A program made the translations under genes and the position numbers. This document shows positions 1 to 64,000 of a stretch of DNA of 64,000 nt, in pieces. Under the pieces are notes generated by a model. That model saw only the letters and a program-made list of their open reading frames with translations. It had not been told where the DNA came from and searched no databases. The stretch's first letter is position 1. The number at the start of each line of letters is the position of its first letter. Source of the DNA: Nordella sp. HKS 07 (GTDB taxonomy: Bacteria > Pseudomonadota > Alphaproteobacteria > Rhizobiales > Aestuariivirgaceae); contig NZ_CP049258.1 in the NCBI RefSeq assembly GCF_011046735.1, forward strand, positions 5,412,001 to 5,476,000, in the 5' to 3' direction.

Positions 1-282
1 CTCCAAATGGCGGTGCTCGAGCCCTCGCTCTGCATTCTCGATGAGACCGATTCCGGCCTCGACATCGACGCCATGCGCGTCGTCGCCGATGGCGTGAATG
101 CGTTGCGTTCGCCCGACCGCGCCATGGTCGTCATCACCCATTATCAGCGCCTGCTCGATTACATCGTGCCGGACTATGTGCATGTCCTCTCGCAGGGCCG
201 TATCGTCAAATCCGGCGGCAAGGACCTGGCGCTCGAGCTCGAGGCCAAGGGCTATGCCGAGTTCGCCAAGGAAGCCGCATGA
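1..282 (+). CDS. sufC: SufC, Fe-S assembly ATPase (3' part only)
   Basis: This is the C-terminal 93 residues of the ABC-type ATPase of the SUF iron-sulfur assembly machine; the gene begins before the window. The reading frame is open from base 1. The Walker B/D-loop segment [14 protein letters not shown] is the SufC form of the ABC signature, followed by the H-loop region [13 protein letters not shown]. SufC works in the cytoplasm with SufB and SufD as a scaffold that builds clusters and hands them on. Its stop codon overlaps the sufD start in an ATGA, so the two are translationally coupled. Identification is from the family motif and gene order. Confidence 0.95.
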
Positions 283-1478
283 ATATCGCCGTGAACAAGA
301 CGCCGGCCGAGCTCGCCTATGACGGCATGCTCTTGCCGCATCCGCGTCTCGAAGACTGGAAATGGACCAATCTCAGGGTCCTGATCGACCGACCCTATCC
401 GCCACGCGTGAAGGTCGAGGCGGCGAAGAAGGACGTGGAACGGCTCCTGAAGCGCGATCCTCTGGCAAAGCTGGCGCATGCCCGCATCGTCTTCGTCAAT
501 GGCGAATTCGCAGAAGGCTATTCCAACCTGCCGGCTGGCGGCGATGTGCGCGTGAAAGCGCACCTCAATGGGCTCGATGCCGACAGCGAGCCGGTCCTCG
601 ACATGAACCTCGCCTTCGCCACGGCGGGCGTCGAGATAGAGATCACCACCAATATTGATGCCCCGGTCGAGATCGTCCATGTCGCGACCGATGCCGAGGC
701 GCGCACCATTGCCACCCGCAACAAGGTCAAGGTGGCGGATGGCGCCTCCGCGACCTTGTTCGAGACGCATATCGGCGAGGGCGATTACCTGTCCAACAGC
801 GTGATCGATATCGTGCTGGGCGCCGGGGCCAAGCTCGACCGGGTCAAGCTCGAGATCGAGTCCCGTTCGGCCATCCATCTCGCCCATGCGCTGATCACGA
901 TCGGCGCCAATACCGTCCTGCGTGACTTCACCCTGACCTCGGGCGCCCGCGTCAACCGGCAGAACGGCACTTTGGAGTTCAAGGGCGAGCGCGCGGATGC
1001 GAAGATTGCCGGCTCCTATCTGCTGGCCGGCAAGCAGCATGCCGATACGCGTCTCGTCATCGATCATCAGGTGCCGAAATGCACCAGCCGCGAATTGTTC
1101 AAATGCGTGATGGACGAGAATGCGCGCGGCATCTTCCAGGGCAAGGCCATCGTCCGGCCCGATGCGCAGAAAACCGATGGCAAGCAGTCCTCGCATGCGC
1201 TGCTTTTGTCGGAGACGGCCGAGTTCGACGCCAAACCCGAGCTCGAGATCTATGCCGATGACGTGGCTTGCGGCCATGGCGCCACCAGCGGCGACATCGA
1301 CCACAATCACCTGTTCTATCTCCAGTCGCGCGGCATTCCGGAGGCCGAGGCCAAATCGATGCTGATTGGCGCTTTCGTCGGCGAGGCTTTCGACACGATC
1401 GGTCATGACGGCGTGCGCGACGTGCTGACACGCTTCGCCGAGAGCTGGCTGGTCAATCACAAGGAAGACGCAAGGTGA
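279..1478 (+). CDS. sufD: SufD, Fe-S cluster assembly scaffold subunit
   Basis: A 399-residue protein of normal SufD length. The C-terminal half carries the beta-helix core typical of SufB/SufD, with [20 protein letters not shown] and the end motif [11 protein letters not shown] around residues 330-340, which is the conserved CxHGAT segment. SufD pairs with SufB and SufC in the SUF scaffold complex and is thought to help iron entry. The start is fixed by the ATGA overlap with sufC, and its stop overlaps the GTG start of sufS, so it sits inside a tightly coupled operon. No oddity seen. Confidence 0.95.
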
Positions 1479-2719
1479 CCGCTCAGCAGAAGATCCGCCC
1501 GGCCTATGACGTCGAGATCCTGCGCCGCGACTTCCCCATCCTCGCGCGCGAGGTCTATGGCAAGCCGCTGGTCTATCTGGACAATGCCGCCTCCGCCCAG
1601 AAGCCCAGGGTGGTGCTCGACCGCGTGATGCAGGCGATGTCGGAAGACTACGCCAATGTGCATCGCGGCCTTCATTATCTCTCCAACACCTCGACGCAGG
1701 CCTTCGAGGACGCGCGTGAAAGTGTCCGCCGCTTCCTCAATGCGCCGTCCAAGGACCAGCTCATCTTCACGCGCAACGCCACCGAGGCGATCAATCTGGT
1801 GGCGCAGTCCTTCGGCGGCATGGTGATCGGGGAGGGTGACGAGATCGTGCTCTCGATCCTGGAGCACCATTCCAATATTGTGCCCTGGCATTTCCATCGC
1901 GAAAGACGGGGCGCCGTCCTCAAATGGGCGCCGGTCGACGATGACGGTAATTTCCTCATCGAGGAATTCGCGAAGCTCCTCACTTCGCGCACCAAGATGG
2001 TCGCCATCACCCATATGTCGAATGCGCTCGGCACCATCGTGCCGATCAAAGAGGTCATACGCCTCGCCCATGAAAAGGGCATTCCGGTGCTGGTCGACGG
2101 CAGCCAGTCGGCCGTGCACATGCCGGTCGATGTGCAGGATCTCGACGCCGATTTCTATGTCATCACAGGCCATAAGACCTATGGCCCCTCAGGCATCGGC
2201 GTCCTCTACGGCAAGATGGAGCATCTGCGCCGCATGCCGCCCTATCAGGGCGGTGGCGAGATGATCGGCGAGGTGTCGCTCGACCGCATCACCTACGCCG
2301 AACCGCCGCATCGCTTCGAGGCGGGCACACCGGCCATCGTCGAGGCGATCGGGCTCGGGGCCGCCCTCGACTACATGAAGGGCGTCGGCCTCGAGGCCAT
2401 TGCCGCCCATGAGGCGGATCTGCGCGACTATGCGACGGCAAGGCTCTCCGAGATCAATTCGCTCAGGATCTTCGGGCGGGCGCGTGAGAAGGGGGCAATC
2501 GTCTCCTTCAACATGGATGGGGCGCATGCGCATGACATATCGACGGTGATCGACCGCGCCGGCGTGGCGGTCAGGGCCGGCACCCATTGCACCCAGCCGC
2601 TGCTCGCCCGCTTCGGTGTCACAGCTACCTGCCGCGCGTCCTTCGCCATGTACAACACCCGGGCGGAAGTTGATAAACTGGCGGAAGCGCTTATCTCTGC
2701 GCAGAGGATATTTCTTTGA
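1475..2719 (+). CDS. sufS: SufS, cysteine desulfurase
   Basis: A 414-residue PLP-dependent desulfurase of class II (SufS/CsdA). It takes sulfur from L-cysteine as an enzyme persulfide and passes it to the SUF scaffold. The PLP-binding lysine lies in ITGHKTYGPSG (K234) and the catalytic cysteine in RAGTHCTQPLL (C372). The start is a GTG overlapping the sufD stop (GTGA). No sufE gene follows in this operon, so the sulfur acceptor must be elsewhere. Assignment rests on strong family motifs and operon position. Confidence 0.96.
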   Translation: MTAQQKIRPAYDVEILRRDFPILAREVYGKPLVYLDNAASAQKPRVVLDRVMQAMSEDYANVHRGLHYLSNTSTQAFEDARESVRRFLNAPSKDQLIFTRNATEAINLVAQSFGGMVIGEGDEIVLSILEHHSNIVPWHFHRERRGAVLKWAPVDDDGNFLIEEFAKLLTSRTKMVAITHMSNALGTIVPIKEVIRLAHEKGIPVLVDGSQSAVHMPVDVQDLDADFYVITGHKTYGPSGIGVLYGKMEHLRRMPPYQGGGEMIGEVSLDRITYAEPPHRFEAGTPAIVEAIGLGAALDYMKGVGLEAIAAHEADLRDYATARLSEINSLRIFGRAREKGAIVSFNMDGAHAHDISTVIDRAGVAVRAGTHCTQPLLARFGVTATCRASFAMYNTRAEVDKLAEALISAQRIFL

Positions 2720-3099
2720 CCGAAGCTCAGGACCATATCGTCAGCCCCGAGACCCCGCCCGCGGCACCGGCTTCGGCCATCCCGCCGGAGGAAATCGCGC
2801 GCCTGACCGACGACATCACGGCCGCCCTCAAGACGGTCTATGATCCTGAAATTCCTGTTGATATTTACGAGCTGGGGCTCATCTACAAGGTCGATATCGA
2901 GGACGACCGGCAGGTGAGCATCGAGATGACGCTGACGGCACCCGGTTGTCCGGTCGCCGGCGACATGCCGGGTTGGGTCGAGAACGCGGTCGGCGCGGTT
3001 CCCGGCGTCTCGGGCGTGAAAGTTAACCTGGTGTTCGATCCTCCGTGGGATCATTCCCGCATGTCGGATGAAGCGCGCGTTGCGCTCAATATGTGGTAG
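2716..3099 (+). CDS. sufT: SUF-associated DUF59/MIP18-family protein (SufT)
   Basis: A 127-residue MIP18-family (DUF59) protein as found at the end of many SUF operons. The domain covers about residues 30-125, with DPEIPVDIYELGLIYKV and the cysteine motif APGCPVAG that is thought to handle a cluster or iron. A Pro/Ala-rich leader precedes it. The start is a TTG that overlaps the sufS stop (TTGA), consistent with the other coupled junctions here. SufT-type proteins help mature Fe-S proteins, but their exact step is not settled. Confidence 0.88.
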   Translation: MTEAQDHIVSPETPPAAPASAIPPEEIARLTDDITAALKTVYDPEIPVDIYELGLIYKVDIEDDRQVSIEMTLTAPGCPVAGDMPGWVENAVGAVPGVSGVKVNLVFDPPWDHSRMSDEARVALNMW

Positions 3100-3108
3100 G
3101 CTCGCTCG

Positions 3109-3486
3109 ATGGCTATGTCCCGTCCCCGTCCCAAAGTGATGACGCTCACCGATGCCGCGGCTGAGCGCGTGAAGGCCATTATGGCCAAGGCGTCGAAGCC
3201 GGTGCTGGCTCTCAGGGTCGGCGTCAAGAATGGCGGCTGCGCCGGCATGGAATACACGATGGAATGGGCCGAGCAGCAGAAGCCGCTCGATGAGGTTGTC
3301 GAGGACAATGGCGTCAAGGTCTTCATCGACCCCAAGGCCGTCCTGTTCCTTCTAGGAACCCAGATGGATTACAAAGAATCGACGCTGAAATCGGGCTTCG
3401 TCTTCAACAATCCCAACCAGACCTCGGCCTGTGGCTGCGGTGAATCGGTGGTGCTGAAGCAGGCCGAGGCCGCGCCCGCCACATAA
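3109..3486 (+). CDS. sufA: SufA/IscA-family A-type Fe-S carrier
   Basis: A 125-residue A-type carrier of the HesB/IscA family, which receives clusters from the SUF scaffold and delivers them to target proteins. The three ligand cysteines are visible: one in VKNGGCAGMEY and two in the C-terminal SACGCGES motif. It begins nine bases after sufT and closes the operon; directly behind its stop begins a composite palindromic repeat that probably marks the 3' end of the transcript. It could be called ErpA-like on sequence, but its place in the operon favours SufA. Confidence 0.93.
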   Translation: MAMSRPRPKVMTLTDAAAERVKAIMAKASKPVLALRVGVKNGGCAGMEYTMEWAEQQKPLDEVVEDNGVKVFIDPKAVLFLLGTQMDYKESTLKSGFVFNNPNQTSACGCGESVVLKQAEAAPAT

Positions 3487-3586
3487 AGTGTGAAGGCGCC
3501 AGAATGAGTCGCCTCAATGCTGTGTGCTTTTGTTTGCGCATGATCTTTTCGGAAAACCGGTATCCACTTTTCCGGATCACGCGCTA
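3487..3586. repeat. composite palindromic repeat E1 (A + B units)
   Basis: Two adjacent imperfect palindromes. Unit A (about 3487-3531) has arms around AGTGTGAAGGCG; unit B (3536-3585) starts GCGCATGATC and ends GGATCACGCGCT with an ACCGG core. A TTTGTTTGCGCAT-type linker joins them. It fills the whole gap between sufA and the TfoX-like gene, and its end touches that gene's ATG. Same architecture as the elements at 3950, 5409, 17186 and 43800. Confidence 0.85.
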
Positions 3587-3952
3587 ATGCCGGCGAGCGC
3601 CGAGTTTCTCGCCTTCATCAAGGAACAGCTTGCCGATTTCGGTCCGGTGTCGGTGCGCCGCATGTTCGGCGGCGCCGGTATCTTCCGGGACGGGCTGATG
3701 TTCGCTCTCGTCGCCGACGAGATGCTCTATCTCAAGGCCGACGCTATCTCGCAAGGCGACTTCGAGGCACTCGCTCTGCCGCCTTTCAGCTACGACAGCA
3801 AGGGGGGCAAGCGAACGGTGATGGCCTATTGGCGCGCCCCCGAGGCTTGTCTCGATGATCGCGATGAGATGACGGAATGGGCGGGGAAGGCCTATGGCGC
3901 CGCGCTGCGCGCCCACAAGCCGGCGAAGAGGGCACCAATCAGGCGCAGCTAG
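3587..3952 (+). CDS. TfoX N-terminal domain protein
   Basis: A 121-residue protein built from a single TfoX N-terminal-like domain, recognised by VSVRRMFGGAGIFRDG and LMFALVADEMLYLKAD. Such stand-alone proteins are common in alphaproteobacteria and their role is unknown; a link to competence should not be assumed. The ATG at 3587 is chosen because everything upstream in frame is palindromic repeat E1; a GTG at 3524 would translate the repeat. No Shine-Dalgarno is visible. The TAG stop is the first triplet of repeat E2, so the gene is bracketed exactly by two repeats. Confidence 0.8.
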   Translation: MPASAEFLAFIKEQLADFGPVSVRRMFGGAGIFRDGLMFALVADEMLYLKADAISQGDFEALALPPFSYDSKGGKRTVMAYWRAPEACLDDRDEMTEWAGKAYGAALRAHKPAKRAPIRRS

Positions 3953-4052
3953 AGCCGGGTGTTCTCATGGAAACACCTCTGCGCTCTATCTCTTTGATTT
4001 GCGCATCGGATTATCCGAAAGCCGCTTCGCACCTTTCGGTCCGATGCTCGAG
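3950..4052. repeat. composite palindromic repeat E2
   Basis: Unit A (3950-3989) reads from TAGAGC to GCTCTA with inner arms GGTGTT/AACACC. A TCTCTTTGATTT linker leads to unit B (4001-4052), GCGCATCGG to CCGATGCTCGAG. The opening TAG is the stop codon of the TfoX-like gene. Confidence 0.85.
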
Positions 4053-4103
4053 GCCTTTACCCGCCCTTCATACCCCCCTCGCTAATCTCAAGGGGGAGGG
4101 TGG

Positions 4104-5399
4104 ATGTCGGCAGTTAAGCTCATAACGCGCTTGTTCAGCGTGGTCGGCGCACGCGTCGCTGCCGCCGCCTTCGGGCTGTTCAGCCAGCTGGCGCTGGCGC
4201 GGGTTTTCTCGCCCGCCGATGTCGGTGTCTTTCTCCTCACCATGAGTGTGATGGCCTTTGCCAGCCTTGTGATGACGGGCGGCTATCCGGCCCTGGGCTT
4301 CACCTATCTGGCGCGTTATCAGTCGCTCGCCCGCGCCTCGCTGGTTGCCGCCTTCCACGCCGCGGCGCTGCGCACCACGCTGATCCTGAGCGTCGTCACG
4401 GCGCTTCTGGCGGTCGCCGCCTATTTCACACCGGCGCTGGCGCCGATGCGTCCGGCAATCATTTTCGGCGCGCTCGCCGCGCCCGGCCTTGCTCTCATCC
4501 GCCTCAACAACGCGGCGGCAAACTCGATTCGCCGCTACGATCTCTCCTTCATTCCCGACTTCGTGCTGCGCAGCGGCTTCCTGTTCGCCGCGATCATCGC
4601 CATCATCACCCTCGCTCGCCGGCCCGAAATGGAGTGGGTCTTGTGGGCGATCGTGATCTCGACCTATGCGGCGGCGGCGATCCAGGCGGTGCTGCTCGGA
4701 CGCTCCGGCGTCGTGGCGAAGGTGTTCCGGGCCCCGCGCCGCAGCCTCGCCCCCTACTATCGGATAAAGGCCGCGGCCCTCCTGGTGGGCGCTTTCGTCA
4801 CCTTCGCCTTTGCCGAAATCGTGACGCTCGTCTCAGGCCTTTTGCTTCCGCCCGCCGACGTCGCGGTCGTAGGCATCGCGGTCAGGCTCGCTTCGATCGC
4901 CGGCTTCGTCGTCCAGACCATGCAGCTGATCGCCATTCCCGATCTCACCGACACGATGACCCGCGGCACGCGCACCGCCGCCGACCGGCTGATGCGGCGG
5001 ACCAATCTCGTGAATTTCGCTTTGATGCTGGCGGCGATACTTGTCACGCTCGTGCTGGGGGATTGGGTCCTGGGACTCTTCGGGCCCGACTATCTCGCCG
5101 GCAAATGGGCGCTTGTACTCTTCCTGTTCAGCCAGATGGTTCGCTCGGCGGGCACGATGAACAACCATCTAATGTCGCTGGCCGGCCATCAGACACGCAC
5201 CGCCATGGTCTGTTCCGTCTCGCTGATCGTGCTTCTGGGCACGGCGACCTTGCTGACGCCCTATATGGGCGTCACCGGCATGGGCTGGGCGGCACTCGCC
5301 ACCGAATGCGTGTGGGCCATCGGGCTCGCCGTGTCGGCGCAGTCACTCATTGGCCGTCGCGGCGATCTTCTCGCAGGACTGATCGCGCGACGGGTCTGA
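4104..5399 (+). CDS. polysaccharide flippase-like membrane protein
   Basis: A 431-residue hydrophobic protein with about 12 predicted membrane segments, resembling the Wzx/MATE-type oligosaccharide flippases that move lipid-linked sugars across the inner membrane. The N-terminal segment FGLFSQLALARVFSPADVG is the usual first-helix signature of this family. A G-rich Shine-Dalgarno (GGGGGAGGG) lies just before the ATG. It stands alone, without glycosyltransferases or a Wzy polymerase beside it, so the substrate cannot be guessed. Family assignment is fairly good; substrate is unknown. Confidence 0.75.
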   Translation: MSAVKLITRLFSVVGARVAAAAFGLFSQLALARVFSPADVGVFLLTMSVMAFASLVMTGGYPALGFTYLARYQSLARASLVAAFHAAALRTTLILSVVTALLAVAAYFTPALAPMRPAIIFGALAAPGLALIRLNNAAANSIRRYDLSFIPDFVLRSGFLFAAIIAIITLARRPEMEWVLWAIVISTYAAAAIQAVLLGRSGVVAKVFRAPRRSLAPYYRIKAAALLVGAFVTFAFAEIVTLVSGLLLPPADVAVVGIAVRLASIAGFVVQTMQLIAIPDLTDTMTRGTRTAADRLMRRTNLVNFALMLAAILVTLVLGDWVLGLFGPDYLAGKWALVLFLFSQMVRSAGTMNNHLMSLAGHQTRTAMVCSVSLIVLLGTATLLTPYMGVTGMGWAALATECVWAIGLAVSAQSLIGRRGDLLAGLIARRV

Positions 5400-5408
5400 A
5401 ATCGCGAT

Positions 5409-5512
5409 CGAAAGTGTGATGGCTTTAGGACGAGTCGCCATCACGCTTTATCTTCTTGTTTGCGCATGATCTTTTCGGAAAACCGGTTCGCACTTTTCCG
5501 GATCATGCTCTA
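5409..5512. repeat. composite palindromic repeat E3
   Basis: Unit A has 13-base arms AAAGTGTGATGGC (5411-5423) and GCCATCACGCTTT (5437-5449). Unit B (5462-5512) runs GCGCATGATC to GGATCATGCTCTA around an ACCGG core. On the minus strand its edge reads TAGAGC, and that TAG is the stop codon of rhlE. Confidence 0.88.
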
Positions 5513-6997
5513 CGCGCTGCGCACGGGCCGTAACAGGAAGGCCGGCATATTGCCGGAATGGAAGCCGTCCGAATCCGGCACGTCGCCTGACGGAGAAGGC
5601 CGGCGGTCGCGCGAGCCTTCCTTGCGGCGTGGCTGCCGTGGCTCGTGGCGGGGCTTCGCCTCGCGTGGGCGATCCTCGAGCGGCCTCTCCTCCCGCGGTT
5701 TCTCTTCCCGCGGCTTTTCCTCTCGAGTCGGCTTCGCCGCGCGCGGCTTTTCCTCTCGAGCTGGCTTCGCCTCGGCTGGCGGGCGTTCGCCGGCAGGCTT
5801 GCCGCCGCGGCGTCGGCGCGGTCTTTCCTCGCGTGGCGTGTCGGCGCCGTCCTCATGGTCCGCTTCGGCGGGCGCGGCATTGCCGTCCCAGGGAATCGAC
5901 TGGCGGATCAGCTGCTCGATGGCCTTCACATATTTGGCTTCGGCCTTTGTCGCGAGCATGAAAGCGTGACCTTCGCGGCCCGCCCGACCGGTCCGCCCGA
6001 CGCGGTGAACATAGTCCTCGGCATGGATCGGCACGTCGAAATTGAACACATGGCTCACGTCCGGAATGTCGAGACCGCGCGCCGCGACATCGGAGGCGAT
6101 GAGGAAGGTGATCTCGCCGCCACGGAACGATTCGAGCGTGCGCAGGCGAGCGCGCTGGTCCATGTCGCCGTGAAGAGCCGCGGCGTTGAAGCCATGGCGC
6201 TTCAGCGAGGCCTCCAGGATGCCGACGGTGGTCTTGCGGTTGGCGAAGACGATGGCGTTCTTCACACTGGTCTGCGATTTCAGCAGGCGGCGCAGCGCCT
6301 CGCGCTTGGCCTTGGCCTCGCTCGGCGCCTTGACCAGTTTCTGTTCGATCGTCGCGGCCGTGCTGGAGTGCGGAGAAACCTCCACTCTGACGGGCGCGTG
6401 CAGGAACTGGTTGGTGATGCGCTGGATCTCGGGCGGCATGGTCGCCGAGAAGAAGAGTGTCTGCCGGGTAAAGGGCAGGAGCTTGTAGATTCGCTCGATG
6501 TCGGGGATGAAGCCCATATCGAGCATGCGGTCGGCTTCGTCGATGACCAGCATCTCGACGCCGGTCAGCAGCAGCTTGCCGCGTTCAAAGTGATCGAGAA
6601 GGCGGCCTGGTGTCGCGATCACGACGTCGGCGCCACGATCGATCTTGGCGGCCTGATCGTCGAAGGAGACACCGCCGATCAGCAGCGCCACGGTGAGGCG
6701 GTGTTGCTGTCCGATGCGCTCGAACGCTTCCTGCACCTGGGCGGCGAGCTCGCGGGTGGGCTCGAGGATGAGCGTGCGCGGAATGCGCGCGCGGGCGCGA
6801 CCCGATTCGAGAAGCGAGAGCATCGGCAGCACGAAGGCGGCGGTCTTGCCCGAGCCGGTCTGGGCGAGGCCGAGCACGTCCTTGCGGGCGAGGGCGGGCG
6901 GAATGGCGCCGGCCTGGATGGGAGTGGGGGTGGCAAAGCCAGCTTTCTCGACAGCTTCGAGAACCTTAGGGCTCAGTCCCAATTCAGAAAATTGCAT
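5510..6997 (-). CDS. rhlE: DEAD-box ATP-dependent RNA helicase RhlE
   Basis: A 495-residue DEAD-box helicase that unwinds RNA duplexes. The two RecA domains span about residues 1-375 with motifs AQTGSGKT, PTRELAAQ, TPGRLLD, DEAD, SAT and HRVGRTGRAGREG all intact; the Q-motif F-x-ELGLSPKVLEAV opens the protein, as in RhlE. The last ~115 residues form a charged low-complexity tail of Lys/Arg/Glu/Pro repeats (KPREEKPREERP type), common in RhlE and likely an RNA-binding tail. The stop codon is supplied by the edge of repeat E3. Cold or stress roles are known for the family but not shown here. Confidence 0.93.
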   Translation of the reverse strand: MQFSELGLSPKVLEAVEKAGFATPTPIQAGAIPPALARKDVLGLAQTGSGKTAAFVLPMLSLLESGRARARIPRTLILEPTRELAAQVQEAFERIGQQHRLTVALLIGGVSFDDQAAKIDRGADVVIATPGRLLDHFERGKLLLTGVEMLVIDEADRMLDMGFIPDIERIYKLLPFTRQTLFFSATMPPEIQRITNQFLHAPVRVEVSPHSSTAATIEQKLVKAPSEAKAKREALRRLLKSQTSVKNAIVFANRKTTVGILEASLKRHGFNAAALHGDMDQRARLRTLESFRGGEITFLIASDVAARGLDIPDVSHVFNFDVPIHAEDYVHRVGRTGRAGREGHAFMLATKAEAKYVKAIEQLIRQSIPWDGNAAPAEADHEDGADTPREERPRRRRGGKPAGERPPAEAKPAREEKPRAAKPTREEKPREEKPREERPLEDRPREAKPRHEPRQPRRKEGSRDRRPSPSGDVPDSDGFHSGNMPAFLLRPVRSA

Positions 6998-7185
6998 GGA
7001 AAGTTAAAAAACCGATCTGGCGAGTGGGTGATTGTATTGAAGGGTGCGTCCGGCCGGGCTCGCCACACATCGGATGCACGAAATGTGTCCGGAAAATAGG
7101 TAGAATCTCACAAAAGTCAAATAGGACGATGCTGCGGCATATTAATTCGTCGACATGGGAGGGGTGCGATCACCGCTGGGCGCAC

Positions 7186-7215
7186 AAAAATGGGCAGTCT
7201 TGCGAAGCTGCCCAT
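7186..7215 (-). terminator. intrinsic terminator on minus strand
   Basis: The arms ATGGGCAG (7190-7197) and CTGCCCAT (7208-7215) pair perfectly, the loop contains a further CTT/AAG pairing, and on the minus strand the hairpin is followed by five T residues (7186-7190). Confidence 0.55.
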
Positions 7216-7305
7216 GAGGTTGGTACGCCAGGGAGGTTACAGACACCAGTTTTGCATCGCCGATGAGTCCAGTATGCCTGATTCTAGGGGTTTGAGCACC
7301 CATGA
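7186..7305 (-). ncRNA. candidate small RNA ending in an intrinsic terminator
   Basis: Read on the minus strand, this stretch gives a small hairpin (GGGTG...ACCCC), an unpaired stretch with an anti-Shine-Dalgarno-like CCTCCC near 7232-7237, and then a perfect 8-base hairpin ending in TTTTT. No minus-strand gene lies directly upstream that would need the terminator. The layout is like that of rhizobial trans-acting small RNAs, but I do not recognise the family and the 5' end is a guess. Confidence 0.25.
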
Positions 7306-7362
7306 ACTGTGCCGGTCCAGAAACGCCTTGCTTAGGTCGAATTCTTCAGTGAACAAAGTCAC

Positions 7363-8022
7363 ATGAGCACCTGTCTATCGCTACGTAAATCGTTTTTCGG
7401 TCTCTGCTTGGCTGTCCTGACGTCAGGAGGAGCTCAGGCCTTCGAACCGCCTATCTTCCCTTTGACCGAGGCGCAGATGAAGGCGCTGGAAGACTATGCG
7501 CTGGCCAAGACCGAAAAGGCCTTTGCCGCCGGCCCCGAGGGCCAGTTTTCGGCGCAGACAGGCTTCGCCAGCGCCACCATCGCGGCGCGCGAGGCAATCA
7601 AGGCCTGCGACCAGAGCGTGTCCGATTCGACCAAGCGCTGCATCCTGATCAATCTCAATGGCGAGCGGCTGCCCGACGCCGTGCAGTTGGCGCAGCTCCT
7701 GCGTGTCGACCCAGGCCTTCTGGAAAAGCCGACCCCGGTTACCGATCTGGTGCTCGATATCGACGCCTGGCGCGCCAAGGAGGGCTATCGCGAAAAGGCT
7801 GAGCACAAGGCCTTCGCCATCAGCCTGAAAGGACCATGGGCGCGCTCCTGGGAGGGCAATAGCACCGAGGAGGCCGAGACAGAGGCGCTCGCGACCTGCA
7901 ACCGCAACGAGGCGGCGAAATCCGCGCCCTGCTTCATCCTGATGCGCGACGGGATGTCGGTTCCGTTAAGCGAATTGCGGGCCAATCCTGATCTTTCCGT
8001 GGACGGACAAAAGCCCGAGTGA
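7363..8022 (+). CDS. secreted protein of unknown function
   Basis: A 219-residue protein with an N-terminal signal peptide ending near GGAQA (residues 20-26). The mature part seems to hold two related halves, each with a cysteine pair: AIKACDQS...KRCILINLNG and ALATCNRN...PCFILMRDG, both followed by a VP/LP turn. Such duplicated two-cysteine modules suggest a periplasmic protein with disulfides, but I recognise no named family. It is a single gene with a gap on both sides; no clear Shine-Dalgarno is visible. Confidence 0.7.
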   Translation: MSTCLSLRKSFFGLCLAVLTSGGAQAFEPPIFPLTEAQMKALEDYALAKTEKAFAAGPEGQFSAQTGFASATIAAREAIKACDQSVSDSTKRCILINLNGERLPDAVQLAQLLRVDPGLLEKPTPVTDLVLDIDAWRAKEGYREKAEHKAFAISLKGPWARSWEGNSTEEAETEALATCNRNEAAKSAPCFILMRDGMSVPLSELRANPDLSVDGQKPE

Positions 8023-8262
8023 GGCGGCACCGACTGGTGATTGAAGCCAGATCTCCCTAGCGGAGGTGGTGACGGCGGGCATCGTGGACGGGCCTCGTCC
8101 GGCGATGGTGAGCAATTGCTAACCAACTCAAAGTACAAGCGGTGAGGCGGCAGGGCGCGGTAGCCATTGGCATTTCAATTGCAGAACTGTCGGCTGAAAC
8201 TTTTGTTGGCGTCTCCAACGGGACACTGACTGTGCCGAAATGGTTAAGGACGCCGTCTGGTG

Positions 8263-8435
8263 ATGAAGATTGAACGAAGCTCGCGCGAAACGGAGCCTCC
8301 GGCGCCCTCGGGCAGGGGGGCGGCGCGCCGGCCTCCGCAACGTCCGCGCCCCGCGGCGCGATCATTCTGGCCGGGTCACATGGCGCCATAGCACTTGCCC
8401 GCGTCCTGGCGCGGCAAAAGCTCGATGTCTGGTTC
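8263..8435 (+). other. displaced N-terminal coding segment of the ATP-grasp gene (frameshift)
   Basis: The frame of the ATP-grasp gene continues upstream of its first usable start (GTG 8436) and encodes AIILAGSHGAIALARVLA, the first beta-strand and helix expected of an ATP-grasp N-domain, but has no ATG, GTG or TTG before a TGA at 8271. An ATG at 8263 (AAGGA at 8246-8250) opens a different frame that ends at 8391. One extra G in the run of six G at 8315-8320 would join the two frames into one protein. A real frameshift or a base missing in the sequence would both explain it. Confidence 0.7.
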
Positions 8436-9527
8436 GTGACCAATCACACGCCTTTGCCGCGTTTCTCGCGCGCCGTGACGCACTGGCGCAACTGGCCCGG
8501 CGCGGAGGATCCCACCGCCATCGATGCGCTTGAGGACATTGTGCAACGGGAGAAGCTTGAGGGCTATCTTCTCGTTCCGGCTGCCGATGGCGACGTCAAA
8601 TTCGCCTCCCAGGCCCATGCACGCCTTTCGAGGCACCTCAATCTGCTGTTGCCGGACTGGTCCAGCCTGCAATGGGCCGCCGACAAGGCTCTGACCTATC
8701 GCCGCGCCGCGGAGCTCGGTATCGCGGTCCCCGAGATATATCCCGTCCGCTCGCACGCCGATGCCGCCGACATGCCGATGCGATTTCCGGTGGTCCTCAA
8801 GCCCTCGATGCGCCTCGCGCTCAATCGCTTCACGCGCGACAAGGTCTGGCGCGCCGACGACCGCGATGGTTTCGTGCGGCTCTACGCCGAGGCGGCAGGT
8901 CTCGTCGGGCCGGAAGCCATCGTCGTTCAGGAACTGGTGCCGGGCGATGGCGAATGCCAGCTCTCCTATGCGGGCCTGTGGTGGCAGGGCCGGCCGGTCA
9001 GCGCCTTCGTGGCGCAGCGCACCCGCCAATATCCGATCGATTTCAGCTATACCTCCACCTTCGTCGAAACCATCGAATCCCCGGATGTGCGTGAGGCGGC
9101 GGAAGCATTCCTGTCTTCCATCGGCCATCACGGCCTGTGCGAGATCGAATTCAAGCGCGATTCGCGCAACGGCGTGCTCAAGCTGCTCGATGTCAATCCG
9201 CGCCCCTGGTCGTGGTTCGGACTGGCCGACGCGGCCGGGGTCGATTTCGGGGCGGCCATCGTCGCTCTCGCCAGCGGCCGTGAGCCGCCGCCCATGCGGG
9301 CGCGAACAGGTGTCGGCTGGATGTTCGGCCAGCGCGATCCGATTGCCGCCCTTCAACTCGCGCTCGCCGGACGCCTCGATGCCGGGGCATGGCTCGCCTC
9401 GCTCACCCGCACGCGCACATTTGCGACAATGTCGCTCAGCGATCCGTTGCCGGGCATAGTGGAGCTTCCCGTGACATTGTTTCGGGCGCTTGCCCGCCTG
9501 CCGGGCAGATCCCGCAACCATTCGTAA
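8436..9527 (+). CDS. ATP-grasp domain ligase (N-terminus probably frameshifted)
   Basis: A 363-residue minimum product with an ATP-grasp fold, the class that joins a carboxylate to an amine or thiol through an acyl phosphate. The lid and nucleotide-binding parts are seen in FPVVLKPSMR, IVVQELVPGDGECQLSYAG and the metal-binding end CEIEFKRD...LLDVNPRPWSW. The native start is probably at 8263 through a one-base shift (see separate entry), which would add about 58 residues and restore the first strand of the fold. A FemAB-like acyltransferase starts ten bases after the stop, so the two likely act together, perhaps on an amino acid or peptide; the substrate is not known. Confidence 0.8.
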   Translation: MTNHTPLPRFSRAVTHWRNWPGAEDPTAIDALEDIVQREKLEGYLLVPAADGDVKFASQAHARLSRHLNLLLPDWSSLQWAADKALTYRRAAELGIAVPEIYPVRSHADAADMPMRFPVVLKPSMRLALNRFTRDKVWRADDRDGFVRLYAEAAGLVGPEAIVVQELVPGDGECQLSYAGLWWQGRPVSAFVAQRTRQYPIDFSYTSTFVETIESPDVREAAEAFLSSIGHHGLCEIEFKRDSRNGVLKLLDVNPRPWSWFGLADAAGVDFGAAIVALASGREPPPMRARTGVGWMFGQRDPIAALQLALAGRLDAGAWLASLTRTRTFATMSLSDPLPGIVELPVTLFRALARLPGRSRNHS

Positions 9528-9537
9528 GGCACTCGCG

Positions 9538-10674
9538 ATGCGTCAGCAACCCACGGCCGTGTTCGACACCTCATCCGCAATATCCGGTGCCGGCATCGGG
9601 TCGGGCTTCACCGTCGAGGTCGACAATATCTCCGATAGTGACTGGGACGGCATCGCCAGCGGCTTCGCCGACATTCACCCGGAACAGACCGCTTGCTTTG
9701 CCGGTCACCACTGGAAGGGAAGGGACAGTCATCTTCTGCTTCACCGCAATGGCGAGCCGGTCGCCGGCGCGCGTGTCGCACTCGTCAAGCTGCCGCTGAT
9801 CGGAAGAGGGCTTGCCTTTCTCCGCTTCGGCCCTTTCTGGCGGCGCCGGGATGCGGCAGCCGATCCTGAAATCTACCGCGCCATGATCGCGGCACTGGTC
9901 GAGGAATATTGCGTCGCGCGCGGCCACTGCCTGACCGTCCTGCCGCGCCCGCATCCGCGCTATCACGCCGAGGAATGCGGCTGGCTGCGCGACATGGGTT
10001 TCGCGCAGAGGCGCCAATACGAGGATCCCGAGCGTTACGTCGTCAACACCGCGCTCAACGAGGGTGCCCAGCTCAAGAGCCTCGCCCAGAAATGGCGCTA
10101 CAATCTGCGCCAGGCGCTCGCCAACTCGCTCGATGTACGCATGACGGAAGCGCCCGAGGACATCGACGCCTTCCAGAAGCTCTATGTGTCGATGATGGAG
10201 CGAAAGGATTTCTCGAGCACCACACCCGTTCATCTGACCGGGCAGCTGATCGCCAATCTGCCCGACAAGCTCAAGCCGAAGCTTTTTGTCGCCTATCACG
10301 AGAAGAAACTGGTGGCCGGCGCCACAGTGGGCCTGTTCGGCGACACGGCCTACTATATGTTCGGCGCGTCCTCGGCCGATGCCTTGCCGCTCAAAGCGGG
10401 CTATGCGCTTCACTGGGTGATCGTCCAGTGGCTCAACCAGAATGGGTTCCAATGGTACGACCTGGGCGGGGCGTCGCATGAGCCGGGGCTGCGCCAGTTC
10501 AAGAAGGGATTCGTCGGTAAGGCCGGGCAGATCGTCACCATGGAAGGTGAATTCGACCGCTGGACGACGCCCGTCGGGCGGCTGGCGTCGGATGCCATCT
10601 TCGGCGCCCGAAATCTCAGGCGGCGCCTGCGTCATGGCGCGAAATTCGGGAAGACGGCCGACAGCTCGAAGTGA
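9538..10674 (+). CDS. FemAB/GNAT-like acyltransferase
   Basis: A 378-residue protein of the FemAB-like branch of the acetyltransferase superfamily, members of which add amino acids or acyl groups to peptidoglycan precursors or surface glycans. Indicators are the central QKWRYNLRQAL segment, FVAYHEKKLVAGATVGLFGDTAYYMFGAS and the C-terminal YDLGGASHEPGLRQFKKGF, which match the second GNAT fold of this family. The ATG at 9538 avoids the 38-base overlap that an upstream ATG at 9490 would force. It follows the ATP-grasp gene by ten bases and is probably co-transcribed. Exact donor and acceptor are unknown. Confidence 0.75.
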   Translation: MRQQPTAVFDTSSAISGAGIGSGFTVEVDNISDSDWDGIASGFADIHPEQTACFAGHHWKGRDSHLLLHRNGEPVAGARVALVKLPLIGRGLAFLRFGPFWRRRDAAADPEIYRAMIAALVEEYCVARGHCLTVLPRPHPRYHAEECGWLRDMGFAQRRQYEDPERYVVNTALNEGAQLKSLAQKWRYNLRQALANSLDVRMTEAPEDIDAFQKLYVSMMERKDFSSTTPVHLTGQLIANLPDKLKPKLFVAYHEKKLVAGATVGLFGDTAYYMFGASSADALPLKAGYALHWVIVQWLNQNGFQWYDLGGASHEPGLRQFKKGFVGKAGQIVTMEGEFDRWTTPVGRLASDAIFGARNLRRRLRHGAKFGKTADSSK

Positions 10675-10687
10675 TGCTTGCGCACTC

Positions 10688-11002
10688 TCAGTCCGACGAG
10701 GCGGCTTTGTCCTTCTCCTTCACCTCAGCGGCGTAGCGCCAGGTCTCCCATTTGACGCGCGCGATCTTGTAGGCGTCGAGTATGGAGAGCGCATAGATAA
10801 GAAAGCCGCCGGCGTGGCGGCCGATGAAGCTCGCTTGCTCGGGGGCGATCTTCGACGTCGCCCAGCCGATGATGATCATGAAGAAGAGGAACTGCAGACC
10901 GCGCGCCGGAACGCCCGAAAACACATGGCCGGAGCCCGGCAGCACGATGGCGAGCGCCAGTATTGCGTAAGGATTGAACGGCTTTTGCGGCGTGTCTGTC
11001 AT
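10688..11002 (-). CDS. small two-helix membrane protein
   Basis: A 104-residue protein with two hydrophobic segments: about residues 13-32 (ILALAIVLPGSGHVFSG) and 37-50 plus a weaker stretch near 65-75, and a charged C-terminus. The PGSGHVFSG turn resembles small membrane proteins whose role is unknown. Its start overlaps the end of the upstream gene by ATGA, so the two form a coupled pair. No function can be given. Confidence 0.65.
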   Translation of the reverse strand: MTDTPQKPFNPYAILALAIVLPGSGHVFSGVPARGLQFLFFMIIIGWATSKIAPEQASFIGRHAGGFLIYALSILDAYKIARVKWETWRYAAEVKEKDKAASSD

Positions 11003-11685
11003 GACGGATTGGCCCAGCGCAGGATGTTTTTTCTCAAGGCGATAAGCTCGTCGAGCAGGTCCCGCACCAGGTCGGGATCGAGCGTGACCTCGCCGAATTC
11101 GGCTTGCCGGAACACGCCATAGCGGACACGGTCGGCCTCGGCGAGCTGCCAGACGATGCGGCAGCCCTTGGGCGTGATCAGAAGCTCCTTGGCCTGCGGC
11201 GCACGGAACAAAGCGAGGTGCGGGGCGACGACATGGTGCGGCAGAACATGCTCGGGATCATCGGTGCGGATGACGGCTTCTACAGGAGCGTCGGGTGGAT
11301 GATCGAGTGTCACCGGCAGACGATCGAAGTTCGAGAAGGTCGTGGGCCCGGCCGGGCGCATCATGAGATCGTAGGTGGCGGTGAGCGGCAGGGGCTCGGG
11401 GATGGTCGCGAGCAACCAGAGCGAGGGGAGCTTGCGCACCGCGAGCGTGTCGACGAGCGGATAGAGCCTCACCGCGAGACCGCGATATTTGCCGACGAGC
11501 TGGGGATAGCCGGCGGAGTTCTCGCCTTCATAGCGCGCATCCTCGATCAGCGGTTTCACTTTGGCGAAGAACTCGTCGGGCGCCCGGCGACGTTTCTGGG
11601 CGGCGGCGCGCAGGTTCATCGCCCAACGGATGGCAAGTCCGATCGCGACGGCAAGGCCCAGTATGGTGGTGATGTTCTGCAGCAT
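10999..11685 (-). CDS. membrane-anchored protein of unknown function
   Basis: A 228-residue protein with one N-terminal membrane segment (about residues 5-24) followed by a soluble domain rich in Arg and Pro. The segment ARYEGENSAGYPQLVGKYRGLAVRLYPLVDTLAVRKLPSLW is distinctive only in its first half; I recognise no family. It is translated just before the small membrane protein at 10688-11002 with a four-base overlap. Possibly the two form a membrane complex. Confidence 0.6.
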   Translation of the reverse strand: MLQNITTILGLAVAIGLAIRWAMNLRAAAQKRRRAPDEFFAKVKPLIEDARYEGENSAGYPQLVGKYRGLAVRLYPLVDTLAVRKLPSLWLLATIPEPLPLTATYDLMMRPAGPTTFSNFDRLPVTLDHPPDAPVEAVIRTDDPEHVLPHHVVAPHLALFRAPQAKELLITPKGCRIVWQLAEADRVRYGVFRQAEFGEVTLDPDLVRDLLDELIALRKNILRWANPS

Positions 11686-11696
11686 AGAAATGGATT

Positions 11697-11721
11697 ATGG
11701 CCCGCCGGGGTGGCGGGCCAT
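11697..11721 (-). terminator. hairpin after the permease operon
   Basis: A perfect ten-base inverted repeat, ATGGCCCGCC / GGCGGGCCAT with a five-base loop, lies 24 bases beyond the permease stop. It lacks a long T-run, so it may act as a transcript stabiliser or a weak terminator. Confidence 0.5.
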
Positions 11722-11744
11722 AGTGTCGTGTTGCTGAGCCTCGC

Positions 11745-13151
11745 TCAATAACCTTGCGGCTTGGGCCAGGGCATCGTGAACTGGTCGCCGCGCCGCACAT
11801 AGCGGTAGCGGTAGAAATGGAACCACAGCGACACAATCACATAGAAGATCACCATCGCGATCAGCTGCGAGCCGAAGCCGAGGAAAATCGCGAAGAAGGT
11901 GATGGCGCAGAGCAGGAACAGGCAGATCGCCGGGATCGGGTGGAACGGATGGGTATATCCGCGCCGGATCGAGCCCAGCGGCCATTTGTTGCGGAACATC
12001 ACGATATTGATGCTCATGAACGTATATTGCAGCACGCCCGACAGGATCGAGAAAGTGATCGCCTGGTTGAGATCGGCGATGAAGGCGAAGGCCAGCGCAA
12101 TCGGCAGCAAGAAGAGGATCGACCTGTAGGGCGTCCTGTATTTGGGATGCACCGCAGAGAACCATGTCGGCAGATAGCGATCGCGTCCGAGCGAGAACCA
12201 GGCCCGCGCCGCATCGTTGATGCAGCCATTGGCCGAGGCGACCGCCGAGAGCACCGTTCCCCAGAACAGGATGAATTCGAGCGTCGGGCTGCCCGTGACG
12301 CGCGCGGCGTCGAAGAGCGGGAAGAAGGTGAAGCCCAGATACTCCCAGGGAAGCAGGCTCGCACACACATACCAAGTGATCGCCGCGGCGATGAGCAGCG
12401 TGATCATGCCGGCCATCGTGCCGTAGGGCAGGGAACGCGACGGCGAGCGCACTTCCTCGGCCGCCTGCGTCGTTCCCTCGATGCCGAGATAGTACCAGAT
12501 GGCGAACTGGAAGGCGGCGATGACGCCGATCCAGCCATAGGGGAGCGCGTTCTCCGGCGTGACCAGCTCGTTGAGCTTGAGCACCACGCCCTGGCTCCAG
12601 GGCTGCACCGAGAAGAACAGGATGACGATCGAGGCATAAGCGAGCGCGGTAATGATGAAGTTGACATTGAGGGTCATCAGCACACCGCGATAGTTCAGCC
12701 AGGCGAGAACGACGATGGTGACCACGACGAAGGCGTGTCGCGTCAGTCCCTCGGTCGCCGACACGGTGACCATGAGGTCGCCGACGAGGATGGCGTCGGA
12801 GACTTGGAGCATCGTGTAGGCGAAGACGAGATAGAGGGCGACATTGAAAGCCATCAATGGACCGACAACATGCTTGGCCTGCGCATATTGACCGCCCGCC
12901 GCCGCGACGGTCGACGTCACTTCGGAATCGATCATAGCGACGGAGGTGTAGAGGATGCCGACGAACCAGCAGGTGATGAGGGCGGCGAGCGCGCCGCCCT
13001 TATCGGCGGAGAAATTCCAGCCGGTGAATTCGCCGACGAGAACGATGCCGACGCCGAGCGCCCAGACATGGGCGGGGCCGAGCACGCGCAGAAGCGAGAT
13101 GCGCTGGCCGGGGGCCGGTACTTGAGCGGTGGCTTGAGCTGCTTGTGACAT
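11745..13151 (-). CDS. APC-family permease, ethanolamine/amino acid type
   Basis: A 468-residue inner-membrane transporter with about 12 helices. The first helix holds VLVGEFTGWNFSADKGG, close to the GDFFGWNFGL-type motif of ethanolamine permeases (EAT subfamily of the APC superfamily), and the IWYYLGIEGTTQAAEEVRSP segment is the family's conserved loop after helix 6. It probably imports ethanolamine or an amino acid by proton symport. It is the last gene of a four-gene unit with three very small membrane proteins; no ethanolamine ammonia-lyase is near, so the substrate stays open. Confidence 0.85.
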   Translation of the reverse strand: MSQAAQATAQVPAPGQRISLLRVLGPAHVWALGVGIVLVGEFTGWNFSADKGGALAALITCWFVGILYTSVAMIDSEVTSTVAAAGGQYAQAKHVVGPLMAFNVALYLVFAYTMLQVSDAILVGDLMVTVSATEGLTRHAFVVVTIVVLAWLNYRGVLMTLNVNFIITALAYASIVILFFSVQPWSQGVVLKLNELVTPENALPYGWIGVIAAFQFAIWYYLGIEGTTQAAEEVRSPSRSLPYGTMAGMITLLIAAAITWYVCASLLPWEYLGFTFFPLFDAARVTGSPTLEFILFWGTVLSAVASANGCINDAARAWFSLGRDRYLPTWFSAVHPKYRTPYRSILFLLPIALAFAFIADLNQAITFSILSGVLQYTFMSINIVMFRNKWPLGSIRRGYTHPFHPIPAICLFLLCAITFFAIFLGFGSQLIAMVIFYVIVSLWFHFYRYRYVRRGDQFTMPWPKPQGY

Positions 13152-13160
13152 GACGGCCCC

Positions 13161-13322
13161 TCAAACCTTGTGCTTTTCGCTGACGGCTTCGATTTCGCCT
13201 TCGCGCGATGAGGTCAGTTGCTCCTCGCTGTAGGACGTGTCCGTCTTGAACCAATCATAGAGCATCCACAGCGCAAGCGCGGCCGAGATCGCCCAGGCGA
13301 TATATGAAAGTGTGAACCACAT
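13161..13322 (-). CDS. 53-residue single-helix membrane protein
   Basis: A short gene found by reading the gap between its neighbours. It starts MWFTLSYIAWAISAALALWM, a single hydrophobic helix, followed by an acidic soluble tail with YSEEQLTSSREGEIE and a KHKV end. It starts nine bases after the stop of the 126-residue protein and ends nine bases before the permease ATG, so it fits the operon perfectly and is likely a real micro-protein. Function unknown; a transporter accessory subunit is a reasonable guess. Confidence 0.65.
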   Translation of the reverse strand: MWFTLSYIAWAISAALALWMLYDWFKTDTSYSEEQLTSSREGEIEAVSEKHKV

Positions 13323-13331
13323 GGGCCGCTC

Positions 13332-13712
13332 CTATTTCCTGTCGCCGAATTTTTCGGCAATCACTTCGCGATATTCCTTGTCGGAAGCACGGAAGAGAAA
13401 GACGAAATAGCCGATGAGGACAGCGGCCATGAGGATGAGGCTGAGCCAGTCGATATTATAGTGGAAGCGGTTCTGGATGATGTCATGGGCGGTCTCGGGC
13501 GTGTAGCCGAGCTTTTCCCAGATCGACACCATGGTGGCGTTCTGGCCGAGCAGTTCCCAGGTCGGGTTCTCGATCTTGTCGATCGCCTTGGCGGCGCCGG
13601 CAAGGCCAAGCTGCAGCGGCAGCCACAAGGCGGCGAAGATCGCCACGAGCAGGAAGACGACATCGACGAACTGCATCGCCTTGCCTTGTTCGGGTGGTAT
13701 GTATTTTGCCAT
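13332..13712 (-). CDS. 126-residue two-helix membrane protein
   Basis: Starts at ATG 13712 behind a strong GAGGGAGGGGA Shine-Dalgarno; a longer in-frame start would run through the upstream gene. Hydrophobic helices are at about residues 14-38 (FVDVVFLLVAIFAALWLPL) and 90-107 (LILMAAVLIGYFVFLF); the loop between them is about 50 residues and contains WELLGQNATMVSIWEKLGYT. The C-terminus is charged. No known family recognised. It is the second gene of the permease unit. Confidence 0.7.
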   Translation of the reverse strand: MAKYIPPEQGKAMQFVDVVFLLVAIFAALWLPLQLGLAGAAKAIDKIENPTWELLGQNATMVSIWEKLGYTPETAHDIIQNRFHYNIDWLSLILMAAVLIGYFVFLFRASDKEYREVIAEKFGDRK

Positions 13713-13723
13713 TTTCCCCTCCC

Positions 13724-14014
13724 TCACATCCGGCCTTGCTTGCGCATGGCGTCGAGATGCTTGATGTCGAGGCCGTAGATGAACTCCTTGTCCTCGGAAT
13801 AGTGCTTCACCATCGCGGCAATGGCGGCGGTGTTGAAGACGAGGATGGCGGCCGCGCCGATGGCCACCACGACGCGGATGGTGCTGTCTGGGATATGCGG
13901 CCAGGTCATGAAGAGGACGAAGAGGATGACGACCCATAGGATCGCGATGAGGGTCCATGCACCGCGGCAATCGCTGCGATACATGGCCTCAATCCTCTGA
14001 TTGAGGTCCGACAT
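13724..14014 (-). CDS. 96-residue two-helix membrane protein
   Basis: First gene of the permease unit, behind a GGAAGGA Shine-Dalgarno. It has a short polar N-terminus (MSDLNQRIEAMYRSDCRGAW), two helices at about residues 19-38 and 45-68, and a cytoplasmic-looking tail KHYSEDKEFIYGLDIKHLDA. Gene order is this protein, the 126-residue protein, the 53-residue protein, then the permease, with gaps of 9 to 11 bases. No family recognised. Confidence 0.7.
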   Translation of the reverse strand: MSDLNQRIEAMYRSDCRGAWTLIAILWVVILFVLFMTWPHIPDSTIRVVVAIGAAAILVFNTAAIAAMVKHYSEDKEFIYGLDIKHLDAMRKQGRM

Positions 14015-14324
14015 TTTCGTTTCCTTCCCACGGGCGCGGCGTTTGTCCCCGCAAAGTCGCGCCGCCCCTTGTTTCGTTGCTTGCGGGGCAAAATTATTTT
14101 CTCACAGGAAAATACGGGCCCGGGCCAAAGTCAAGACGGGAGAGCAGCTTTCCCACCGCGTCCTGCGGTTGCGGCACCGAAGGTGTTTCGCTCTGTCTCG
14201 TCAAAAGTGAAGAATCTCACAGACTTAGAGGTGAACGCGGGATTAACGTAAGCGTCAGGTTGCATACAGGAGAAGAGGCCCATCGTCGGTCGACAGCAGC
14301 CTTCTCAAGTCAGGATTCGTGCCT
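14015..14324. other. 310-base intergenic region, permease operon promoter side
   Basis: It lies between the start of the permease operon (minus) and a small gene (plus), and must hold both promoters. A GC-rich inverted stretch near 14036-14066 (GGGCGCGGCG...CGCGCCGCCCC) lies just upstream of the minus operon. No clear operator, riboswitch or gene was seen. Confidence 0.5.
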
Positions 14325-14576
14325 ATGTCTCTCCTTTTTGCCCGCAAGAATCTCCAAGTCGCCCTCGGCCTCGTCGTCGCCATCGGCATCGCCGCGACCC
14401 GCACCGAGAAACTTTTCGCCGAAATGCAGGCGGCCCTGCCGCATGAGGCGGGCAGCGTGATTTCTGCCGCCGGCAATAATTTTCCCGTCCCCTTCGACCC
14501 GGCGCGCGTACCCATGTCGGGCGGCATGGCCTCGCGCCTTCTCGCCGGCATCGGCGGAAATGTTGTCAGGCTCTGA
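14325..14576 (+). CDS. small protein with N-terminal hydrophobic segment
   Basis: An 83-residue product starting MSLLFARKNLQVALGLVVAI; the hydrophobic stretch looks like a signal anchor or signal peptide. A GTG two codons upstream (14319) is an alternative start. The rest is Ala/Pro/Gly-rich with no known motif. It ends 14 bases before the convergent regulator gene. It could be a real small exported protein; coding evidence is modest. Confidence 0.45.
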   Translation: MSLLFARKNLQVALGLVVAIGIAATRTEKLFAEMQAALPHEAGSVISAAGNNFPVPFDPARVPMSGGMASRLLAGIGGNVVRL

Positions 14577-14590
14577 GCGGCCTGTGCTCG

Positions 14591-15622
14591 TCAGTGTCGT
14601 TTGGCGGCTGAAAGCCGCGCGATCTCAGGACGGATGAGTCTGCCCTGGGCGTCCCTGAAGGACTGGCGGAAGGCGCGCGGCGACTGGCCGAACTGCGCCT
14701 TGAAAGCGCGGGTGAAGACAGCGGGATAGGAGAAGCCGCAGGCGACCGCGATGTCCTTGATGTCGCCTTCCTCATAAAACAACAGGTTGCGCGCCGCCTG
14801 CAGGCGCACCAACAGATAAAGCTGCGTCGGTGTCTGGCCGAATTCGCGCGCGCAATAGCGCTCGAGTGTACGCACCGAAATGCCGAGCTTGTCTGCGATA
14901 AGACGCGGGCTGAGCGGAAAGTCGAGATGCCGCTCCATGAGCGCTATGACGCGCCGCGACATGGAGACAACCGCTCCCACGGCCGCACCCTCGACGCGCT
15001 GTCCCCGGGTCGCCTCACGCGGCGTATGGATCAGGGCATTGGCAACCTCGCGCGCCAGAGCCGCGCCCCGCAGGCGCCCGATGAGCTCCAGCATGAGATC
15101 GAGCATGCCGACGCCGCCGGCGCAGAAGCCGAGCTGCTTGTCGAGGAGATAGAGCTGGTTGGCGATCTCTGCGTCCGGAAAATGCTCGAGATAGGCGGGC
15201 ATGGCTTCCCAATGCAGCACGAGGCGGCGCTCGCCAGTGAGCCCGGCCCGGGCGAGCGCGAAGGCGCCGGTGTCGACGGCGATGACGGTCGCGCCATGTC
15301 GATGGGCGGCGCGGAGCGCCTGGAGAAGCTGTGGCGAGTTGTTCTGGGTGGGGAGATTACCTTCGAGCAGGATCAGGTAGTCGCATTGCGGCAGCGCGGC
15401 GAGATCGCTGTGCACGTCGATCCGCATGCCATTGCTGGCCCGAACCGGTTGGCCGGATTCGGATACGAACAGCCAGTCGAAGAGGTCCTGGCCGCTGTTC
15501 TGATTGGCGATCCGCAGCGCCTCCGTCGCCAGGATAAAGGCGTTCATCGGAAATTCGGGCTGCAGAATGAAGGCGAATCTCGGCCGCGAGTCCGAAAGGG
15601 CGTTTCTGTCTTCGTCAGCCAT
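14591..15622 (-). CDS. GlxA-type transcriptional regulator (DJ-1 + AraC HTH)
   Basis: A 343-residue protein with an N-terminal DJ-1/PfpI-like sensor domain (about residues 15-190, with GFCAGGVGMLDLML) and a C-terminal AraC/XylS DNA-binding domain (about residues 225-325) holding two helix-turn-helix motifs, LIADKLGISVRTLERYCARE and IKDIAVACGFSYPAVFTRAF. This is the GlxA family, which regulates catabolic genes in response to small molecules. ATG 15622 is preferred over the upstream ATG at 15781, which would add 53 basic residues unlike the family. It is divergent from the ABC/catabolic operon starting at 15842, which it probably controls. Confidence 0.88.
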   Translation of the reverse strand: MADEDRNALSDSRPRFAFILQPEFPMNAFILATEALRIANQNSGQDLFDWLFVSESGQPVRASNGMRIDVHSDLAALPQCDYLILLEGNLPTQNNSPQLLQALRAAHRHGATVIAVDTGAFALARAGLTGERRLVLHWEAMPAYLEHFPDAEIANQLYLLDKQLGFCAGGVGMLDLMLELIGRLRGAALAREVANALIHTPREATRGQRVEGAAVGAVVSMSRRVIALMERHLDFPLSPRLIADKLGISVRTLERYCAREFGQTPTQLYLLVRLQAARNLLFYEEGDIKDIAVACGFSYPAVFTRAFKAQFGQSPRAFRQSFRDAQGRLIRPEIARLSAAKRH

Positions 15623-15841
15623 CGCCTCGCACCTGGTGAACCGGATGAGACAGAGGCCCCCGTGTCGCCTCATGCAAAGTTTTCGGCGCGCAGTATCAAC
15701 TGAAAATCCGCCGATTGTCAAAAACTCGTACTCAGGCCGGGAGCGCGATCGCATTGGTAAACCGGTCCAAAAGCTCAGCAAAATGGCTCGAAAACAAAAC
15801 GAGGCATGCAGTTCATCGCGTGCCGATAGGGAGGTTCTGTC

Positions 15842-17182
15842 ATGTCTGCGAAACCCACACGCATTGGAACTTTAGCCTTGAACCGGCGCGGACTTCTGAA
15901 AGCGACAGGCGCCGCGGCAGCCAGCCTGGCCGCGCCCGGTTTCGCCACACGCCGGGCACGCGCCGCCAACCCGATCGAAATCAATCACTGGAGCTGGCTC
16001 GCGGCATCTGACGGCGAAGTCTGGGCGAAGATGATCGCCGACTTCAACGAGGCGCATAAGGACAAGGGCGTGCAGATCAAGATGGAGGTGGTGCCGGAAG
16101 AGCAATATGTCACCAAGGTCCTGGCTGCCGCCGCCACCGGCAAGGCACCGGATTTCGGCTGGGGCACCGCGGGCAAGGGCGCCCAGCTGGCGCGCGACGC
16201 GGTGACCGTGCCGCTCGACGACCTGGCGGCGAAAGCCGGGCTCGATCTCGCCGATTTCAGCGCATATTCAATTTCGGCCTCGCGCTATCCGAAATACGAC
16301 AACAAGATTTTCATGATCCCGATGGATCTGATGAGCCTGCAGCCCGAGATCAATCTTGATCATGTGAAGGAAGCGGGCCTCGATCCGGCAAAACCACCGG
16401 TCGACGGCGCGACGTTGCTCGAGTGGGCGACGGCGATGACCAAGCGCGAGGGCGACAAGGTCACCCGCTCGGGGATCATGATGACCGGTTCGGGGGTGCA
16501 GCCCACCGTGACCTGGGGCATCGTCGCCGAGCAGCTGGGCTTTCAGAGGGCGAGCGATGATCTCAAGACCGCCTGCGTCAATCCCGAGGCGAGCAAGAAG
16601 GCCATGCAATGGGTGCTCGATCTCTTCGACAAGCACAAGGTGTCGACGCGCGACGTCACTGACCGCTACAAGGCCTTCGGCACGGGGCAGGGCTCGATCT
16701 TCTGGACCGGCCCGTGGACGCTCAACGGCTATGTCGGCCAGAAGCTCAACTTCAAGACGGCGCTGTTCCCGAAGATTGGCGACAAGCACGTTACCTATTT
16801 CGAGATGGGCGGCCTCGAGCTCTATCAGCAGGCTGACACCGCCCGCTATGAGGCGACGATGCAGGCCGTCAAATGGCTCTCCGACAACAGTTTCCTATGG
16901 ACGACGGTCGGACGCGGCGCCAGCCCGCGCAAATCGATCCTGGACCGTCCGGATTACAAGACCACCGGTAATTCCTGGGACGTGCGCGGCGCCTTTGTCG
17001 ACGGCATGAGTTTCGCCACCGTCGGCGAGATCCCGGTCGTCAACGGGCCGAACTTCACCATCTATTCGGGTGGCAACTTCCTGGCAAAGACGCTCGAAGG
17101 CGTATGGTCGGGGCAGACGTCGATCGACGACGCCATGACCCAGATCCAGACGCAATGGCAGGCCGATCTCGACGAAGGCTGA
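15842..17182 (+). CDS. ABC sugar-type substrate-binding protein, Tat-like leader
   Basis: A 446-residue extracellular solute-binding protein of family 1. The leader holds NRRGLLKAT followed by an Ala-rich hydrophobic stretch and an RARA cleavage site, a twin-arginine-like export signal. The mature protein has the usual mixed alpha/beta lobes (INHWSWLAASDGEVWAKM, WTGPWTLNGY). It works in the periplasm, feeding the two permeases that follow and the ATPase at 23000. It starts the catabolic operon and is divergent from the GlxA-type regulator. The ligand is probably a sugar acid or acidic glycoside, by context only. Confidence 0.88.
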   Translation: MSAKPTRIGTLALNRRGLLKATGAAAASLAAPGFATRRARAANPIEINHWSWLAASDGEVWAKMIADFNEAHKDKGVQIKMEVVPEEQYVTKVLAAAATGKAPDFGWGTAGKGAQLARDAVTVPLDDLAAKAGLDLADFSAYSISASRYPKYDNKIFMIPMDLMSLQPEINLDHVKEAGLDPAKPPVDGATLLEWATAMTKREGDKVTRSGIMMTGSGVQPTVTWGIVAEQLGFQRASDDLKTACVNPEASKKAMQWVLDLFDKHKVSTRDVTDRYKAFGTGQGSIFWTGPWTLNGYVGQKLNFKTALFPKIGDKHVTYFEMGGLELYQQADTARYEATMQAVKWLSDNSFLWTTVGRGASPRKSILDRPDYKTTGNSWDVRGAFVDGMSFATVGEIPVVNGPNFTIYSGGNFLAKTLEGVWSGQTSIDDAMTQIQTQWQADLDEG

Positions 17183-17185
17183 GAT

Positions 17186-17288
17186 CTAGAACATCGGCCC
17201 GAAAAGTGCGCGCGGTTTTCGGGAAAGCCGATGCGCAAAATCAAAGAGATAGAGCGCCGGACGCCACAGTTCGAAGGCTGTGGCGTCC
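17186..17288. repeat. composite palindromic repeat E4 (inverted orientation)
   Basis: On the minus strand: unit A with perfect 11-base arms GGACGCCACAG/CTGTGGCGTCC (17259-17288), the linker GCTCTATCTCTTTGATTTTG, then unit B (17192-17236) CGCATCGG to CCGATG, and a CTAGA end. It sits inside the ABC operon, between the binding protein and the first permease. Confidence 0.88.
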
Positions 17289-17327
17289 TTCTCGAAGCAA
17301 TGATGCGGAACTGATCAGGACCATTGC

Positions 17328-18230
17328 ATGAGCGTGGCTGCCCATAGCGTCGAGCGGGCGCGACCGGAAATTACGGGGGAGATCGACAAGGCCGGTTATG
17401 TGCTTGTCGCCTTCTTCGCGATCCCGTTCTTCCTGTTCAACATCTTGCCGGTGCTTTTCGGCTTCTACGTCGCCTTCACGCGCTGGAGCATCGTCGGCGC
17501 GCCGAAATGGGAAGGCCTGAATAACTTCACCCGCGCCTTCAACGACCATTGGGTCGCCGTCGCTTTCAAGAACATCCTGTTCTATGGCGTCATCATCGTG
17601 CCAAGCGTCACCGTGCTGGGCCTTGTCTTCGCGCTTTTCGTCAACAAGCGCTATCCACTGTCGGGCCTGGCGCGCACACTGTTCTTCGCGCCGACGGTTG
17701 TTTCGGCGACGGTGATCGGCCTGGTCTGGGTGTGGCTGCTCGACACGCAATTCGGCCTCGTCAACCACTATCTTTCCTTCTTCGGCATCGACGATGTTCC
17801 GTGGCTCACCTCCACCCGTTGGTCACTGGTGGGGGTCAGCATCGCCTCCATCTGGTGGGATCTCGGTTTAGCTTTCGTGCTGTTCCTCGCAGCACTTCAG
17901 GACATTCCGGGCGAGATCAACGACGCGGCGATCGTCGACGGCGCCAATCGCTGGCAGCGCTTCCGCTATGTGATCCTGCCGCATTTGCGCCCGGTGATCA
18001 GCATGGTCGTCACCTTGCAGCTCATATCGACCTTGCGCATATTCAGTCAGGTCTATGTCATGACCAATGGCGGGCCGGCGGGATCTTCCTCTTCGCCGAT
18101 CCATTACATCTATAGCATCGCGATCGTGCGCAATCTCTTCGGCTACGCGTCCGCCATCGCGATCCTGCTCTTCGCGCTCATCCTCGCCGTCACCTTTGCG
18201 CAGCGCTTCCTGCTCAAGGAGCGTGCGTGA
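17328..18230 (+). CDS. ABC permease, MalF/UgpA type
   Basis: A 300-residue inner-membrane protein with six helices. The EAA loop that docks on the ATPase is seen in DIPGEINDAAIVDGANRWQRF near residues 200-220. It forms the membrane channel with the following permease. Repeat E4 lies between it and the binding-protein gene. Its TGA stop shares one base with the next start (TGATG). Confident as to type, not substrate. Confidence 0.92.
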   Translation: MSVAAHSVERARPEITGEIDKAGYVLVAFFAIPFFLFNILPVLFGFYVAFTRWSIVGAPKWEGLNNFTRAFNDHWVAVAFKNILFYGVIIVPSVTVLGLVFALFVNKRYPLSGLARTLFFAPTVVSATVIGLVWVWLLDTQFGLVNHYLSFFGIDDVPWLTSTRWSLVGVSIASIWWDLGLAFVLFLAALQDIPGEINDAAIVDGANRWQRFRYVILPHLRPVISMVVTLQLISTLRIFSQVYVMTNGGPAGSSSSPIHYIYSIAIVRNLFGYASAIAILLFALILAVTFAQRFLLKERA

Positions 18231-19093
18231 TGCGGTGGCTCGAACGCGAACTCGAGGAGCGCCGGCTCAATCGGTGGGATTTCGTGATCTGGCCGATCGG
18301 CATCGCCGTCGCGGTGCTATGGGCCCTGCCGTTCGTGTGGATGGTGTCGACCTCCTTCAAGTTTCCTGCCGACGTCATGACACAGGATATCGAATGGCTG
18401 CCGAGCCGGGTGACCTTGGACAACTATATCAAGGTCTTCGAATATCCGGTGATCCGCTGGGGCATCAACAGCCTGATCCAGGCCGCGGCCGCCACCTTCC
18501 TCTGCGTGCTGTTCGGGGCCATGGCGGGTTACGCGCTGGCGCGGATGAACTTCCCGGGGCGCAATCTTCTCTTCGCCGTCTTCCTCGCCTCCTTGATGAT
18601 CCCGGTGGAAGTCTCGGTGATCCCGTTGCTGCTGGCCTTCGTGAAGGTGGGGTGGGCGAGCTCCTATCAGGCTCTCATCCTGCCGGCGATCGGCAATGTC
18701 TTCAGCGTATACATCTTCCGCCAGTTCTTCCTCAACTTTCCCTCGGAGCTCGAGGATGCAGCGAAGATGGACGGCGCCGGTCCCTTCAACCTGTTCTTCC
18801 GCATCGCGCTGCCTCTGGCGCGCGCGCCCGCCATCGCCGCCTCGGTCATCATCTTCACGCTCAACTGGAACAGCTTCCTGTGGCCGCTCCTCGTCACCTT
18901 CGATGAAAGCATGAAGACTTTGCCGGTCGGAGTCGCCGCCTTCACGCCTGTTGTCGGTACAAGGACCCAGATCGAAGGCTACAGCGTCGCCATGGCGGCG
19001 GTCACCATCCTCAGCATCCCGAGTCTGATGCTGTTCTGTTTCCTGCAGCGTTACTTCATCCAGGGCATTTCGCAAGGCAGCATCAAGCAATGA
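18230..19093 (+). CDS. ABC permease, MalG/UgpE type
   Basis: A 287-residue six-helix permease of the binding-protein-dependent type. The EAA motif is seen in FPSELEDAAKMDGAGPFNLF about 85 residues from the end. ATG 18230 overlaps the upstream stop; a GTG one codon earlier is possible. Its stop overlaps the aldehyde dehydrogenase start (ATGA), so importer and enzyme are coupled. Confidence 0.92.
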   Translation: MRWLERELEERRLNRWDFVIWPIGIAVAVLWALPFVWMVSTSFKFPADVMTQDIEWLPSRVTLDNYIKVFEYPVIRWGINSLIQAAAATFLCVLFGAMAGYALARMNFPGRNLLFAVFLASLMIPVEVSVIPLLLAFVKVGWASSYQALILPAIGNVFSVYIFRQFFLNFPSELEDAAKMDGAGPFNLFFRIALPLARAPAIAASVIIFTLNWNSFLWPLLVTFDESMKTLPVGVAAFTPVVGTRTQIEGYSVAMAAVTILSIPSLMLFCFLQRYFIQGISQGSIKQ

Positions 19094-20559
19094 GCGATAG
19101 ACAATATTCGCGCGCAGATCTCAAGGGCGTTCTTCCGGAAGCGCATTTCATCGACGGCGCACATCGCAAGGCGGCCGGCGGCGAGACCTTCGCGACCATC
19201 GATCCAAGTACGGAGGAAATGCTCGCCGCGGTCGCGCGCGGCGGCGCCGAGGACGTCGATCTCGCGGTCAAGGCCGCTGACCGTGCCAGCCGGGGCGACT
19301 GGCGCAATCTGACGCCCGCCGAACGCGGCCGCCTGATGTTCAAGCTGGCGGATGCTCTCGAAGCCGACGCGGAACGCTTCGCGCTGCTCGAAACGCTCGA
19401 TGTCGGCAAGCCGGTCAAGGAGTCGCTTGGCGACGTCAGGGGCGTCTGTGCCACCATCCGCTACAATGCCGGCGCCGCCGACAAGATGGAGGGCGCGACT
19501 ATTCCTCTAGGTCCCGCTTTCGTCGATTTCACCATGCTCGAGCCGGTCGGCGTCACCGCCCACATCGTGCCCTGGAACTATCCCTTGGGGATGGTGGCGC
19601 GCTCGGTGGCACCGGCGCTGGCGGCGGGCTGCACAGCAGTGGTGAAACCCGCCGAGCAGTCACCTTTGACCGCGCTCGCCTTTGCCGAACTGTGTCAGGA
19701 AGTTGGCTTACCGAAAGGCGTCGTGAATGTGGTTGCGGGCTATGGCGAGGAGGCGGGCGCGGCGCTCGTCGCCCATCCATTAGTGCGCGGCATCACCTTC
19801 ACGGGATCCGTGGAAACCGGCCGCAAGATCTATATGAACGCGGCGGCCGGGCTCAAGCCGGCGGTGCTCGAGCTCGGCGGCAAGAATCCGATGATCGTGC
19901 TTGGCGATGCCGATCTCGAGCGCGCCGCCTACGACGCGATCGACGGCGCCTTCGGCAATAGCGGTCAGGTCTGTTCCTCTTCGTCGCGCCTTCTCCTGCA
20001 GCGTGAGATCGCCGAGGAGTTCCTCGAGCGACTGGCGGCGCATGCGCAGAAGCTTGCTGTCGGACCGGGGCTCGACAATCTCGACCTGGGTCCGCTCGTT
20101 TCCAAGGAGCAATATGACAAGGTTCAGGCCTATCTCGCGGCGGGGCGCCGGTCAGGCGCGCGCGTGAGGCTGGGCGGTGATCGCCCGAAGGCGCTCGAGC
20201 GCGGCTATTTCATCGCCCCCACGATCATAGATGCTGTCGATGCCGGCAATGCGCTGGTGCGCGAGGAGATCTTCGGTCCGGTAGCCGTGGCGCAGATCTT
20301 CGACACAGTCGAGGAGGCTAGAGCGCTCGCCAATGGCCTGGGCTACGGCCTCGTCGCTGGCGTCTACAGCCGGGATATTTCCAAGGCGCTGACGCTCGCC
20401 CGCGACCTCGAGGCGGGCTCCGTCTGGATCAATGGCTGGTTCATCGGCGGTGTCCAGGCGCCGACGGGTGGAATTAAGGACAGCGGTATCGGTCGCGAGC
20501 GCGGCCTGCCCGGAATCCGCAACTATCTCAGCATCAAGAATGTCGGAATCCGGCTCTGA
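19090..20559 (+). CDS. aldehyde dehydrogenase (NAD(P)+)
   Basis: A 489-residue ALDH-superfamily enzyme that oxidises an aldehyde to an acid. The catalytic glutamate is in VLELGGKNPMIVL and the cysteine nucleophile in FGNSGQVCSSSSRL (about residue 297); the NAD-binding FTGSVETGRKI is intact. Family members include betaine aldehyde and semialdehyde dehydrogenases. In this operon, next to a DapA-family enzyme and a UxaA-type dehydratase, a 2-oxoglutarate semialdehyde dehydrogenase role in sugar-acid breakdown is an attractive inference, not a demonstration. Confidence 0.9.
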   Translation: MSDRQYSRADLKGVLPEAHFIDGAHRKAAGGETFATIDPSTEEMLAAVARGGAEDVDLAVKAADRASRGDWRNLTPAERGRLMFKLADALEADAERFALLETLDVGKPVKESLGDVRGVCATIRYNAGAADKMEGATIPLGPAFVDFTMLEPVGVTAHIVPWNYPLGMVARSVAPALAAGCTAVVKPAEQSPLTALAFAELCQEVGLPKGVVNVVAGYGEEAGAALVAHPLVRGITFTGSVETGRKIYMNAAAGLKPAVLELGGKNPMIVLGDADLERAAYDAIDGAFGNSGQVCSSSSRLLLQREIAEEFLERLAAHAQKLAVGPGLDNLDLGPLVSKEQYDKVQAYLAAGRRSGARVRLGGDRPKALERGYFIAPTIIDAVDAGNALVREEIFGPVAVAQIFDTVEEARALANGLGYGLVAGVYSRDISKALTLARDLEAGSVWINGWFIGGVQAPTGGIKDSGIGRERGLPGIRNYLSIKNVGIRL

Positions 20560-20598
20560 CATGCAGATTTTCGATCAAGTTCAACGAGGGAATTAAGA

Positions 20599-21807
20599 AT
20601 GAGTCCTATCAAGAATGTCGAGCACCATGTGATCTTCAAGCACAACGAGCATTGCGTCAATCAGATCGCGACGCGCACTCTGAAGAACGGCGATCTCGTC
20701 GCCGTCTTCAACGAGGAGCGCTTTCCCTATCATCATGACAGCGGACAGACATTGCTGACCCGTTCTAAGGACGGCGGCAAGACATGGAGCGAGCCGACGG
20801 TGGTGTTGCCGTGGACCGCGACGCAGGGCAACTGGGATTGTGGCATCTGCGAACTGGAGGACGGCACGCTCCTGGTGAACATGACTATCACCGGCTTTTT
20901 CAAGCGCGGCGTCAAGCCGGAGCAGCCGTCCTGGAGCTCGCATCCGCACACCAAGGAATGGGGCGACTGGACCTGGGCCTACAAGACGCAAGCCTGGCTC
21001 GGCACCTATGTCGTGAAGTCGACGGATGGCGGCAAGAGCTGGAGCGATCCCGTGCCGGTCAATGTGCGGCCGCTGAAGCATGGCGGCTGCCGGCTGGGCT
21101 CCTGGCTCCTGCCGAATGGATCGCTGCTGATGGGGCTTTACGGCCGCATTCACGGCTATGAGGAGGAGGGCGAAGGCGAGAGTACGCGCTCGGCCCTGAT
21201 GCGTTCCGATGATGGCGGCGAGAACTGGGAATATTATTCGACCCTTGCCTATGACCCGGCCAACATCATCGACTACGAAGAACCCGGCCTGCTGCGCCTG
21301 AAGGACGGACGCCTCGTCTGCTTCATGCGCACCCATGTCAATCCGAGCGGCGATGCCAAGAACATGGTGATGACCATTTCGGAGGACGACGGCTTCAGCT
21401 GGACGCCGCCGAAATGGACTAATATCTGGGGCTATCCGCCGGAGCTCATCGCGCTTCAGGATGGTCGTTACCTGATGGTTTATGGCTATCGCCGTCCGCC
21501 CTACGGCGTGCGCGCGATCATTTCCGACGACGGCGTCACCTGGGACAAGAAGAACGAGTTCGTCATCCGCGAAGGCGGTGTGCCGGGCGCCACGGCAACC
21601 GAGACGCCGGGCTCGAGCCGTATGTCGCCGGCCTCCGGCAAGATCGCCGGCGGCGGTGTCGACTGGAACAATCCCGGTGTCTACCAGCATATCGGCTATC
21701 CGAGCGTGGCGCAGATGCCGGATGGCACAATCGTCTGCTCCTTCCATGAATGGAGTGACGATCCGAAGCCTCTGCAATATGTCCGCTGCACCAGATTCCG
21801 GGTCTGA
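20599..21807 (+). CDS. Asp-box (BNR) beta-propeller, sialidase-like, cytoplasmic
   Basis: A 402-residue protein with five Asp-boxes, S-x-D-x-G-x-x-W: SKDGGKTW, STDGGKSW, SDDGGENW, SEDDGFSW and SDDGVTW. This predicts a six-bladed sialidase-like propeller. There is no signal peptide, so it should act in the cytoplasm, unlike secreted sialidases. It is followed by a second, related propeller gene. It may be a glycoside-bond-cleaving enzyme or a hydratase/lyase acting on an imported sugar acid; the family name sialidase should not be taken as function. Confidence 0.82.
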   Translation: MSPIKNVEHHVIFKHNEHCVNQIATRTLKNGDLVAVFNEERFPYHHDSGQTLLTRSKDGGKTWSEPTVVLPWTATQGNWDCGICELEDGTLLVNMTITGFFKRGVKPEQPSWSSHPHTKEWGDWTWAYKTQAWLGTYVVKSTDGGKSWSDPVPVNVRPLKHGGCRLGSWLLPNGSLLMGLYGRIHGYEEEGEGESTRSALMRSDDGGENWEYYSTLAYDPANIIDYEEPGLLRLKDGRLVCFMRTHVNPSGDAKNMVMTISEDDGFSWTPPKWTNIWGYPPELIALQDGRYLMVYGYRRPPYGVRAIISDDGVTWDKKNEFVIREGGVPGATATETPGSSRMSPASGKIAGGGVDWNNPGVYQHIGYPSVAQMPDGTIVCSFHEWSDDPKPLQYVRCTRFRV

Positions 21808-21859
21808 GGAGCGCTAAATGCAACAGGTGGGCGCAAGAAAAGTGAAGGAGGACCGGGCA

Positions 21860-22999
21860 ATGGCGCATGCCGTGCTCTACGCCGACCCTTCAGCTTATTG
21901 CGCCCACCCACATCTTCTCGCGCTGCGGCCGGATCGCTGGCTTCTGGTCTTCACCCGGAGCATCCGCCGCGATCTCGTCCTGCATCCACCGCAGGACCCG
22001 CTTTATTGCAACATGCTCATGCGCTCGGCGGATGAGGGGGAGAGCTGGACCGAACCGGTGATTGTTCCGGCGTCCGGTTGGCTGGGGGTCGAATGTGCCG
22101 GCCTCACCGCCTTGCGGTCCGGGCGCGTGCTGCTCAATCAGTGGCGGTTCGAATGGCACACGCTGGAATATGCCCGCGCGCATCTCGATCCCGCAGCCTA
22201 TGTATCCTCGGAGAAGTTGCTCAGCGCCAAGGCGATGGCGGCCGAGCTGGCGGATTGGGCACCCGATGCCGAGAGCATCGCGGAGCGTTTCCCGTGGGCG
22301 CGCGGCGCGGGCGAGACCTGGCTGCATCATTCCGACGATAATGGGAAGAGCTTTGGCCGTTCGATTCGTATCGCCACCGCGCCCTATAGCGGCGGCTATG
22401 GCATGCGCGGCGGTATCGAGCTCCCTGATGGCGAGATCGTCCTGCCCTTGTCGGATGTGCCGCATTATCGGAATGTCTTCGTGCTGCGCTCGCGCGACGG
22501 CGGCGAGAGCTGGTCGCCGCCGCTCGCCGTGACCGATGGCGCGGGCCATGAATTCGAGGAGCCGGCGCCGCTTCTGCTGCGCTCCGGCCGGCTGCTCCTG
22601 CTCATGCGCGACAATGCCACCCGCATCCTGCATCTCGCTTTCTCCGATGATGGCGGGCGAAGCTGGAGTGCGGCCCGCGCGACGGGCATCGCAGATTATC
22701 CCGCCGACCTTCTGGAACTGCCGGACGGCCGGCTTGTCTGCGTCGCCGGCCGGCGCATACCGCCCTATGCCATCACGCTTTATGTCTCCGAGGATGGCGG
22801 CGAAAGCTGGAACACCGATTGCCCCGTCATGGTCCGGGCAGGCCTTCCTAACCGCGATCTCGGCTATCCGACCTTGGCGCGGCGCCGCGACGGCTTCTTG
22901 TTCATCGCCTATTACGCCCGCGATGCACGCGGGCTGACGGGCATCCAGTCCACCATTCTCGATGCGCGCGCCCTCGGGTCTGCCGACGAAAGGAATTAA
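21860..22999 (+). CDS. second Asp-box (BNR) beta-propeller, sialidase-like
   Basis: A 379-residue paralogue-like propeller with Asp-boxes SADEGESW, SDDNGKSF, SRDGGESW, SDDGGRSW and SEDGGESW. The start at 21860 is set by a GAAGGAGG Shine-Dalgarno eight bases upstream; an in-frame ATG at 21818 would place it inside the protein. No signal peptide. The next gene starts at the very next base after its stop. Tandem intracellular propellers in one operon suggest two steps on the same substrate or a heteromer. Confidence 0.82.
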   Translation: MAHAVLYADPSAYCAHPHLLALRPDRWLLVFTRSIRRDLVLHPPQDPLYCNMLMRSADEGESWTEPVIVPASGWLGVECAGLTALRSGRVLLNQWRFEWHTLEYARAHLDPAAYVSSEKLLSAKAMAAELADWAPDAESIAERFPWARGAGETWLHHSDDNGKSFGRSIRIATAPYSGGYGMRGGIELPDGEIVLPLSDVPHYRNVFVLRSRDGGESWSPPLAVTDGAGHEFEEPAPLLLRSGRLLLLMRDNATRILHLAFSDDGGRSWSAARATGIADYPADLLELPDGRLVCVAGRRIPPYAITLYVSEDGGESWNTDCPVMVRAGLPNRDLGYPTLARRRDGFLFIAYYARDARGLTGIQSTILDARALGSADERN

Positions 23000-24123
<1,124 letters not shown>

Positions 24124-24127
<4 letters not shown>

Positions 24128-25086
24128 ATCCTGAACTACTGAAATCCCGGCTGGCCGGCTGCTATGTCACCATACCGACGCCATTCGAGGACGCAGCCGG
24201 TTTTCCCGTCAATCATGCCGCCCTGCGCAACTATGTGCGGTTCCTGATCGAGAGCGGACTCAATACCGATTATGCGACGCTTCTCGCGGGCGGTGCCGCG
24301 GGCGATTTTTCGACCATGACCTTCGATGAACGCCTGAAGGTGGCGGAGACTGTCGTGGAGGAGGCCGGGGGGAGGGTACCACTGGCTTTTGGCGGGCAGT
24401 CGACCAGCACACTCGAACTGGTACGCCTGGCGCAGGCCGCACAGGCCATGGGCTTCGACTTCATGCAGGTCTCGTGTCCCTTCTACTTCGCCCATACGGA
24501 GGGTGATTTCGAGGAATTCGTCACCGCAGCGGCGAAAGCCGCTCCCGATCTCGGCATTATCGTCTATAATACCTTCTGGACGGCGACGGGGCTTTCCTTC
24601 GCCATGATCGACCGTCTGGCGCGCATTCCAAACATCGTCGGCCTGAAATGGGCGACGCCGCGCACCGATGCGATGGAGTTCGAGGACGTGACCTCGCATT
24701 TCTCCGACCGTTTCACGATCATCGACAATAATCTGTTCTTCCCCTATTCGGCGATGCCGGCTCTGGGCGCGAAGGCCTTCGAGGTCCATTTGTGCAATTA
24801 TTGGCCGGAATGGGGAATAAAGCTCATCGATGAAGTCCGGGCCGCGAACTATTCGGAGATCTCGCGCATGATGATCGATGAGGCGATGCCCTTCTACAAG
24901 CTGTGGGTGAAGATCGAGAAGGAGTATACCAGCGGTGACGGCTATCTCGACAAGCTCTGCATGGAGCTGGTGGGTTTGCCGTCGTCGCGCTGCCGCCCGC
25001 CGACGCGCGATGTAAGAGCGCGTTATCGTGATGACGCTCTTCGCATGATGCAGGAGAAGAAAGTGCCGAGGCTGGTCGCGAGATAA
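24124..25086 (+). CDS. DapA/NanA-family aldolase or dehydratase
   Basis: A 320-residue class I aldolase-superfamily (DHDPS/NAL) protein. The Schiff-base lysine is in NIVGLKWATP (about residue 176) and the partner tyrosine in IIVYNTFW; the pyruvate-loop normally written GTTGE reads GGAAGDFST here, so it is not a housekeeping lysine-pathway DapA. Start GTG 24124 overlaps the ATPase stop. Members of this superfamily cleave or dehydrate 2-keto-3-deoxy sugar acids, which fits the UxaA-type and ALDH partners. The exact reaction is unknown. Confidence 0.85.
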
Positions 25087-25091
25087 GTCGA

Positions 25092-25388
25092 ATGAGCGCA
25101 ATGGTGAACATGATCGTGCTGGACGGCGATGACAATGTGGGTATCGCTCTGCGCGACATCGCGGCGAATGAGCAGGCATGCGATGCAAGGGGCTTGCAGC
25201 TTACCGCTGGCGAGCGGATAGTCCAGGGGCACAAGATTGCGCTACGCGACATCGCCGCGGGCGAACGAGTCATCCGCTTCACCATGGCGGTCGGTATCAC
25301 GACAGCCGCGATCCCGCGGGGGCGTCTGGTTCATGTGCACAATGTGAAAAGCCAGTATCTCAACAATGATGAGGACCACTATGAATAG
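25092..25388 (+). CDS. UxaA-type SAF-domain subunit (small)
   Basis: A 98-residue SAF-domain protein, equal to the N-terminal domain of altronate/galactarate dehydratases, with NVGIALRDIAANEQ and GHKIALRDIAAGERV as the two characteristic halves. ATG at 25104 is an alternative start. It overlaps the large subunit gene by eight bases. In E. coli these two domains are one protein (UxaA, GarD); here they are split, as in many rhizobia. It works with the next gene as a sugar-acid dehydratase. Confidence 0.85.
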   Translation: MSAMVNMIVLDGDDNVGIALRDIAANEQACDARGLQLTAGERIVQGHKIALRDIAAGERVIRFTMAVGITTAAIPRGRLVHVHNVKSQYLNNDEDHYE

Positions 25389-26601
25389 GGCTTCGTCACA
25401 GACCGTCTCCGGCATGCGGGGTTTTCCGCGGGCCGACGGCCGCAAAGGCATCCGCAATTTCGTCGTAGTCGCCTATCTGGTCGAGTGCGCCCATCACGTG
25501 GCGCGTCAGATCGCACAGGGCTATCAGACCGAGGGCGCACAGCTCATCGGTTTCCCCGGCTGCTATCCGAGCGACTACGCGCAGCGTGTGATGGAAGCCA
25601 TGTGCACCCATCCCAATGTCGGCGCGGTTCTGCTGGTCTCGCTGGGTTGCGAGGAGTTTCGCCGTGGCGCGCTGCTTGATATGGTAGCGGCGTCGGGCCG
25701 GGAGGCGAAACTCCTGGTCATCCAGGAAAGCGGCGGCACACGCGCCACGATCGCGGAAGGGCGCCAATGGTTGGATGCGGCGCTAGTGCGGGCAAAGGCG
25801 GCCGAGACGATCCCGATCGCGATTTCCGACCTCGTGATCGGCACCAAATGCGGCGGCTCGGACGGGTTGAGCGGCATCACCATCAATCCCGCCGTCGGCC
25901 GCGCCTTCGACCGTCTGGGCGATGCCGGCGGCACGCTGATGTTCGAGGAAACCTGCGAGCTCATCGGCTGCCAGGAGCACATGGCGAAGCGGGCGACCAC
26001 GCCCGAGCTCGGCCGCGAATTGCGAGCGGCGGTGGAAAAGGCGGACCGCTATTACAACGAGCTTGGTCACGGCAGTTTCGGCGGCGGCAACATCAAGCAC
26101 GGACTGTCGACACTCGAGGAGAAGTCGCTCGGTGCCTATGCCAAGAGCGGCTCGCGCCCGATCGCCGGATTGATCAAACCGGGCACGCGCCCGCCGAAGA
26201 GCGGCCTCTATCTGATGGACACGGTGAACGACGGTCCGGTACGCTACGGCATCCCCAACATCAACGACACGCAGACCATTACCGAGATGGTGGCGAGCGG
26301 CTGTCATATGATCATCTTCACCACCGGCGCGGGCTCCGTCGTCGGCCAAGCGGTGGCGCCTGTCATCAAAGGGGTATCCAATTCGCGCGTCTATCAACGC
26401 CTCGCCGAGGATATCGATGTCAATGGCGGAACCATCGCCGACGGCACCGAGACGATCGACGACGTGGCGGAGCGCATCGTCGCCGCGGTCGTTCGTCTCG
26501 CGAGCGGGCATCCGAGCAAGTCGGAAGAGCTTGGCCATCAGGAATTTGCGTTGTCGTATAAAACCTACGAGCCGGCAGGTCCGGCCTGCCTGCCGGTTTG
26601 A
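25381..26601 (+). CDS. UxaA-type dehydratase, large subunit
   Basis: A 406-residue protein of the UxaA/GarD C-terminal family that dehydrates altronate, galactarate or related sugar acids to 2-keto-3-deoxy acids. Typical parts are RKGIRNFVVVAYLVECA, the iron-binding-type cysteines in DLVIGTKCGGSDGLSGI and LMFEETCELIGCQEHM. The ATG at 25381 has a GAGGA Shine-Dalgarno inside the small-subunit gene and overlaps it by eight bases. It probably produces the substrate of the DapA-family enzyme upstream. Confidence 0.86.
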   Translation: MNRASSQTVSGMRGFPRADGRKGIRNFVVVAYLVECAHHVARQIAQGYQTEGAQLIGFPGCYPSDYAQRVMEAMCTHPNVGAVLLVSLGCEEFRRGALLDMVAASGREAKLLVIQESGGTRATIAEGRQWLDAALVRAKAAETIPIAISDLVIGTKCGGSDGLSGITINPAVGRAFDRLGDAGGTLMFEETCELIGCQEHMAKRATTPELGRELRAAVEKADRYYNELGHGSFGGGNIKHGLSTLEEKSLGAYAKSGSRPIAGLIKPGTRPPKSGLYLMDTVNDGPVRYGIPNINDTQTITEMVASGCHMIIFTTGAGSVVGQAVAPVIKGVSNSRVYQRLAEDIDVNGGTIADGTETIDDVAERIVAAVVRLASGHPSKSEELGHQEFALSYKTYEPAGPACLPV

Positions 26602-26628
26602 AATAACAAAGCGCCATGGAGGAAGCAG

Positions 26629-27630
26629 ATGAATAGGAAGCAATTGATTCTATCTACTGTCCTTGCTGCGGCTCTGGTCGCGGCGGCAGGCATCGCCAAA
26701 GCGGCGGACGATGTACGTCTGCGGCTTAACTGGATGTATTACGGATCCCATGCCGGCTTCGCCCTTGGTAAGGACAAGGGCTATTACAAGGATGCCGGGA
26801 TCAATCTCGACATTCGCTCCGGCAACGGGTCGGGCTCGGCGCATCGCCTTGTCGCCAATGGCGACAGCACGTTCTCTTATGGCTCCTGTGCCTCGATGCT
26901 CAATCTCGCGGCTCAGGGCGCGCCGCTCATTTCCGTGGGCGTGATCGACGCGATGGGGACGGAGGCGGTCATCGTGCGGCCGGATGCGGGCGTAAAATCG
27001 CTTGCTGACTTGAAGGGCAAGACCATTCTCACGACAGCCAATGCCGGGGTGAACACATTCTTTCCGCTCGTGCTTCAGGCCGCTGGCTTGAAGGACGGCG
27101 ATGTGACCATCACCAATGTCCCGGATGGCGCCCTGGTATCGAGCTACCTGCAAGGCGCTGGCGGCGCGGTCGGCATATTGGGCGGGCTCGACGACAAGCC
27201 GGCCGAGATCAAGGCCAATGGCGGCGCCGAGCCGGTCACCTTTCCTTATTCGGACTTTGGCGTGAACCAGGTCGGCTACTGCATCGTCGCCAATGCGGAC
27301 ACGGTGAAGAATAATCCTGATCTGGTGAAGCGCTTTGTCGCCGCCACGATGAAGGCCTATAAGGAAACGGAAGCTAATCCCGATGCAGCGATCGCCTCGA
27401 TGGCGGATATCGTCGGCGGCTCGATGGCCGAGGAGCAGGGCAAGGCCCAGGCGCGCGCAGTGCTCGACGTGACTTTGGGTGTGCTTTACTCCAAGGCCAA
27501 CAAGGACAAGCACCTCGGCGTGAATGTAGCCGCCGACTGGGACGACATGCTGGCATTGATGAAGAAGTACAATGATCTCAAGACCGACAAGCCTGCCTCC
27601 GCTTTCTACAGCAACGATTTCGTCCCGTGA
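26629..27630 (+). CDS. ABC substrate-binding protein, NitT/TauT/NMT1 type
   Basis: A 333-residue periplasmic binding protein with a signal peptide ending near AGIAKA (residues 20-25). The NMT1/SsuA-like fold is seen in RLNWMYYGSHAGFALGKDKG and DLKGKTILTTANAGV. Ligands of this group include sulfonates, nitrate, pyrimidine precursors and aromatic acids. It is the first gene of a second importer, 27 bases after the UxaA large subunit, so it probably belongs to the same regulon. Confidence 0.88.
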   Translation: MNRKQLILSTVLAAALVAAAGIAKAADDVRLRLNWMYYGSHAGFALGKDKGYYKDAGINLDIRSGNGSGSAHRLVANGDSTFSYGSCASMLNLAAQGAPLISVGVIDAMGTEAVIVRPDAGVKSLADLKGKTILTTANAGVNTFFPLVLQAAGLKDGDVTITNVPDGALVSSYLQGAGGAVGILGGLDDKPAEIKANGGAEPVTFPYSDFGVNQVGYCIVANADTVKNNPDLVKRFVAATMKAYKETEANPDAAIASMADIVGGSMAEEQGKAQARAVLDVTLGVLYSKANKDKHLGVNVAADWDDMLALMKKYNDLKTDKPASAFYSNDFVP

Positions 27631-27645
27631 CATTCCAGGCTTCTT

Positions 27646-27673
27646 CCTCTCCCACGCCAACGCGCGGGAGAGG
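27646..27673. repeat. CCTCTCCC inverted repeat
   Basis: Arms CCTCTCCC (27646-27653) and GGGAGAGG (27666-27673), between the binding-protein and ATPase genes of the second importer. Related to the larger repeat at 52021-52162; a stem here may lower downstream expression relative to the binding protein. Confidence 0.6.
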
Positions 27674-27696
27674 GGGAACTAAATACAGGGTGACAG

Positions 27697-28467
27697 ATGA
27701 TGGCCGCCGCCATCGAGATCAGGTCAGCCGTAAAGACCTATGCAACGGGCGCCGAGGCGATCCATGCATTCGGCCCCTCCAGCCTCAGGATCGAACCCGG
27801 CGAGTTTATCTCGCTGCTCGGGCCTTCAGGTTGCGGCAAGTCGACACTGATGCTGATGATCGCCGGACTTCTCGATTGCACATCGGGGGAGATCGAGGTC
27901 GGCGGCCATGTCGTATGCGAGCCGCAAACCAGCATCGGCATCATGTTCCAGGACAATACGTTGGTTCCTTGGCGCACCGTGCGTGGCAATATCGAGCTGC
28001 AGATCGAACTGCGTGGGCTATCTGTCGCTGACTATCGCGCCGGCATCGATCGCCTGATCAGCTCGGTGAAGCTCGATGATTTCGCCGAACGCTATCCTTA
28101 CGAATTATCGGGCGGCATGCAGCAGCGCGCCGCCTTCTGCCAGACACTGGTGCATCGTCCTGGCGTTCTCCTGCTCGATGAGCCGCTCGGCAAGCTCGAC
28201 GCGATGACGCGCGAAAGCATAAGGCGAGATCTCCAGGCCTTGTGGCTGGCTGATCGCCCGACAGTGGTCTTCGTCACCCACTCGATCGAGGAGGCGATAC
28301 AGCTTTCGACGCGTGTCTGCGTGATCTCGCCGCGACCGGGGCGCATCGAGAAGGTGATCGACATTAATCTGCCGTGGCCGCGCGATCTCGCAGTCAAGCG
28401 CAGCGAGAGGTTCAGAGCCCATGCGAGCGAGATCGAGGAGATCTTCCATGGCTATGGCGTCCTCTGA
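27697..28467 (+). CDS. ABC ATPase, SsuB/TauB type
   Basis: A 256-residue ATPase of the nitrate/sulfonate/taurine importer group. Walker A LLGPSGCGKST, signature LSGGMQQRA, Walker B VLLLDEPLGKLD and FVTHSIEEAIQLS are intact. Two ATG codons stand in a row (27697, 27700). It overlaps the permease gene by 20 bases. Energises uptake of the ligand bound by the protein at 26629. Confidence 0.92.
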   Translation: MMAAAIEIRSAVKTYATGAEAIHAFGPSSLRIEPGEFISLLGPSGCGKSTLMLMIAGLLDCTSGEIEVGGHVVCEPQTSIGIMFQDNTLVPWRTVRGNIELQIELRGLSVADYRAGIDRLISSVKLDDFAERYPYELSGGMQQRAAFCQTLVHRPGVLLLDEPLGKLDAMTRESIRRDLQALWLADRPTVVFVTHSIEEAIQLSTRVCVISPRPGRIEKVIDINLPWPRDLAVKRSERFRAHASEIEEIFHGYGVL

Positions 28468-29278
28468 GAAGGCCGGTACCAAGCCGGCGCGCGCAACGTG
28501 GCTCGATGCCCTTTGGCGCGGTCTCAACCGCTCCTGGGCCTTCGTTCTCTTCTTTGCCGGCTTCTTCCTGTTCTGGGAATATGCGATCGATCTGTTCGGC
28601 ATTCCCGCCTATATCCTGCCGCGCCCCTCCGAGATCGTGACGCGTGGCTGGGCCGATATCGACCGTCTCCTCTATTATACCTATGTGACGGCGGTCGAGA
28701 GTGTCATCGGCTATGTCGTGGCGATAATCGTCGCGGTCCCATTGGGACTTGCCATCGCTTTCTCCTCGCTCCTGCGCCGGACGATCTATCCCTTTTTCGT
28801 CAGCCTCGAGATGACGCCTAAGATAGCCTTCGCGCCGCTCTTCATTTCCTGGCTTGGTTTCGGCCTGTTGCCGAAGGTCATTATTGTTTTCCTGGTCTGC
28901 TTCTTCCCGGTCGTGCTTAATGCCATATTGGCCTTCGGCTCGCTGAGCGAGGAACTGGTGCGCTTCATCCGTGCTTCCGGCGCGAGCCCATGGCGCGCCT
29001 TCTTCAAGGTGCGCCTGCCGGCAGCCTTGCCGCAGTGCTTCGTCGGCTTCAAATATGCCGCGATCAACGCCACGGTGGGGGCGACCATCGCCGAATTCAT
29101 CGGCAGCGACCGGGGACTCGGCTTCTATATCCAGATCGTCACCGGCAATATGCGGCCCGATCTCGCTTTTGCCGGCATCTTCCTTCTGACCCTGCTGGGA
29201 CTGGCGTTGTTTGGCACCGTCACTCTGATCGAGCGCTGGGTCATCCCTTGGCATATCTCGCAACGGCGTTCGCGCTAA
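28448..29278 (+). CDS. ABC permease, SsuC/TauC type
   Basis: A 276-residue permease with about six helices. The EAA-like loop is LVRFIRASGASPWRAFFKVRLP near residue 175. ATG 28448 is chosen; a further start at 28421 would add nine residues deeper in the ATPase gene. It completes the second importer and is followed 14 bases later by the Ldh-family gene. Confidence 0.9.
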   Translation: MAMASSEKAGTKPARATWLDALWRGLNRSWAFVLFFAGFFLFWEYAIDLFGIPAYILPRPSEIVTRGWADIDRLLYYTYVTAVESVIGYVVAIIVAVPLGLAIAFSSLLRRTIYPFFVSLEMTPKIAFAPLFISWLGFGLLPKVIIVFLVCFFPVVLNAILAFGSLSEELVRFIRASGASPWRAFFKVRLPAALPQCFVGFKYAAINATVGATIAEFIGSDRGLGFYIQIVTGNMRPDLAFAGIFLLTLLGLALFGTVTLIERWVIPWHISQRRSR

Positions 29279-29292
29279 ACACGGAAAATTCG

Positions 29293-30339
29293 ATGAGCAC
29301 AGTCTATGAAGTGGAGGCATTACGGAAATTTGCGCGCGATGTGCTGGTGAAAGCGGGGCTGCCCGCGGAGCCTGGGGAAGTCGTGGCAAAGGGACTGGTC
29401 GAGGCCGATCTCTACGGTCATACGACCCATGGTCTCGCGCTGTTGCCGGATTATGTCGAGGAGATCGAAAACGGCGCCATGGTGAAAGACGGCCGGCCCC
29501 GGATCATCAGCGATTTCGGCGCGGTGGCGTTGTGGGATGCGGGACGGCTACCGGGGATCTGGACGACGGAGCTCGCGGTCGCCGAAGCGGGCAAACGCGC
29601 CCGCAGCTTCGGTATCGGCGCTGTTGTCTTGAGACGCAGCCACCACATCGCCTGCCTTGCGGCTTTCCTCGAGGCGCCGGCGCGCGACGGTCTGGCGCTT
29701 ATCATCCTGTCGTCCGATCCCAGCGACTCGCATGTGGCGCCGTTTGGCGGGGTGACGCCGGTGATGACGCCGAACCCGATCGCGGTCGGCATTCCGGCCG
29801 ATCCCGATCCGATCCTGATCGATGTCAGCACCTCGATCACTACGGCGGCGATGTGCGCGCGCATGCGCAAGGCGGGGACACCGCTGCCGGGCAAATGGCT
29901 CCTGGACGGCAATGGCCAGGTGACGGACGACCCTAATGTGATGAAAGGAGGCGGCTCGATCCTCCCCATTGGCGGCGTCGATCATGGCCATAAAGGCTAT
30001 GGGCTCAGCCTGATGGTTGAAGCGCTCACCCAGGGGCTCGGCGGCTTCGGCCGTGCCGATGCGCCCAAGGAGTGGGGAGCATCGGTCCTGGTCCTGGCTT
30101 TCGCGCCGGAAGCCTTTGGCGGTCGGGAGGCGTTTTTGCGTCAGACGGACTGGCTTGTACAGGTTTGCGCGAAGTCGGCAGTGCCTGCGGGCAAGCCGGA
30201 TGTGCGGCTGCCGGGGCAGGCGGCGCTCAAGCGCAAGGCCGAGGCGCAAGCCCACGGGCTGGCGCTCGATAGCGGTCGGCGCGAGGGACTGATGGGGCTG
30301 GCGAAGCGTTTCGCGCTCGCCCCGCCTGCGCCGATCTAA
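29293..30339 (+). CDS. Ldh-family NAD(P)-dependent oxidoreductase
   Basis: A 348-residue enzyme of the malate/L-lactate dehydrogenase family that also includes ureidoglycolate, 2,3-diketo-gulonate and imino-acid reductases. Motifs: ADLYGHTTHGLALLPDY with the conserved His-Gly pair, IGAVVLRRSHHI, and the substrate-binding MTPNPIAVGIP. A longer reading frame exists upstream, but ATG 29293 fits the family and the gap after the permease. Likely last gene of the catabolic locus; it would interconvert a 2-keto and 2-hydroxy acid or an imine. Its last four bases overlap the convergent OYE gene. Confidence 0.87.
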   Translation: MSTVYEVEALRKFARDVLVKAGLPAEPGEVVAKGLVEADLYGHTTHGLALLPDYVEEIENGAMVKDGRPRIISDFGAVALWDAGRLPGIWTTELAVAEAGKRARSFGIGAVVLRRSHHIACLAAFLEAPARDGLALIILSSDPSDSHVAPFGGVTPVMTPNPIAVGIPADPDPILIDVSTSITTAAMCARMRKAGTPLPGKWLLDGNGQVTDDPNVMKGGGSILPIGGVDHGHKGYGLSLMVEALTQGLGGFGRADAPKEWGASVLVLAFAPEAFGGREAFLRQTDWLVQVCAKSAVPAGKPDVRLPGQAALKRKAEAQAHGLALDSGRREGLMGLAKRFALAPPAPI

Positions 30340-31385
30340 AGAAAGGGATAGTCCGTATAGCCTTCCCGCCCCGGTGTGTAGAATGTCGTTTCATCGGGCC
30401 GGTTGAGCGGTGCTGCCTGTGCGAAGCGGGCCGGCAGATCGGGATTGGCGAGGAAGAGCCTGCCGAAGGCTACCGCATCCGCATCGCCCTGCGCGATGGC
30501 GTCTTCCGCCGCGTCACGCGTGAACTCCTGATTGGCGACGTAGACGCCGCCAAAGGCCCGCTTCACCTTTGGCCCGAGCCGCGGCTCGGCGAGAGACTCG
30601 CGCGCGATGATGAAGGCGATTTTGCGCCGACCGAGCTCGCGCGCCACATAGGTGAAGGTCACTTCCGGCGAGGAATCGTCGATGTCATGCGAGTTGCGCC
30701 GCAGATTGAGATGCATGCCGACGCGCTCGGCGCCCCAGACGGCGATCGCCGCATCGGTAGCCTCGAGCATCAGCCGCGCCCGGTTCTCGATCGAGCCGCC
30801 ATAGTCGTCGCTGCGCCGGTTGGTCTTGTCCTGGAGGAATTGGTCGAGCAGATAACCATTGGCGCCATGGAGCTCGACGCCGTCGAAGCCAGCCCGCTCG
30901 GCATTCTCGGCGCCCTTGCGATAGGCCGCGATGACGCCGGCGATCTCATCGCGCTCGATCGCCCGGGGCGTCACATAGGGGCGCTTGGGACGCACCAGGC
31001 TGACGGTTCCCGCCGGCTGCACGGCGCTCGGCGCCACGGGCAAGGCACCATCGAGGAAAATGGGGTCCGAAATGCGCCCGACATGCCAGAGCTGCAGGAA
31101 GATGCGACCGCCCGCCTCATGCACGGACTTGGTCACGGCGCGCCAGCCGTCCGTCTGTTCCGCGGACCAGATTCCGGGCGTATCGGCATAGCCGACCCCC
31201 ATGGGGGTGACGCTGGTGGCTTCGCTGAGGATGAGGCCGGCGGAAGCGCGCTGGGCGTAATATTCGGCCATCAGCGCATTGGGCCGACGCTCGGGCCCCG
31301 CGCGACTGCGGGTCAGGGGTGCCATCCAGATGCGGTTCGGCAGGGTCAGCGGACCGAGTTTCAGCGGATCGAAAAGACCGGGCAT
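30336..31385 (-). CDS. Old Yellow Enzyme-family alkene reductase
   Basis: A 349-residue FMN-dependent ene-reductase of the NemA/OYE family, reducing electron-poor double bonds or nitro compounds with NADPH. The start LFDPLKLGPLTLPNRIWMAP, the GFDGVELHGANGYLLDQFL segment after strand 5 and the DDYGGSIENRARLMLE motif are classic. Convergent with the Ldh-family gene, with a four-base overlap at the ends. Role here is general detoxification or stress, as usual for the family. Confidence 0.92.
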   Translation of the reverse strand: MPGLFDPLKLGPLTLPNRIWMAPLTRSRAGPERRPNALMAEYYAQRASAGLILSEATSVTPMGVGYADTPGIWSAEQTDGWRAVTKSVHEAGGRIFLQLWHVGRISDPIFLDGALPVAPSAVQPAGTVSLVRPKRPYVTPRAIERDEIAGVIAAYRKGAENAERAGFDGVELHGANGYLLDQFLQDKTNRRSDDYGGSIENRARLMLEATDAAIAVWGAERVGMHLNLRRNSHDIDDSSPEVTFTYVARELGRRKIAFIIARESLAEPRLGPKVKRAFGGVYVANQEFTRDAAEDAIAQGDADAVAFGRLFLANPDLPARFAQAAPLNRPDETTFYTPGREGYTDYPFL

Positions 31386-31560
31386 ATCAAGGGCTTTGCG
31401 ATAGTGGCGGGAGCGCCATTTAAGGGAGACCAGGGCGAGAAGGGAAGTGCCGTTGGCGTCAGGTCAGCCATTCTTCTGCCGCTTCTGTCGCTTTTACCCT
31501 CCGCCTGAACTGGGGTAGGTAGGACGTAACCCCCGAAACGACTGATTCGACTGGATTACG

Positions 31561-33591
31561 ATGGCCAAGAACAAGGTGAACGATCTCTTTGACAAGCTCG
31601 ACGGCGAGATGGCGCCCGCCCCCAAGGCGCGCGCCGCGAAGCCGAAGAGCGGGGATGAGAGCTACACCGCCGCCGACATCGAGGTGCTCGAGGGGCTCGA
31701 GCCAGTGCGCCGCCGGCCCGGCATGTATATTGGCGGCACCGATGAGAAGGCGCTGCATCATCTCTTTGCCGAGGTGATCGACAACGCCATGGACGAGGCG
31801 GTGGCGGGTCATGCCGACTGGATCGAGGTCGATTACGACAAGGATGGCTGGCTCACCGTCACCGACAATGGCCGCGGCATTCCGGTCGACCCGCACCCTA
31901 AATTCAAGGACAAGTCCGCCCTCGAAGTCATCATGACGACGCTGCATGCCGGCGGCAAATTCGATTCCAAGGTCTATGAGACTTCGGGCGGCCTGCACGG
32001 CGTCGGCGTCTCGGTGGTGAACGCCCTGTCGGAGGACCTGATCGTCGAAGTGGCGCGCGGCCAACAGCTTTTCCGCCAGAGCTACCAGCGCGGCAAGCCG
32101 GTGAGCAAGCTCGAGAAGCTCGGCAAGGTGACGAACCGGCGCGGCACCTTGGTGCGTTTCCGCCCCGATCCGCAGATCTTTGGCAAGACGATCGAGTTCT
32201 CTGGCGCGCGGCTGTTCCGCATGGCCCGCTCCAAGGCCTATCTCTTCGGCGGCGTCGAGATCCGCTGGTCGTGCGATCCCTCCCATATCAAGGACAAGGA
32301 GACGCCGGAAAAGGCCGTGCTGCATTTCCCCGGCGGCCTCAAGGACTTCCTCGAAGAGCGCCTGGAAGGGCGCACCCGCGTGGCGGACGAGATCTTCGCC
32401 GGCAAGGTGACGAAGCCCGGCGGCCATGGCTCGGTCGAATGGGCGGTGGCGTGGTTCGGCGGCGATGAAGGCTTCATCTCGTCTTATTGCAACACCATTC
32501 CCACGCCCGATGGCGGCACCCATGAGCAGGGCTTGCGCGCCGCGCTTCTGCGCTCGCTCAAGAACTATGCCGAGCTCGCCGGCAACAAGCGTGCCGGCAT
32601 CGTGACCGGCGACGACGTCATGGCGTCCTCAGGCGCCTTGCTGTCGGTCTTCATCCGCGAGCCGGAATTCCAGGGCCAGACCAAGGACCGGCTCGCCACA
32701 CTCGAAGCGGCGCGCATCGTCGAGACGGCAATTCGAGATCATTTCGACCACTGGCTTACCGGCCATCCGGCCCAGGCCGACAAATTGCTGAACTGGATCG
32801 CCGACCGCGCCGAGGAGCGCCTGCGCCGGCGCCAGGAGAAGGAAGTCGGCCGCAAGACGGCACTGCGCAAATTGCGCCTGCCGGGCAAGCTCGCCGACTG
32901 CTCCTCGACGGCCGCCGACGGCTCCGAGCTCTTCATCGTCGAAGGCGACTCGGCCGGCGGCTCCGCCAAGCAGGCGAGGAACCGCGCCACTCAAGCCGTG
33001 CTGCCTTTGCGCGGCAAGATCCTCAACGTGGCGAGCGCCGGCAAGGACAAGCTCGCCCAGAACCAGCAGCTCTCCGATCTGCTCCAGGCCTTGGGCTGCG
33101 GCACGGGGGCGAGCTACCGCGAGGACGATCTGCGCTATGACAAGGTGATCGTGATGACCGACGCCGATGTCGACGGCGCCCATATCGCGTCATTGCTCAT
33201 CACCTTCTTTTACCGCCAGTTGCCGCAAATGATCGAGGAGGGCCATCTCTATCTGGCCGTGCCGCCGCTCTACAAGCTGGCGCAGGGATCGAAGACCGCC
33301 TATGCCCGCAATGATCAGCACAAGGACGAATTGCTCAAAGGCGAATTTTCCGGCCGGGGCAAGGTCGAGATATCGCGCTTCAAGGGCCTGGGCGAGATGC
33401 TGCCTGGCCAGTTGAAGGAGACGACGATGGACCCCAATAAGCGCGCGCTGCTCAGGGTCGATGTCGCGGGCGACGAGAAAGCGACGACCGCCAAGGTGGT
33501 CGAGCAGCTGATGGGCAACAAGCCGGAGGAACGCTTCAAGTTCATTTCGGGCCGCGCCGAATTCGTCAGCGACGAGGGGCTGGATATTTAA
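31561..33591 (+). CDS. parE: DNA topoisomerase IV subunit B
   Basis: A 676-residue type II topoisomerase subunit that decatenates daughter chromosomes together with ParC. The GHKL ATPase domain has EVIDNAMDEAVAGHAD and LHGVGVSVVNALSE; the Toprim domain has EGDSAGGSAKQARNR, QAVLPLRGKILNV and MTDADVDGAHI. Length and the RNRATQAVLPLRGKILNVASA segment favour ParE over GyrB. A variable, basic leader of about 35 residues (APKARAAKPKSG) precedes the ATPase. No strong Shine-Dalgarno is visible. Confidence 0.93.
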   Translation: MAKNKVNDLFDKLDGEMAPAPKARAAKPKSGDESYTAADIEVLEGLEPVRRRPGMYIGGTDEKALHHLFAEVIDNAMDEAVAGHADWIEVDYDKDGWLTVTDNGRGIPVDPHPKFKDKSALEVIMTTLHAGGKFDSKVYETSGGLHGVGVSVVNALSEDLIVEVARGQQLFRQSYQRGKPVSKLEKLGKVTNRRGTLVRFRPDPQIFGKTIEFSGARLFRMARSKAYLFGGVEIRWSCDPSHIKDKETPEKAVLHFPGGLKDFLEERLEGRTRVADEIFAGKVTKPGGHGSVEWAVAWFGGDEGFISSYCNTIPTPDGGTHEQGLRAALLRSLKNYAELAGNKRAGIVTGDDVMASSGALLSVFIREPEFQGQTKDRLATLEAARIVETAIRDHFDHWLTGHPAQADKLLNWIADRAEERLRRRQEKEVGRKTALRKLRLPGKLADCSSTAADGSELFIVEGDSAGGSAKQARNRATQAVLPLRGKILNVASAGKDKLAQNQQLSDLLQALGCGTGASYREDDLRYDKVIVMTDADVDGAHIASLLITFFYRQLPQMIEEGHLYLAVPPLYKLAQGSKTAYARNDQHKDELLKGEFSGRGKVEISRFKGLGEMLPGQLKETTMDPNKRALLRVDVAGDEKATTAKVVEQLMGNKPEERFKFISGRAEFVSDEGLDI

Positions 33592-33601
33592 CGAACCGCG
33601 T

Positions 33602-35515
33602 TTAGCCCCCTTGTAGGCTTCGCAAATAGTCGAGGTTTTTGCGGGCCACAGGGTGGCCCAGGTCCTCTGAGGCTGTCCAAGCGGCCTTGGCACCCTCGAT
33701 GTCGGCATTATTCAGTTTAATCACCCCTAGGGTGTTGAACGCCTTTGCGGCTGCATCGCGCCCCTTCAACATGCCTGGCGTTTTGTTGGCCCACATATCG
33801 ATAGCCTTGTCCAGGCTCGCCGCCGCCTCAGTGGTATAACCCAATCCAAAAAGCTGATAGCCTTGGTTGTTCAGCGAAAAGAGCTGACGGACTTGATTGG
33901 TGTCTGTTGAGTTCGCGATAACTTCGTTGATCACGATCTTGGCCATACTTTCGGTCGTTGGTGCAGTCGCGAGCTTCCAGGTGGACTCCGCGTCCTTTGA
34001 CATTAGACGCAATATCTCGCCATTGGTCGTTGTGGTGGAGATGTCGCTGGCGGATGGAACACTCCAGACGAGCTTACCGTCTTTCGCCAGATCGGCTATG
34101 ATCTTGTTGTAGCCTTCCTTGTTCGTCTCTCGAAGTTTTCCCAATTGCACGACCACAGGCGTCTGGACAAGATCAAACAAATAGGACTGGACGCCATCGT
34201 TGTCCATCAGATCGCCATGGGAGGCACCGCAGTCTCTGCGGTGATTTGGGTCATTAATCACGCCTCGCCATGAGGCGGCATCAGTCGTTACGGTGCCGTC
34301 GCCGAAGTCGAGTTCCGTTTTGTCCTCGTCGAGTTTTGAAAGCGGGGCTGGTGATCCGAAGCTCAGCCTGATCCTTCGTTGATCGGACACGAGGGTATAT
34401 CGCAAGTCGGTGTCCTTCTTCGGCGTCTTGCCGAAATAGGTCACGACCTTGTCTTTGCCGAGCTTTGGAAAGTCGTAAGTAGCCAAACCGCAATTTATGA
34501 TCTTAGCCTTGTCCAGGATGCCTTGCAGTTTTTTGTCGTGAAATTCCTTTCTTTCCGCGTCGCCCATGCTCCGGGGAATTTTCCACTCGCGATAGAGGTT
34601 GGCGTCGAACAGATCTATGAATGTGTTTCCTGGGACATTATCGAGCGCGAGCGCCGGTGCGAGATTGAGGTTCTGTAACGCCTGACGACAGTTGGGATTG
34701 TGTTGCGCTGGAAGAAGTTCGTAGAGACTTTCGAAGCTATAGCCGTATTTGTTGATCCCTTCAGTGACCTTAGAATTTATCACGCTGATCGGGAGCATCG
34801 AGTAACCCGCGAATAGCGTTCTGACGATCTTCGGTGAGCCATAATGGGGGGTTCCAACGAAGACGACGTGTTTGATGTCTGGATTTTGGCCATTCTGCTG
34901 AAGGCAGGAGTTTTCCCGGTCATAGTGGCGGACGAACCAACTTTTCAGAACGAGTCCACCCATGCTGTGGGCGACGAAAATAATATCCTTTCCGCTCAGT
35001 TCGCTGGAGTTCCTGCACAGAAATTCCTCGAACCGGTCTCCCGATGTCAGATTTGACTGTCGCCAATCATAGGGAAAAATCAGGAGTTCGGACTTCTGGA
35101 GAATGTTGCCGACGCGCAGTCTCTGAAGCGCTTGGCCGTAGATACTGACTCTTAGAGTCGCGATAAAAGTCGAGATCTCCGCATCGTCAAAGATTTCCGG
35201 CCGCAGGTCCGTCTCTCCGAGCAGTAATCTAGGGTCATTGAAGACGTTGCCTCCCCATACGAGCCGCTTGTCTGGGTCCGTTTCGTTTGGATCTATCAAC
35301 TTTGAACCGAGTATGCCGGGAAGGAAGATAAGCACCGCGCGTTTACCCTCCGGAACGCCGTTTTGCTTGAAGATGTCCCGCAGTTCCTCCGGGGATGCGA
35401 CAGCCACTTCCTGAGCGGGCACGTCGTGGTTGCTGGCAAGCTGCAGCAAGAGGACCGTGAGAACTATGAAGAGCACTCGCATTCTCAGTATTTCCCTCAA
35501 GATCCTGAGGTTCAT
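33602..35515 (-). CDS. LCAT-like alpha/beta hydrolase (lipase/acyltransferase), secreted
   Basis: A 637-residue protein with a hydrophobic leader (VLFIVLTVLLLQLAS) and an LCAT-family fold. Seen: FLPGILGSKL at the oxyanion side, PYDWRQSN, the nucleophile elbow VAHSMGGLVLKSWF and FVGTPHYGSPK. The C-terminal ~100 residues look like TPR-type helical repeats (YTTEAAASLDKAID, AFNTLGVIKLNN). LCAT-type enzymes act on lipid esters at the cell envelope. Start at 35515 is preferred over 35548. Its DNA is clearly lower in GC than its neighbours, by eye about ten points, which suggests transfer. Confidence 0.78.
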   Translation of the reverse strand: MNLRILREILRMRVLFIVLTVLLLQLASNHDVPAQEVAVASPEELRDIFKQNGVPEGKRAVLIFLPGILGSKLIDPNETDPDKRLVWGGNVFNDPRLLLGETDLRPEIFDDAEISTFIATLRVSIYGQALQRLRVGNILQKSELLIFPYDWRQSNLTSGDRFEEFLCRNSSELSGKDIIFVAHSMGGLVLKSWFVRHYDRENSCLQQNGQNPDIKHVVFVGTPHYGSPKIVRTLFAGYSMLPISVINSKVTEGINKYGYSFESLYELLPAQHNPNCRQALQNLNLAPALALDNVPGNTFIDLFDANLYREWKIPRSMGDAERKEFHDKKLQGILDKAKIINCGLATYDFPKLGKDKVVTYFGKTPKKDTDLRYTLVSDQRRIRLSFGSPAPLSKLDEDKTELDFGDGTVTTDAASWRGVINDPNHRRDCGASHGDLMDNDGVQSYLFDLVQTPVVVQLGKLRETNKEGYNKIIADLAKDGKLVWSVPSASDISTTTTNGEILRLMSKDAESTWKLATAPTTESMAKIVINEVIANSTDTNQVRQLFSLNNQGYQLFGLGYTTEAAASLDKAIDMWANKTPGMLKGRDAAAKAFNTLGVIKLNNADIEGAKAAWTASEDLGHPVARKNLDYLRSLQGG

Positions 35516-35619
35516 CCTAGCGGCGAAATGCCGTTGCGGCAATTTCATTGTGTGAGCGCACGGCGGCTTGGTGCAGGAGCGAGCGAATCCGCGTATTTTA
35601 GTTTGCAGATGGGAACCCT

Positions 35620-35675
35620 GCCGGAACCTGCATGCGGTTCCGGCGCTTATCAGTTACCGGCAGTCGCTGCCGGTA
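35620..35675. repeat. two adjacent hairpins before the DUF2934 gene
   Basis: First: GCCGGAACC/GGTTCCGGC (35620-35644). Second: TACCGGCAG/CTGCCGGTA with a three-base loop (35655-35675), ending one base before the GGGAGG Shine-Dalgarno of the next gene. They may form a 5' UTR structure. Confidence 0.6.
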
Positions 35676-35686
35676 GGGAGGTGCCC

Positions 35687-35971
35687 ATGATCAGACCGAC
35701 CCATATTACCGAAGAGCGTATTCGGGAGCGCGCCTACCGCCTTTGGCTCGAGGAAGGCCAGCCGCAAGGCAAGGACTTCGAACATTGGGAAAAAGCCCGC
35801 GAGCTTCTTGCCCTCGAGGCCGATCCCGAGGAAGGCAAGGACGGTGTCGCCGAAGGTCATAGCAAGCCGGGACCGTGGGGGGAGCCGGCCGTGACCGACC
35901 AGGGGGAGAAGAAGGTTCCCAAGAAGCGCCGTCCGAGCATGACGCGGACGCCGAAGCCGCGGCCGATGTGA
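35687..35971 (+). CDS. DUF2934 domain protein
   Basis: A 94-residue protein with an N-terminal DUF2934 module (about residues 5-40: ITEERIRERAYRLWLEEGQP, then HWEKARELL) and a Lys/Pro/Arg-rich disordered tail ending KRRPSMTRTPKPRPM. The family is widespread in rhizobia, often in stress-linked small operons, and has no known activity. A GGGAGG Shine-Dalgarno fixes the start. The KTSC protein gene follows by six bases. Confidence 0.82.
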   Translation: MIRPTHITEERIRERAYRLWLEEGQPQGKDFEHWEKARELLALEADPEEGKDGVAEGHSKPGPWGEPAVTDQGEKKVPKKRRPSMTRTPKPRPM

Positions 35972-35977
35972 GGAGCG

Positions 35978-36205
35978 ATGCCTTCGACCGCCATCAGCCG
36001 CATTGAATATGAGCCAGGCACCGGGACGCTCGATGTGCGATTCCAGGATTCGGGCAGACTCTACCGCTACTATGATGTACCGGAGCGGGTCTATGCGGCC
36101 TTCCGCAAGTCGGTGTCGAAGGGGCGGTTCTTCAACGACCATATCCGCGACCGGTACGACTTCGCGCATATCTCCGCGGACGGGCCGGGGCGGGCGGCGG
36201 CCTAG
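35978..36205 (+). CDS. KTSC-domain small protein
   Basis: A 75-residue protein consisting of one KTSC domain: SRIEYEPGTGTLDVRFQDSG, YRYYDVPERVYAAF and SKGRFFNDHIRDRY are the family's conserved blocks. KTSC proteins are small single-domain proteins often associated with lysyl-tRNA synthetase or stand-alone, of unknown function. Start after a GGAG Shine-Dalgarno. Probably in an operon with the DUF2934 gene. Confidence 0.85.
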   Translation: MPSTAISRIEYEPGTGTLDVRFQDSGRLYRYYDVPERVYAAFRKSVSKGRFFNDHIRDRYDFAHISADGPGRAAA

Positions 36206-36256
36206 CTCACATGTTCGTGAGCGCGCCGCACTCGGCGGTTCATGATCCCAAAACGA

Positions 36257-36288
36257 ACGAAGGCGGTCCGCCGTAGAACCGCCTTCGT
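36257..36288 (-). terminator. hairpin between convergent small genes
   Basis: Arms ACGAAGGCGGT (36257-36267) and ACCGCCTTCGT (36278-36288) pair perfectly. On the minus strand a T-rich TTCGTTCGTTTT follows, so it likely ends the DUF1127 transcript and perhaps the KTSC transcript too. Confidence 0.6.
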
Positions 36289-36310
36289 CTCGCCGTCCGT
36301 CAGCTCTGAA

Positions 36311-36487
36311 TTACTTCAGGAACCTACGGATTTCGTTGTCATCCCGCGCGAAGCCGATGTCGCGCAGCAGGCGGTCGTCGAGCTCTTGCAACTGCCGCCT
36401 CGCCTGCCGCTGCGCCAAATGGAAACGCACGCGCGTGAACAGTCCGGGCGGAGCAAGAAGCGTGCCGCGAACGGCCTGGGCAGTCAT
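36311..36487 (-). CDS. DUF1127 small basic protein
   Basis: A 58-residue protein with the DUF1127 signature RRQLQELDDRLLRDIGFARD in the second half. Members of this family in rhizobia and relatives are small Arg-rich proteins, some tied to RNA turnover and nutrient stress. ATG 36487 follows a GGAGAG Shine-Dalgarno; a longer start at 36505 is less likely. Convergent with the KTSC gene. Confidence 0.85.
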   Translation of the reverse strand: MTAQAVRGTLLAPPGLFTRVRFHLAQRQARRQLQELDDRLLRDIGFARDDNEIRRFLK

Positions 36488-36648
36488 GGAACTCTCCTGA
36501 AGCACTGAAATCCCTATGGCCCAGGTTCTAGCAGCGCCGGGCGCAACCGACCCTGAACGGGCCGTTCATCTGGCGTTTATCTTCGGGATCGCGGATGATC
36601 GGCGGACGATACTTTTCCGTATCGGCCCGGAACGCTAGACTGGCGGCC

Positions 36649-37380
36649 ATGGCAGATTCGCAAGTGATGCTCCTCGTCGTGCACGACAACGATGAGATGG
36701 ACGACCGGGCGTCAGCCTGGGCGAAGCGCCGGGGCTATGTTCTGAAATGGGTTTGCCCGGCCGCGGGCGAAGCTCTGCCCGATCTCGATGAGCGGGTGGC
36801 GGGTATCATCGTCTATGGCGGCGCCCAGGATGTCGACCAGCAGGACCGCTTTCCCGATCTGAAAGACGAGATGCGCCTCCTCGACCGCGCCCTGAAGCTT
36901 GAGATGCCGGTGCTGGGCCTGTGCCTCGGCGGCCAGCTGCTGGCGCATACGCTGGGCGAGACGGTATCGGGCCACCCTGAGGGCGCGGCCGAATATGGCT
37001 ATTACGATCTGGTGCCGACCTTGACGGGCCGCGCGCTTTTCGGCGCCGGTATGAAGGTGCTGCAGTCGCATTGGCACGGCTGGTACCGGACGCCCGCCGG
37101 CACGGTGAAGCTCGCCGGCACCGACAGCTTTCCCGAGCAGGCCTTCCGATACGGCTCCAACGCCTATGGCTTCCAGTTCCATCCCGAGACAGGTCGCCAG
37201 GGCTTGAGCCGCTGGATTGCGCGCCGCCCGGCGCACAAGCAGACGATGAAAGGCGCCCATCCCGCCGACCGGCAACTGGCGGACAATCTTCTCTATGACA
37301 AGGTGTTGGGCGACTGGTTCAATCGTTTCCTCGACGGCTGGGCGAGCGGAAAGCAGATCGGATACGAGGCGGCAGAATGA
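36649..37380 (+). CDS. class I glutamine amidotransferase-like protein
   Basis: A 243-residue stand-alone GATase domain. The nucleophile cysteine is in VLGLCLGGQLLAHTLG and the His-Glu pair in GFQFHPE, all intact, so it should release ammonia from glutamine or hydrolyse a gamma-glutamyl compound. Start at ATG 36649 (ADSQVMLLVVHD) fits the family; the ATG at 36595 adds 18 unlikely residues. Its stop overlaps the acetyltransferase start in ATGA. Confidence 0.87.
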   Translation: MADSQVMLLVVHDNDEMDDRASAWAKRRGYVLKWVCPAAGEALPDLDERVAGIIVYGGAQDVDQQDRFPDLKDEMRLLDRALKLEMPVLGLCLGGQLLAHTLGETVSGHPEGAAEYGYYDLVPTLTGRALFGAGMKVLQSHWHGWYRTPAGTVKLAGTDSFPEQAFRYGSNAYGFQFHPETGRQGLSRWIARRPAHKQTMKGAHPADRQLADNLLYDKVLGDWFNRFLDGWASGKQIGYEAAE

Positions 37381-37937
37381 CGATTGCCACCATACTTCCC
37401 GCGGTCGAAACACAGTCCCTCGTGCTGCGCGAGATCGAGGCGCGCGACTGGAATGCCTTCGCGCTCTTCATGACGCAGGCCACGTATCAGCGCCATATCG
37501 CCATGCGTTTGCGCAATGAGGATGACGTCAAGAACTTCGTCACGCGCCAAGTGGCGCGCCAGGGCGACGAGCGCCGCCATGTCTTTCATCTCGCCGCCGA
37601 GGACAAGGCGCGCGGGCTGGCTGTCGGCGACGGGTTCATCATCCTGGGGCGCGGCGGTCTGGCCGAGATCGGCTGGGGCGTGGCGCCCGCTCTCTGGGGG
37701 AAGGGCTATGGCACGCAGATCGGGCGCGCCCTGGTCGGTCTCGCCGTCGAGCGCGTCGGCGCGGTCAGGGTCTGGGCCAAGGTGATGGCCTCCAACACCG
37801 CCTCCCTCAAGCTCGCCCGCCGCATCGGTCTCCAACATGAGCGCTCACATCCGGACTATCCGGCCGGACACGGCCGTTTCGAGGCGGTTGAATTCTTCGC
37901 CATGACGGCGGAAGATTATTTCAACGCCGCTTATTAA
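37377..37937 (+). CDS. GNAT-family N-acetyltransferase (RimJ/RimL-like)
   Basis: A 186-residue acetyltransferase of the RimJ/RimL type. The opening ETQSLVLREIEARDWNAF and the acetyl-CoA-binding WGVAPALWGKGYGTQIGRAL are clear, followed by VMASNTASLKLARRIGL. It probably acetylates an amine on a protein or small molecule. Coupled by a four-base overlap to the amidotransferase gene. Confidence 0.88.
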   Translation: MTIATILPAVETQSLVLREIEARDWNAFALFMTQATYQRHIAMRLRNEDDVKNFVTRQVARQGDERRHVFHLAAEDKARGLAVGDGFIILGRGGLAEIGWGVAPALWGKGYGTQIGRALVGLAVERVGAVRVWAKVMASNTASLKLARRIGLQHERSHPDYPAGHGRFEAVEFFAMTAEDYFNAAY

Positions 37938-37964
37938 GCTTATCAAACAGGGTTGAGGCCCGCC

Positions 37965-38522
37965 ATGTCAGCGACGCCGTCCATCTGCGATTTCGGCTGG
38001 AAAGCCCGGGACTTCCGCCTGAAGGCGACCGACGGCAAGACCTATGGCCTTGCCGATCTGAGAGGGTCCAAGGGCACGCTTCTGGTTTTCATCTGCAACC
38101 ATTGCCCCTATGTGAAGGCCATCACGGAGAAGCTGGTGCGTGATGCCAGGGACCTGCAGAAGGCGGGCATCGGCGTGGCGGCGATCTGCTCCAACGACGC
38201 GACCGAATACCCGGAGGATTCCTTCGACAATATGAAGGTCTTCGCGAGGGAAAACGGATTCCCATTTCCGTATCTGCATGATGAGAGCCAGGAAGTGGCG
38301 CGCGCCTATGACGCCGTCTGCACGCCCGACTTCTTCGGCTTCAACGCCCGAGATGAGCTGCAATACCGGGGTCGGCTCGACGAATCGCGCAAGGCCCCGG
38401 TGGCCGATGCGCGTCGCGATCTTTACGAGGCCATGCAGGAAGTCGCCCGGACGGGCCAGGGCCCGCGCGACCAGATAGCCTCGATGGGATGCTCCATAAA
38501 ATGGAAGGCCGGGAACTGGTGA
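37965..38522 (+). CDS. thioredoxin-fold redoxin (AhpC/TSA-like)
   Basis: A 185-residue thioredoxin-fold protein of the AhpC/TSA-like group. The active segment is VFICNHCPYVKAI, a C-x-x-C pair in which the second cysteine follows His; this form is found in a family of putative thiol peroxidases or reductases. The rest fits a redoxin fold (DESQEVARAYDAVCTPDFFGF). ATG 37965 is 27 bases after the acetyltransferase stop. Peroxide or disulfide reduction is likely, exact role unknown. Confidence 0.85.
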   Translation: MSATPSICDFGWKARDFRLKATDGKTYGLADLRGSKGTLLVFICNHCPYVKAITEKLVRDARDLQKAGIGVAAICSNDATEYPEDSFDNMKVFARENGFPFPYLHDESQEVARAYDAVCTPDFFGFNARDELQYRGRLDESRKAPVADARRDLYEAMQEVARTGQGPRDQIASMGCSIKWKAGNW

Positions 38523-38714
38523 TCATTTCCGCTTGGACGGCGCCTTGAGCGGCGCGGTTGCGATCGCGAACAGGTCCTCGGTTTCAGGGATCCGGTCATA
38601 GCGCACCCCCGGGAAGATGACGATCTCGGCGGGGCCGCGCGCGACCGGCGGCGGCTGGAGCGTCATCTGGCTTGACGCGGGTTTCGGGAACGGAATGACG
38701 ACGGCGTACAGCAT
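38523..38714 (-). CDS. small protein of unknown function
   Basis: A 63-residue protein behind a GGGAG Shine-Dalgarno. It reads MLYAVVIPFPKPASSQMTLQ and continues Pro-rich with VIFPGVRYDRIPETEDLF. No known domain. It is convergent with the redoxin gene, with stop codons adjacent. Coding potential is supported by the Shine-Dalgarno and typical codon use. Confidence 0.6.
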   Translation of the reverse strand: MLYAVVIPFPKPASSQMTLQPPPVARGPAEIVIFPGVRYDRIPETEDLFAIATAPLKAPSKRK

Positions 38715-38845
38715 TAATGTCTCCCTGCAAGCAATATTTCGAACTTGGTGCAAGATTAGAGCCGCGCAACCGAAGGGACCCTGAATGGCACTGTCAGCTG
38801 GCGTTCATTCCTGACGTGATCTCCCATGGCACCTGGCTCCTGGTC

Positions 38846-38891
38846 ACCATCACTTCAGGCCGCATTCACCCGAGGTGACGGAAGTGATGGT
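38846..38891. repeat. inverted repeat with nested hairpin
   Basis: Perfect 11-base arms ACCATCACTTC (38846-38856) and GAAGTGATGGT (38881-38891) enclose a nested TCACC-cga-GGTGA hairpin. Lies between two promoters (small gene on minus, LysR gene on plus); could be an operator or a transcript end. Confidence 0.6.
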
Positions 38892-39034
38892 AATCTCAAG
38901 CTTTTCGCCCGTCGGTGAGGAAACGCACATTCCCGGCGCCGGCAGGCGGGAAGCAATCCTACCTGCGGCACGTGACAGTCAGAAAACCGCCAGCCCTTTC
39001 CCTGCGCACGTGGCTGTGAGAAAACTTCACGGTT

Positions 39035-39943
39035 ATGAAGATCCGCAAGCGCCATCTGCCGCCGCTCAACGCCATCCGCGCCTTCGAGGCAGCGGCACGG
39101 CATCTGCATCTCGGCAAGGCGGCTGAGGAATTGTCGGTGACCCATGGCGCGGTCTCCAAGCAGATCGGCAATCTCGAGGATCATCTGGGCTTTGCGCTCT
39201 TTGAACGGGCCGGCAACCGGCTGGTCCTGACCGAACGCGGGCGCAAGCTGCTCGCCGCCTCGAATGCGGCGCTCGACCAGTTGGGCTATGCGATCGCCAG
39301 GCTAGACGGCGCGGCGGTCGAGGGCGAACTCAGGCTTTCCGTTCCGCCGGCTTTTGGCGCTAACTGGCTGATCCCCCGACTGGCGGGCTTCCGACGGCAG
39401 GCGCCGTCGTTGCGGCTCCAGCTCCTCGCTTCCGATCGGCCCGAGGACGCGCTGGACAAGGATGTCGACCTGGCTGTGCGTTTCGGCAAGCCCGTGTGGC
39501 GAGACTGCACCGTCCGGCTTCTGGCACATGTGCGCTATTTTCCGGTCTGCAGCCCGAGCCTGCTCAACGAGCCCCCGGGCCTCGCGACGCTGGGTGATCT
39601 CGCTTATCACACGCTGCTCCTCGACGATCCGGCGGGCGACAACTGGAAGCGCTGGCTCGAGCATGCGGCGTTGCGTGACGCCGATCCGCCCAACAGCATC
39701 TATTTCGAAGACTTCGCCCATATCCTCGCAGCCGCCCGCGCAGGTCTCGGCCTTTGCCTCGGCGACATGATCACAACCGGCGCCGATCTCGCGGCGGGAC
39801 GGCTCGTGCGTCCCTTTGAGCAGTCGGTCGAGGGCCTCGCCGCCTACTTTCTCATCGAGCCTTCCGTGGTGTCGCCGGCAGCCCGCCTTTTCGCCGACTG
39901 GCTTGAGGCGGAAATGGTGAGCTTTGTGAGGAATTGTCACTGA
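39035..39943 (+). CDS. LysR-family transcriptional regulator (GcvA-like)
   Basis: A 302-residue LysR-type regulator. The winged helix-turn-helix is at about residues 5-65 (LPPLNAIRAFEAAARHLHLG, LSVTHGAVSKQIGNLEDHLG, FERAGNRLVLTERG), close to the GcvA group. The rest is the periplasmic-binding-like effector domain. It is followed in the same direction by the dimethylargininase-like gene 75 bases later, which it may control. Confidence 0.92.
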   Translation: MKIRKRHLPPLNAIRAFEAAARHLHLGKAAEELSVTHGAVSKQIGNLEDHLGFALFERAGNRLVLTERGRKLLAASNAALDQLGYAIARLDGAAVEGELRLSVPPAFGANWLIPRLAGFRRQAPSLRLQLLASDRPEDALDKDVDLAVRFGKPVWRDCTVRLLAHVRYFPVCSPSLLNEPPGLATLGDLAYHTLLLDDPAGDNWKRWLEHAALRDADPPNSIYFEDFAHILAAARAGLGLCLGDMITTGADLAAGRLVRPFEQSVEGLAAYFLIEPSVVSPAARLFADWLEAEMVSFVRNCH

Positions 39944-40018
39944 GGAGGGGAGGATTACTCCCTTGTTCCAGACCGAGGCCTGGCCGAAAGCTTGGCGAGC
40001 AATAACCGGAGACAGGCG

Positions 40019-40951
40019 ATGACCCAGAACAACACACCCCTGCGCGCCCGCAAAGAAGGTGGCGGCACACCTCTGATGAGCGACTGGTATCTCAAATCGG
40101 AGACCGGCCCCCTCAAGGACGTGCTGCTCGGCCCCGCCGAGAGCTTCCGCTGGATGGGGCTCGAGAACGCCCAATGGTCGTCGCTGGTGCGCGACACGTT
40201 ACGTAAAGGCTACAAATTCGACAAGCAGCTCGCCATGCGCCAGCACCGCGAGATGGTGGACGCCTATGAAAGCGCCGGCGTCACCTGTCACTTCCTGCCC
40301 GTCGACATGACCAACCCCTATCAGGTCTATGCGCGCGATTCGTCCTTCATGTCGCCTTACGGCGCCGTCGTCTGCCAGCTCGCCAATCCGCGCCGGCGCG
40401 GCGAATATGCCGCCGTTTTGCGCTTCTATCTGGAGCGCGGCATCCCGATCTACGACATGGTGAGCGCCGGCAATTTCGAGGGCGGCGACTTCAACATCAT
40501 CAAGCCCGGCGTGGCGCTCGTCGGCTACACCGACCACCGCTCCGAGGAAGTGGCGGCCCGCCAGGTCTCCGAATGGTTCGTTAAGGAAGGCTGGGAGATC
40601 AAATATGCCCCAATCGACCAGTTCTATGTCCATATCGATCTGATGGTCTGCATGCTCAACGAGCATTGCGCCGCCGTCTGTCTCGAGACCACCGAGGACG
40701 ACATCGTCCAGTGGCTCAAATCGAAGAAGATCGAGATCATCCCGGCGACCTTCAAGGAGACGATGGCGCTCGGCTGCAACGTGGTGGCGCTGGGCAACGA
40801 CCGGGTACTGTCGACCGCCGGCGCGAGCGACCTCAACGCCAAGATGCGTGCCGCGGGCTTTCAGGTCTACGACCCGGACATGACCATGTTCACCCAGGCC
40901 GGTGGCGGCGTCCATTGCATGTGCCAGCCGCTGCGCCGCGAGGCCGCGTAA
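40019..40951 (+). CDS. dimethylargininase-like amidinohydrolase
   Basis: A 310-residue guanidine-modifying enzyme of the arginine deiminase / dimethylargininase fold. Catalytic-type elements: the acid pair in YARDSSFMSP and NFEGGDFNII, the histidine in YVHIDLMV and the terminal cysteine in GGGVHCMCQP. It likely hydrolyses a substituted arginine or related guanidine to citrulline or an amine product. Start ATG 40019 is in-frame after GGAGACAGGCG. Preceded by the LysR regulator. Substrate is unproven. Confidence 0.82.
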   Translation: MTQNNTPLRARKEGGGTPLMSDWYLKSETGPLKDVLLGPAESFRWMGLENAQWSSLVRDTLRKGYKFDKQLAMRQHREMVDAYESAGVTCHFLPVDMTNPYQVYARDSSFMSPYGAVVCQLANPRRRGEYAAVLRFYLERGIPIYDMVSAGNFEGGDFNIIKPGVALVGYTDHRSEEVAARQVSEWFVKEGWEIKYAPIDQFYVHIDLMVCMLNEHCAAVCLETTEDDIVQWLKSKKIEIIPATFKETMALGCNVVALGNDRVLSTAGASDLNAKMRAAGFQVYDPDMTMFTQAGGGVHCMCQPLRREAA

Positions 40952-40975
40952 CTGTCGGGATGCGCCAGATAATTC

Positions 40976-41005
40976 TTGACTGATTTAGTCGGATACCAGT
41001 AGTTA
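40976..41005 (+). promoter_or_regulatory. possible promoter of the TonB receptor gene
   Basis: TTGACT (40976-40981) and TAGTTA (41000-41005) are separated by 18 bases, in the 139-base leader of the TonB receptor gene. The same stretch has a TGACT-gattt-AGTC half-palindrome, but it does not match the Irr or RirA boxes I know. Confidence 0.35.
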
Positions 41006-41090
41006 ACGCCGCCGGACATGAGTCCGGCGGCCAGCAAAAGACCTCTCGTCCAGTAGCCAGCATTTCACGGGTACAGGGGAGAGGGGTCTC

Positions 41091-43271
41091 ATGGGACGTT
41101 CCGCTTATTTGCGGCTGTGGCTGCTGGCCACGGCTACGAGTTTTGTTTTCGCCGTTCCGGCGCAGGGCCAGGAGCAGCAGCAGCCGGCCACCGAGGAAGC
41201 CGATCAGAAATACGGCCTTCTCGACATGATCACCGTCGTCGCCTCGAAATTCGACGAGGACGTGACGTCCTCGCTCACCGCCACCAGCGTCGTCGGCGAG
41301 GAGAGGTTGCAGCAGAAGCAGCCGTCCAATATCGGCCAGATTCTCAGCGGCGTGCCGGGCGTGGCGACCGCCGGTTCGCAGGACCGTACCGGCCTCGGCA
41401 CCAGCATCAATATCCGCGGGCTTCAGGATTTCGGCCGCGTCGCCATGATCACCGACGGCGCCCGCAATAATTTCGCCCGCAACGACCATGGCAGCGCCGC
41501 CTCGATGTGGATCGAGCCGGAACTGCTCAAGCAGGTGACGGTGGTGCGTGGTCCTGTCGCCAATATCTATGGCTCGGGCGCCATCGGCGGCGTCGTCGTC
41601 TTCGAGACCAAGTCGGCCAGCGACTTCCTGCGCGAAGGCGAGCAGTTCGGCGGCGCGGTCAAGGGCGGCTATGAGAGCAATGGCGACGGCCTGCTCACCA
41701 GCGTGACCGGCGCCGTCAGGCCGGTCGAGGCCTTCGACCTTCTCGCCAACTTCACCTATCGCGAGCGCGACGATTACGAGGGCGGCGATGGCGAGCGGGT
41801 CGATGAGACGGGCTATGATGTTACAGCCGGCCTCCTGAAGAGCGTCATCCGGCCCGCCGACGGTCACGAGATCACCCTGGGGTGGATCGGCAATAGCAAC
41901 GACTGGCGCGAGCCTGGCACCATGCCGCAGGAGAGCGAACTCAAGGAGAACGTCTTCACCGGCAAATATCGCTACACGCCCGGCAGTCAATGGATCGACT
42001 TCACGCTGAGCGGCTATGTAAATGACACGAAGCAGGAGCAGACAGCGCTGAAATCCGGCACGCGATGGAATCAGAATGGCAATACGCCGATCTTCGTGCC
42101 GGCCGGCAGCAAGCGCAGCTTCGATCTCGTCACCACCGGGTTTGATACCAACAACACGTCGCGGTTCGAAACCGGGGCCGTACGGCATACATTTACGCTA
42201 GGCGGCGACTGGTTCGAGGACAAAGTGGATGTCGATGATCCGCTCGGCGGCGCTTTCGTCTACAGCCCGTCGGGCAAGCGTCAAGTGTGGGGCGCTTTCG
42301 CGCAGGACAAGCTGGAATTCTCCGACTGGCTCGAAGTCATTGGCGGCCTGCGCTACGACTCCTACACGCTCGAAAGCGACGACGGCGACGTCGATAGCGA
42401 CGGCGAGCGTCTGTCGCCTCGCATCACGGCCGGCATAAAGCCCTTCGAGTCGACGGGCCTGCGCGGCCTCCAGGTCTACGGCACCTATGCCGAAGGGTAT
42501 CGCTCGCCCAGCGTCATCGAAACGCTGATGACGGGTATCCATCCGGCCGGCGCCTATTTCCCATTCCTGCCCAATCCTGATCTGACGCCCGAGACCGCAC
42601 ATACTTTCGAAGTCGGGCTGAACTACAAGAGGGACGGTATCTTCACCGATGACGACGGGATCCGTGCCAAGGCGGCGATATTCCACAACACGGTCGATGA
42701 CTATATCGGCCTGACCCAGGTCCCGCCGGGACCGAACTGCGCGCCCTTGTCAGGCAATCCGCCATTTCTGTATCCGAATTTCTGCTACCAGTACCAGAAT
42801 TTCAGTGAAGTCATTCTGAAGGGTATCGAATTCGAGGCGATCTATGATCGCGGCAGCTTCTTTACCGGCGTGTCGGGTACTTTCATCGACAGCAAGAATA
42901 AGGAGGACGGCAATGAGCTGGACACCGTTCCACCAAATGAGTTGAACGCTCTCCTGGGCTTCCGCTTTCTCGAGCAGCGCCTCACCATCGGTGGCGAGAT
43001 TCAGCACGCCTTCCAATACGAATACGATGTGCCGAACGATGCGACACCCAATCCGCGCGACACCAAGCGCGTCGATGAGGACTATACGCTGGTCAATATT
43101 TTCGCCGGCTATGAAGTCACGGAGGATTTCCGGCTCGACCTGCGCCTCGAGAACATATTCGACGTCGAATACGTGAATTATCTGAGCGCCGTTCTGGGCG
43201 CCGGCGGCGACGCCTATCTCGAGCCGGGCTTCAACGCCAAGATCTCGGCCACCTGGCGTTTCGGCGGCTGA
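41091..43271 (+). CDS. TonB-dependent heme/hemoglobin-type outer-membrane receptor
   Basis: A 726-residue TonB-dependent receptor with a signal peptide ending near VPAQG. The plug domain follows (about residues 45-165: DMITVVASKFDEDVTSS, VRGPVANIYGSGAIGGV), then the beta-barrel with NPDLTPETAHTFEVGLNY and a C-terminal barrel strand ending in aromatic residues WRFGG. This arrangement fits the hemoglobin/transferrin/lactoferrin receptor family. No heme ABC transporter or TonB-ExbBD lies nearby, so the ligand is not fixed; heme is the best guess. Iron control is likely but no clear box is visible. Confidence 0.87.
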   Translation: MGRSAYLRLWLLATATSFVFAVPAQGQEQQQPATEEADQKYGLLDMITVVASKFDEDVTSSLTATSVVGEERLQQKQPSNIGQILSGVPGVATAGSQDRTGLGTSINIRGLQDFGRVAMITDGARNNFARNDHGSAASMWIEPELLKQVTVVRGPVANIYGSGAIGGVVVFETKSASDFLREGEQFGGAVKGGYESNGDGLLTSVTGAVRPVEAFDLLANFTYRERDDYEGGDGERVDETGYDVTAGLLKSVIRPADGHEITLGWIGNSNDWREPGTMPQESELKENVFTGKYRYTPGSQWIDFTLSGYVNDTKQEQTALKSGTRWNQNGNTPIFVPAGSKRSFDLVTTGFDTNNTSRFETGAVRHTFTLGGDWFEDKVDVDDPLGGAFVYSPSGKRQVWGAFAQDKLEFSDWLEVIGGLRYDSYTLESDDGDVDSDGERLSPRITAGIKPFESTGLRGLQVYGTYAEGYRSPSVIETLMTGIHPAGAYFPFLPNPDLTPETAHTFEVGLNYKRDGIFTDDDGIRAKAAIFHNTVDDYIGLTQVPPGPNCAPLSGNPPFLYPNFCYQYQNFSEVILKGIEFEAIYDRGSFFTGVSGTFIDSKNKEDGNELDTVPPNELNALLGFRFLEQRLTIGGEIQHAFQYEYDVPNDATPNPRDTKRVDEDYTLVNIFAGYEVTEDFRLDLRLENIFDVEYVNYLSAVLGAGGDAYLEPGFNAKISATWRFGG

Positions 43272-43282
43272 CGCATTACTAG

Positions 43283-43358
43283 CTAGTGTGCTGAACGCGA
43301 AGTTCCTGATATCAGGCGGCTAGCACCGACAGGAACTTCGCGTTCAAAAGCACACTAG
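43283..43358. repeat. palindrome P1 (CTAGTGTGC ends)
   Basis: A 76-base palindrome with ends CTAGTGTGC/GCACACTAG and inner arms GAACGCGAAGTTCCT/AGGAACTTCGCGTTC. It is one of a pair in tandem with P2 between the convergent TonB receptor and secreted-protein genes. Confidence 0.88.
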
Positions 43359-43372
43359 AATCATTGAGTTCT

Positions 43373-43447
43373 CTAGTGTCCTTCCGAATCCGAAGTTCGC
43401 TCGGAAGGTTCCGCTGGCTGTGGCGAGCTTCGGATTCGGGACACTAG
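43373..43447. repeat. palindrome P2 (CTAGTGTCC ends)
   Basis: A 75-base palindrome with ends CTAGTGTCC/GGGACACTAG and inner arms CGAATCCGAAGTTCGC/GCGAGCTTCGGATTCG, clearly built like P1 but with different arms. The two may act as a pair of transcript-end structures. Confidence 0.88.
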
Positions 43448-43463
43448 ACGACGATGGCCGCCC

Positions 43464-43790
43464 TCAATGGGCGGTCATCTGCTGTTTGAGGGCGATCTTG
43501 CCCTTGTCGAGCGCCTGGCGAACGTCTTCGGGCTCAAGCCCGCTCTCGCCGGCGCGCGCCACCACCGTCTCATAGTGCGACTGACAGGCGGCGAAGCTCG
43601 CATCCGCGGCCTCATCCTTGCTGGCTTTCACTTGCCGTTCCGCCTTGTAGGCGGCGGCTGCGCATTGCTGCCAGGATTTGATCGCCTGGGCGATTTGCGG
43701 CGGTAGTGTCTGGTTTGCTAGGAGAGGGCCGGACAGCAGGGCAATCGCCATAGCCGACAGGCCGAGTCGCAATGAGTTTCTTTTTCGCAT
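43464..43790 (-). CDS. secreted protein, unknown
   Basis: A 108-residue protein with a signal peptide (LGLSAMAIALLSGPLLA) and a short mature region containing two cysteines, WQQCAAAAYKAE and FAACQSHYET, probably a disulfide, and an Ala/Lys-rich helix. No domain is known. It lies convergent to the TonB receptor behind palindrome P2. Confidence 0.65.
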   Translation of the reverse strand: MRKRNSLRLGLSAMAIALLSGPLLANQTLPPQIAQAIKSWQQCAAAAYKAERQVKASKDEAADASFAACQSHYETVVARAGESGLEPEDVRQALDKGKIALKQQMTAH

Positions 43791-43799
43791 ACGTTTGTT

Positions 43800-43900
43800 C
43801 TAGAACGCCGGGCGTTCCAATGGAATCGCCTCGGCGTTCTATTCCTCTGTTTTGCGCATCGGATGACCCGAAAACCGCTCCGCACTTTTCGGTCCGATGC
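43800..43900. repeat. composite palindromic repeat E5
   Basis: Unit A (43801-43841) arms TAGAACGCCG/CGGCGTTCTA, linker with CTCTGTTTTGCGCAT, unit B (about 43854-43900) GCGCATCGG to GTCCGATGC. Lies just upstream of the flavoprotein gene, in the gap between two divergent genes. Confidence 0.87.
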
Positions 43901-43935
43901 TGCAGCGACGGCGCGTGCCGCGGCAATGCCGCATC

Positions 43936-45087
43936 ATGAGTTTCAGCGTCGATATCATTGGCGCCGGGCCTGCCGGCCTCACGGCGGCCGAGGTCCTGGC
44001 GCAAGGTGGCGCTCAGGTGCGCGTGATCGATCATATGGCGTCGCCGGCACGCAAATTCCTGATGGCGGGCAGGGGCGGTCTCAATCTCACGCATTCCGAA
44101 CCGCTCGAGCGCTTCCTCGATCGCTATGGCGCGGCGCGCCCCTTTCTCGAACCCGCCATCCGCGCCTTTCCGCCGGAGGCACTCATCGCCTGGTGCAACG
44201 GCCTCGGCATCGAGACATTTATCGGTTCCTCTGGGCGCGTCTTTCCGAAGACGATGAAGGCCTCGCCGCTGCTGCGCGCCTGGCTGAAGCGTCTTGACGG
44301 TCTGGGTGTCGGTTTCGATCTCAAGTCGGAATGGTCGGGCGACAAGAATGCCGATGCGATGATCCTCGCTTTGGGTGGGGCGAGCTGGCCGCGCCTTGGC
44401 TCCGATGCGCGCTGGGTCGAGATGCTGCGCCGCCGCGGCGTCGCGGTGAATGATTTCATTTCCGCCAATTGCGGCGTCACTATCGCCTGGTCCTCGCATT
44501 TTATGGAACGCTTCGCGGGCAAGCCCTTGAAGCGCATCGAAATCGCGAGCGGCGGCCGCAGGATGCGCGGCGAGGCCGTGGTCACCCGCAACGGTCTTGA
44601 AGGGGGCGCCATCTATGCGCTGGGTCCGCAATTGCGCGAGACCGGCAGGCTTGTGCTCGATCTCAGGCCCGATCTGACGCTCGATGAGCTGGAAGCGCGG
44701 CTGGCAAGGCCGAAGGGCAAGGCGTCGCAGAGCAACTTCCTGCGCAAGGCGGCGGGACTCTCGCCGGTGGCGATTGCGCTTCTGCGCGAAGCCGGGGCGC
44801 CTGCGACAGCAGCCCAAATCAAGTCCGTCGCGCTGACCGTCACCGGCACCGACACGCTGGCGCGCGCCATTTCCTCGGCCGGCGGCTTGGCGCTCAGCGA
44901 GGTCGACGGCAGCTTCGAACTCAAAGCGTGGCCACGCGTCTATGCGGTGGGCGAAATGCTGGACTGGGAGGCGCCGACCGGCGGCTACCTGCTGCAGGCC
45001 TGTTTCTCGACCGCCGTCGCCGCGGCACGGGCCTGTTTGACGCAGTTCGCGGCTGCCCCGGGCCGGCCACAATCGCTTCCTAAGTGA
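43936..45087 (+). CDS. NAD(P)/FAD-dependent flavoprotein (HI0933 family)
   Basis: A 383-residue flavoprotein of the HI0933/BaiN-like family. The N-terminal FAD-binding Rossmann motif DIIGAGPAGLTAAEVL and the family tag KFLMAGRGGLNLTHSEP are present; the FAD-contact near the C-terminus is VYAVGEMLDWEAPTGGYLLQ. ATG 43936 is preferred, since upstream codons come from repeat E5. Members reduce or oxidise small molecules; the substrate is unknown. Confidence 0.85.
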   Translation: MSFSVDIIGAGPAGLTAAEVLAQGGAQVRVIDHMASPARKFLMAGRGGLNLTHSEPLERFLDRYGAARPFLEPAIRAFPPEALIAWCNGLGIETFIGSSGRVFPKTMKASPLLRAWLKRLDGLGVGFDLKSEWSGDKNADAMILALGGASWPRLGSDARWVEMLRRRGVAVNDFISANCGVTIAWSSHFMERFAGKPLKRIEIASGGRRMRGEAVVTRNGLEGGAIYALGPQLRETGRLVLDLRPDLTLDELEARLARPKGKASQSNFLRKAAGLSPVAIALLREAGAPATAAQIKSVALTVTGTDTLARAISSAGGLALSEVDGSFELKAWPRVYAVGEMLDWEAPTGGYLLQACFSTAVAAARACLTQFAAAPGRPQSLPK

Positions 45088-45115
45088 GGAGTTAACACTT
45101 CATGAGGAGAACGGC

Positions 45116-45607
45116 ATGAATCGAACAGTTTTGGCAAAATGCGTAGGCGCCGCGTTGGCGGTTGCCGTCACGGCGGGTTTTGCCGGAGCAGCGTCCGCCA
45201 GCCCGCGTGGTTATTGTGATTCCTATGCTCGCGACGTCGCGAGCCGCAAGACCAATGGCGGCGCCGATGTGCTCGTCGGCACGGTTGGCGGCGCGGTCGG
45301 CGGCGCTCTCCTCGGCGGCATCATCGACAATGGCAGAGGCGCCGGCCGTGGCGCCATCATCGGCGGTGTCGGCGGCACGCTCCTCGGCGCCGGCGTCACC
45401 AGCGACCGCTATCGCCGCGCCTATGACAATGCCTATGCCAATTGCATGGACAATTATCAGAGCGGTGGGAGTTATCAGGGCGCCAGCAGCTACGAGCCGG
45501 GCAGCCGCGCCTGGGTGAAGGCCTGCTCGCGCAAATATCGCTCCTTCAATCCCGACACCGGCAAGTACAAGTCGAATTCGGGCCAGTGGCGCACCTGCCG
45601 TATCTGA
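45116..45607 (+). CDS. BA14K-like secreted glycine-zipper protein
   Basis: A 163-residue exported protein. The signal peptide ends near AASA; the middle has a glycine zipper (about residues 55-95, with GGAVGGALLGGIID), as in outer-membrane-inserted small proteins; the C-terminus has WVKACSRKYRSFNPDTGKYK, the BA14K hallmark, with a terminal cysteine. Start after a strong AGGAG Shine-Dalgarno. BA14K proteins of Brucella are immunogenic; cell-envelope function is uncertain. Confidence 0.82.
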   Translation: MNRTVLAKCVGAALAVAVTAGFAGAASASPRGYCDSYARDVASRKTNGGADVLVGTVGGAVGGALLGGIIDNGRGAGRGAIIGGVGGTLLGAGVTSDRYRRAYDNAYANCMDNYQSGGSYQGASSYEPGSRAWVKACSRKYRSFNPDTGKYKSNSGQWRTCRI

Positions 45608-45630
45608 ACTCTGTTTCATCTGAGAAATGA

Positions 45631-45659
45631 AAAAGGCCGGAGATTGCTCCGGCCTTTTT
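45631..45659 (+). terminator. Rho-independent terminator of the BA14K-like gene
   Basis: GGCCGGAG/CTCCGGCC with a four-base loop, followed by five T and preceded by four A; a bidirectional-looking terminator 24 bases after the stop. Confidence 0.88.
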
Positions 45660-45679
45660 CCTTATTGGGGATCGCGCCT

Positions 45680-45793
45680 TAGAGCAAATCCCGCCAAAGT
45701 TGAAGTCTTTGGCGACGAGGATTTGCTCCAAAATATTCATCTGGCGCGAACCCCTTTCGGCGAAGTGATTCCACTTCGCCGGGATGCGCGCTA
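45680..45793. repeat. composite palindromic repeat E6 (variant B' unit)
   Basis: Unit A (45680-45729) starts TAGAGCAAATCC and has arms GCCAAAG/CTTTGGC; then an AATATTCATCTGG linker; unit B' (45743-45793) has core arms GGCGAAGTG/CACTTCGCC and ends GCGCGCTA. On the minus strand the edge TAG is the stop codon of the L,D-transpeptidase gene. Confidence 0.85.
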
Positions 45794-46498
45794 GATGGCG
45801 CCAACGGTCTGATGCGATTCCTTCTGCGCGATATCCTCGCCGCGGCTCTGCCGCACGATGATCGAGGCGCCGGGACGCGCCCGGTTGAAGAGATCGATCA
45901 CATCCTGGTTGACGAGACGGACGCAGCCGGACGAGACGGCCTTGCCGATGGTCGAGGCATCCTGCGTGCCATGCAGGCGGTAGAGCGTATCCTGGCCGTT
46001 CTGGAAGATATAGAGCGCACGGGCGCCGAGCGGATTGTCGAGGCCCGGCTCCATGCCATTGCGGTATTTCTCGAGCTCCGGCTGCCGATCGATCATTTCG
46101 GAAGGCGGCGTCCAGCGCGGCCAGGCGCGCTTGTACTGGATGCGGCCGCGGCCACCCCAGGTGAAACCGTCACGGCCGATGCCGACGCCGTAGCGCATCG
46201 CCTGGCCGTTCTCGAGCACGAGATAGAGGTAGCGGCTGGGCGTATCGACGATGATCGTGCCCGGAATCTCGGCGGTCTGGAAATCGACAATCCGGCGGCG
46301 GTATTTGGGCTTGAGCTTCTTCAAGTCTACAGCCGGGATGGGGAACTGCTCATTGGGCAGCGCGCCATAGCTCGAAGCGAATGTCGTGGGATCGGAACCG
46401 GTGGGCTCGGCGGTGATGCCTTCGCCGTCGTCCTGGACGCAGGCGCTGAGGGCCGCGCCGATGCCGCTGAGAAGAAATATGCGCCGGGTGATCGGCAT
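45791..46498 (-). CDS. L,D-transpeptidase lipoprotein (YkuD)
   Basis: A 235-residue lipoprotein: the lipobox LSAC follows a short N-terminus (GIGAALSACVQDD). The YkuD catalytic domain covers about residues 90-215 with the active-site segment VSSGCVRLVNQDVIDL and histidine in YRLHGTQD. Such enzymes make 3-3 crosslinks in peptidoglycan or attach proteins to it. The stop codon is formed by repeat E6. It lies downstream of the membrane protein at 46574 in the same direction. Confidence 0.92.
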   Translation of the reverse strand: MPITRRIFLLSGIGAALSACVQDDGEGITAEPTGSDPTTFASSYGALPNEQFPIPAVDLKKLKPKYRRRIVDFQTAEIPGTIIVDTPSRYLYLVLENGQAMRYGVGIGRDGFTWGGRGRIQYKRAWPRWTPPSEMIDRQPELEKYRNGMEPGLDNPLGARALYIFQNGQDTLYRLHGTQDASTIGKAVSSGCVRLVNQDVIDLFNRARPGASIIVRQSRGEDIAQKESHQTVGAI

Positions 46499-46573
46499 GA
46501 GAGACTATCCTTGATTCAAGTGAAAGAGACCGCGGCAGGTAGGCGGCGGCCGGTTAGCGAACCTGTGAGGAGA

Positions 46574-46924
46574 TCAGGCTGCCCGGGGTGGCGGCGTGGG
46601 AACGCCGAGTTCCGCGATGTGCGGCGGTATCGAGAGCTGCGCGCTCGTGATGTCGCAGGCCACGAGCTCCTGCTCGAAGCTGGCGGTCCTAATCTCGAAA
46701 GGAGCCAGCTTGACGCTGGCGCAGCGGGGCGGCAGGGGGCTATGCGCACCCGCCGTCTGAATCGTCGCGACGACCTGCATCTGTTCCGATAAATCCGCCG
46801 GCGCGAAGGCATAGTTCAGCCGCGCCGTGGGGCCCAGAAGCTGGCAGAAGGTGAGCGCCGCCAGGCACAGGAACACAATGGCAACCGTGACGTGGCGCAA
46901 GGAGAATTCGGATACGCGATTCAT
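46574..46924 (-). CDS. membrane-anchored protein, unknown
   Basis: A 116-residue protein with one N-terminal hydrophobic helix (VTVAIVFLCLAALTFCQLL) and a soluble C-terminus with three more cysteines (PPRCASVK, VACDIT). Behind an AAGGAGCG Shine-Dalgarno, so a real gene is likely. It could be an envelope protein acting with the L,D-transpeptidase; no family known. Confidence 0.6.
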   Translation of the reverse strand: MNRVSEFSLRHVTVAIVFLCLAALTFCQLLGPTARLNYAFAPADLSEQMQVVATIQTAGAHSPLPPRCASVKLAPFEIRTASFEQELVACDITSAQLSIPPHIAELGVPTPPPRAA

Positions 46925-47080
46925 TTCGCGCTCCTTTTACCCGTTTTCGCTCGCCCGCCAAGCTCACGAGCCTGTGACTCCTACTGTTATGTTTGTGACT
47001 GTTGCGCGAAGGTCACAGTGCGGTTTGCCTTGCCTCAGCTTGCATGCGATAGCTCGGTTTTTCAGGAAGTGGAGCCTTTC

Positions 47081-48184
47081 GTGTCCCGCATACCGATGAC
47101 GCCCGTGGTCGACGCTTTGCCTTCGACGGTGCCTTTTGTCGGCCCGGAGGCCCTGGAGCGCCAGCGCGGAATTGCCTTTAGGGCAAGGCTCGGCGCCAAT
47201 GAGAGTGGCTTCGGCCCTGCACCGAGCGTCGTCAAGGCGCTCGAAGCGGCGGCAAGTGACGTCTGGAAATATTGCGACCCCGAGAATCACGATCTCAAGC
47301 AGGCGCTCGCCCGCCATCACGGCGTGAAGCCTCAGAACATCGCGGTGGGCGAGGGGATCGATGCGCTGTTCGGCTATGCGGTCCGCATGTTCGTGGCACC
47401 CGGTATCGTCGTGGCCACATCGCTTGGCGCCTATCCGACCTTCAATTTTCACGTGAACGGATATGGCGGCCGGCTGGTGACGACTCCCTATCGGGACGAC
47501 CGCGAGAATCCCACCGCTCTTCTCGATCTGGCGCGCGCGGAGAAAGCCCGCCTCATCTTCTTCGCCAATCCCGACAATCCGATGGGATCCTGGTGGCCCG
47601 CCACCGCTGTCGCAGAGCTCATCGCCAATATTCCCGACGGCGCGCTTCTGATCCTCGATGAGGCCTATGGCGAATTCGCTCCGCAAGGGACGCTTCCGCC
47701 GATCGACATCGGCAACCCGAAGTTGCTGCGTTTCCGCACATTCTCCAAGGCCTATGGGCTTGCCGGCGCCCGCATCGGCTATGTGATCGGAGAAGCCGAA
47801 TTGGTGAAGAGCTTCGACAGGGTGCGCAATCATTTCGGCGTCAACCGCCTGGCGCAAGCGGCGGCGCTCGCGGCGCTTGCCGATCAATCCTATCTGCGCG
47901 AGGTGACCGCCAAGGTGGAGCGCGCCCGACGGCGCATCAGCGACATTGCGCGCCAGAACGGTCTTTCGCCGCTGCCGTCAGCCACCAATTTCGTCACCAT
48001 TGATTGCGGCCGTGACGGGAGCTATGCCAAGAGCCTGCTGGACGGGCTGATCGCGCGCGGCATCTTCGTGCGCATGCCGGGTGTCTCTCCGCTCAACCGC
48101 TGCATCAGAGTGAGTGCCGCGCCCGATGCCGAGCTCGACCTTTTCGCCGAAGCGTTGCCCGAGGCTCTGCGGGCCTTGGTCTAG
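47081..48184 (+). CDS. histidinol-phosphate-aminotransferase-like PLP enzyme
   Basis: A 367-residue class I/II aminotransferase. PLP-binding features: FANPDNPMGSWW, ILDEAYGEF and the lysine in FRTFSKAYGLAGARIGY; C-terminal RISDIARQN... NRCIRVSAA. Best match by eye is HisC, but its context (dehydratase, dehydrogenase, amidohydrolase) suggests a catabolic aminotransferase rather than histidine synthesis. GTG 47081 has a GGAAGTGGAG Shine-Dalgarno; ATG 47096 is the alternative. Confidence 0.78.
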   Translation: MSRIPMTPVVDALPSTVPFVGPEALERQRGIAFRARLGANESGFGPAPSVVKALEAAASDVWKYCDPENHDLKQALARHHGVKPQNIAVGEGIDALFGYAVRMFVAPGIVVATSLGAYPTFNFHVNGYGGRLVTTPYRDDRENPTALLDLARAEKARLIFFANPDNPMGSWWPATAVAELIANIPDGALLILDEAYGEFAPQGTLPPIDIGNPKLLRFRTFSKAYGLAGARIGYVIGEAELVKSFDRVRNHFGVNRLAQAAALAALADQSYLREVTAKVERARRRISDIARQNGLSPLPSATNFVTIDCGRDGSYAKSLLDGLIARGIFVRMPGVSPLNRCIRVSAAPDAELDLFAEALPEALRALV

Positions 48185-48256
48185 TTGGTCAAGGCGGCTG
48201 GCCCTTGCGCCGGCCTGAAGCTCCGGCGAAGCTGACGCAAAATAGGGAGCGAGCGC

Positions 48257-49450
48257 GTGAGGATCAGAGACCTGAGGATTTTCATCGTCGGCAATCCACC
48301 GCCCGGTTGGGGCGGACGCTATTTCATCTTCGTCAAGCTCACCACCGACGACAATGTCAGCGGCATCGGCGAGGTCTATTGCGATACGTTCGGCCCCAAG
48401 GCCATGACCGCCATGATCGAGGACGTCTTCGCCCGTCATGTCGAGGGGATGGATCCCTTCCATATCGAGGCTTTGTGGCGCAAGGTCTATGGCACCGGTT
48501 ACACTTTGCGCCCCGACGCCTCGTTGATGGCCGTCCTCTCCGGCATCGAGATCGCGCTGTGGGACATCAAGGGCAAGGCGCTGGGCAAGCCCGTCTATGA
48601 ATTGCTGGGCGGGCGCGTGCATGAGAGCCTGCGTTCCTACACTTACATCTATCCCGACATCGCCAGGGGCCAGGACGATTCGATCTACTGGAATGCCGAG
48701 GCCTCGGCCGAGCGTGCCGCGCACTATGTGCAACAGGGCTTTACCGCGGTGAAGTTCGATCCGGCAGCGCCTTACTCTGTATTCGATCCGCGCCAGCCTT
48801 CGCTCGCCACCCTCGAGCTCTGCGGCAAGTTCTGCCGGCTGATCCGCGAGGCGGTCGGCGCCAAGGCCGATCTTCTGTTCGGGACCCATGGCCAGTTCAC
48901 CGCATCGGGCGCGATAAGACTCGCGAGGCGCCTCGAGCCCTATGAGCCGCTTTGGTTCGAGGAGCCGACGCCGCCTGAGATGCCTGAGGAAATGGCCAAG
49001 GTGGCGCGCGCCACCTCCATTCCGGTGGCGACCGGCGAGCGGCTCGTTACCAAATATGAATTCGCCCGCGTGCTCGAGACCGGCGCCGCCTCGATCCTGC
49101 AAATGGCGCTGGGCCGTGTCGGCGGCATCATGGAGGCGAAGAAGATCACCGCCATGGCCGAGACCCGTTACGCGCAGATTGCTCCGCATCTCTATGCGGG
49201 GCCTGTGGAAGGTGCTGCCAATATCCATTTCGCCGCCTCATTGCCCAATTTTCTCATTCTCGAAAGCATCGAAAACTGGGGCGGCTTCCATGCCAGGATC
49301 CTCAAGAAGCCGATTCGCTGGGAAGCGGGCCGCGTGCTGCTGCCGACGGAACCGGGCCTTGGCATCGAGCTCGACGAGGAGGTGGCACTGGCGCATCCTT
49401 ACACGGGGACGAAGCTTCATCTCGAAATGACCGAACGGCCGATCGACTGA
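48257..49450 (+). CDS. enolase-superfamily dehydratase (MR/MLE, galactonate-dehydratase-like)
   Basis: A 397-residue mandelate racemase-type enzyme: N-terminal capping domain and a TIM barrel. Metal-site regions are WFEEPTPP and ATGERL, and the His-bearing IAPHLYAGPVEG is as in galactonate dehydratase. The first metal-ligand segment reads LLFGTHGQF, where related dehydratases have Asp (VDFHGR). It starts at GTG 48257 with GGGAGCG upstream and ends one base before the next gene. Likely a sugar-acid dehydratase, substrate not assigned. Confidence 0.82.
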   Translation: MRIRDLRIFIVGNPPPGWGGRYFIFVKLTTDDNVSGIGEVYCDTFGPKAMTAMIEDVFARHVEGMDPFHIEALWRKVYGTGYTLRPDASLMAVLSGIEIALWDIKGKALGKPVYELLGGRVHESLRSYTYIYPDIARGQDDSIYWNAEASAERAAHYVQQGFTAVKFDPAAPYSVFDPRQPSLATLELCGKFCRLIREAVGAKADLLFGTHGQFTASGAIRLARRLEPYEPLWFEEPTPPEMPEEMAKVARATSIPVATGERLVTKYEFARVLETGAASILQMALGRVGGIMEAKKITAMAETRYAQIAPHLYAGPVEGAANIHFAASLPNFLILESIENWGGFHARILKKPIRWEAGRVLLPTEPGLGIELDEEVALAHPYTGTKLHLEMTERPID

Positions 49451-49451
49451 C

Positions 49452-50348
49452 ATGCGCTACGGATATATCGGCCTCGGCAATCTCGGCGGCCATCTGGCCG
49501 CGAGCCTTACCATCAAGGGTTTCGCGGTCACCGTCTGCGACCGCGACAGGGCGCGGGGCGAAAGACACGTAGAGCTCGGTGCCGTATGGGTCGACACGCC
49601 GGCCGAACTTGCCAGAACATGCACAGCCGTTTTCACCTGCCTGCCGTCGCCCGCCGTATCGGAAGCGGTCTTGCGCGAACTGATCGGCGCCGGCTTCACC
49701 GGCGACTGGATCGAGATGTCGACGCTTGGCCGCGAGGACATCGCGCGGCTTGCGGCGTTGGCACAGAGCCACGGCATCAGGGTGCTCGAATGCCCGGTGA
49801 CCGGCGGCGTGCATCTGGCGGCGCGTGGCGAGATCACCTTGCTCGCCGGCGGCGATGCCGGCCTGCTCGACCGGCACCGGCCGGCGCTCGAAGCCATGGG
49901 CGGCCGGCTCTTCCATATGGGACCGCTGGGCTCGGCGGCGGTGATCAAGGTCATCACCAACATGCTGGCCTTCATCCATCTTATCGCCGACGGCGAGGCG
50001 CTGATGCTGGCCAAGCGCGGCGGCCTCGATCTGGCCCAGGCCTGGAAGGCGATCGCCGCGAGCTCGGGCACCAGCTTCGTGCATGAGACGGAAGGTCAGC
50101 TCATCCTCAATGGGAGCTACGACATCGCCTTCACCATGGACCTGGCGCTCAAGGATCTGGGCTTCGCCATGAAATTCGGCGAGGAGTTCGGGGTGCCGCT
50201 CGATCTCGCAACCTTGGCGCGCGATACCTTTCTGAAAGGCAAGGAAGCCTTTGGCGGCAATGCGCAATCGACTATGATCGTCAAGCTGCTGGAAGATGCG
50301 CTCGCCACCGATCTGCGCGCCCCCGGCTTTCCGGCGCGGCTCGAATGA
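49452..50348 (+). CDS. 3-hydroxyisobutyrate-dehydrogenase-family NAD(P)-dependent enzyme
   Basis: A 298-residue beta-hydroxyacid dehydrogenase. The NAD-binding motif is GLGNLGGHLAASL, the substrate loop ECPVTGGVHLAARGE and the catalytic lysine is in AVIKVITNMLAFIH. Members include 3-hydroxyisobutyrate and tartronate-semialdehyde reductases; the latter fits a sugar-acid pathway. One base after the dehydratase stop, so co-transcribed. Confidence 0.88.
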   Translation: MRYGYIGLGNLGGHLAASLTIKGFAVTVCDRDRARGERHVELGAVWVDTPAELARTCTAVFTCLPSPAVSEAVLRELIGAGFTGDWIEMSTLGREDIARLAALAQSHGIRVLECPVTGGVHLAARGEITLLAGGDAGLLDRHRPALEAMGGRLFHMGPLGSAAVIKVITNMLAFIHLIADGEALMLAKRGGLDLAQAWKAIAASSGTSFVHETEGQLILNGSYDIAFTMDLALKDLGFAMKFGEEFGVPLDLATLARDTFLKGKEAFGGNAQSTMIVKLLEDALATDLRAPGFPARLE

Positions 50349-50384
50349 AACAAAAGACCGGACGACAAGAAACGAGAGGACCCG

Positions 50385-52016
50385 ATGACGCCAGATCTCA
50401 TACTCATCAACGCCGATATCCGCACCATGGACCCATTGAAACCGCGCGTGGAGGCTCTGGCCTCCCGCAACGGCCGGGTGATGGCGCTGGGCACGACCGC
50501 CGAGATCAGGGCGCTGGCCGGCAAGGCCACCAGGATCATCGATGCGGGCGGCCGGCTGGTTCTGCCGGGTTTTCAGGACACCCACATCCATATGCAGGAT
50601 GGCGGCATGCACGGTGCCTTGAATGTGGATCTCGCGCATATTCGCACCGTACCCGATCTGCAGGCGACCTTGGCCGACTTCGCCAGGCGCCATCCGCAAC
50701 GGGAATGGGTGAACGGCCATGGCTGGTATTCGGGCATTTTCGGTGAGCACAATCTGACACGCGAAGTGCTCGACGCCGTCGTGCCGGATCGCCCCTCGCT
50801 GCTCTATTCCTCCGACTATCACAGCGCCGTCATCAACTCGAAGGCCTGTGCTCTCATCGGGCTCGATGCGAGCGTGAAGGATCCCGAGAACGGCTATTTC
50901 AGCCGCGACGACAAGGGCGTGCCGACGGGCCTCCTGCATGAGCAGGCCATTTATTGGGCGCGCGACCGCATGCCGGAGCTGCCTGACTCCGCCTGGGAGG
51001 AGGGCGTACGTTATGGCCAGGCTCTGTGCAACCGCCATGGCTTTACGGGCGTGCTCGACGCGCTCGTCACTGAGCGACATCTGAATGCCTATCGCGCGGT
51101 AGACAAATCGACCGGGCTGACCGTGCGCGTGGCGTCGACCGCGCTCGTCGAGCCCACCGACACGGTCGAGGGGGCGCTCACGCGTGTCGAAGGCTTCCGC
51201 CGCGACTTCGACTCTGGGATGCTGAAGGTTCATTCGGCGAAGTTCTTCCTCGACGGCGTGCTCGAGAACCGCACTGCCGCAATGATCGAGGATTATCACG
51301 ACGCGCAAGGCGGTAATGCGCCGGTGATGTTCGGCGAAAACCATCTGCGCGAGCTGTTCATCGCCTTCGATCGGGCGCGCTTCCAGATCCATTGCCATGT
51401 CATCGGCGACAAGGCGGTGCGCTCGGCACTTGACGCGCTCGAGGCGGCGCGCGAGGTGAACGGCGCCTGGCCGAGCCTGCATCAATTGGCGCATGTCCAG
51501 GTCGTCGATCCCGACGACATTCCGCGCTTCGCCAAGCTCGGCGTCATGCCCAATATCCAGCCGCTGTGGGCGAGGAGCGAGGCGTCGGTCACCGAGATCG
51601 CGGTGCCGATCGCCGGTCCCAAGGCCCGCTGGATCTATCCGTTCCGCTCGCTCATCGATGCCGGCGCCACCTGCGCCATGTCGAGCGACTGGAGCGTCAC
51701 GACGCTCAATCCGTTCCCGATCATGCAGACGGCGATCACCCGCCAGCCGCCGGAAATGGGCCGCGACCATCCGGTCTTTTTGCCCGAGGAGCGCATGACG
51801 CTCGATGAATGCATCAAGGGTTATACGGTGAATGCCGCCGCCGCCGCCTGGCGCTCGGCCGACACCGGCTCGCTGGAGCAGGGCAAATATGCCGATCTCA
51901 TCGTGCTCGACCGCGACCTTTTCGCCATCGATCCCTATGAGATCGCCGGCACCGAAGTGATGCTGACTTTGCTCGGCGGTCGCGAGGTGTATCGGCATAA
52001 GGAATTTGAGGGATAA
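50385..52016 (+). CDS. YtcJ-like amidohydrolase
   Basis: A 543-residue metal-dependent amidohydrolase of the YtcJ-like family. The H-x-H metal motif is in DTHIHMQDGG near residue 67; a second metal-binding histidine is in HCHVIGDKAV, and LHQLAHVQVVD follows. These enzymes hydrolyse amides or formamides. It ends the catabolic operon begun at 47081 and is followed by a large inverted repeat. Confidence 0.85.
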   Translation: MTPDLILINADIRTMDPLKPRVEALASRNGRVMALGTTAEIRALAGKATRIIDAGGRLVLPGFQDTHIHMQDGGMHGALNVDLAHIRTVPDLQATLADFARRHPQREWVNGHGWYSGIFGEHNLTREVLDAVVPDRPSLLYSSDYHSAVINSKACALIGLDASVKDPENGYFSRDDKGVPTGLLHEQAIYWARDRMPELPDSAWEEGVRYGQALCNRHGFTGVLDALVTERHLNAYRAVDKSTGLTVRVASTALVEPTDTVEGALTRVEGFRRDFDSGMLKVHSAKFFLDGVLENRTAAMIEDYHDAQGGNAPVMFGENHLRELFIAFDRARFQIHCHVIGDKAVRSALDALEAAREVNGAWPSLHQLAHVQVVDPDDIPRFAKLGVMPNIQPLWARSEASVTEIAVPIAGPKARWIYPFRSLIDAGATCAMSSDWSVTTLNPFPIMQTAITRQPPEMGRDHPVFLPEERMTLDECIKGYTVNAAAAAWRSADTGSLEQGKYADLIVLDRDLFAIDPYEIAGTEVMLTLLGGREVYRHKEFEG

Positions 52017-52020
52017 TTCA

Positions 52021-52162
52021 CCTCGCCCCGCGCAGCGGGGAGAGGAAGGGGCCCATTGCGAAGCAATGGGAAGGTGAGGGCTTCTCTCAAGACTGGCAGA
52101 GGCCCCTCACCCTCCCGCCGCTGCGCGGCGGGTCCCTCCCTCTCCCGTTTCACGGGGCGAGG
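52021..52162. repeat. long inverted repeat between amidohydrolase and glnA
   Basis: Outer arms CCTCGCCCCG (52021-52030) and CGGGGCGAGG (52153-52162) pair perfectly, with further GGGGAGAGG/CCCTCTCCC arms inside. Two smaller hairpins (CCCATTGC...GCAATGGG; CCGCCGCTGCGCGGCGG) are nested. Repeat family of the CCTCTCCC type, also seen at 27646. Confidence 0.85.
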
Positions 52163-52167
52163 CTAAT

Positions 52168-52199
52168 AAAGAAAAGGCCGGATGTTTCCATCCGGCCTC
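52168..52199 (-). terminator. Rho-independent terminator of glnA
   Basis: AGGCCGGATG/CATCCGGCCT with a four-base loop; on the minus strand followed by TTTTCTTTATT. It lies 19 bases after the glnA stop. Confidence 0.9.
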
Positions 52200-52217
52200 A
52201 AGTTCCCAGGGGTAGTC

Positions 52218-53636
52218 TCAGCAGCTGTAATACATGTCGAACTCGACGGGATGCGGCATCATCTCGTAGCGCATATTCTCTTCCATCTTGAGCTCGATGA
52301 AGCTGTCGATCTGATCGTCGGTGAACACGCCGCCCTTCTTGAGGAACTCGCGGTCCTTGTCGAGGGAGGTGAGCGCCTCGCGCAGTGACCCGCACACCGT
52401 CGGGATGCCCTTGAGCTCGGCCGGCGGCAGATCGTAGAGATTCTTGTCCATGGCATCGCCCGGATGAATCTTGTTCACGATGCCGTCGAGGCCCCCCATC
52501 ACCAGCGCCGAGAAGCCCAGATAGGGATTGGCGGTCGGATCGGGGAAGCGCACTTCGACGCGCTTGGCCTTGGGGTTGGATGTGTGCGGAATGCGGCACG
52601 ACGCCGAGCGGTTGCGCGATGAATAGGCGAGCAGCACCGGCGCCTCGTAGCCCGGCACCAGACGCTTGTAGGAGTTGGTCGACGGGTTGGTGAAGGCGTT
52701 GCAGGCCTTGGCATGCTTGATCACGCCGCCGATGAAATAGAGGCACAGCTCCGACAGATCGGCATACTGGTTGCCGGCCATCTGCGTCTTGCCGTCCTTC
52801 CAGATCGAGAAATGGCAATGCATGCCCGAGCCGTTGTCGCCGAAGACCGGCTTCGGCATGAAGGTGGCGGTCTTGCCATAGGCATGCGCCACATTGTGGA
52901 TCACATATTTGTAGATCTGCATGTGATCGGCGGCGGTGACGAGCGACTGGAACTTCGTGCCGAGCTCATGCTGGGCGGCCGCCACCTCGTGATGGTGCTT
53001 TTCGATTGAGACGCCCATCTGGCCCATGACCGAGAGCATCTCCGAGCGCATATCCTGCGCCGAATCCATCGGATTCATCGGGAAATAGCCGCCCTTGGTG
53101 CGCATACGGTGACCGAGATTGCCCGTCTCGTATTCGCGGTCGGTGTTGGTTGGCAGCTCGATCGAGTCGAGCTTGAAGCCGGTATTGTAGGGCGAGGACG
53201 AGAAACGCACATCGTCGAAGATGAAGAACTCGGCCTCGGGTCCCACATAGATCGTGTCGCCGAGCTTGGTCTGCTTGAGATAGGCCTCGGTGCGCTTGGC
53301 GATCATGCGCGGGTCGCGCGCATAGCCTTCACCCGTCGACGGTTCGAGGATGTCGCAGAAGACAGCGAGCGTCGTCTGCGCATAGAAGGGGTCCATGTGC
53401 GCGGTGGAGGGATCCGGCATCAGCACCATGTCGGATTCGTTGATCGCCTTCCAGCCGGCGATCGAGGAGCCGTCGAACATCAGTCCTTCCGCGAAAGCGT
53501 CTTCGGTCATCTGCGACACGTCCATCGTCAGATGCTGCATCTTGCCGCGCGGATCGGTGAAGCGGAGATCGACGAACTTCACGTCCTTCTCCTTGAGAAG
53601 CTTCATCACCGCGTCGGCGTCTTTTGCCTTTGCCAT
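52218..53636 (-). CDS. glnA: type I glutamine synthetase
   Basis: A 472-residue GlnA, making glutamine from glutamate, ammonia and ATP. Seen are the N-terminal [41 protein letters not shown] and the adenylylation site [10 protein letters not shown] with the tyrosine at about residue 401, so activity is probably adjusted by GlnE. The C-terminus ends [11 protein letters not shown]. It follows glnB with a 49-base gap and shares its sigma-54 promoter; the pair is the standard nitrogen-control unit. Confidence 0.97.
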
Positions 53637-53685
53637 TTTCTGTTAGTCCCTTGCTTGGCTTGGTTGTCTTTAAGAGCTGGAGCGA

Positions 53686-54084
<399 letters not shown>

Positions 54085-54230
54085 CTAAAGTTGTAATGGA
54101 ATCAAAGGGATATTTTATGGGCGTAAAATTCCCAGGTGATTCACGTGCCTATTTATAAGGCATTCGCTCAAGCCTTAGGCATGCAAATCCGGCAACGGAC
54201 AAATTTGCCGATCTGGGTTATTTGTCGCGC

Positions 54231-54839
54231 ATGAGCAAGACAGCCAGAGCGGAGCCGAGTTTCACGGTTCATCCGTTGACGCCGTCGCGCTGGGCCGATG
54301 TCGAGAAGCTTTTCGGGCCGGAGAAGGGTGCCAATTCGGGCTGCTGGTGCATGTGGCCCAGGCTGACCGGCGTCGATTTCCGTGCCATGGGCCGGAAAAA
54401 GCGCAAGAGCGCCTTCAGATCCTGCGTGAAGACCGGGCCGGCGCCCGGGCTGCTTCTCTATGAGGAGGGCCAGGCGATCGGCTGGGTGGCCGTCTCGCCG
54501 CGCGCCCATGTCACCCGCTTCGAGAAGGCGAAGGTCTCGCGACTCGAGCCGGGGAAGACGCCGGCGAAGCACTACGCCATCACCTGCTTCTATGTGCGCA
54601 CCGGCCACAGGAAGCGGGGCCTGATGACCGATCTCGCCAAGGCGGCAATCGCCTATGCGCGGAAGAAGAAGGCCGTGGCGCTCGATGTCTGTCCGATCGA
54701 TACCGACGCTCACTTGACGTGGGGCGAGGGATTCATCGGCTTCGCCTCGGTGTTCCGCGAACTGGGCTTCAAAGAAGTGGCGCGCCGATCGCCGAAACGA
54801 CCCTTGATGCGACTTTTCTTCGACGGGACGGCGCGATAG
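54231..54839 (+). CDS. GNAT-family N-acetyltransferase
   Basis: A 202-residue acetyltransferase. The N-terminal half has the cysteine-tryptophan segment NSGCWCMWPRLTG seen in a rhizobial GNAT group; the acetyl-CoA site is CFYVRTGHRKRGLMTDLAKA. Start at ATG 54231. Neighbour to the phosphofructokinase gene, which begins eight bases after its stop. Confidence 0.83.
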   Translation: MSKTARAEPSFTVHPLTPSRWADVEKLFGPEKGANSGCWCMWPRLTGVDFRAMGRKKRKSAFRSCVKTGPAPGLLLYEEGQAIGWVAVSPRAHVTRFEKAKVSRLEPGKTPAKHYAITCFYVRTGHRKRGLMTDLAKAAIAYARKKKAVALDVCPIDTDAHLTWGEGFIGFASVFRELGFKEVARRSPKRPLMRLFFDGTAR

Positions 54840-54847
54840 GACAGGGC

Positions 54848-56053
54848 ATGACCCGAGTCGCGATATTGACCGCCGGCGGGCTTGCGCCGTGCCTTTCCTC
54901 CGCCGTCGGCGGATTGATCGAGAATTACAGCGCCGCCGCGCCCGCTGCCGAGATCATCTTCTATCTCTACGGCTATCAGGGCCTGCTCACCGGCAACGTG
55001 ATCACCATCAGCGACGAGATCCGTGCCCAGGCTCATCTTCTGCATCGCCAGGGCGGGAGTCCCATCGGCAACAGCCGGGTGAAACTCACCAATGCCGCCG
55101 ATCTGGTGAAGCGTGGGCTGATCAAGGACGGGGAGGATCCGCTTGCCGTCGCGGCGGCGCAATTGCGCCGGGACGGCGTCACTATCCTCCATACGATCGG
55201 TGGCGACGACACCAATACGACCGCGGCCGATCTCGCCCGCTTCCTCGCCACGCAAGGCCATCATCTGACTGTGGTAGGCCTCCCCAAGACGATCGACAAC
55301 GACATCGTGCCGATCCGCCAGTCGCTGGGCGCCGTGACGGCGGCCGAGCAGGGAGCGATTTTCTTCGAGAATGTCGTCAATGAGCTGAGCACCGCGCCAC
55401 GCACCTTGGTGATCCATGAAATCATGGGCCGGCATTCCGGCTGGCTCGCCGCGGCGACCGCGCAGGCCTATCGCCGGCGCATGAAAGCAACGCCGATGCT
55501 GCAATTCGGTGTGGTGCAGAAAGACATCGACGCGCTTTATGTGCCCGAGCTTCCCGTCGATATCGAGGGCGAGGCGGCAAGACTGCGCGCGGTGATGGAC
55601 GCCAAGGGGGCGGTCGCCATATTTCTCAGTGAAGGGGCAGGTGTCGCCGACCTCGTGCACGAGATGGAGGCGCGCGGCGAGGCCATCGAGCGCGATGCGT
55701 TTGGTCACGTCAAGATCGACAAGATCAATGTCGGCGACTGGTTCTCGAAGCGCTTCGCCAAGCTGATCGGCGCCGAGCGCACTCTGGTGCAGAAATCGGG
55801 CTATTTCGCCCGCTCCGCCGCCGCCAATGCGCAGGACCTGGCGCTCATCCGCGACATGGTGGCGCTCGCCGTCGCCTCTGGCCTCAAGGGCGAAAGCGGT
55901 GTCATCGGACATGACGAGGAGCAGGGCGGCGCGTTGCGGGCCATCGAGTTCCCGCGCATCAAGGGCGGCAAGCCTTTCGATGCAGGCGCGGCGTGGTTCA
56001 CCGAGTTGTTACGCGAAATCGGGCAGACGAGTTCCCCAGGCCCGCGCGCATAG
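54848..56053 (+). CDS. pfp: 6-phosphofructokinase, PPi-type
   Basis: A 401-residue phosphofructokinase. The phosphoryl-donor motif is GGDDTN instead of the GGDGS of ATP-dependent enzymes, and PKTIDNDI replaces the usual PGTIDND; both are marks of the pyrophosphate-type enzyme that interconverts fructose-6-phosphate and fructose-1,6-bisphosphate. MGRHSGWLAA is the substrate site. A longer reading frame starts at 54719, inside the acetyltransferase gene, and is not used. Confidence 0.88.
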   Translation: MTRVAILTAGGLAPCLSSAVGGLIENYSAAAPAAEIIFYLYGYQGLLTGNVITISDEIRAQAHLLHRQGGSPIGNSRVKLTNAADLVKRGLIKDGEDPLAVAAAQLRRDGVTILHTIGGDDTNTTAADLARFLATQGHHLTVVGLPKTIDNDIVPIRQSLGAVTAAEQGAIFFENVVNELSTAPRTLVIHEIMGRHSGWLAAATAQAYRRRMKATPMLQFGVVQKDIDALYVPELPVDIEGEAARLRAVMDAKGAVAIFLSEGAGVADLVHEMEARGEAIERDAFGHVKIDKINVGDWFSKRFAKLIGAERTLVQKSGYFARSAAANAQDLALIRDMVALAVASGLKGESGVIGHDEEQGGALRAIEFPRIKGGKPFDAGAAWFTELLREIGQTSSPGPRA

Positions 56054-56151
56054 CGCGAACAAGCGACTGGGCGCGACGTTTTGCAACGCGCCCCTGATCT
56101 CTGTAGTCTTGTCTCAAAGCCGGGACGGCGGCGTTCTTCATGGAGAGTGCT

Positions 56152-56547
56152 ATGCCTTATGCCAATACCCTGATCCCGCATATGACGATCAACGACAACG
56201 CCAAGGCCGCCATCGAATTCTACAAGAAGGCCTTCGGCGCCGAGGAGGTCGTCCGCCACGATGCCGAGGATGGCAAACGCCTGATGCATGCTCATCTGAG
56301 ATTGAATGACCATGATGTATTCCTCATGGACGCTTTTCCCGAATATGGCTCGCCCATCACGGCGCCGTCGGGCGTCATGATGGCGTTGCGCGTCGATGAT
56401 CCCGACCAATGGTGGGAGCGCGCCACGAAGGCCGGCGCCACCGTCGTGATGCCGCTCGACGATCAGTTCTGGGGCGACCGCTGGGGCCTCCTGAAGGATC
56501 CTTTCGGCCATGAATGGTCGATCAGCGCGCCCTCCAAGAAGAAGTAA
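56152..56547 (+). CDS. VOC-family (PhnB/glyoxalase-like) protein
   Basis: A 131-residue VOC-superfamily protein like PhnB. LIPHMTINDNAKAAIEFYKK, GDRWGLLKDPFGHEWSI and AHLRLNDHDVFLMD are the family's conserved blocks. ATG 56152 is supported by the GGAGAG directly before it; ATG 56140 lies inside that Shine-Dalgarno. No enzymatic role is assigned for most members. Confidence 0.88.
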   Translation: MPYANTLIPHMTINDNAKAAIEFYKKAFGAEEVVRHDAEDGKRLMHAHLRLNDHDVFLMDAFPEYGSPITAPSGVMMALRVDDPDQWWERATKAGATVVMPLDDQFWGDRWGLLKDPFGHEWSISAPSKKK

Positions 56548-56587
56548 CGGCTTGCGGCGGGCCGGTAGGCCCGGCAAACATGAGCGC

Positions 56588-58051
56588 ATGTACACCCATG
56601 CGCTGCTGAGCCCTGAGCAAATGTACCGCGCCGACGCGCTCGCCGTTGCGGCGGGCGTCGCGTCGCTGACACTCATGGAGAGGGCCGGACGTGCCGTGGC
56701 CGAGGAGATGCTGCGGCGTTTCGGTGCCCGCCCGACGCTCGTACTCTGCGGGCCCGGCAACAATGGCGGCGACGGCTTCGTCGTCGCGCGCCTTCTGCGC
56801 GGCTGGGGCTGGCCGGTACGCGTGGCGCTCCTCGGCGATCACGCGCGTCTCAAGGGCGACGCGGCGATCATGGCCAAACGTTGGGGTGGCCCATTCGAAA
56901 CGGTGACTACCCTGGACGGCGCCGGCCTGATCGTCGATGCCGTGTTCGGCGCCGGCCTGTCGAAGCCGCTGCCGGCCAATCTGTTGAAGCTCATCGGTGA
57001 GGTGAAAGTGCCGGTGATCGCCATCGATGTGCCGTCGGGCATCGATGGCGCGACGGGGCAGGCGCGGCCTGATGCCTTCCGCGCCGACCTGACGGTCACC
57101 TTCTTCCGCAAGAAGCCCGGCCATGTTCTGATGCCGGGGCGGGACCACTGCGGCGAGACGGTCGTCGCCGATATCGGCATACCGGAAGAGGTCCTGGCCG
57201 AGATCGCGCCTCCGCTTTCCGAGAATGCAGCGCCGTTCCTGCCGGTGGCGGGAACCGGCCGGCACAAATACCAGCGCGGCCATGCCGTGGTCGTGTCAGG
57301 CGCCGCGCATCAGACCGGGGCCGCCCGACTCGCCGCGAGAAGCGCGCTCAGGGTAGGGGCGGGGCTCGTCACCATCGCGTCGTCAAGGTCGGCCATGGCC
57401 GCCAATGAAGCGCATCTGACCGCGATCATGCTGGCCGAGGCCGATGATGCGTTGGCCCTCGGGCGGCTTCTCGAAGACAGGCGTAAGAACGCCGTCTGTA
57501 TCGGACCCGCTTCTGGCATTGGCTCCGAGACCCGGGCCAAGGTCCGCGCCGCATTGGCCAGCGGGGCCGCGGTGGTCCTCGATGCCGATGCCCTGACATC
57601 CTTCGCAACTGTTCCGGGCGAGCTTTTCGGGGCCATCTCCGAGCTCCCGGGACGGCCTGTCGTGATGACCCCGCATGATGGCGAATTCTATCGCCTTTTC
57701 AATGATCTGATCGCAGATTCTGATTCCAAGTATGAGCGCGCGATCGCGGCCGCGAAGCGCTCCGGCGCGGTCGTCCTGCTGAAAGGCCCGGACAGTGTCG
57801 CGGCAAATGCGGAAGGCCTGGCGGTCATCAACAGCAACGCCCCGCCGAGCCTCGCCACAGCGGGTTCGGGCGACGTTCTGGCGGGGCTCGTGACCGGGCT
57901 CCTGGCGCAAGGTATGGAGGCGTTCGGGGCGGCGGCGGCGGCCATGTGGCTGCATGGGGAGGCCGCCCGGAAATTTGCCGCCCCTGGCCTCATTGCGGAG
58001 GATTTACCTGACCTCATTTCTAGTGGAATCCCCCAAAACCCTCTGCTATAG
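56588..58051 (+). CDS. nnr: bifunctional NAD(P)H-hydrate epimerase/dehydratase
   Basis: A 487-residue fusion of an N-terminal YjeF_N epimerase (about residues 1-210, with LCGPGNNGGDGFVVAR and IDVPSGIDGATG) and a C-terminal carbohydrate-kinase-like dehydratase (about 225-485, with TPHDGEFYRLF and NAPPSLATAGSGDVLAGLVTG split as usual). It repairs damaged NADHX and NADPHX. ATG 56588 is chosen since upstream in-frame codons lie in the VOC gene. Typical alphaproteobacterial arrangement. Confidence 0.93.
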   Translation: MYTHALLSPEQMYRADALAVAAGVASLTLMERAGRAVAEEMLRRFGARPTLVLCGPGNNGGDGFVVARLLRGWGWPVRVALLGDHARLKGDAAIMAKRWGGPFETVTTLDGAGLIVDAVFGAGLSKPLPANLLKLIGEVKVPVIAIDVPSGIDGATGQARPDAFRADLTVTFFRKKPGHVLMPGRDHCGETVVADIGIPEEVLAEIAPPLSENAAPFLPVAGTGRHKYQRGHAVVVSGAAHQTGAARLAARSALRVGAGLVTIASSRSAMAANEAHLTAIMLAEADDALALGRLLEDRRKNAVCIGPASGIGSETRAKVRAALASGAAVVLDADALTSFATVPGELFGAISELPGRPVVMTPHDGEFYRLFNDLIADSDSKYERAIAAAKRSGAVVLLKGPDSVAANAEGLAVINSNAPPSLATAGSGDVLAGLVTGLLAQGMEAFGAAAAAMWLHGEAARKFAAPGLIAEDLPDLISSGIPQNPLL

Positions 58052-58084
58052 ACCCCGCCCATCGCAACGGGCCCGAGCCTCGGC

Positions 58085-58169
58085 GCGGGCGTGGTGAAAT
58101 TGGCAGACACGCAGGATTTAGGTTCCTGTGGGGCAACCCGTGGGGGTTCAAGTCCCTCCGCCCGCACCA
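58085..58169 (+). tRNA. tRNA-Leu (UAG anticodon)
   Basis: A complete 85-base tRNA with acceptor GCGGGCG/CGCCCGC, D-arm AATTGGCAGA, anticodon stem CAGGA/TCCTG with loop TTTAGGT (anticodon TAG), a long class II variable arm, T-arm GGTTCAAGTCC and an encoded CCA end (58167-58169). The variable arm and loop identify leucine. Confidence 0.97.
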
Positions 58170-58250
58170 AGGCTCACGCGCCCGAAGCAACCCGGTTTCG
58201 CAGAGTTGCCGCGAAGAAGAGACAGAACCCTATAAGGATTGAGCAGGGAC

Positions 58251-59855
58251 ATGCAGGTTACCGAAACGCTGAGCTCCGGTCTGAAGCGCGAATACAAGGT
58301 CGTCGTCGCCGCCTCGGAACTCGACACCGAACTCAATAAGCGGCTGAACGAACTCGCCGGCAAGGCCAATATCAAGGGCTTCCGCCCTGGCAAGGTCCCG
58401 GTGCCGCATTTGAAGCGCGTTTACGGCAAATCGGTCATGGCCGAGGTCGTCCAGAAGCAGGTCGACGATGCCAGCAAGAAGGTGCTCGAGCAGCATAATC
58501 TGAAGCCGGCCTATCAGCCGGAAGTGAAGCTGCCCGAGGACCAGGCGGAAGTGGATCGCATCTTCGACGGCAAGAGCGATCTCTCCTACACCATGTCGCT
58601 CGAAGTGATTCCGAGCTTCGAGCTCCAGGACACGACGGGGCTCACCCTCGATCGCCATGTGATCGACGTGACCGACACGCATATCGACGAAGCACTCGGC
58701 CGCATCGCCGCCCAGTACAAGGACTGGCAGGCCAAGGACGGCAAGGCCGAGAAGGGCGACCGGGTCACCATGTCCTTCGTCGGCAAGATCGACGGCACCG
58801 CCTTCGAAGGCGGCACCGCGGAGAACGTCCCGCTGGAAATCGGCTCCGGCCAGTTCATCCCCGGCTTCGAGGACCAGTTGACCGGCGCCAAGGCCGGCGA
58901 TGAGCTCGTCGTCAAGGTGACCTTCCCGGAATCCTATGGCGTGGCCAAGCTCGCCGGCAAGCCGGCCGAGTTCGACGTCAAGGTTGCGAGCGTCGAGGCT
59001 CCGAAGGAAGCGGTGGTCGACGACGAGTTCGCCAAGAAGCTCGGCCTCGAAAGCCTCGACAAGCTGAAGGACACAGTGCGCGAGCGCATGGGCCAGGAAT
59101 TCGGCCAGATGACCCGTCTGAAGCTGAAGCGCGACGTGCTCGACGCCCTCGACAAGACTTACAGCTTCGAGCTGCCTGAGCGGCTCGTCGAAGCCGAATT
59201 CAACGGCATCTGGAACGCGCTCAGCAATGAGATGCAGCGTTCGGGCAAGAGCTTCGCCGATGAAAACACCACAGAGGAAGAGGCGCGCAAGGAATACCGC
59301 GCCATCGCCGAGCGCCGCGTGCGCCTCGGCCTCGTTCTCGGCACGCTGGGCGAGAAGGAAGGCGTCAACGTCACCGACGAGGAACTGCAGCGCGCGCTCC
59401 TCGACCGTGCCCGCCAGTTCCCTGGCCAGGAGCGCAAGGTGTTCGACTATTACCGCAAGAACGCCAATGCGCTGCTCGAGCTGCGTGGGCCCATCTTCGA
59501 GCAGAAGGTCGTCGACCATATCGTGTCGAAGGCCACCGTGTCGGAAAAGAAGGTGACCCGCGAGGAGCTGCAGGCCCTGGTGCAGGACGAGGATGAGCAT
59601 GATCACGATCATGACCATCACGACCATGATCATCATGATCACGACCATCACGATCACGGCCATGATCATCATCACCATGATCACGATCATGCCCACGATC
59701 ACGATCATGCCCACGATCACGATCATGCCCACGATCACGATCATGCTCATGCCCACGATCACGATCATGCTCATGCTCATGAGGCAACCCCTGAGGCCAA
59801 GAAGGCCCCGGCCAAGAAGAAGGCTCCGGTCAAGAAGGCCAAGAAGGCGGAGTGA
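58251..59855 (+). CDS. tig: trigger factor with His/Asp-rich C-terminal tail
   Basis: A 534-residue ribosome-associated chaperone and prolyl isomerase. The ribosome-binding loop contains GFRPGKVP (about residue 44), the PPIase domain is about residues 155-245 (DRVTMSFVGKIDG, GSGQFIPGFEDQL), and the C-terminal arm follows. From residue 450 to 510 there is a 61-residue run made almost only of His, Asp and Ala (34 His, 19 Asp, 7 Ala and one Gly), then a Lys/Ala/Pro end. Normal trigger factors are about 430-450 residues, so the tail is an addition. ATG 58251 is preferred over the TTG at 58239. Confidence 0.96.
   Translation: MQVTETLSSGLKREYKVVVAASELDTELNKRLNELAGKANIKGFRPGKVPVPHLKRVYGKSVMAEVVQKQVDDASKKVLEQHNLKPAYQPEVKLPEDQAEVDRIFDGKSDLSYTMSLEVIPSFELQDTTGLTLDRHVIDVTDTHIDEALGRIAAQYKDWQAKDGKAEKGDRVTMSFVGKIDGTAFEGGTAENVPLEIGSGQFIPGFEDQLTGAKAGDELVVKVTFPESYGVAKLAGKPAEFDVKVASVEAPKEAVVDDEFAKKLGLESLDKLKDTVRERMGQEFGQMTRLKLKRDVLDALDKTYSFELPERLVEAEFNGIWNALSNEMQRSGKSFADENTTEEEARKEYRAIAERRVRLGLVLGTLGEKEGVNVTDEELQRALLDRARQFPGQERKVFDYYRKNANALLELRGPIFEQKVVDHIVSKATVSEKKVTREELQALVQDEDEHDHDHDHHDHDHHDHDHHDHGHDHHHHDHDHAHDHDHAHDHDHAHDHDHAHAHDHDHAHAHEATPEAKKAPAKKKAPVKKAKKAE
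59589..59783 (+). repeat. tandem 18-base repeats coding the His/Asp tail
   Basis: The unit CACGATCACGATCATGCC recurs with few changes about four times around 59676-59770, preceded by shorter CAT/CAC/GAT runs. This codes the His-Asp stretch of trigger factor. Such repeats are prone to expand or shrink in length. Confidence 0.9.
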
Positions 59856-59883
59856 TTTCCCGCTGAACGGATCTGGGATTGAG

Positions 59884-59910
59884 AAAGGCGGCCGGTTGGC
59901 CGCCTTTTTT
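59884..59910 (+). terminator. Rho-independent terminator of tig
   Basis: AAAGGCGGCC/GGCCGCCTTT with a GGTT loop followed by a run of six T, 28 bases after the tig stop. Confidence 0.93.
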
Positions 59911-59920
59911 GCTGGCCAGG

Positions 59921-60037
59921 CTAGATCACGATGAGTTTGGATTGAGTCAATCCAAACTCATAAACGTGATCGATTCCAATATTTGAGCGCGGGATTCTTG
60001 CGAAAAACCGGTACCCACTTTTTCGCATCCCGCGCTA
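59921..60037. repeat. composite palindromic repeat E7
   Basis: Unit A (59921-59972) has arms TGAGTTTGGATTGA/TCAATCCAAACTCA inside GATCACG/CGTGATC; unit B (59987-60037) runs GCGCGGGATTCTTGCG to CGCATCCCGCGCTA. On the minus strand its edge TAG is the stop codon of the histidine phosphatase gene. Confidence 0.88.
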
Positions 60038-60631
60038 ACGGGTGACCGGTCCGTCGATCGGCCGCCAGCCATGGAGCAGCTGTCTGCCCGCAACGGTGAA
60101 GGCGAAGAAATTTCCGCCGCCGGCGGGCTGGTCGGCGGCGCGGCTGATGGGGCGACCGCCTAGCGACAGAAGCAGGAGCGTACCGACGCCGCCATGGCCC
60201 ACAAAGGCGATGTCACCCTCGCTATGGCCGGCAAGAACCATATCGACCTCGCCGCGAATGCGCGTTTGCGCGTCGATCGCCCGCTCCCAGCCGCGAATGC
60301 TCGTTTCTGGATGAGCGAAGAACTGATCCGCGACGGCCTCGAATTCGGCCGGCGGCAGGAACCCCGTCGCCGATCTGTCGTTCTCGTGCATTCTTTCACG
60401 GATCTCCGGCGCGACGCCGATATGGGCGCCTAGGATTTCCGCCGTCTCGATGGCCTTCCTTTCGCCCGAGGAGACGATCCGTCTGACCGATCCGGCCCAA
60501 GGCTGACGGAGCATCCTTCGCGCCCGCTCGCGACCAAGCTCCGACAGGGCCCAGTCCGGCACAGGGACATCGGCATCGATGCGGACCTGTGGATGTGTGA
60601 TGTAATAAGCTCTAGCCGTGTCGCGGGTCAC
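60035..60631 (-). CDS. histidine phosphatase-family protein
   Basis: A 198-residue histidine phosphatase. The phospho-histidine motif, usually RHG, reads ITHPQV here, with Thr instead of Arg; the second histidine is in AFVGHGGVGTLLLLSLGG, so the core pair is kept. The GTG start (60631) overlaps the exoD-like stop (GTGA), which marks it as coupled. Whether it acts on small phosphates or proteins is unknown. Its stop codon comes from repeat E7. Confidence 0.83.
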   Translation of the reverse strand: MTRDTARAYYITHPQVRIDADVPVPDWALSELGRERARRMLRQPWAGSVRRIVSSGERKAIETAEILGAHIGVAPEIRERMHENDRSATGFLPPAEFEAVADQFFAHPETSIRGWERAIDAQTRIRGEVDMVLAGHSEGDIAFVGHGGVGTLLLLSLGGRPISRAADQPAGGGNFFAFTVAGRQLLHGWRPIDGPVTR

Positions 60632-61242
60632 GGACTGATCCAGTTGCTGAGGAAGGCGAAGATGGCGGTGCCGAAGAGATAGAGCAGGATCAGGATCACG
60701 GCAGTGGCGATAGTGAAGAACCAGCCGCCGGACATGGCGAGGTCGTCCTGCTCGATGAGGCCGAGCGCAAAGCAGCACAGAGCGAGCGCCGGCGCCATGT
60801 TGGCGCCGGGGATCGGCAGCAGCAGAACGGTCGCGCAGAAGAGGCCGGCGAGGCCCGCCAGCCTTTCGCCGAATGTGGAGGTGAGGAGCGTGCCGCGCGG
60901 CTTGAGGAACCTCTCGACCTTGATCACATAGGGCACCAGCCGCTCGAGCAGGGAGGGCAGGCGGCCGCCGCCGACTTTCATCCTCATCAGCTTCTGCGGC
61001 AGCCAGACCTTGTTCTGCTTGATCATGAGCTGGGCGGTTATGAAGACGAGCGGCACGCCGAAAACGAAGGAAGAGCCCGGCGGCAGCGGGATGATATTGG
61101 GTGCGGCGAACAACAGAATGAGCGCGCCGAAGCCGCGCTCGCCCAAGGCCCTGACGATGTCGCCGAGACTGAGATCCGGATTGTGGTCCTGCGCCAGCCG
61201 CTTGAGGATGGTCGACAAGCGTTCGTTATGCGGCTCCCTCAA
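60628..61242 (-). CDS. ExoD-family membrane protein
   Basis: A 204-residue ExoD-family protein with several helices. Conserved parts are GDIVRALGERGFGALILLFA and NIIPLPPGSS plus the C-terminal LLLPIPGANMAPALALC. ExoD was tied to exopolysaccharide synthesis and alkaline tolerance in rhizobia. The TTG start at 61242 is preferred because a GGGAG Shine-Dalgarno lies just before it and only one base separates it from the upstream stop; a longer reading frame would run into the CNNM gene. Confidence 0.85.
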   Translation of the reverse strand: MREPHNERLSTILKRLAQDHNPDLSLGDIVRALGERGFGALILLFAAPNIIPLPPGSSFVFGVPLVFITAQLMIKQNKVWLPQKLMRMKVGGGRLPSLLERLVPYVIKVERFLKPRGTLLTSTFGERLAGLAGLFCATVLLLPIPGANMAPALALCCFALGLIEQDDLAMSGGWFFTIATAVILILLYLFGTAIFAFLSNWISP

Positions 61243-61243
61243 G

Positions 61244-62548
61244 CTAGGCTCCCTTCCGCCTGAGCGCCGGCGGGCGCATGGCGAGGACCTTGTCGATGCG
61301 GCGCTGGTCGAGGTCAAGGATCTCGAACCGCCAGCCGGCGAACTCGATATGCTCGCCGATCTTGGGCAGCCGGCCGAAGCGTTCGAGCATGAGGCCCGCC
61401 ACGGTGTGATAGACGCGTTTCTCGGGGAGCGGGATGCTGAGCAGTTCCATCAGTTCGTCGACCGGCATGCTGCCGGCGAGCAGCCACGAGCCGTCCTCGC
61501 GCTCGACCGCGTTGGGCTCGGGCGGACCTTCCTCGGTGTGGAAACTGCCGACGATCGCCTCGAGTATATCGGCCGTGGTGACGACGCCTTCGAAGTGGCC
61601 GAATTCGTCATGCACGAGGCCGACATGGACGGGGCTGTCCTTGAGCTTCGCCAGGACATCGAGCGCATCCATCGTGTCGGGGATGACCGGCGCCTGGCGT
61701 ACGAATTTCTTGGGGTCGGGCCGGCGGCCCTTGAGATAGGCATCGAGCAGGTCCTTGGCCTGGAGGATGCCGGTGATCACCTCGGGATCGCCCTCGGTGA
61801 CGGGGATGCGCGAATGCACACTCTCGGTGATGGCCTTGCGGATTTCGGCGGCGCTGTCGGTAAGGTCGATGATATCGACATCATGACGGGGCGTCATCAC
61901 TGCGCGCACCGGCCGGTCGCCGAGCTGCATGACGCCCGATATCATCTGCCGCTCGTCGCGCCCGAGCACGCCGGCGGTCTCGGCCTCGGCCACGAGCGTG
62001 CGGATTTCTTCTTCAGTTACTTGCGATTCGGCCGATGCCTTGCGACGGAGAATGAACAAGACGAAGCGCCCGGAGGCGTCGAGTAACGAGACGACGGGGG
62101 CCGCCACCCGCGACAGCACGGTCATGAAGGGGGCGACGACACAGGCGATGCGCTCGGCATTGCGCAGGGCGAGCTGCTTCGGCACCAGTTCGCCGACGAT
62201 GAGCGACAGGTAGGTGATGATGGCCACGACGACGCCGAGGCCGACCGGTTCCGCCCAGCCACGGCTCATGCCGAGGCTCTGCAGCCACTGGGACAGGTAA
62301 TTGCCGAGCGAGGCGCCCGAATAGGCGCCGGCCAGGATGCCGACCAGCGTGATGCCGATCTGGACGCTCGAAAGGAAGCGGCCGGGATTGGAGGCGAGCG
62401 CCATGGCCCGGCGGGCGCCCTTGACGCCCCGGTCGGCCATGGTCTTGAGGCGGGGGCGTCTGGCGGAGACGATCGCGAGCTCCGACATCGCGAAAAGGCC
62501 ATTGATGAAAATGAGAATCAGAACGACGACAATGTCTAGGACAGGCAT
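61244..62548 (-). CDS. HlyC/CorC-type CNNM-CBS transporter
   Basis: A 434-residue membrane protein with an N-terminal CNNM (DUF21) domain (about residues 1-185, three to four helices, FINGLFAMSELAIVSARRPR, LSLIVGELVPKQLALRNAER), two CBS domains (about 205-330, with MTPRHDVDIIDL) and a C-terminal transporter-associated domain. Such proteins are linked to magnesium/cobalt efflux or divalent-cation balance. First gene of the minus-strand unit CNNM, ExoD, phosphatase. Start at 62548 rather than the GTG at 62569. Confidence 0.9.
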   Translation of the reverse strand: MPVLDIVVVLILIFINGLFAMSELAIVSARRPRLKTMADRGVKGARRAMALASNPGRFLSSVQIGITLVGILAGAYSGASLGNYLSQWLQSLGMSRGWAEPVGLGVVVAIITYLSLIVGELVPKQLALRNAERIACVVAPFMTVLSRVAAPVVSLLDASGRFVLFILRRKASAESQVTEEEIRTLVAEAETAGVLGRDERQMISGVMQLGDRPVRAVMTPRHDVDIIDLTDSAAEIRKAITESVHSRIPVTEGDPEVITGILQAKDLLDAYLKGRRPDPKKFVRQAPVIPDTMDALDVLAKLKDSPVHVGLVHDEFGHFEGVVTTADILEAIVGSFHTEEGPPEPNAVEREDGSWLLAGSMPVDELMELLSIPLPEKRVYHTVAGLMLERFGRLPKIGEHIEFAGWRFEILDLDQRRIDKVLAMRPPALRRKGA

Positions 62549-62582
62549 GATGCCGCAATAATGGGGCACAGGGGACCGCCAT

Positions 62583-62673
62583 GCAAATCCCTTGACGGCG
62601 CGTGATCAGGAAAAGTGGGTGTGCCGGTTTTCCGACCGATCACGCGCCAAAACGATAACTTTGGCGGATTTGC
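62583..62673. repeat. composite palindromic repeat E8
   Basis: Unit B in minus orientation (62597-62648) runs GGCGCGTGATC to GATCACGCGCC; it is flanked by GCAAATCC (62583-62590) and GGATTTGC (62666-62673), the same arms as unit A in element E6. It lies in the promoter region between the CNNM operon and clpP. Confidence 0.8.
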
Positions 62674-62774
62674 ATTTTGCTCCGGAATATGCTGCACCTC
62701 TTCCGGTTGGCCGGGCAATCACCTATCTATGCGGTGCCCTAAACTCATCCTGATTCGCAAATTCCAGGACATTC

Positions 62775-63401
62775 ATGCGCGATCCTATTGAAACTTATAG
62801 CTCTTTTTGGCCCCAGGTCATCGTCCAGGAGTCGCGCGGCGAGCGCGTCTATGACCTTCCGTCACGGCTTTTGCGCGAGCGCATCATCTTCATCACCGGG
62901 CCCATCGACGATGCGGTTGCGGCCTCCGTGTCGATGCAGCTCCTCTTTCTCGAGGCGGAGAACCCGAAGAAAGAGATCTCGATGTACATCAACTCGCCGG
63001 GCGGCGTCGTAACGTCAGGCTTGTCGATCTACGACACCATGCAGTTCATCCGCCCGGCGATCTCGACGACGGTCATGGGCCAGGCGGCCTCAATGGGCTC
63101 GCTTCTGCTCTGCGCCGGCGACAAAGGCATGCGTTTCGCGCTTCCCAATGCCCGTATCATGGTGCATCAGCCCTCCGGCGGCTATCAGGGTCAGGTCACC
63201 GACATCCTGATCCATGCCAAGGAAGTGGAGAGCCTGAAGCGCCGGCTGAACGAGATCTACGAAAAGCACACCGGACAGCCGCTCAAAGCGGTCGAGCAGG
63301 CGCTGGAACGGGACAACTTCCTTACCGCCGAGGCCGCCAAGGAGTTCGGTCTCATCGACAAGGTGATCGACAAGCGGCCGGTGCCGGCGGAGTCCAAATA
63401 A
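62775..63401 (+). CDS. clpP: ATP-dependent Clp protease proteolytic subunit
   Basis: A 208-residue ClpP. The catalytic triad serine is S106 ([11 protein letters not shown]) and the histidine H131 ([14 protein letters not shown]), with aspartate in the later half. It forms the barrel protease fed by ClpX and ClpA. Here it is separated from tig by a three-gene minus-strand operon and repeat E8. Typical length, no oddity. Confidence 0.97.
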
Positions 63402-63584
63402 TTGGCGGAATTGGCCTTTACGCCCTATTATTCGTGCTGTGGGAATTGCCCCATCGGCAGCTGGCACGCCAGTTGAATCAATTCTTGATTAACCAACGGG
63501 GCGCATGCTCAAATTGAGTCGGCCGTGTCAAAATGATGACACCCATTGGCGCGCGGCCCGTACAGAGTTCGAGGAAGATTTGAA

Positions 63585-64000
63585 ATGACCAAGTCCGGCG
63601 GCGACAGCAAGAACACCCTGTACTGCTCCTTCTGCGGAAAGAGCCAGCACGAGGTCCGCAAGCTTATTGCCGGACCGACGGTGTTCATTTGCGATGAATG
63701 CGTCGAGCTGTGCATGGACATCATCCGCGAGGAGAACAAATCCTCGCTGGTGAAAACCAAGGACGGAGTGCCGACTCCGCATGAAATCCGCAAGGTTCTC
63801 GACGACTATGTCATCGGCCAGGACCATGCCAAGAAGGTTCTCTCGGTCGCGGTCCACAATCACTACAAGCGCCTCAACCACGCGCAGAAGAACAACGACG
63901 TCGAGCTGGCGAAGTCCAATATCCTGCTGGTCGGCCCCACGGGCTGCGGCAAGACTTTGCTTGCCCAGACGCTCGCCCGCATCCTCGATGTTCCCTTCAC
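63585..64000 (+). CDS. clpX: ClpX unfoldase (5' part only)
   Basis: The first about 139 residues of ClpX, running off the window. The N-terminal zinc-binding domain has the four cysteines in YCSFCGKS and [12 protein letters not shown], and Walker A is seen in [22 protein letters not shown] Shine-Dalgarno lies before the ATG. It pairs with the ClpP encoded 183 bases upstream; ClpX unfolds tagged proteins with ATP. Confidence 0.97.

Follow-up and report, generated by a model that had tools for sequence, protein, structure and literature searches.

When and where newly made proteins gain metals, or avoid them, is in our judgement poorly known. His-rich tails on chaperones have been described; His and Asp are the residues that bind Ni, Zn, Co or Cu in such tails, and the C-terminal tail of SlyD is rich in Cys and His. 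For Helicobacter pylori, the accessible portion of one report states that SlyD binds nickel and that HspA (GroES) possesses a lineage-specific, His/Cys-rich C-terminal extension acting as a nickel sequestration domain (PMC7840056). Peptides of the mycobacterial GroEL1 tail, DKPAKAEDHDHHHGHAH, bind Cu(II), with Lys and Asp adding stability, according to the available part of a second report (PMC10170517), and excerpts of a third describe SecA, a factor that contacts the ribosome, as having a metal-binding end and a flexible linker at its C-terminus (PMC6620043).

Here we examined a window of 64,000 nucleotides, the whole stretch of Nordella sp. HKS 07 DNA that was analysed, in which the trigger factor (Tig) ends in a long His/Asp-rich tail. 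Within the literature covered, mostly titles and opening abstracts with the majority of subscription journals outside its scope, no published His-rich tail on trigger factor and no metal-binding measurement on any trigger factor tail were found.

A complete trigger factor with a His/Asp-rich tail

Without its tail, the protein encoded by the window is an ordinary, complete trigger factor (Table 1). Its score against the whole-protein equivalog model TIGR00115 is 424.5 bits (cut-off 180.2), and the domains Trigger_N (residues 1-151), FKBP_C (164-245) and Trigger_C (268-425) follow one another, each above its cut-off. The best solved trigger factors align with residues 1-441, and AlphaFold2 returns block means of pLDDT between 84 and 95 over residues 1-440. 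Residues G43, F44, R45, G47, K48 and P50, invariant across 21 aligned trigger factors, belong to the motif GFRPGKVP, the ribosome-binding signature of trigger factor, which serves as its ribosome docking loop. The gene occurs once in a one-contig genome of 7,184,314 bases. Residues 447-534 fall below a pLDDT of 50 in the same model and are predicted to be disordered.

Table 1. Positions in the window of tig, the parts of its product and adjacent elements.
Feature	Position	Strand	Basis
tRNA-Leu, upstream of tig	58085-58169		located in window
tig, trigger factor, 534 aa + stop	58251..59855	+	ATG start, TGA stop; TIGR00115, Pfam domains, single copy
Folded core: N domain, PPIase domain, C domain, residues 1-445	58251..59585	+	AlphaFold2 model
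GFRPGKVP, ribosome-binding signature, residues 43-50	58377..58400	+	sequence; conserved in alignment
Acidic joint DEDE, residues 446-449	59586..59597	+	sequence; pLDDT <50 from residue 447
His/Asp-rich stretch, residues 450-510, imperfect tandem repeat DNA	59598..59780	+	composition, predicted disorder, third-position bias
Basic Lys/Ala/Pro end EATPEAKKAPAKKKAPVKKAKKAE, residues 511-534	59781..59852	+	sequence
Inverted repeat, core GTTTGGATTGAGTCAATCCAAAC	59924-59971		by eye
Dispersed intergenic repeat	59987-60051		genome copies

The initial annotation, made from the sequence of the window, had counted 34 His, 19 Asp and 7 Ala in the 61 positions of the His/Asp-rich stretch, followed by a basic end rich in Lys, Ala and Pro. 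Our recount agrees, with a single Gly, previously unmentioned, making up the remainder, and the basic end is present; residues 1-445 contain five His in all. The same annotation described the coding DNA as tandem 18-base units, which is correct in part. Tandem Repeats Finder reports a period of 18 over 59593-59782 (11.2 copies, 74% matches, 13% indels); the repeat is imperfect, periods of 6, 21, 24 and 51 are also reported within parts of this interval, and reading of the codons confines the clean 18-base unit, encoding HDHDHA, to the second half of the stretch. Codon usage was also found to differ between tail and body, the preference for Asp codons being reversed (GAT 17 and GAC 4 in the tail; GAT 6 and GAC 25 in the body), while both His codons are used in the tail.

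A search of the window genome with the tail alone returned tig and no second location, this search being insensitive since it overlooked a His-rich protein that a whole-protein search caught. The latter is a CbiX-like (sirohydrochlorin chelatase-like) protein, named by eye, with a dense His-rich C-terminal region (L094, 1260-2510, minus strand), and it has a counterpart in genome G054 (L095). As this was the single further His-rich match of the whole-protein search, no broader metal system associated with tig came to light in the genome.

Downstream of tig lie a gene of the histidine-phosphatase family, ExoD and CNNM/CBS/CorC_HlyC on the other strand, and then clpP. The CNNM/CBS cation transporter had been read as lending weight to a metal link. 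In a survey of 30 loci it stands beside tig in all four loci of the genus and in 0 of the 26 others, many of the latter being on short contigs. Five of these 26 loci (L014, L015, L016, L018 and L028) encode tails with four to six His, none with a CNNM gene in the available sequence, and in L015, L018 and L028 the sequence reaches clpP, such that CNNM is truly absent between tig and clpP. The CNNM neighbour would thus seem to mark the genus rather than the tail, and lends no independent support for metal.

Two repeat elements were also observed immediately downstream of tig. At least 40 genomic copies of the dispersed intergenic repeat match most of the query with 90-100% identity, a lower bound given that 40 of 135 candidates were scored; the repeat resembles the dispersed palindromic elements of rhizobia. 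The inverted repeat, situated between tig and the dispersed repeat, is possibly part of an element.

Distribution and history of the tail

The tail is carried by all five genomes of the window's genus, with 28-34 His over 47-61 residues and with His taking up over half the stretch in each of the five species. Measured from first to last His, its length is 61, 51, 50, 61 and 47 residues, bearing out between congeneric species the earlier expectation that length would vary. Over the trigger factor core, the window Tig shares 88% identity with that of Taklimakanibacter lacteus (L003), and L003 and L036, the latter from a genome of the window's genus, have equal identity to the window Tig and an equal tail. 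The window thus very probably belongs to Taklimakanibacter, which NCBI places in Hyphomicrobiales, Aestuariivirgaceae. Codon-aligned differences among the five tails amount to 34, 53 and 222 at first, second and third codon positions, respectively, summed over the 10 non-independent pairwise comparisons. Because these differences fall mostly at third positions, the amino acids of the tail are under selection. Furthermore, the 153 His codons of the genus tails are divided between 83 CAT and 70 CAC, and their other residues include one Arg codon (CGT) and zero Tyr codons; such a mixture of His codons, with almost no neighbouring Tyr or Arg codons, shows that the DNA drifted and the residues were kept. 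Repeat DNA accounts for the change in length, but not for the retention of His and Asp.

Comparison of tails across the order, as the initial annotation had proposed, showed that such a tail is not unique. With a tailed protein defined by a cut-off of our own choosing (at least four His in the tail), an even sample of the order contained 16 tailed genomes out of 65, distributed over 11 families. These range from short ends of the HDHDHDH type (e.g. families f16, f20, f25, f28 and f37) to 28 His (f5, L208), and the window tail, with its 34 His, is the richest among the tabulated tails. The remaining 49 genomes have fewer than four tail His, 45 of them none; since these manage without it, the tail is not essential in general. 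For the window's own family, 69 genomes were searched, 65 matched and 61 Tig ends were read, 19 of which have four or more tail His; the ends left out are that of L072, where from residue 411 the frame no longer follows the sequence of the family, and those of G005, G048 and G059, which are partial matches. In the large sister genus g2, most of the proteins stop after a few acidic residues, for instance EDEEEMASA. Two further sets of 20 loci gave 33 tailed proteins out of 40, which is not a rate, the loci having been picked mostly for matches extending beyond the core.

Among 68 ends from other orders of the class, the best-scoring of 128 matching genomes and not a random draw, His occurs in the tail of one and is absent from 67. 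The family of that single end, f57, shows His motifs in seven of eight further genomes selected for matching a tail-bearing query, and another f57 genome, G460, is without the motif. A scan of 299 genomes of the phylum, with the C-terminal end and tail as query, matched 28 genomes, of which only G600 and G700 (frames of 724 and 811 aa) lie outside the class; this query performs poorly with distantly related trigger factors, and missing matches there do not show absence. At least five Lys are present in 30 of the 68 tails from other orders, and several tails of the order end in His with no basic end, the length, position and flanks of the tail also varying. The frequency of His-free basic ends in the class makes it probable that the basic end predates the His part. 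Judged from these comparisons, a His-rich tail on trigger factor is a recurring feature of the order and not a single oddity.

Mapped onto a gene tree for 143 C-terminal domains, possession of a tail requires 20 changes by parsimony, a count raised by labelling rows with one to three His as 'none', and none of 500 label shuffles reached as few; at least six changes are forced by well-supported branches. The tree mixes even and chosen samples and was built from 168 columns by a quick method. One entry, L224, is tailed in the tree and is not among the 16 of 65, the counted region beginning two residues earlier there. On this tree, tails were gained or lost repeatedly within the order.

Tails of other families contain Cys as well as His, and every Cys-containing tail in the table of 265 entries (some genomes twice) also has His. 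Families f27, f47 and f57 have the tail motif HVHGPDCxH in common, and three more f57 tails carry its GPGC form; its recurrence possibly reflects convergence or an old metal site. Occurrences of HVHGP(D/G)CxH were recorded in L100, L113, L114, L255, L257, L266, L302, L304, L305 and L307, from three families. Within the window's family, genus g3 has a near-fixed His/Cys tail, HDHEHGE(D/E/S)CDHPDHDHG, ahead of the basic end in five of six tails (L070, L073-L075 and L077). His/Asp repeats are the usual make-up of many metal-binding loops, and were identified in two CobW-type GTPases, named by eye from sequence (L309 and L313). The His-rich loop of the L309 protein, HVHDEHCDHDHGHDH, is similar to HVHDEHCGHNH, the tail of the L057 trigger factor, and one CobW-type GTPase contains the closely similar HVHDEHCDHDH.

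Proposed metal binding and alternative explanations

The initial annotation had proposed a metal-binding tail. What stands of this is a real tail on a complete Tig, variable in length, composed of metal-type residues and under selection; what fails is the choice of nickel, the CNNM neighbour and the supposed uniqueness. The His/Cys motif of other families, together with selection on the residues, points to metal, making metal binding the likely interpretation of the tail on sequence grounds.

Storage or delivery of nickel, in the manner of SlyD, HypB or UreE, would have Tig assuming the role of SlyD in urease or hydrogenase maturation. SlyD and trigger factor have an FKBP-type PPIase domain in common, UreE is present in the window genome, and trigger factor is the only FKBP_C match in each of the five genus genomes (one of them 87% complete), so that no SlyD was found for such a job in the genus. 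A His-rich end is also absent from four SlyD-like proteins of the order (L288-L291, named by eye; the order sample gave seven short, incomplete matches to FKBP_C, of which these are four), which fits with the tail sitting on trigger factor instead, this association being weak. However, of the 16 tailed genomes in the order sample 9 have UreE, against 35 of the 49 untailed ones (Fisher p = 0.36), and the other 7 tailed genomes are without any UreE match; as judged by UreE in these 65 genomes, no genomic link of the tail to a metal enzyme or its maturation was found. Since the presence of UreE is unrelated to the tail, urease nickel does not appear to be the driver, and we regard the nickel explanation as fairly improbable. 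We also considered, and set aside, a link between the tail and Tig being the sole FKBP protein: it holds in the five genus genomes, and in the order sample an extra FKBP protein occurs in 1 of 16 tailed versus 15 of 49 untailed genomes, a difference which is not significant (Fisher p = 0.09, relatedness uncorrected). The window genome's own UreE has a short His end only, AHHGHEH.

The tail might instead act through charge, as a pH-responsive polyampholyte which, strongly acidic through Asp near neutral pH and turned positive at its His residues on acidification, would, along with the basic end, adjust the affinity of the protein for the ribosome, its solubility or its condensation. The ratio of nearly two His per Asp beside a basic end, the predicted disorder and the frequency in the class of basic ends without His all agree with this account, but it leaves the Cys-containing motif of other families unexplained and is, in our estimation, unlikely. 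A functionless tail, expanded passively through CAY-GAY slippage at a tolerant protein end, would be in keeping with the tandem-repeat DNA, with the differences in length between species and with Asp codon usage opposite to that of the body. This explanation seems very unlikely given the dominance of third codon positions among the differences, a His content above half in all five species and the repeated appearance of tails in distant families; slippage of a His-Asp repeat is, moreover, not expected to yield HVHGPDCxH. Repeated DNA is prone to misassembly, and the initial annotation had named an assembly or annotation artefact as one of the results that would overturn it. The frame is nevertheless open through the tail in the five genus genomes and in many other families, and the window comes from a single-contig genome. 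Relatives with open tail frames refute such an artefact, the exact repeat number aside, and we find it scarcely credible; as all five genus genomes carry a similar tail, the tail is neither a product of chance nor of assembly.

We therefore favour, with slightly more than an even chance of being right, a normal trigger factor to which an intrinsically disordered, metal-binding tail has been added, buffering metal near newly made proteins. Alternating His and Asp would bind several divalent or Cu(I/II) ions with moderate affinity and fast exchange. Because trigger factor is an abundant protein that repeatedly binds and leaves ribosomes, its tail could buffer metal in the vicinity of nascent proteins, keeping free Cu, Zn, Ni or Co from capture by Cys and His of unfolded chains and perhaps passing metal on to proteins that require one. 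The basic end, more widespread in the class, probably helps to keep the tail near rRNA. Copper or zinc buffering would be our first guess, because of the precedents. In this regard, loss of trigger factor or DnaK leaves E. coli highly sensitive to copper, and Cu+ causes aggregation of proteins rich in Cys and His, as stated in the available part of one report (PMC9040851); the sensitivity of cells lacking trigger factor would therefore provide a selective reason for a metal sink on this chaperone.

A further-reaching and tentative proposal, which we think rather less likely to be right than wrong, is that in Hyphomicrobiales and one further family of the class trigger factor repeatedly became a ribosome-tethered metal buffer for nascent chains at the exit port. 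The His/Asp tail, in some cases His/Cys, would there determine how much metal nascent chains meet, shield unfolded Cys and His from the wrong metals and load metal during folding and, if this is true, metal quality control would start during translation. Metal-binding tails on the first chaperone met by nascent chains would bring metal control to the ribosome. Close relatives with and without the tail, as in the window's family, provide natural test sets. A native tailed trigger factor would also be expected to stick to nickel columns, and would be a likely contaminant of protein purifications from these bacteria.

Comparison with described chaperone tails

Like the window Tig, SlyD is a chaperone of the FKBP PPIase family whose C-terminal tail is rich in His and disordered, in the window Tig by prediction. 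SlyD is small, has two domains and carries an insert-in-flap domain without Trigger_N or Trigger_C, whereas the window Tig has three domains, including these two, and so differs from SlyD in domain constitution. Set against the Cys/His-rich, disordered tail of SlyD, that of the window Tig is His-rich and predicted to be disordered, and is without Cys.

The accessible portion of the GroEL1 report describes a C-terminus that, as in the window Tig, joins Lys/Pro/Ala and Asp/His-rich segments. GroEL1 is an unrelated chaperone, with a His/Asp part of about 10 residues as opposed to 61, and its Lys/Pro/Ala segment precedes the His part, whereas that of the window Tig follows it. HspA, in the available text of its source, is likewise a chaperone with a His-rich C-terminal extension; it is unrelated to trigger factor, contains Cys and is linked to nickel, unlike the window tail, which has neither Cys nor a nickel association. 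SecA, from the excerpts of its report, is similar in being a ribosome-contacting factor for new proteins with a C-terminal tail, and offers a precedent for a metal-binding end, although this end is a small defined metal-binding domain and that of the window Tig a His/Asp repeat. A Lys/Ala/Pro basic end like that of the window Tig also occurs on trigger factors elsewhere in the Alphaproteobacteria (at least five Lys in 30 of the 68 ends from other orders), 67 of these 68 having no tail His. Considered alongside SlyD, HspA and GroEL1, the window Tig is a chaperone of the same general kind, possessing a His-dense, predicted disordered and lineage-restricted C-terminal extension.
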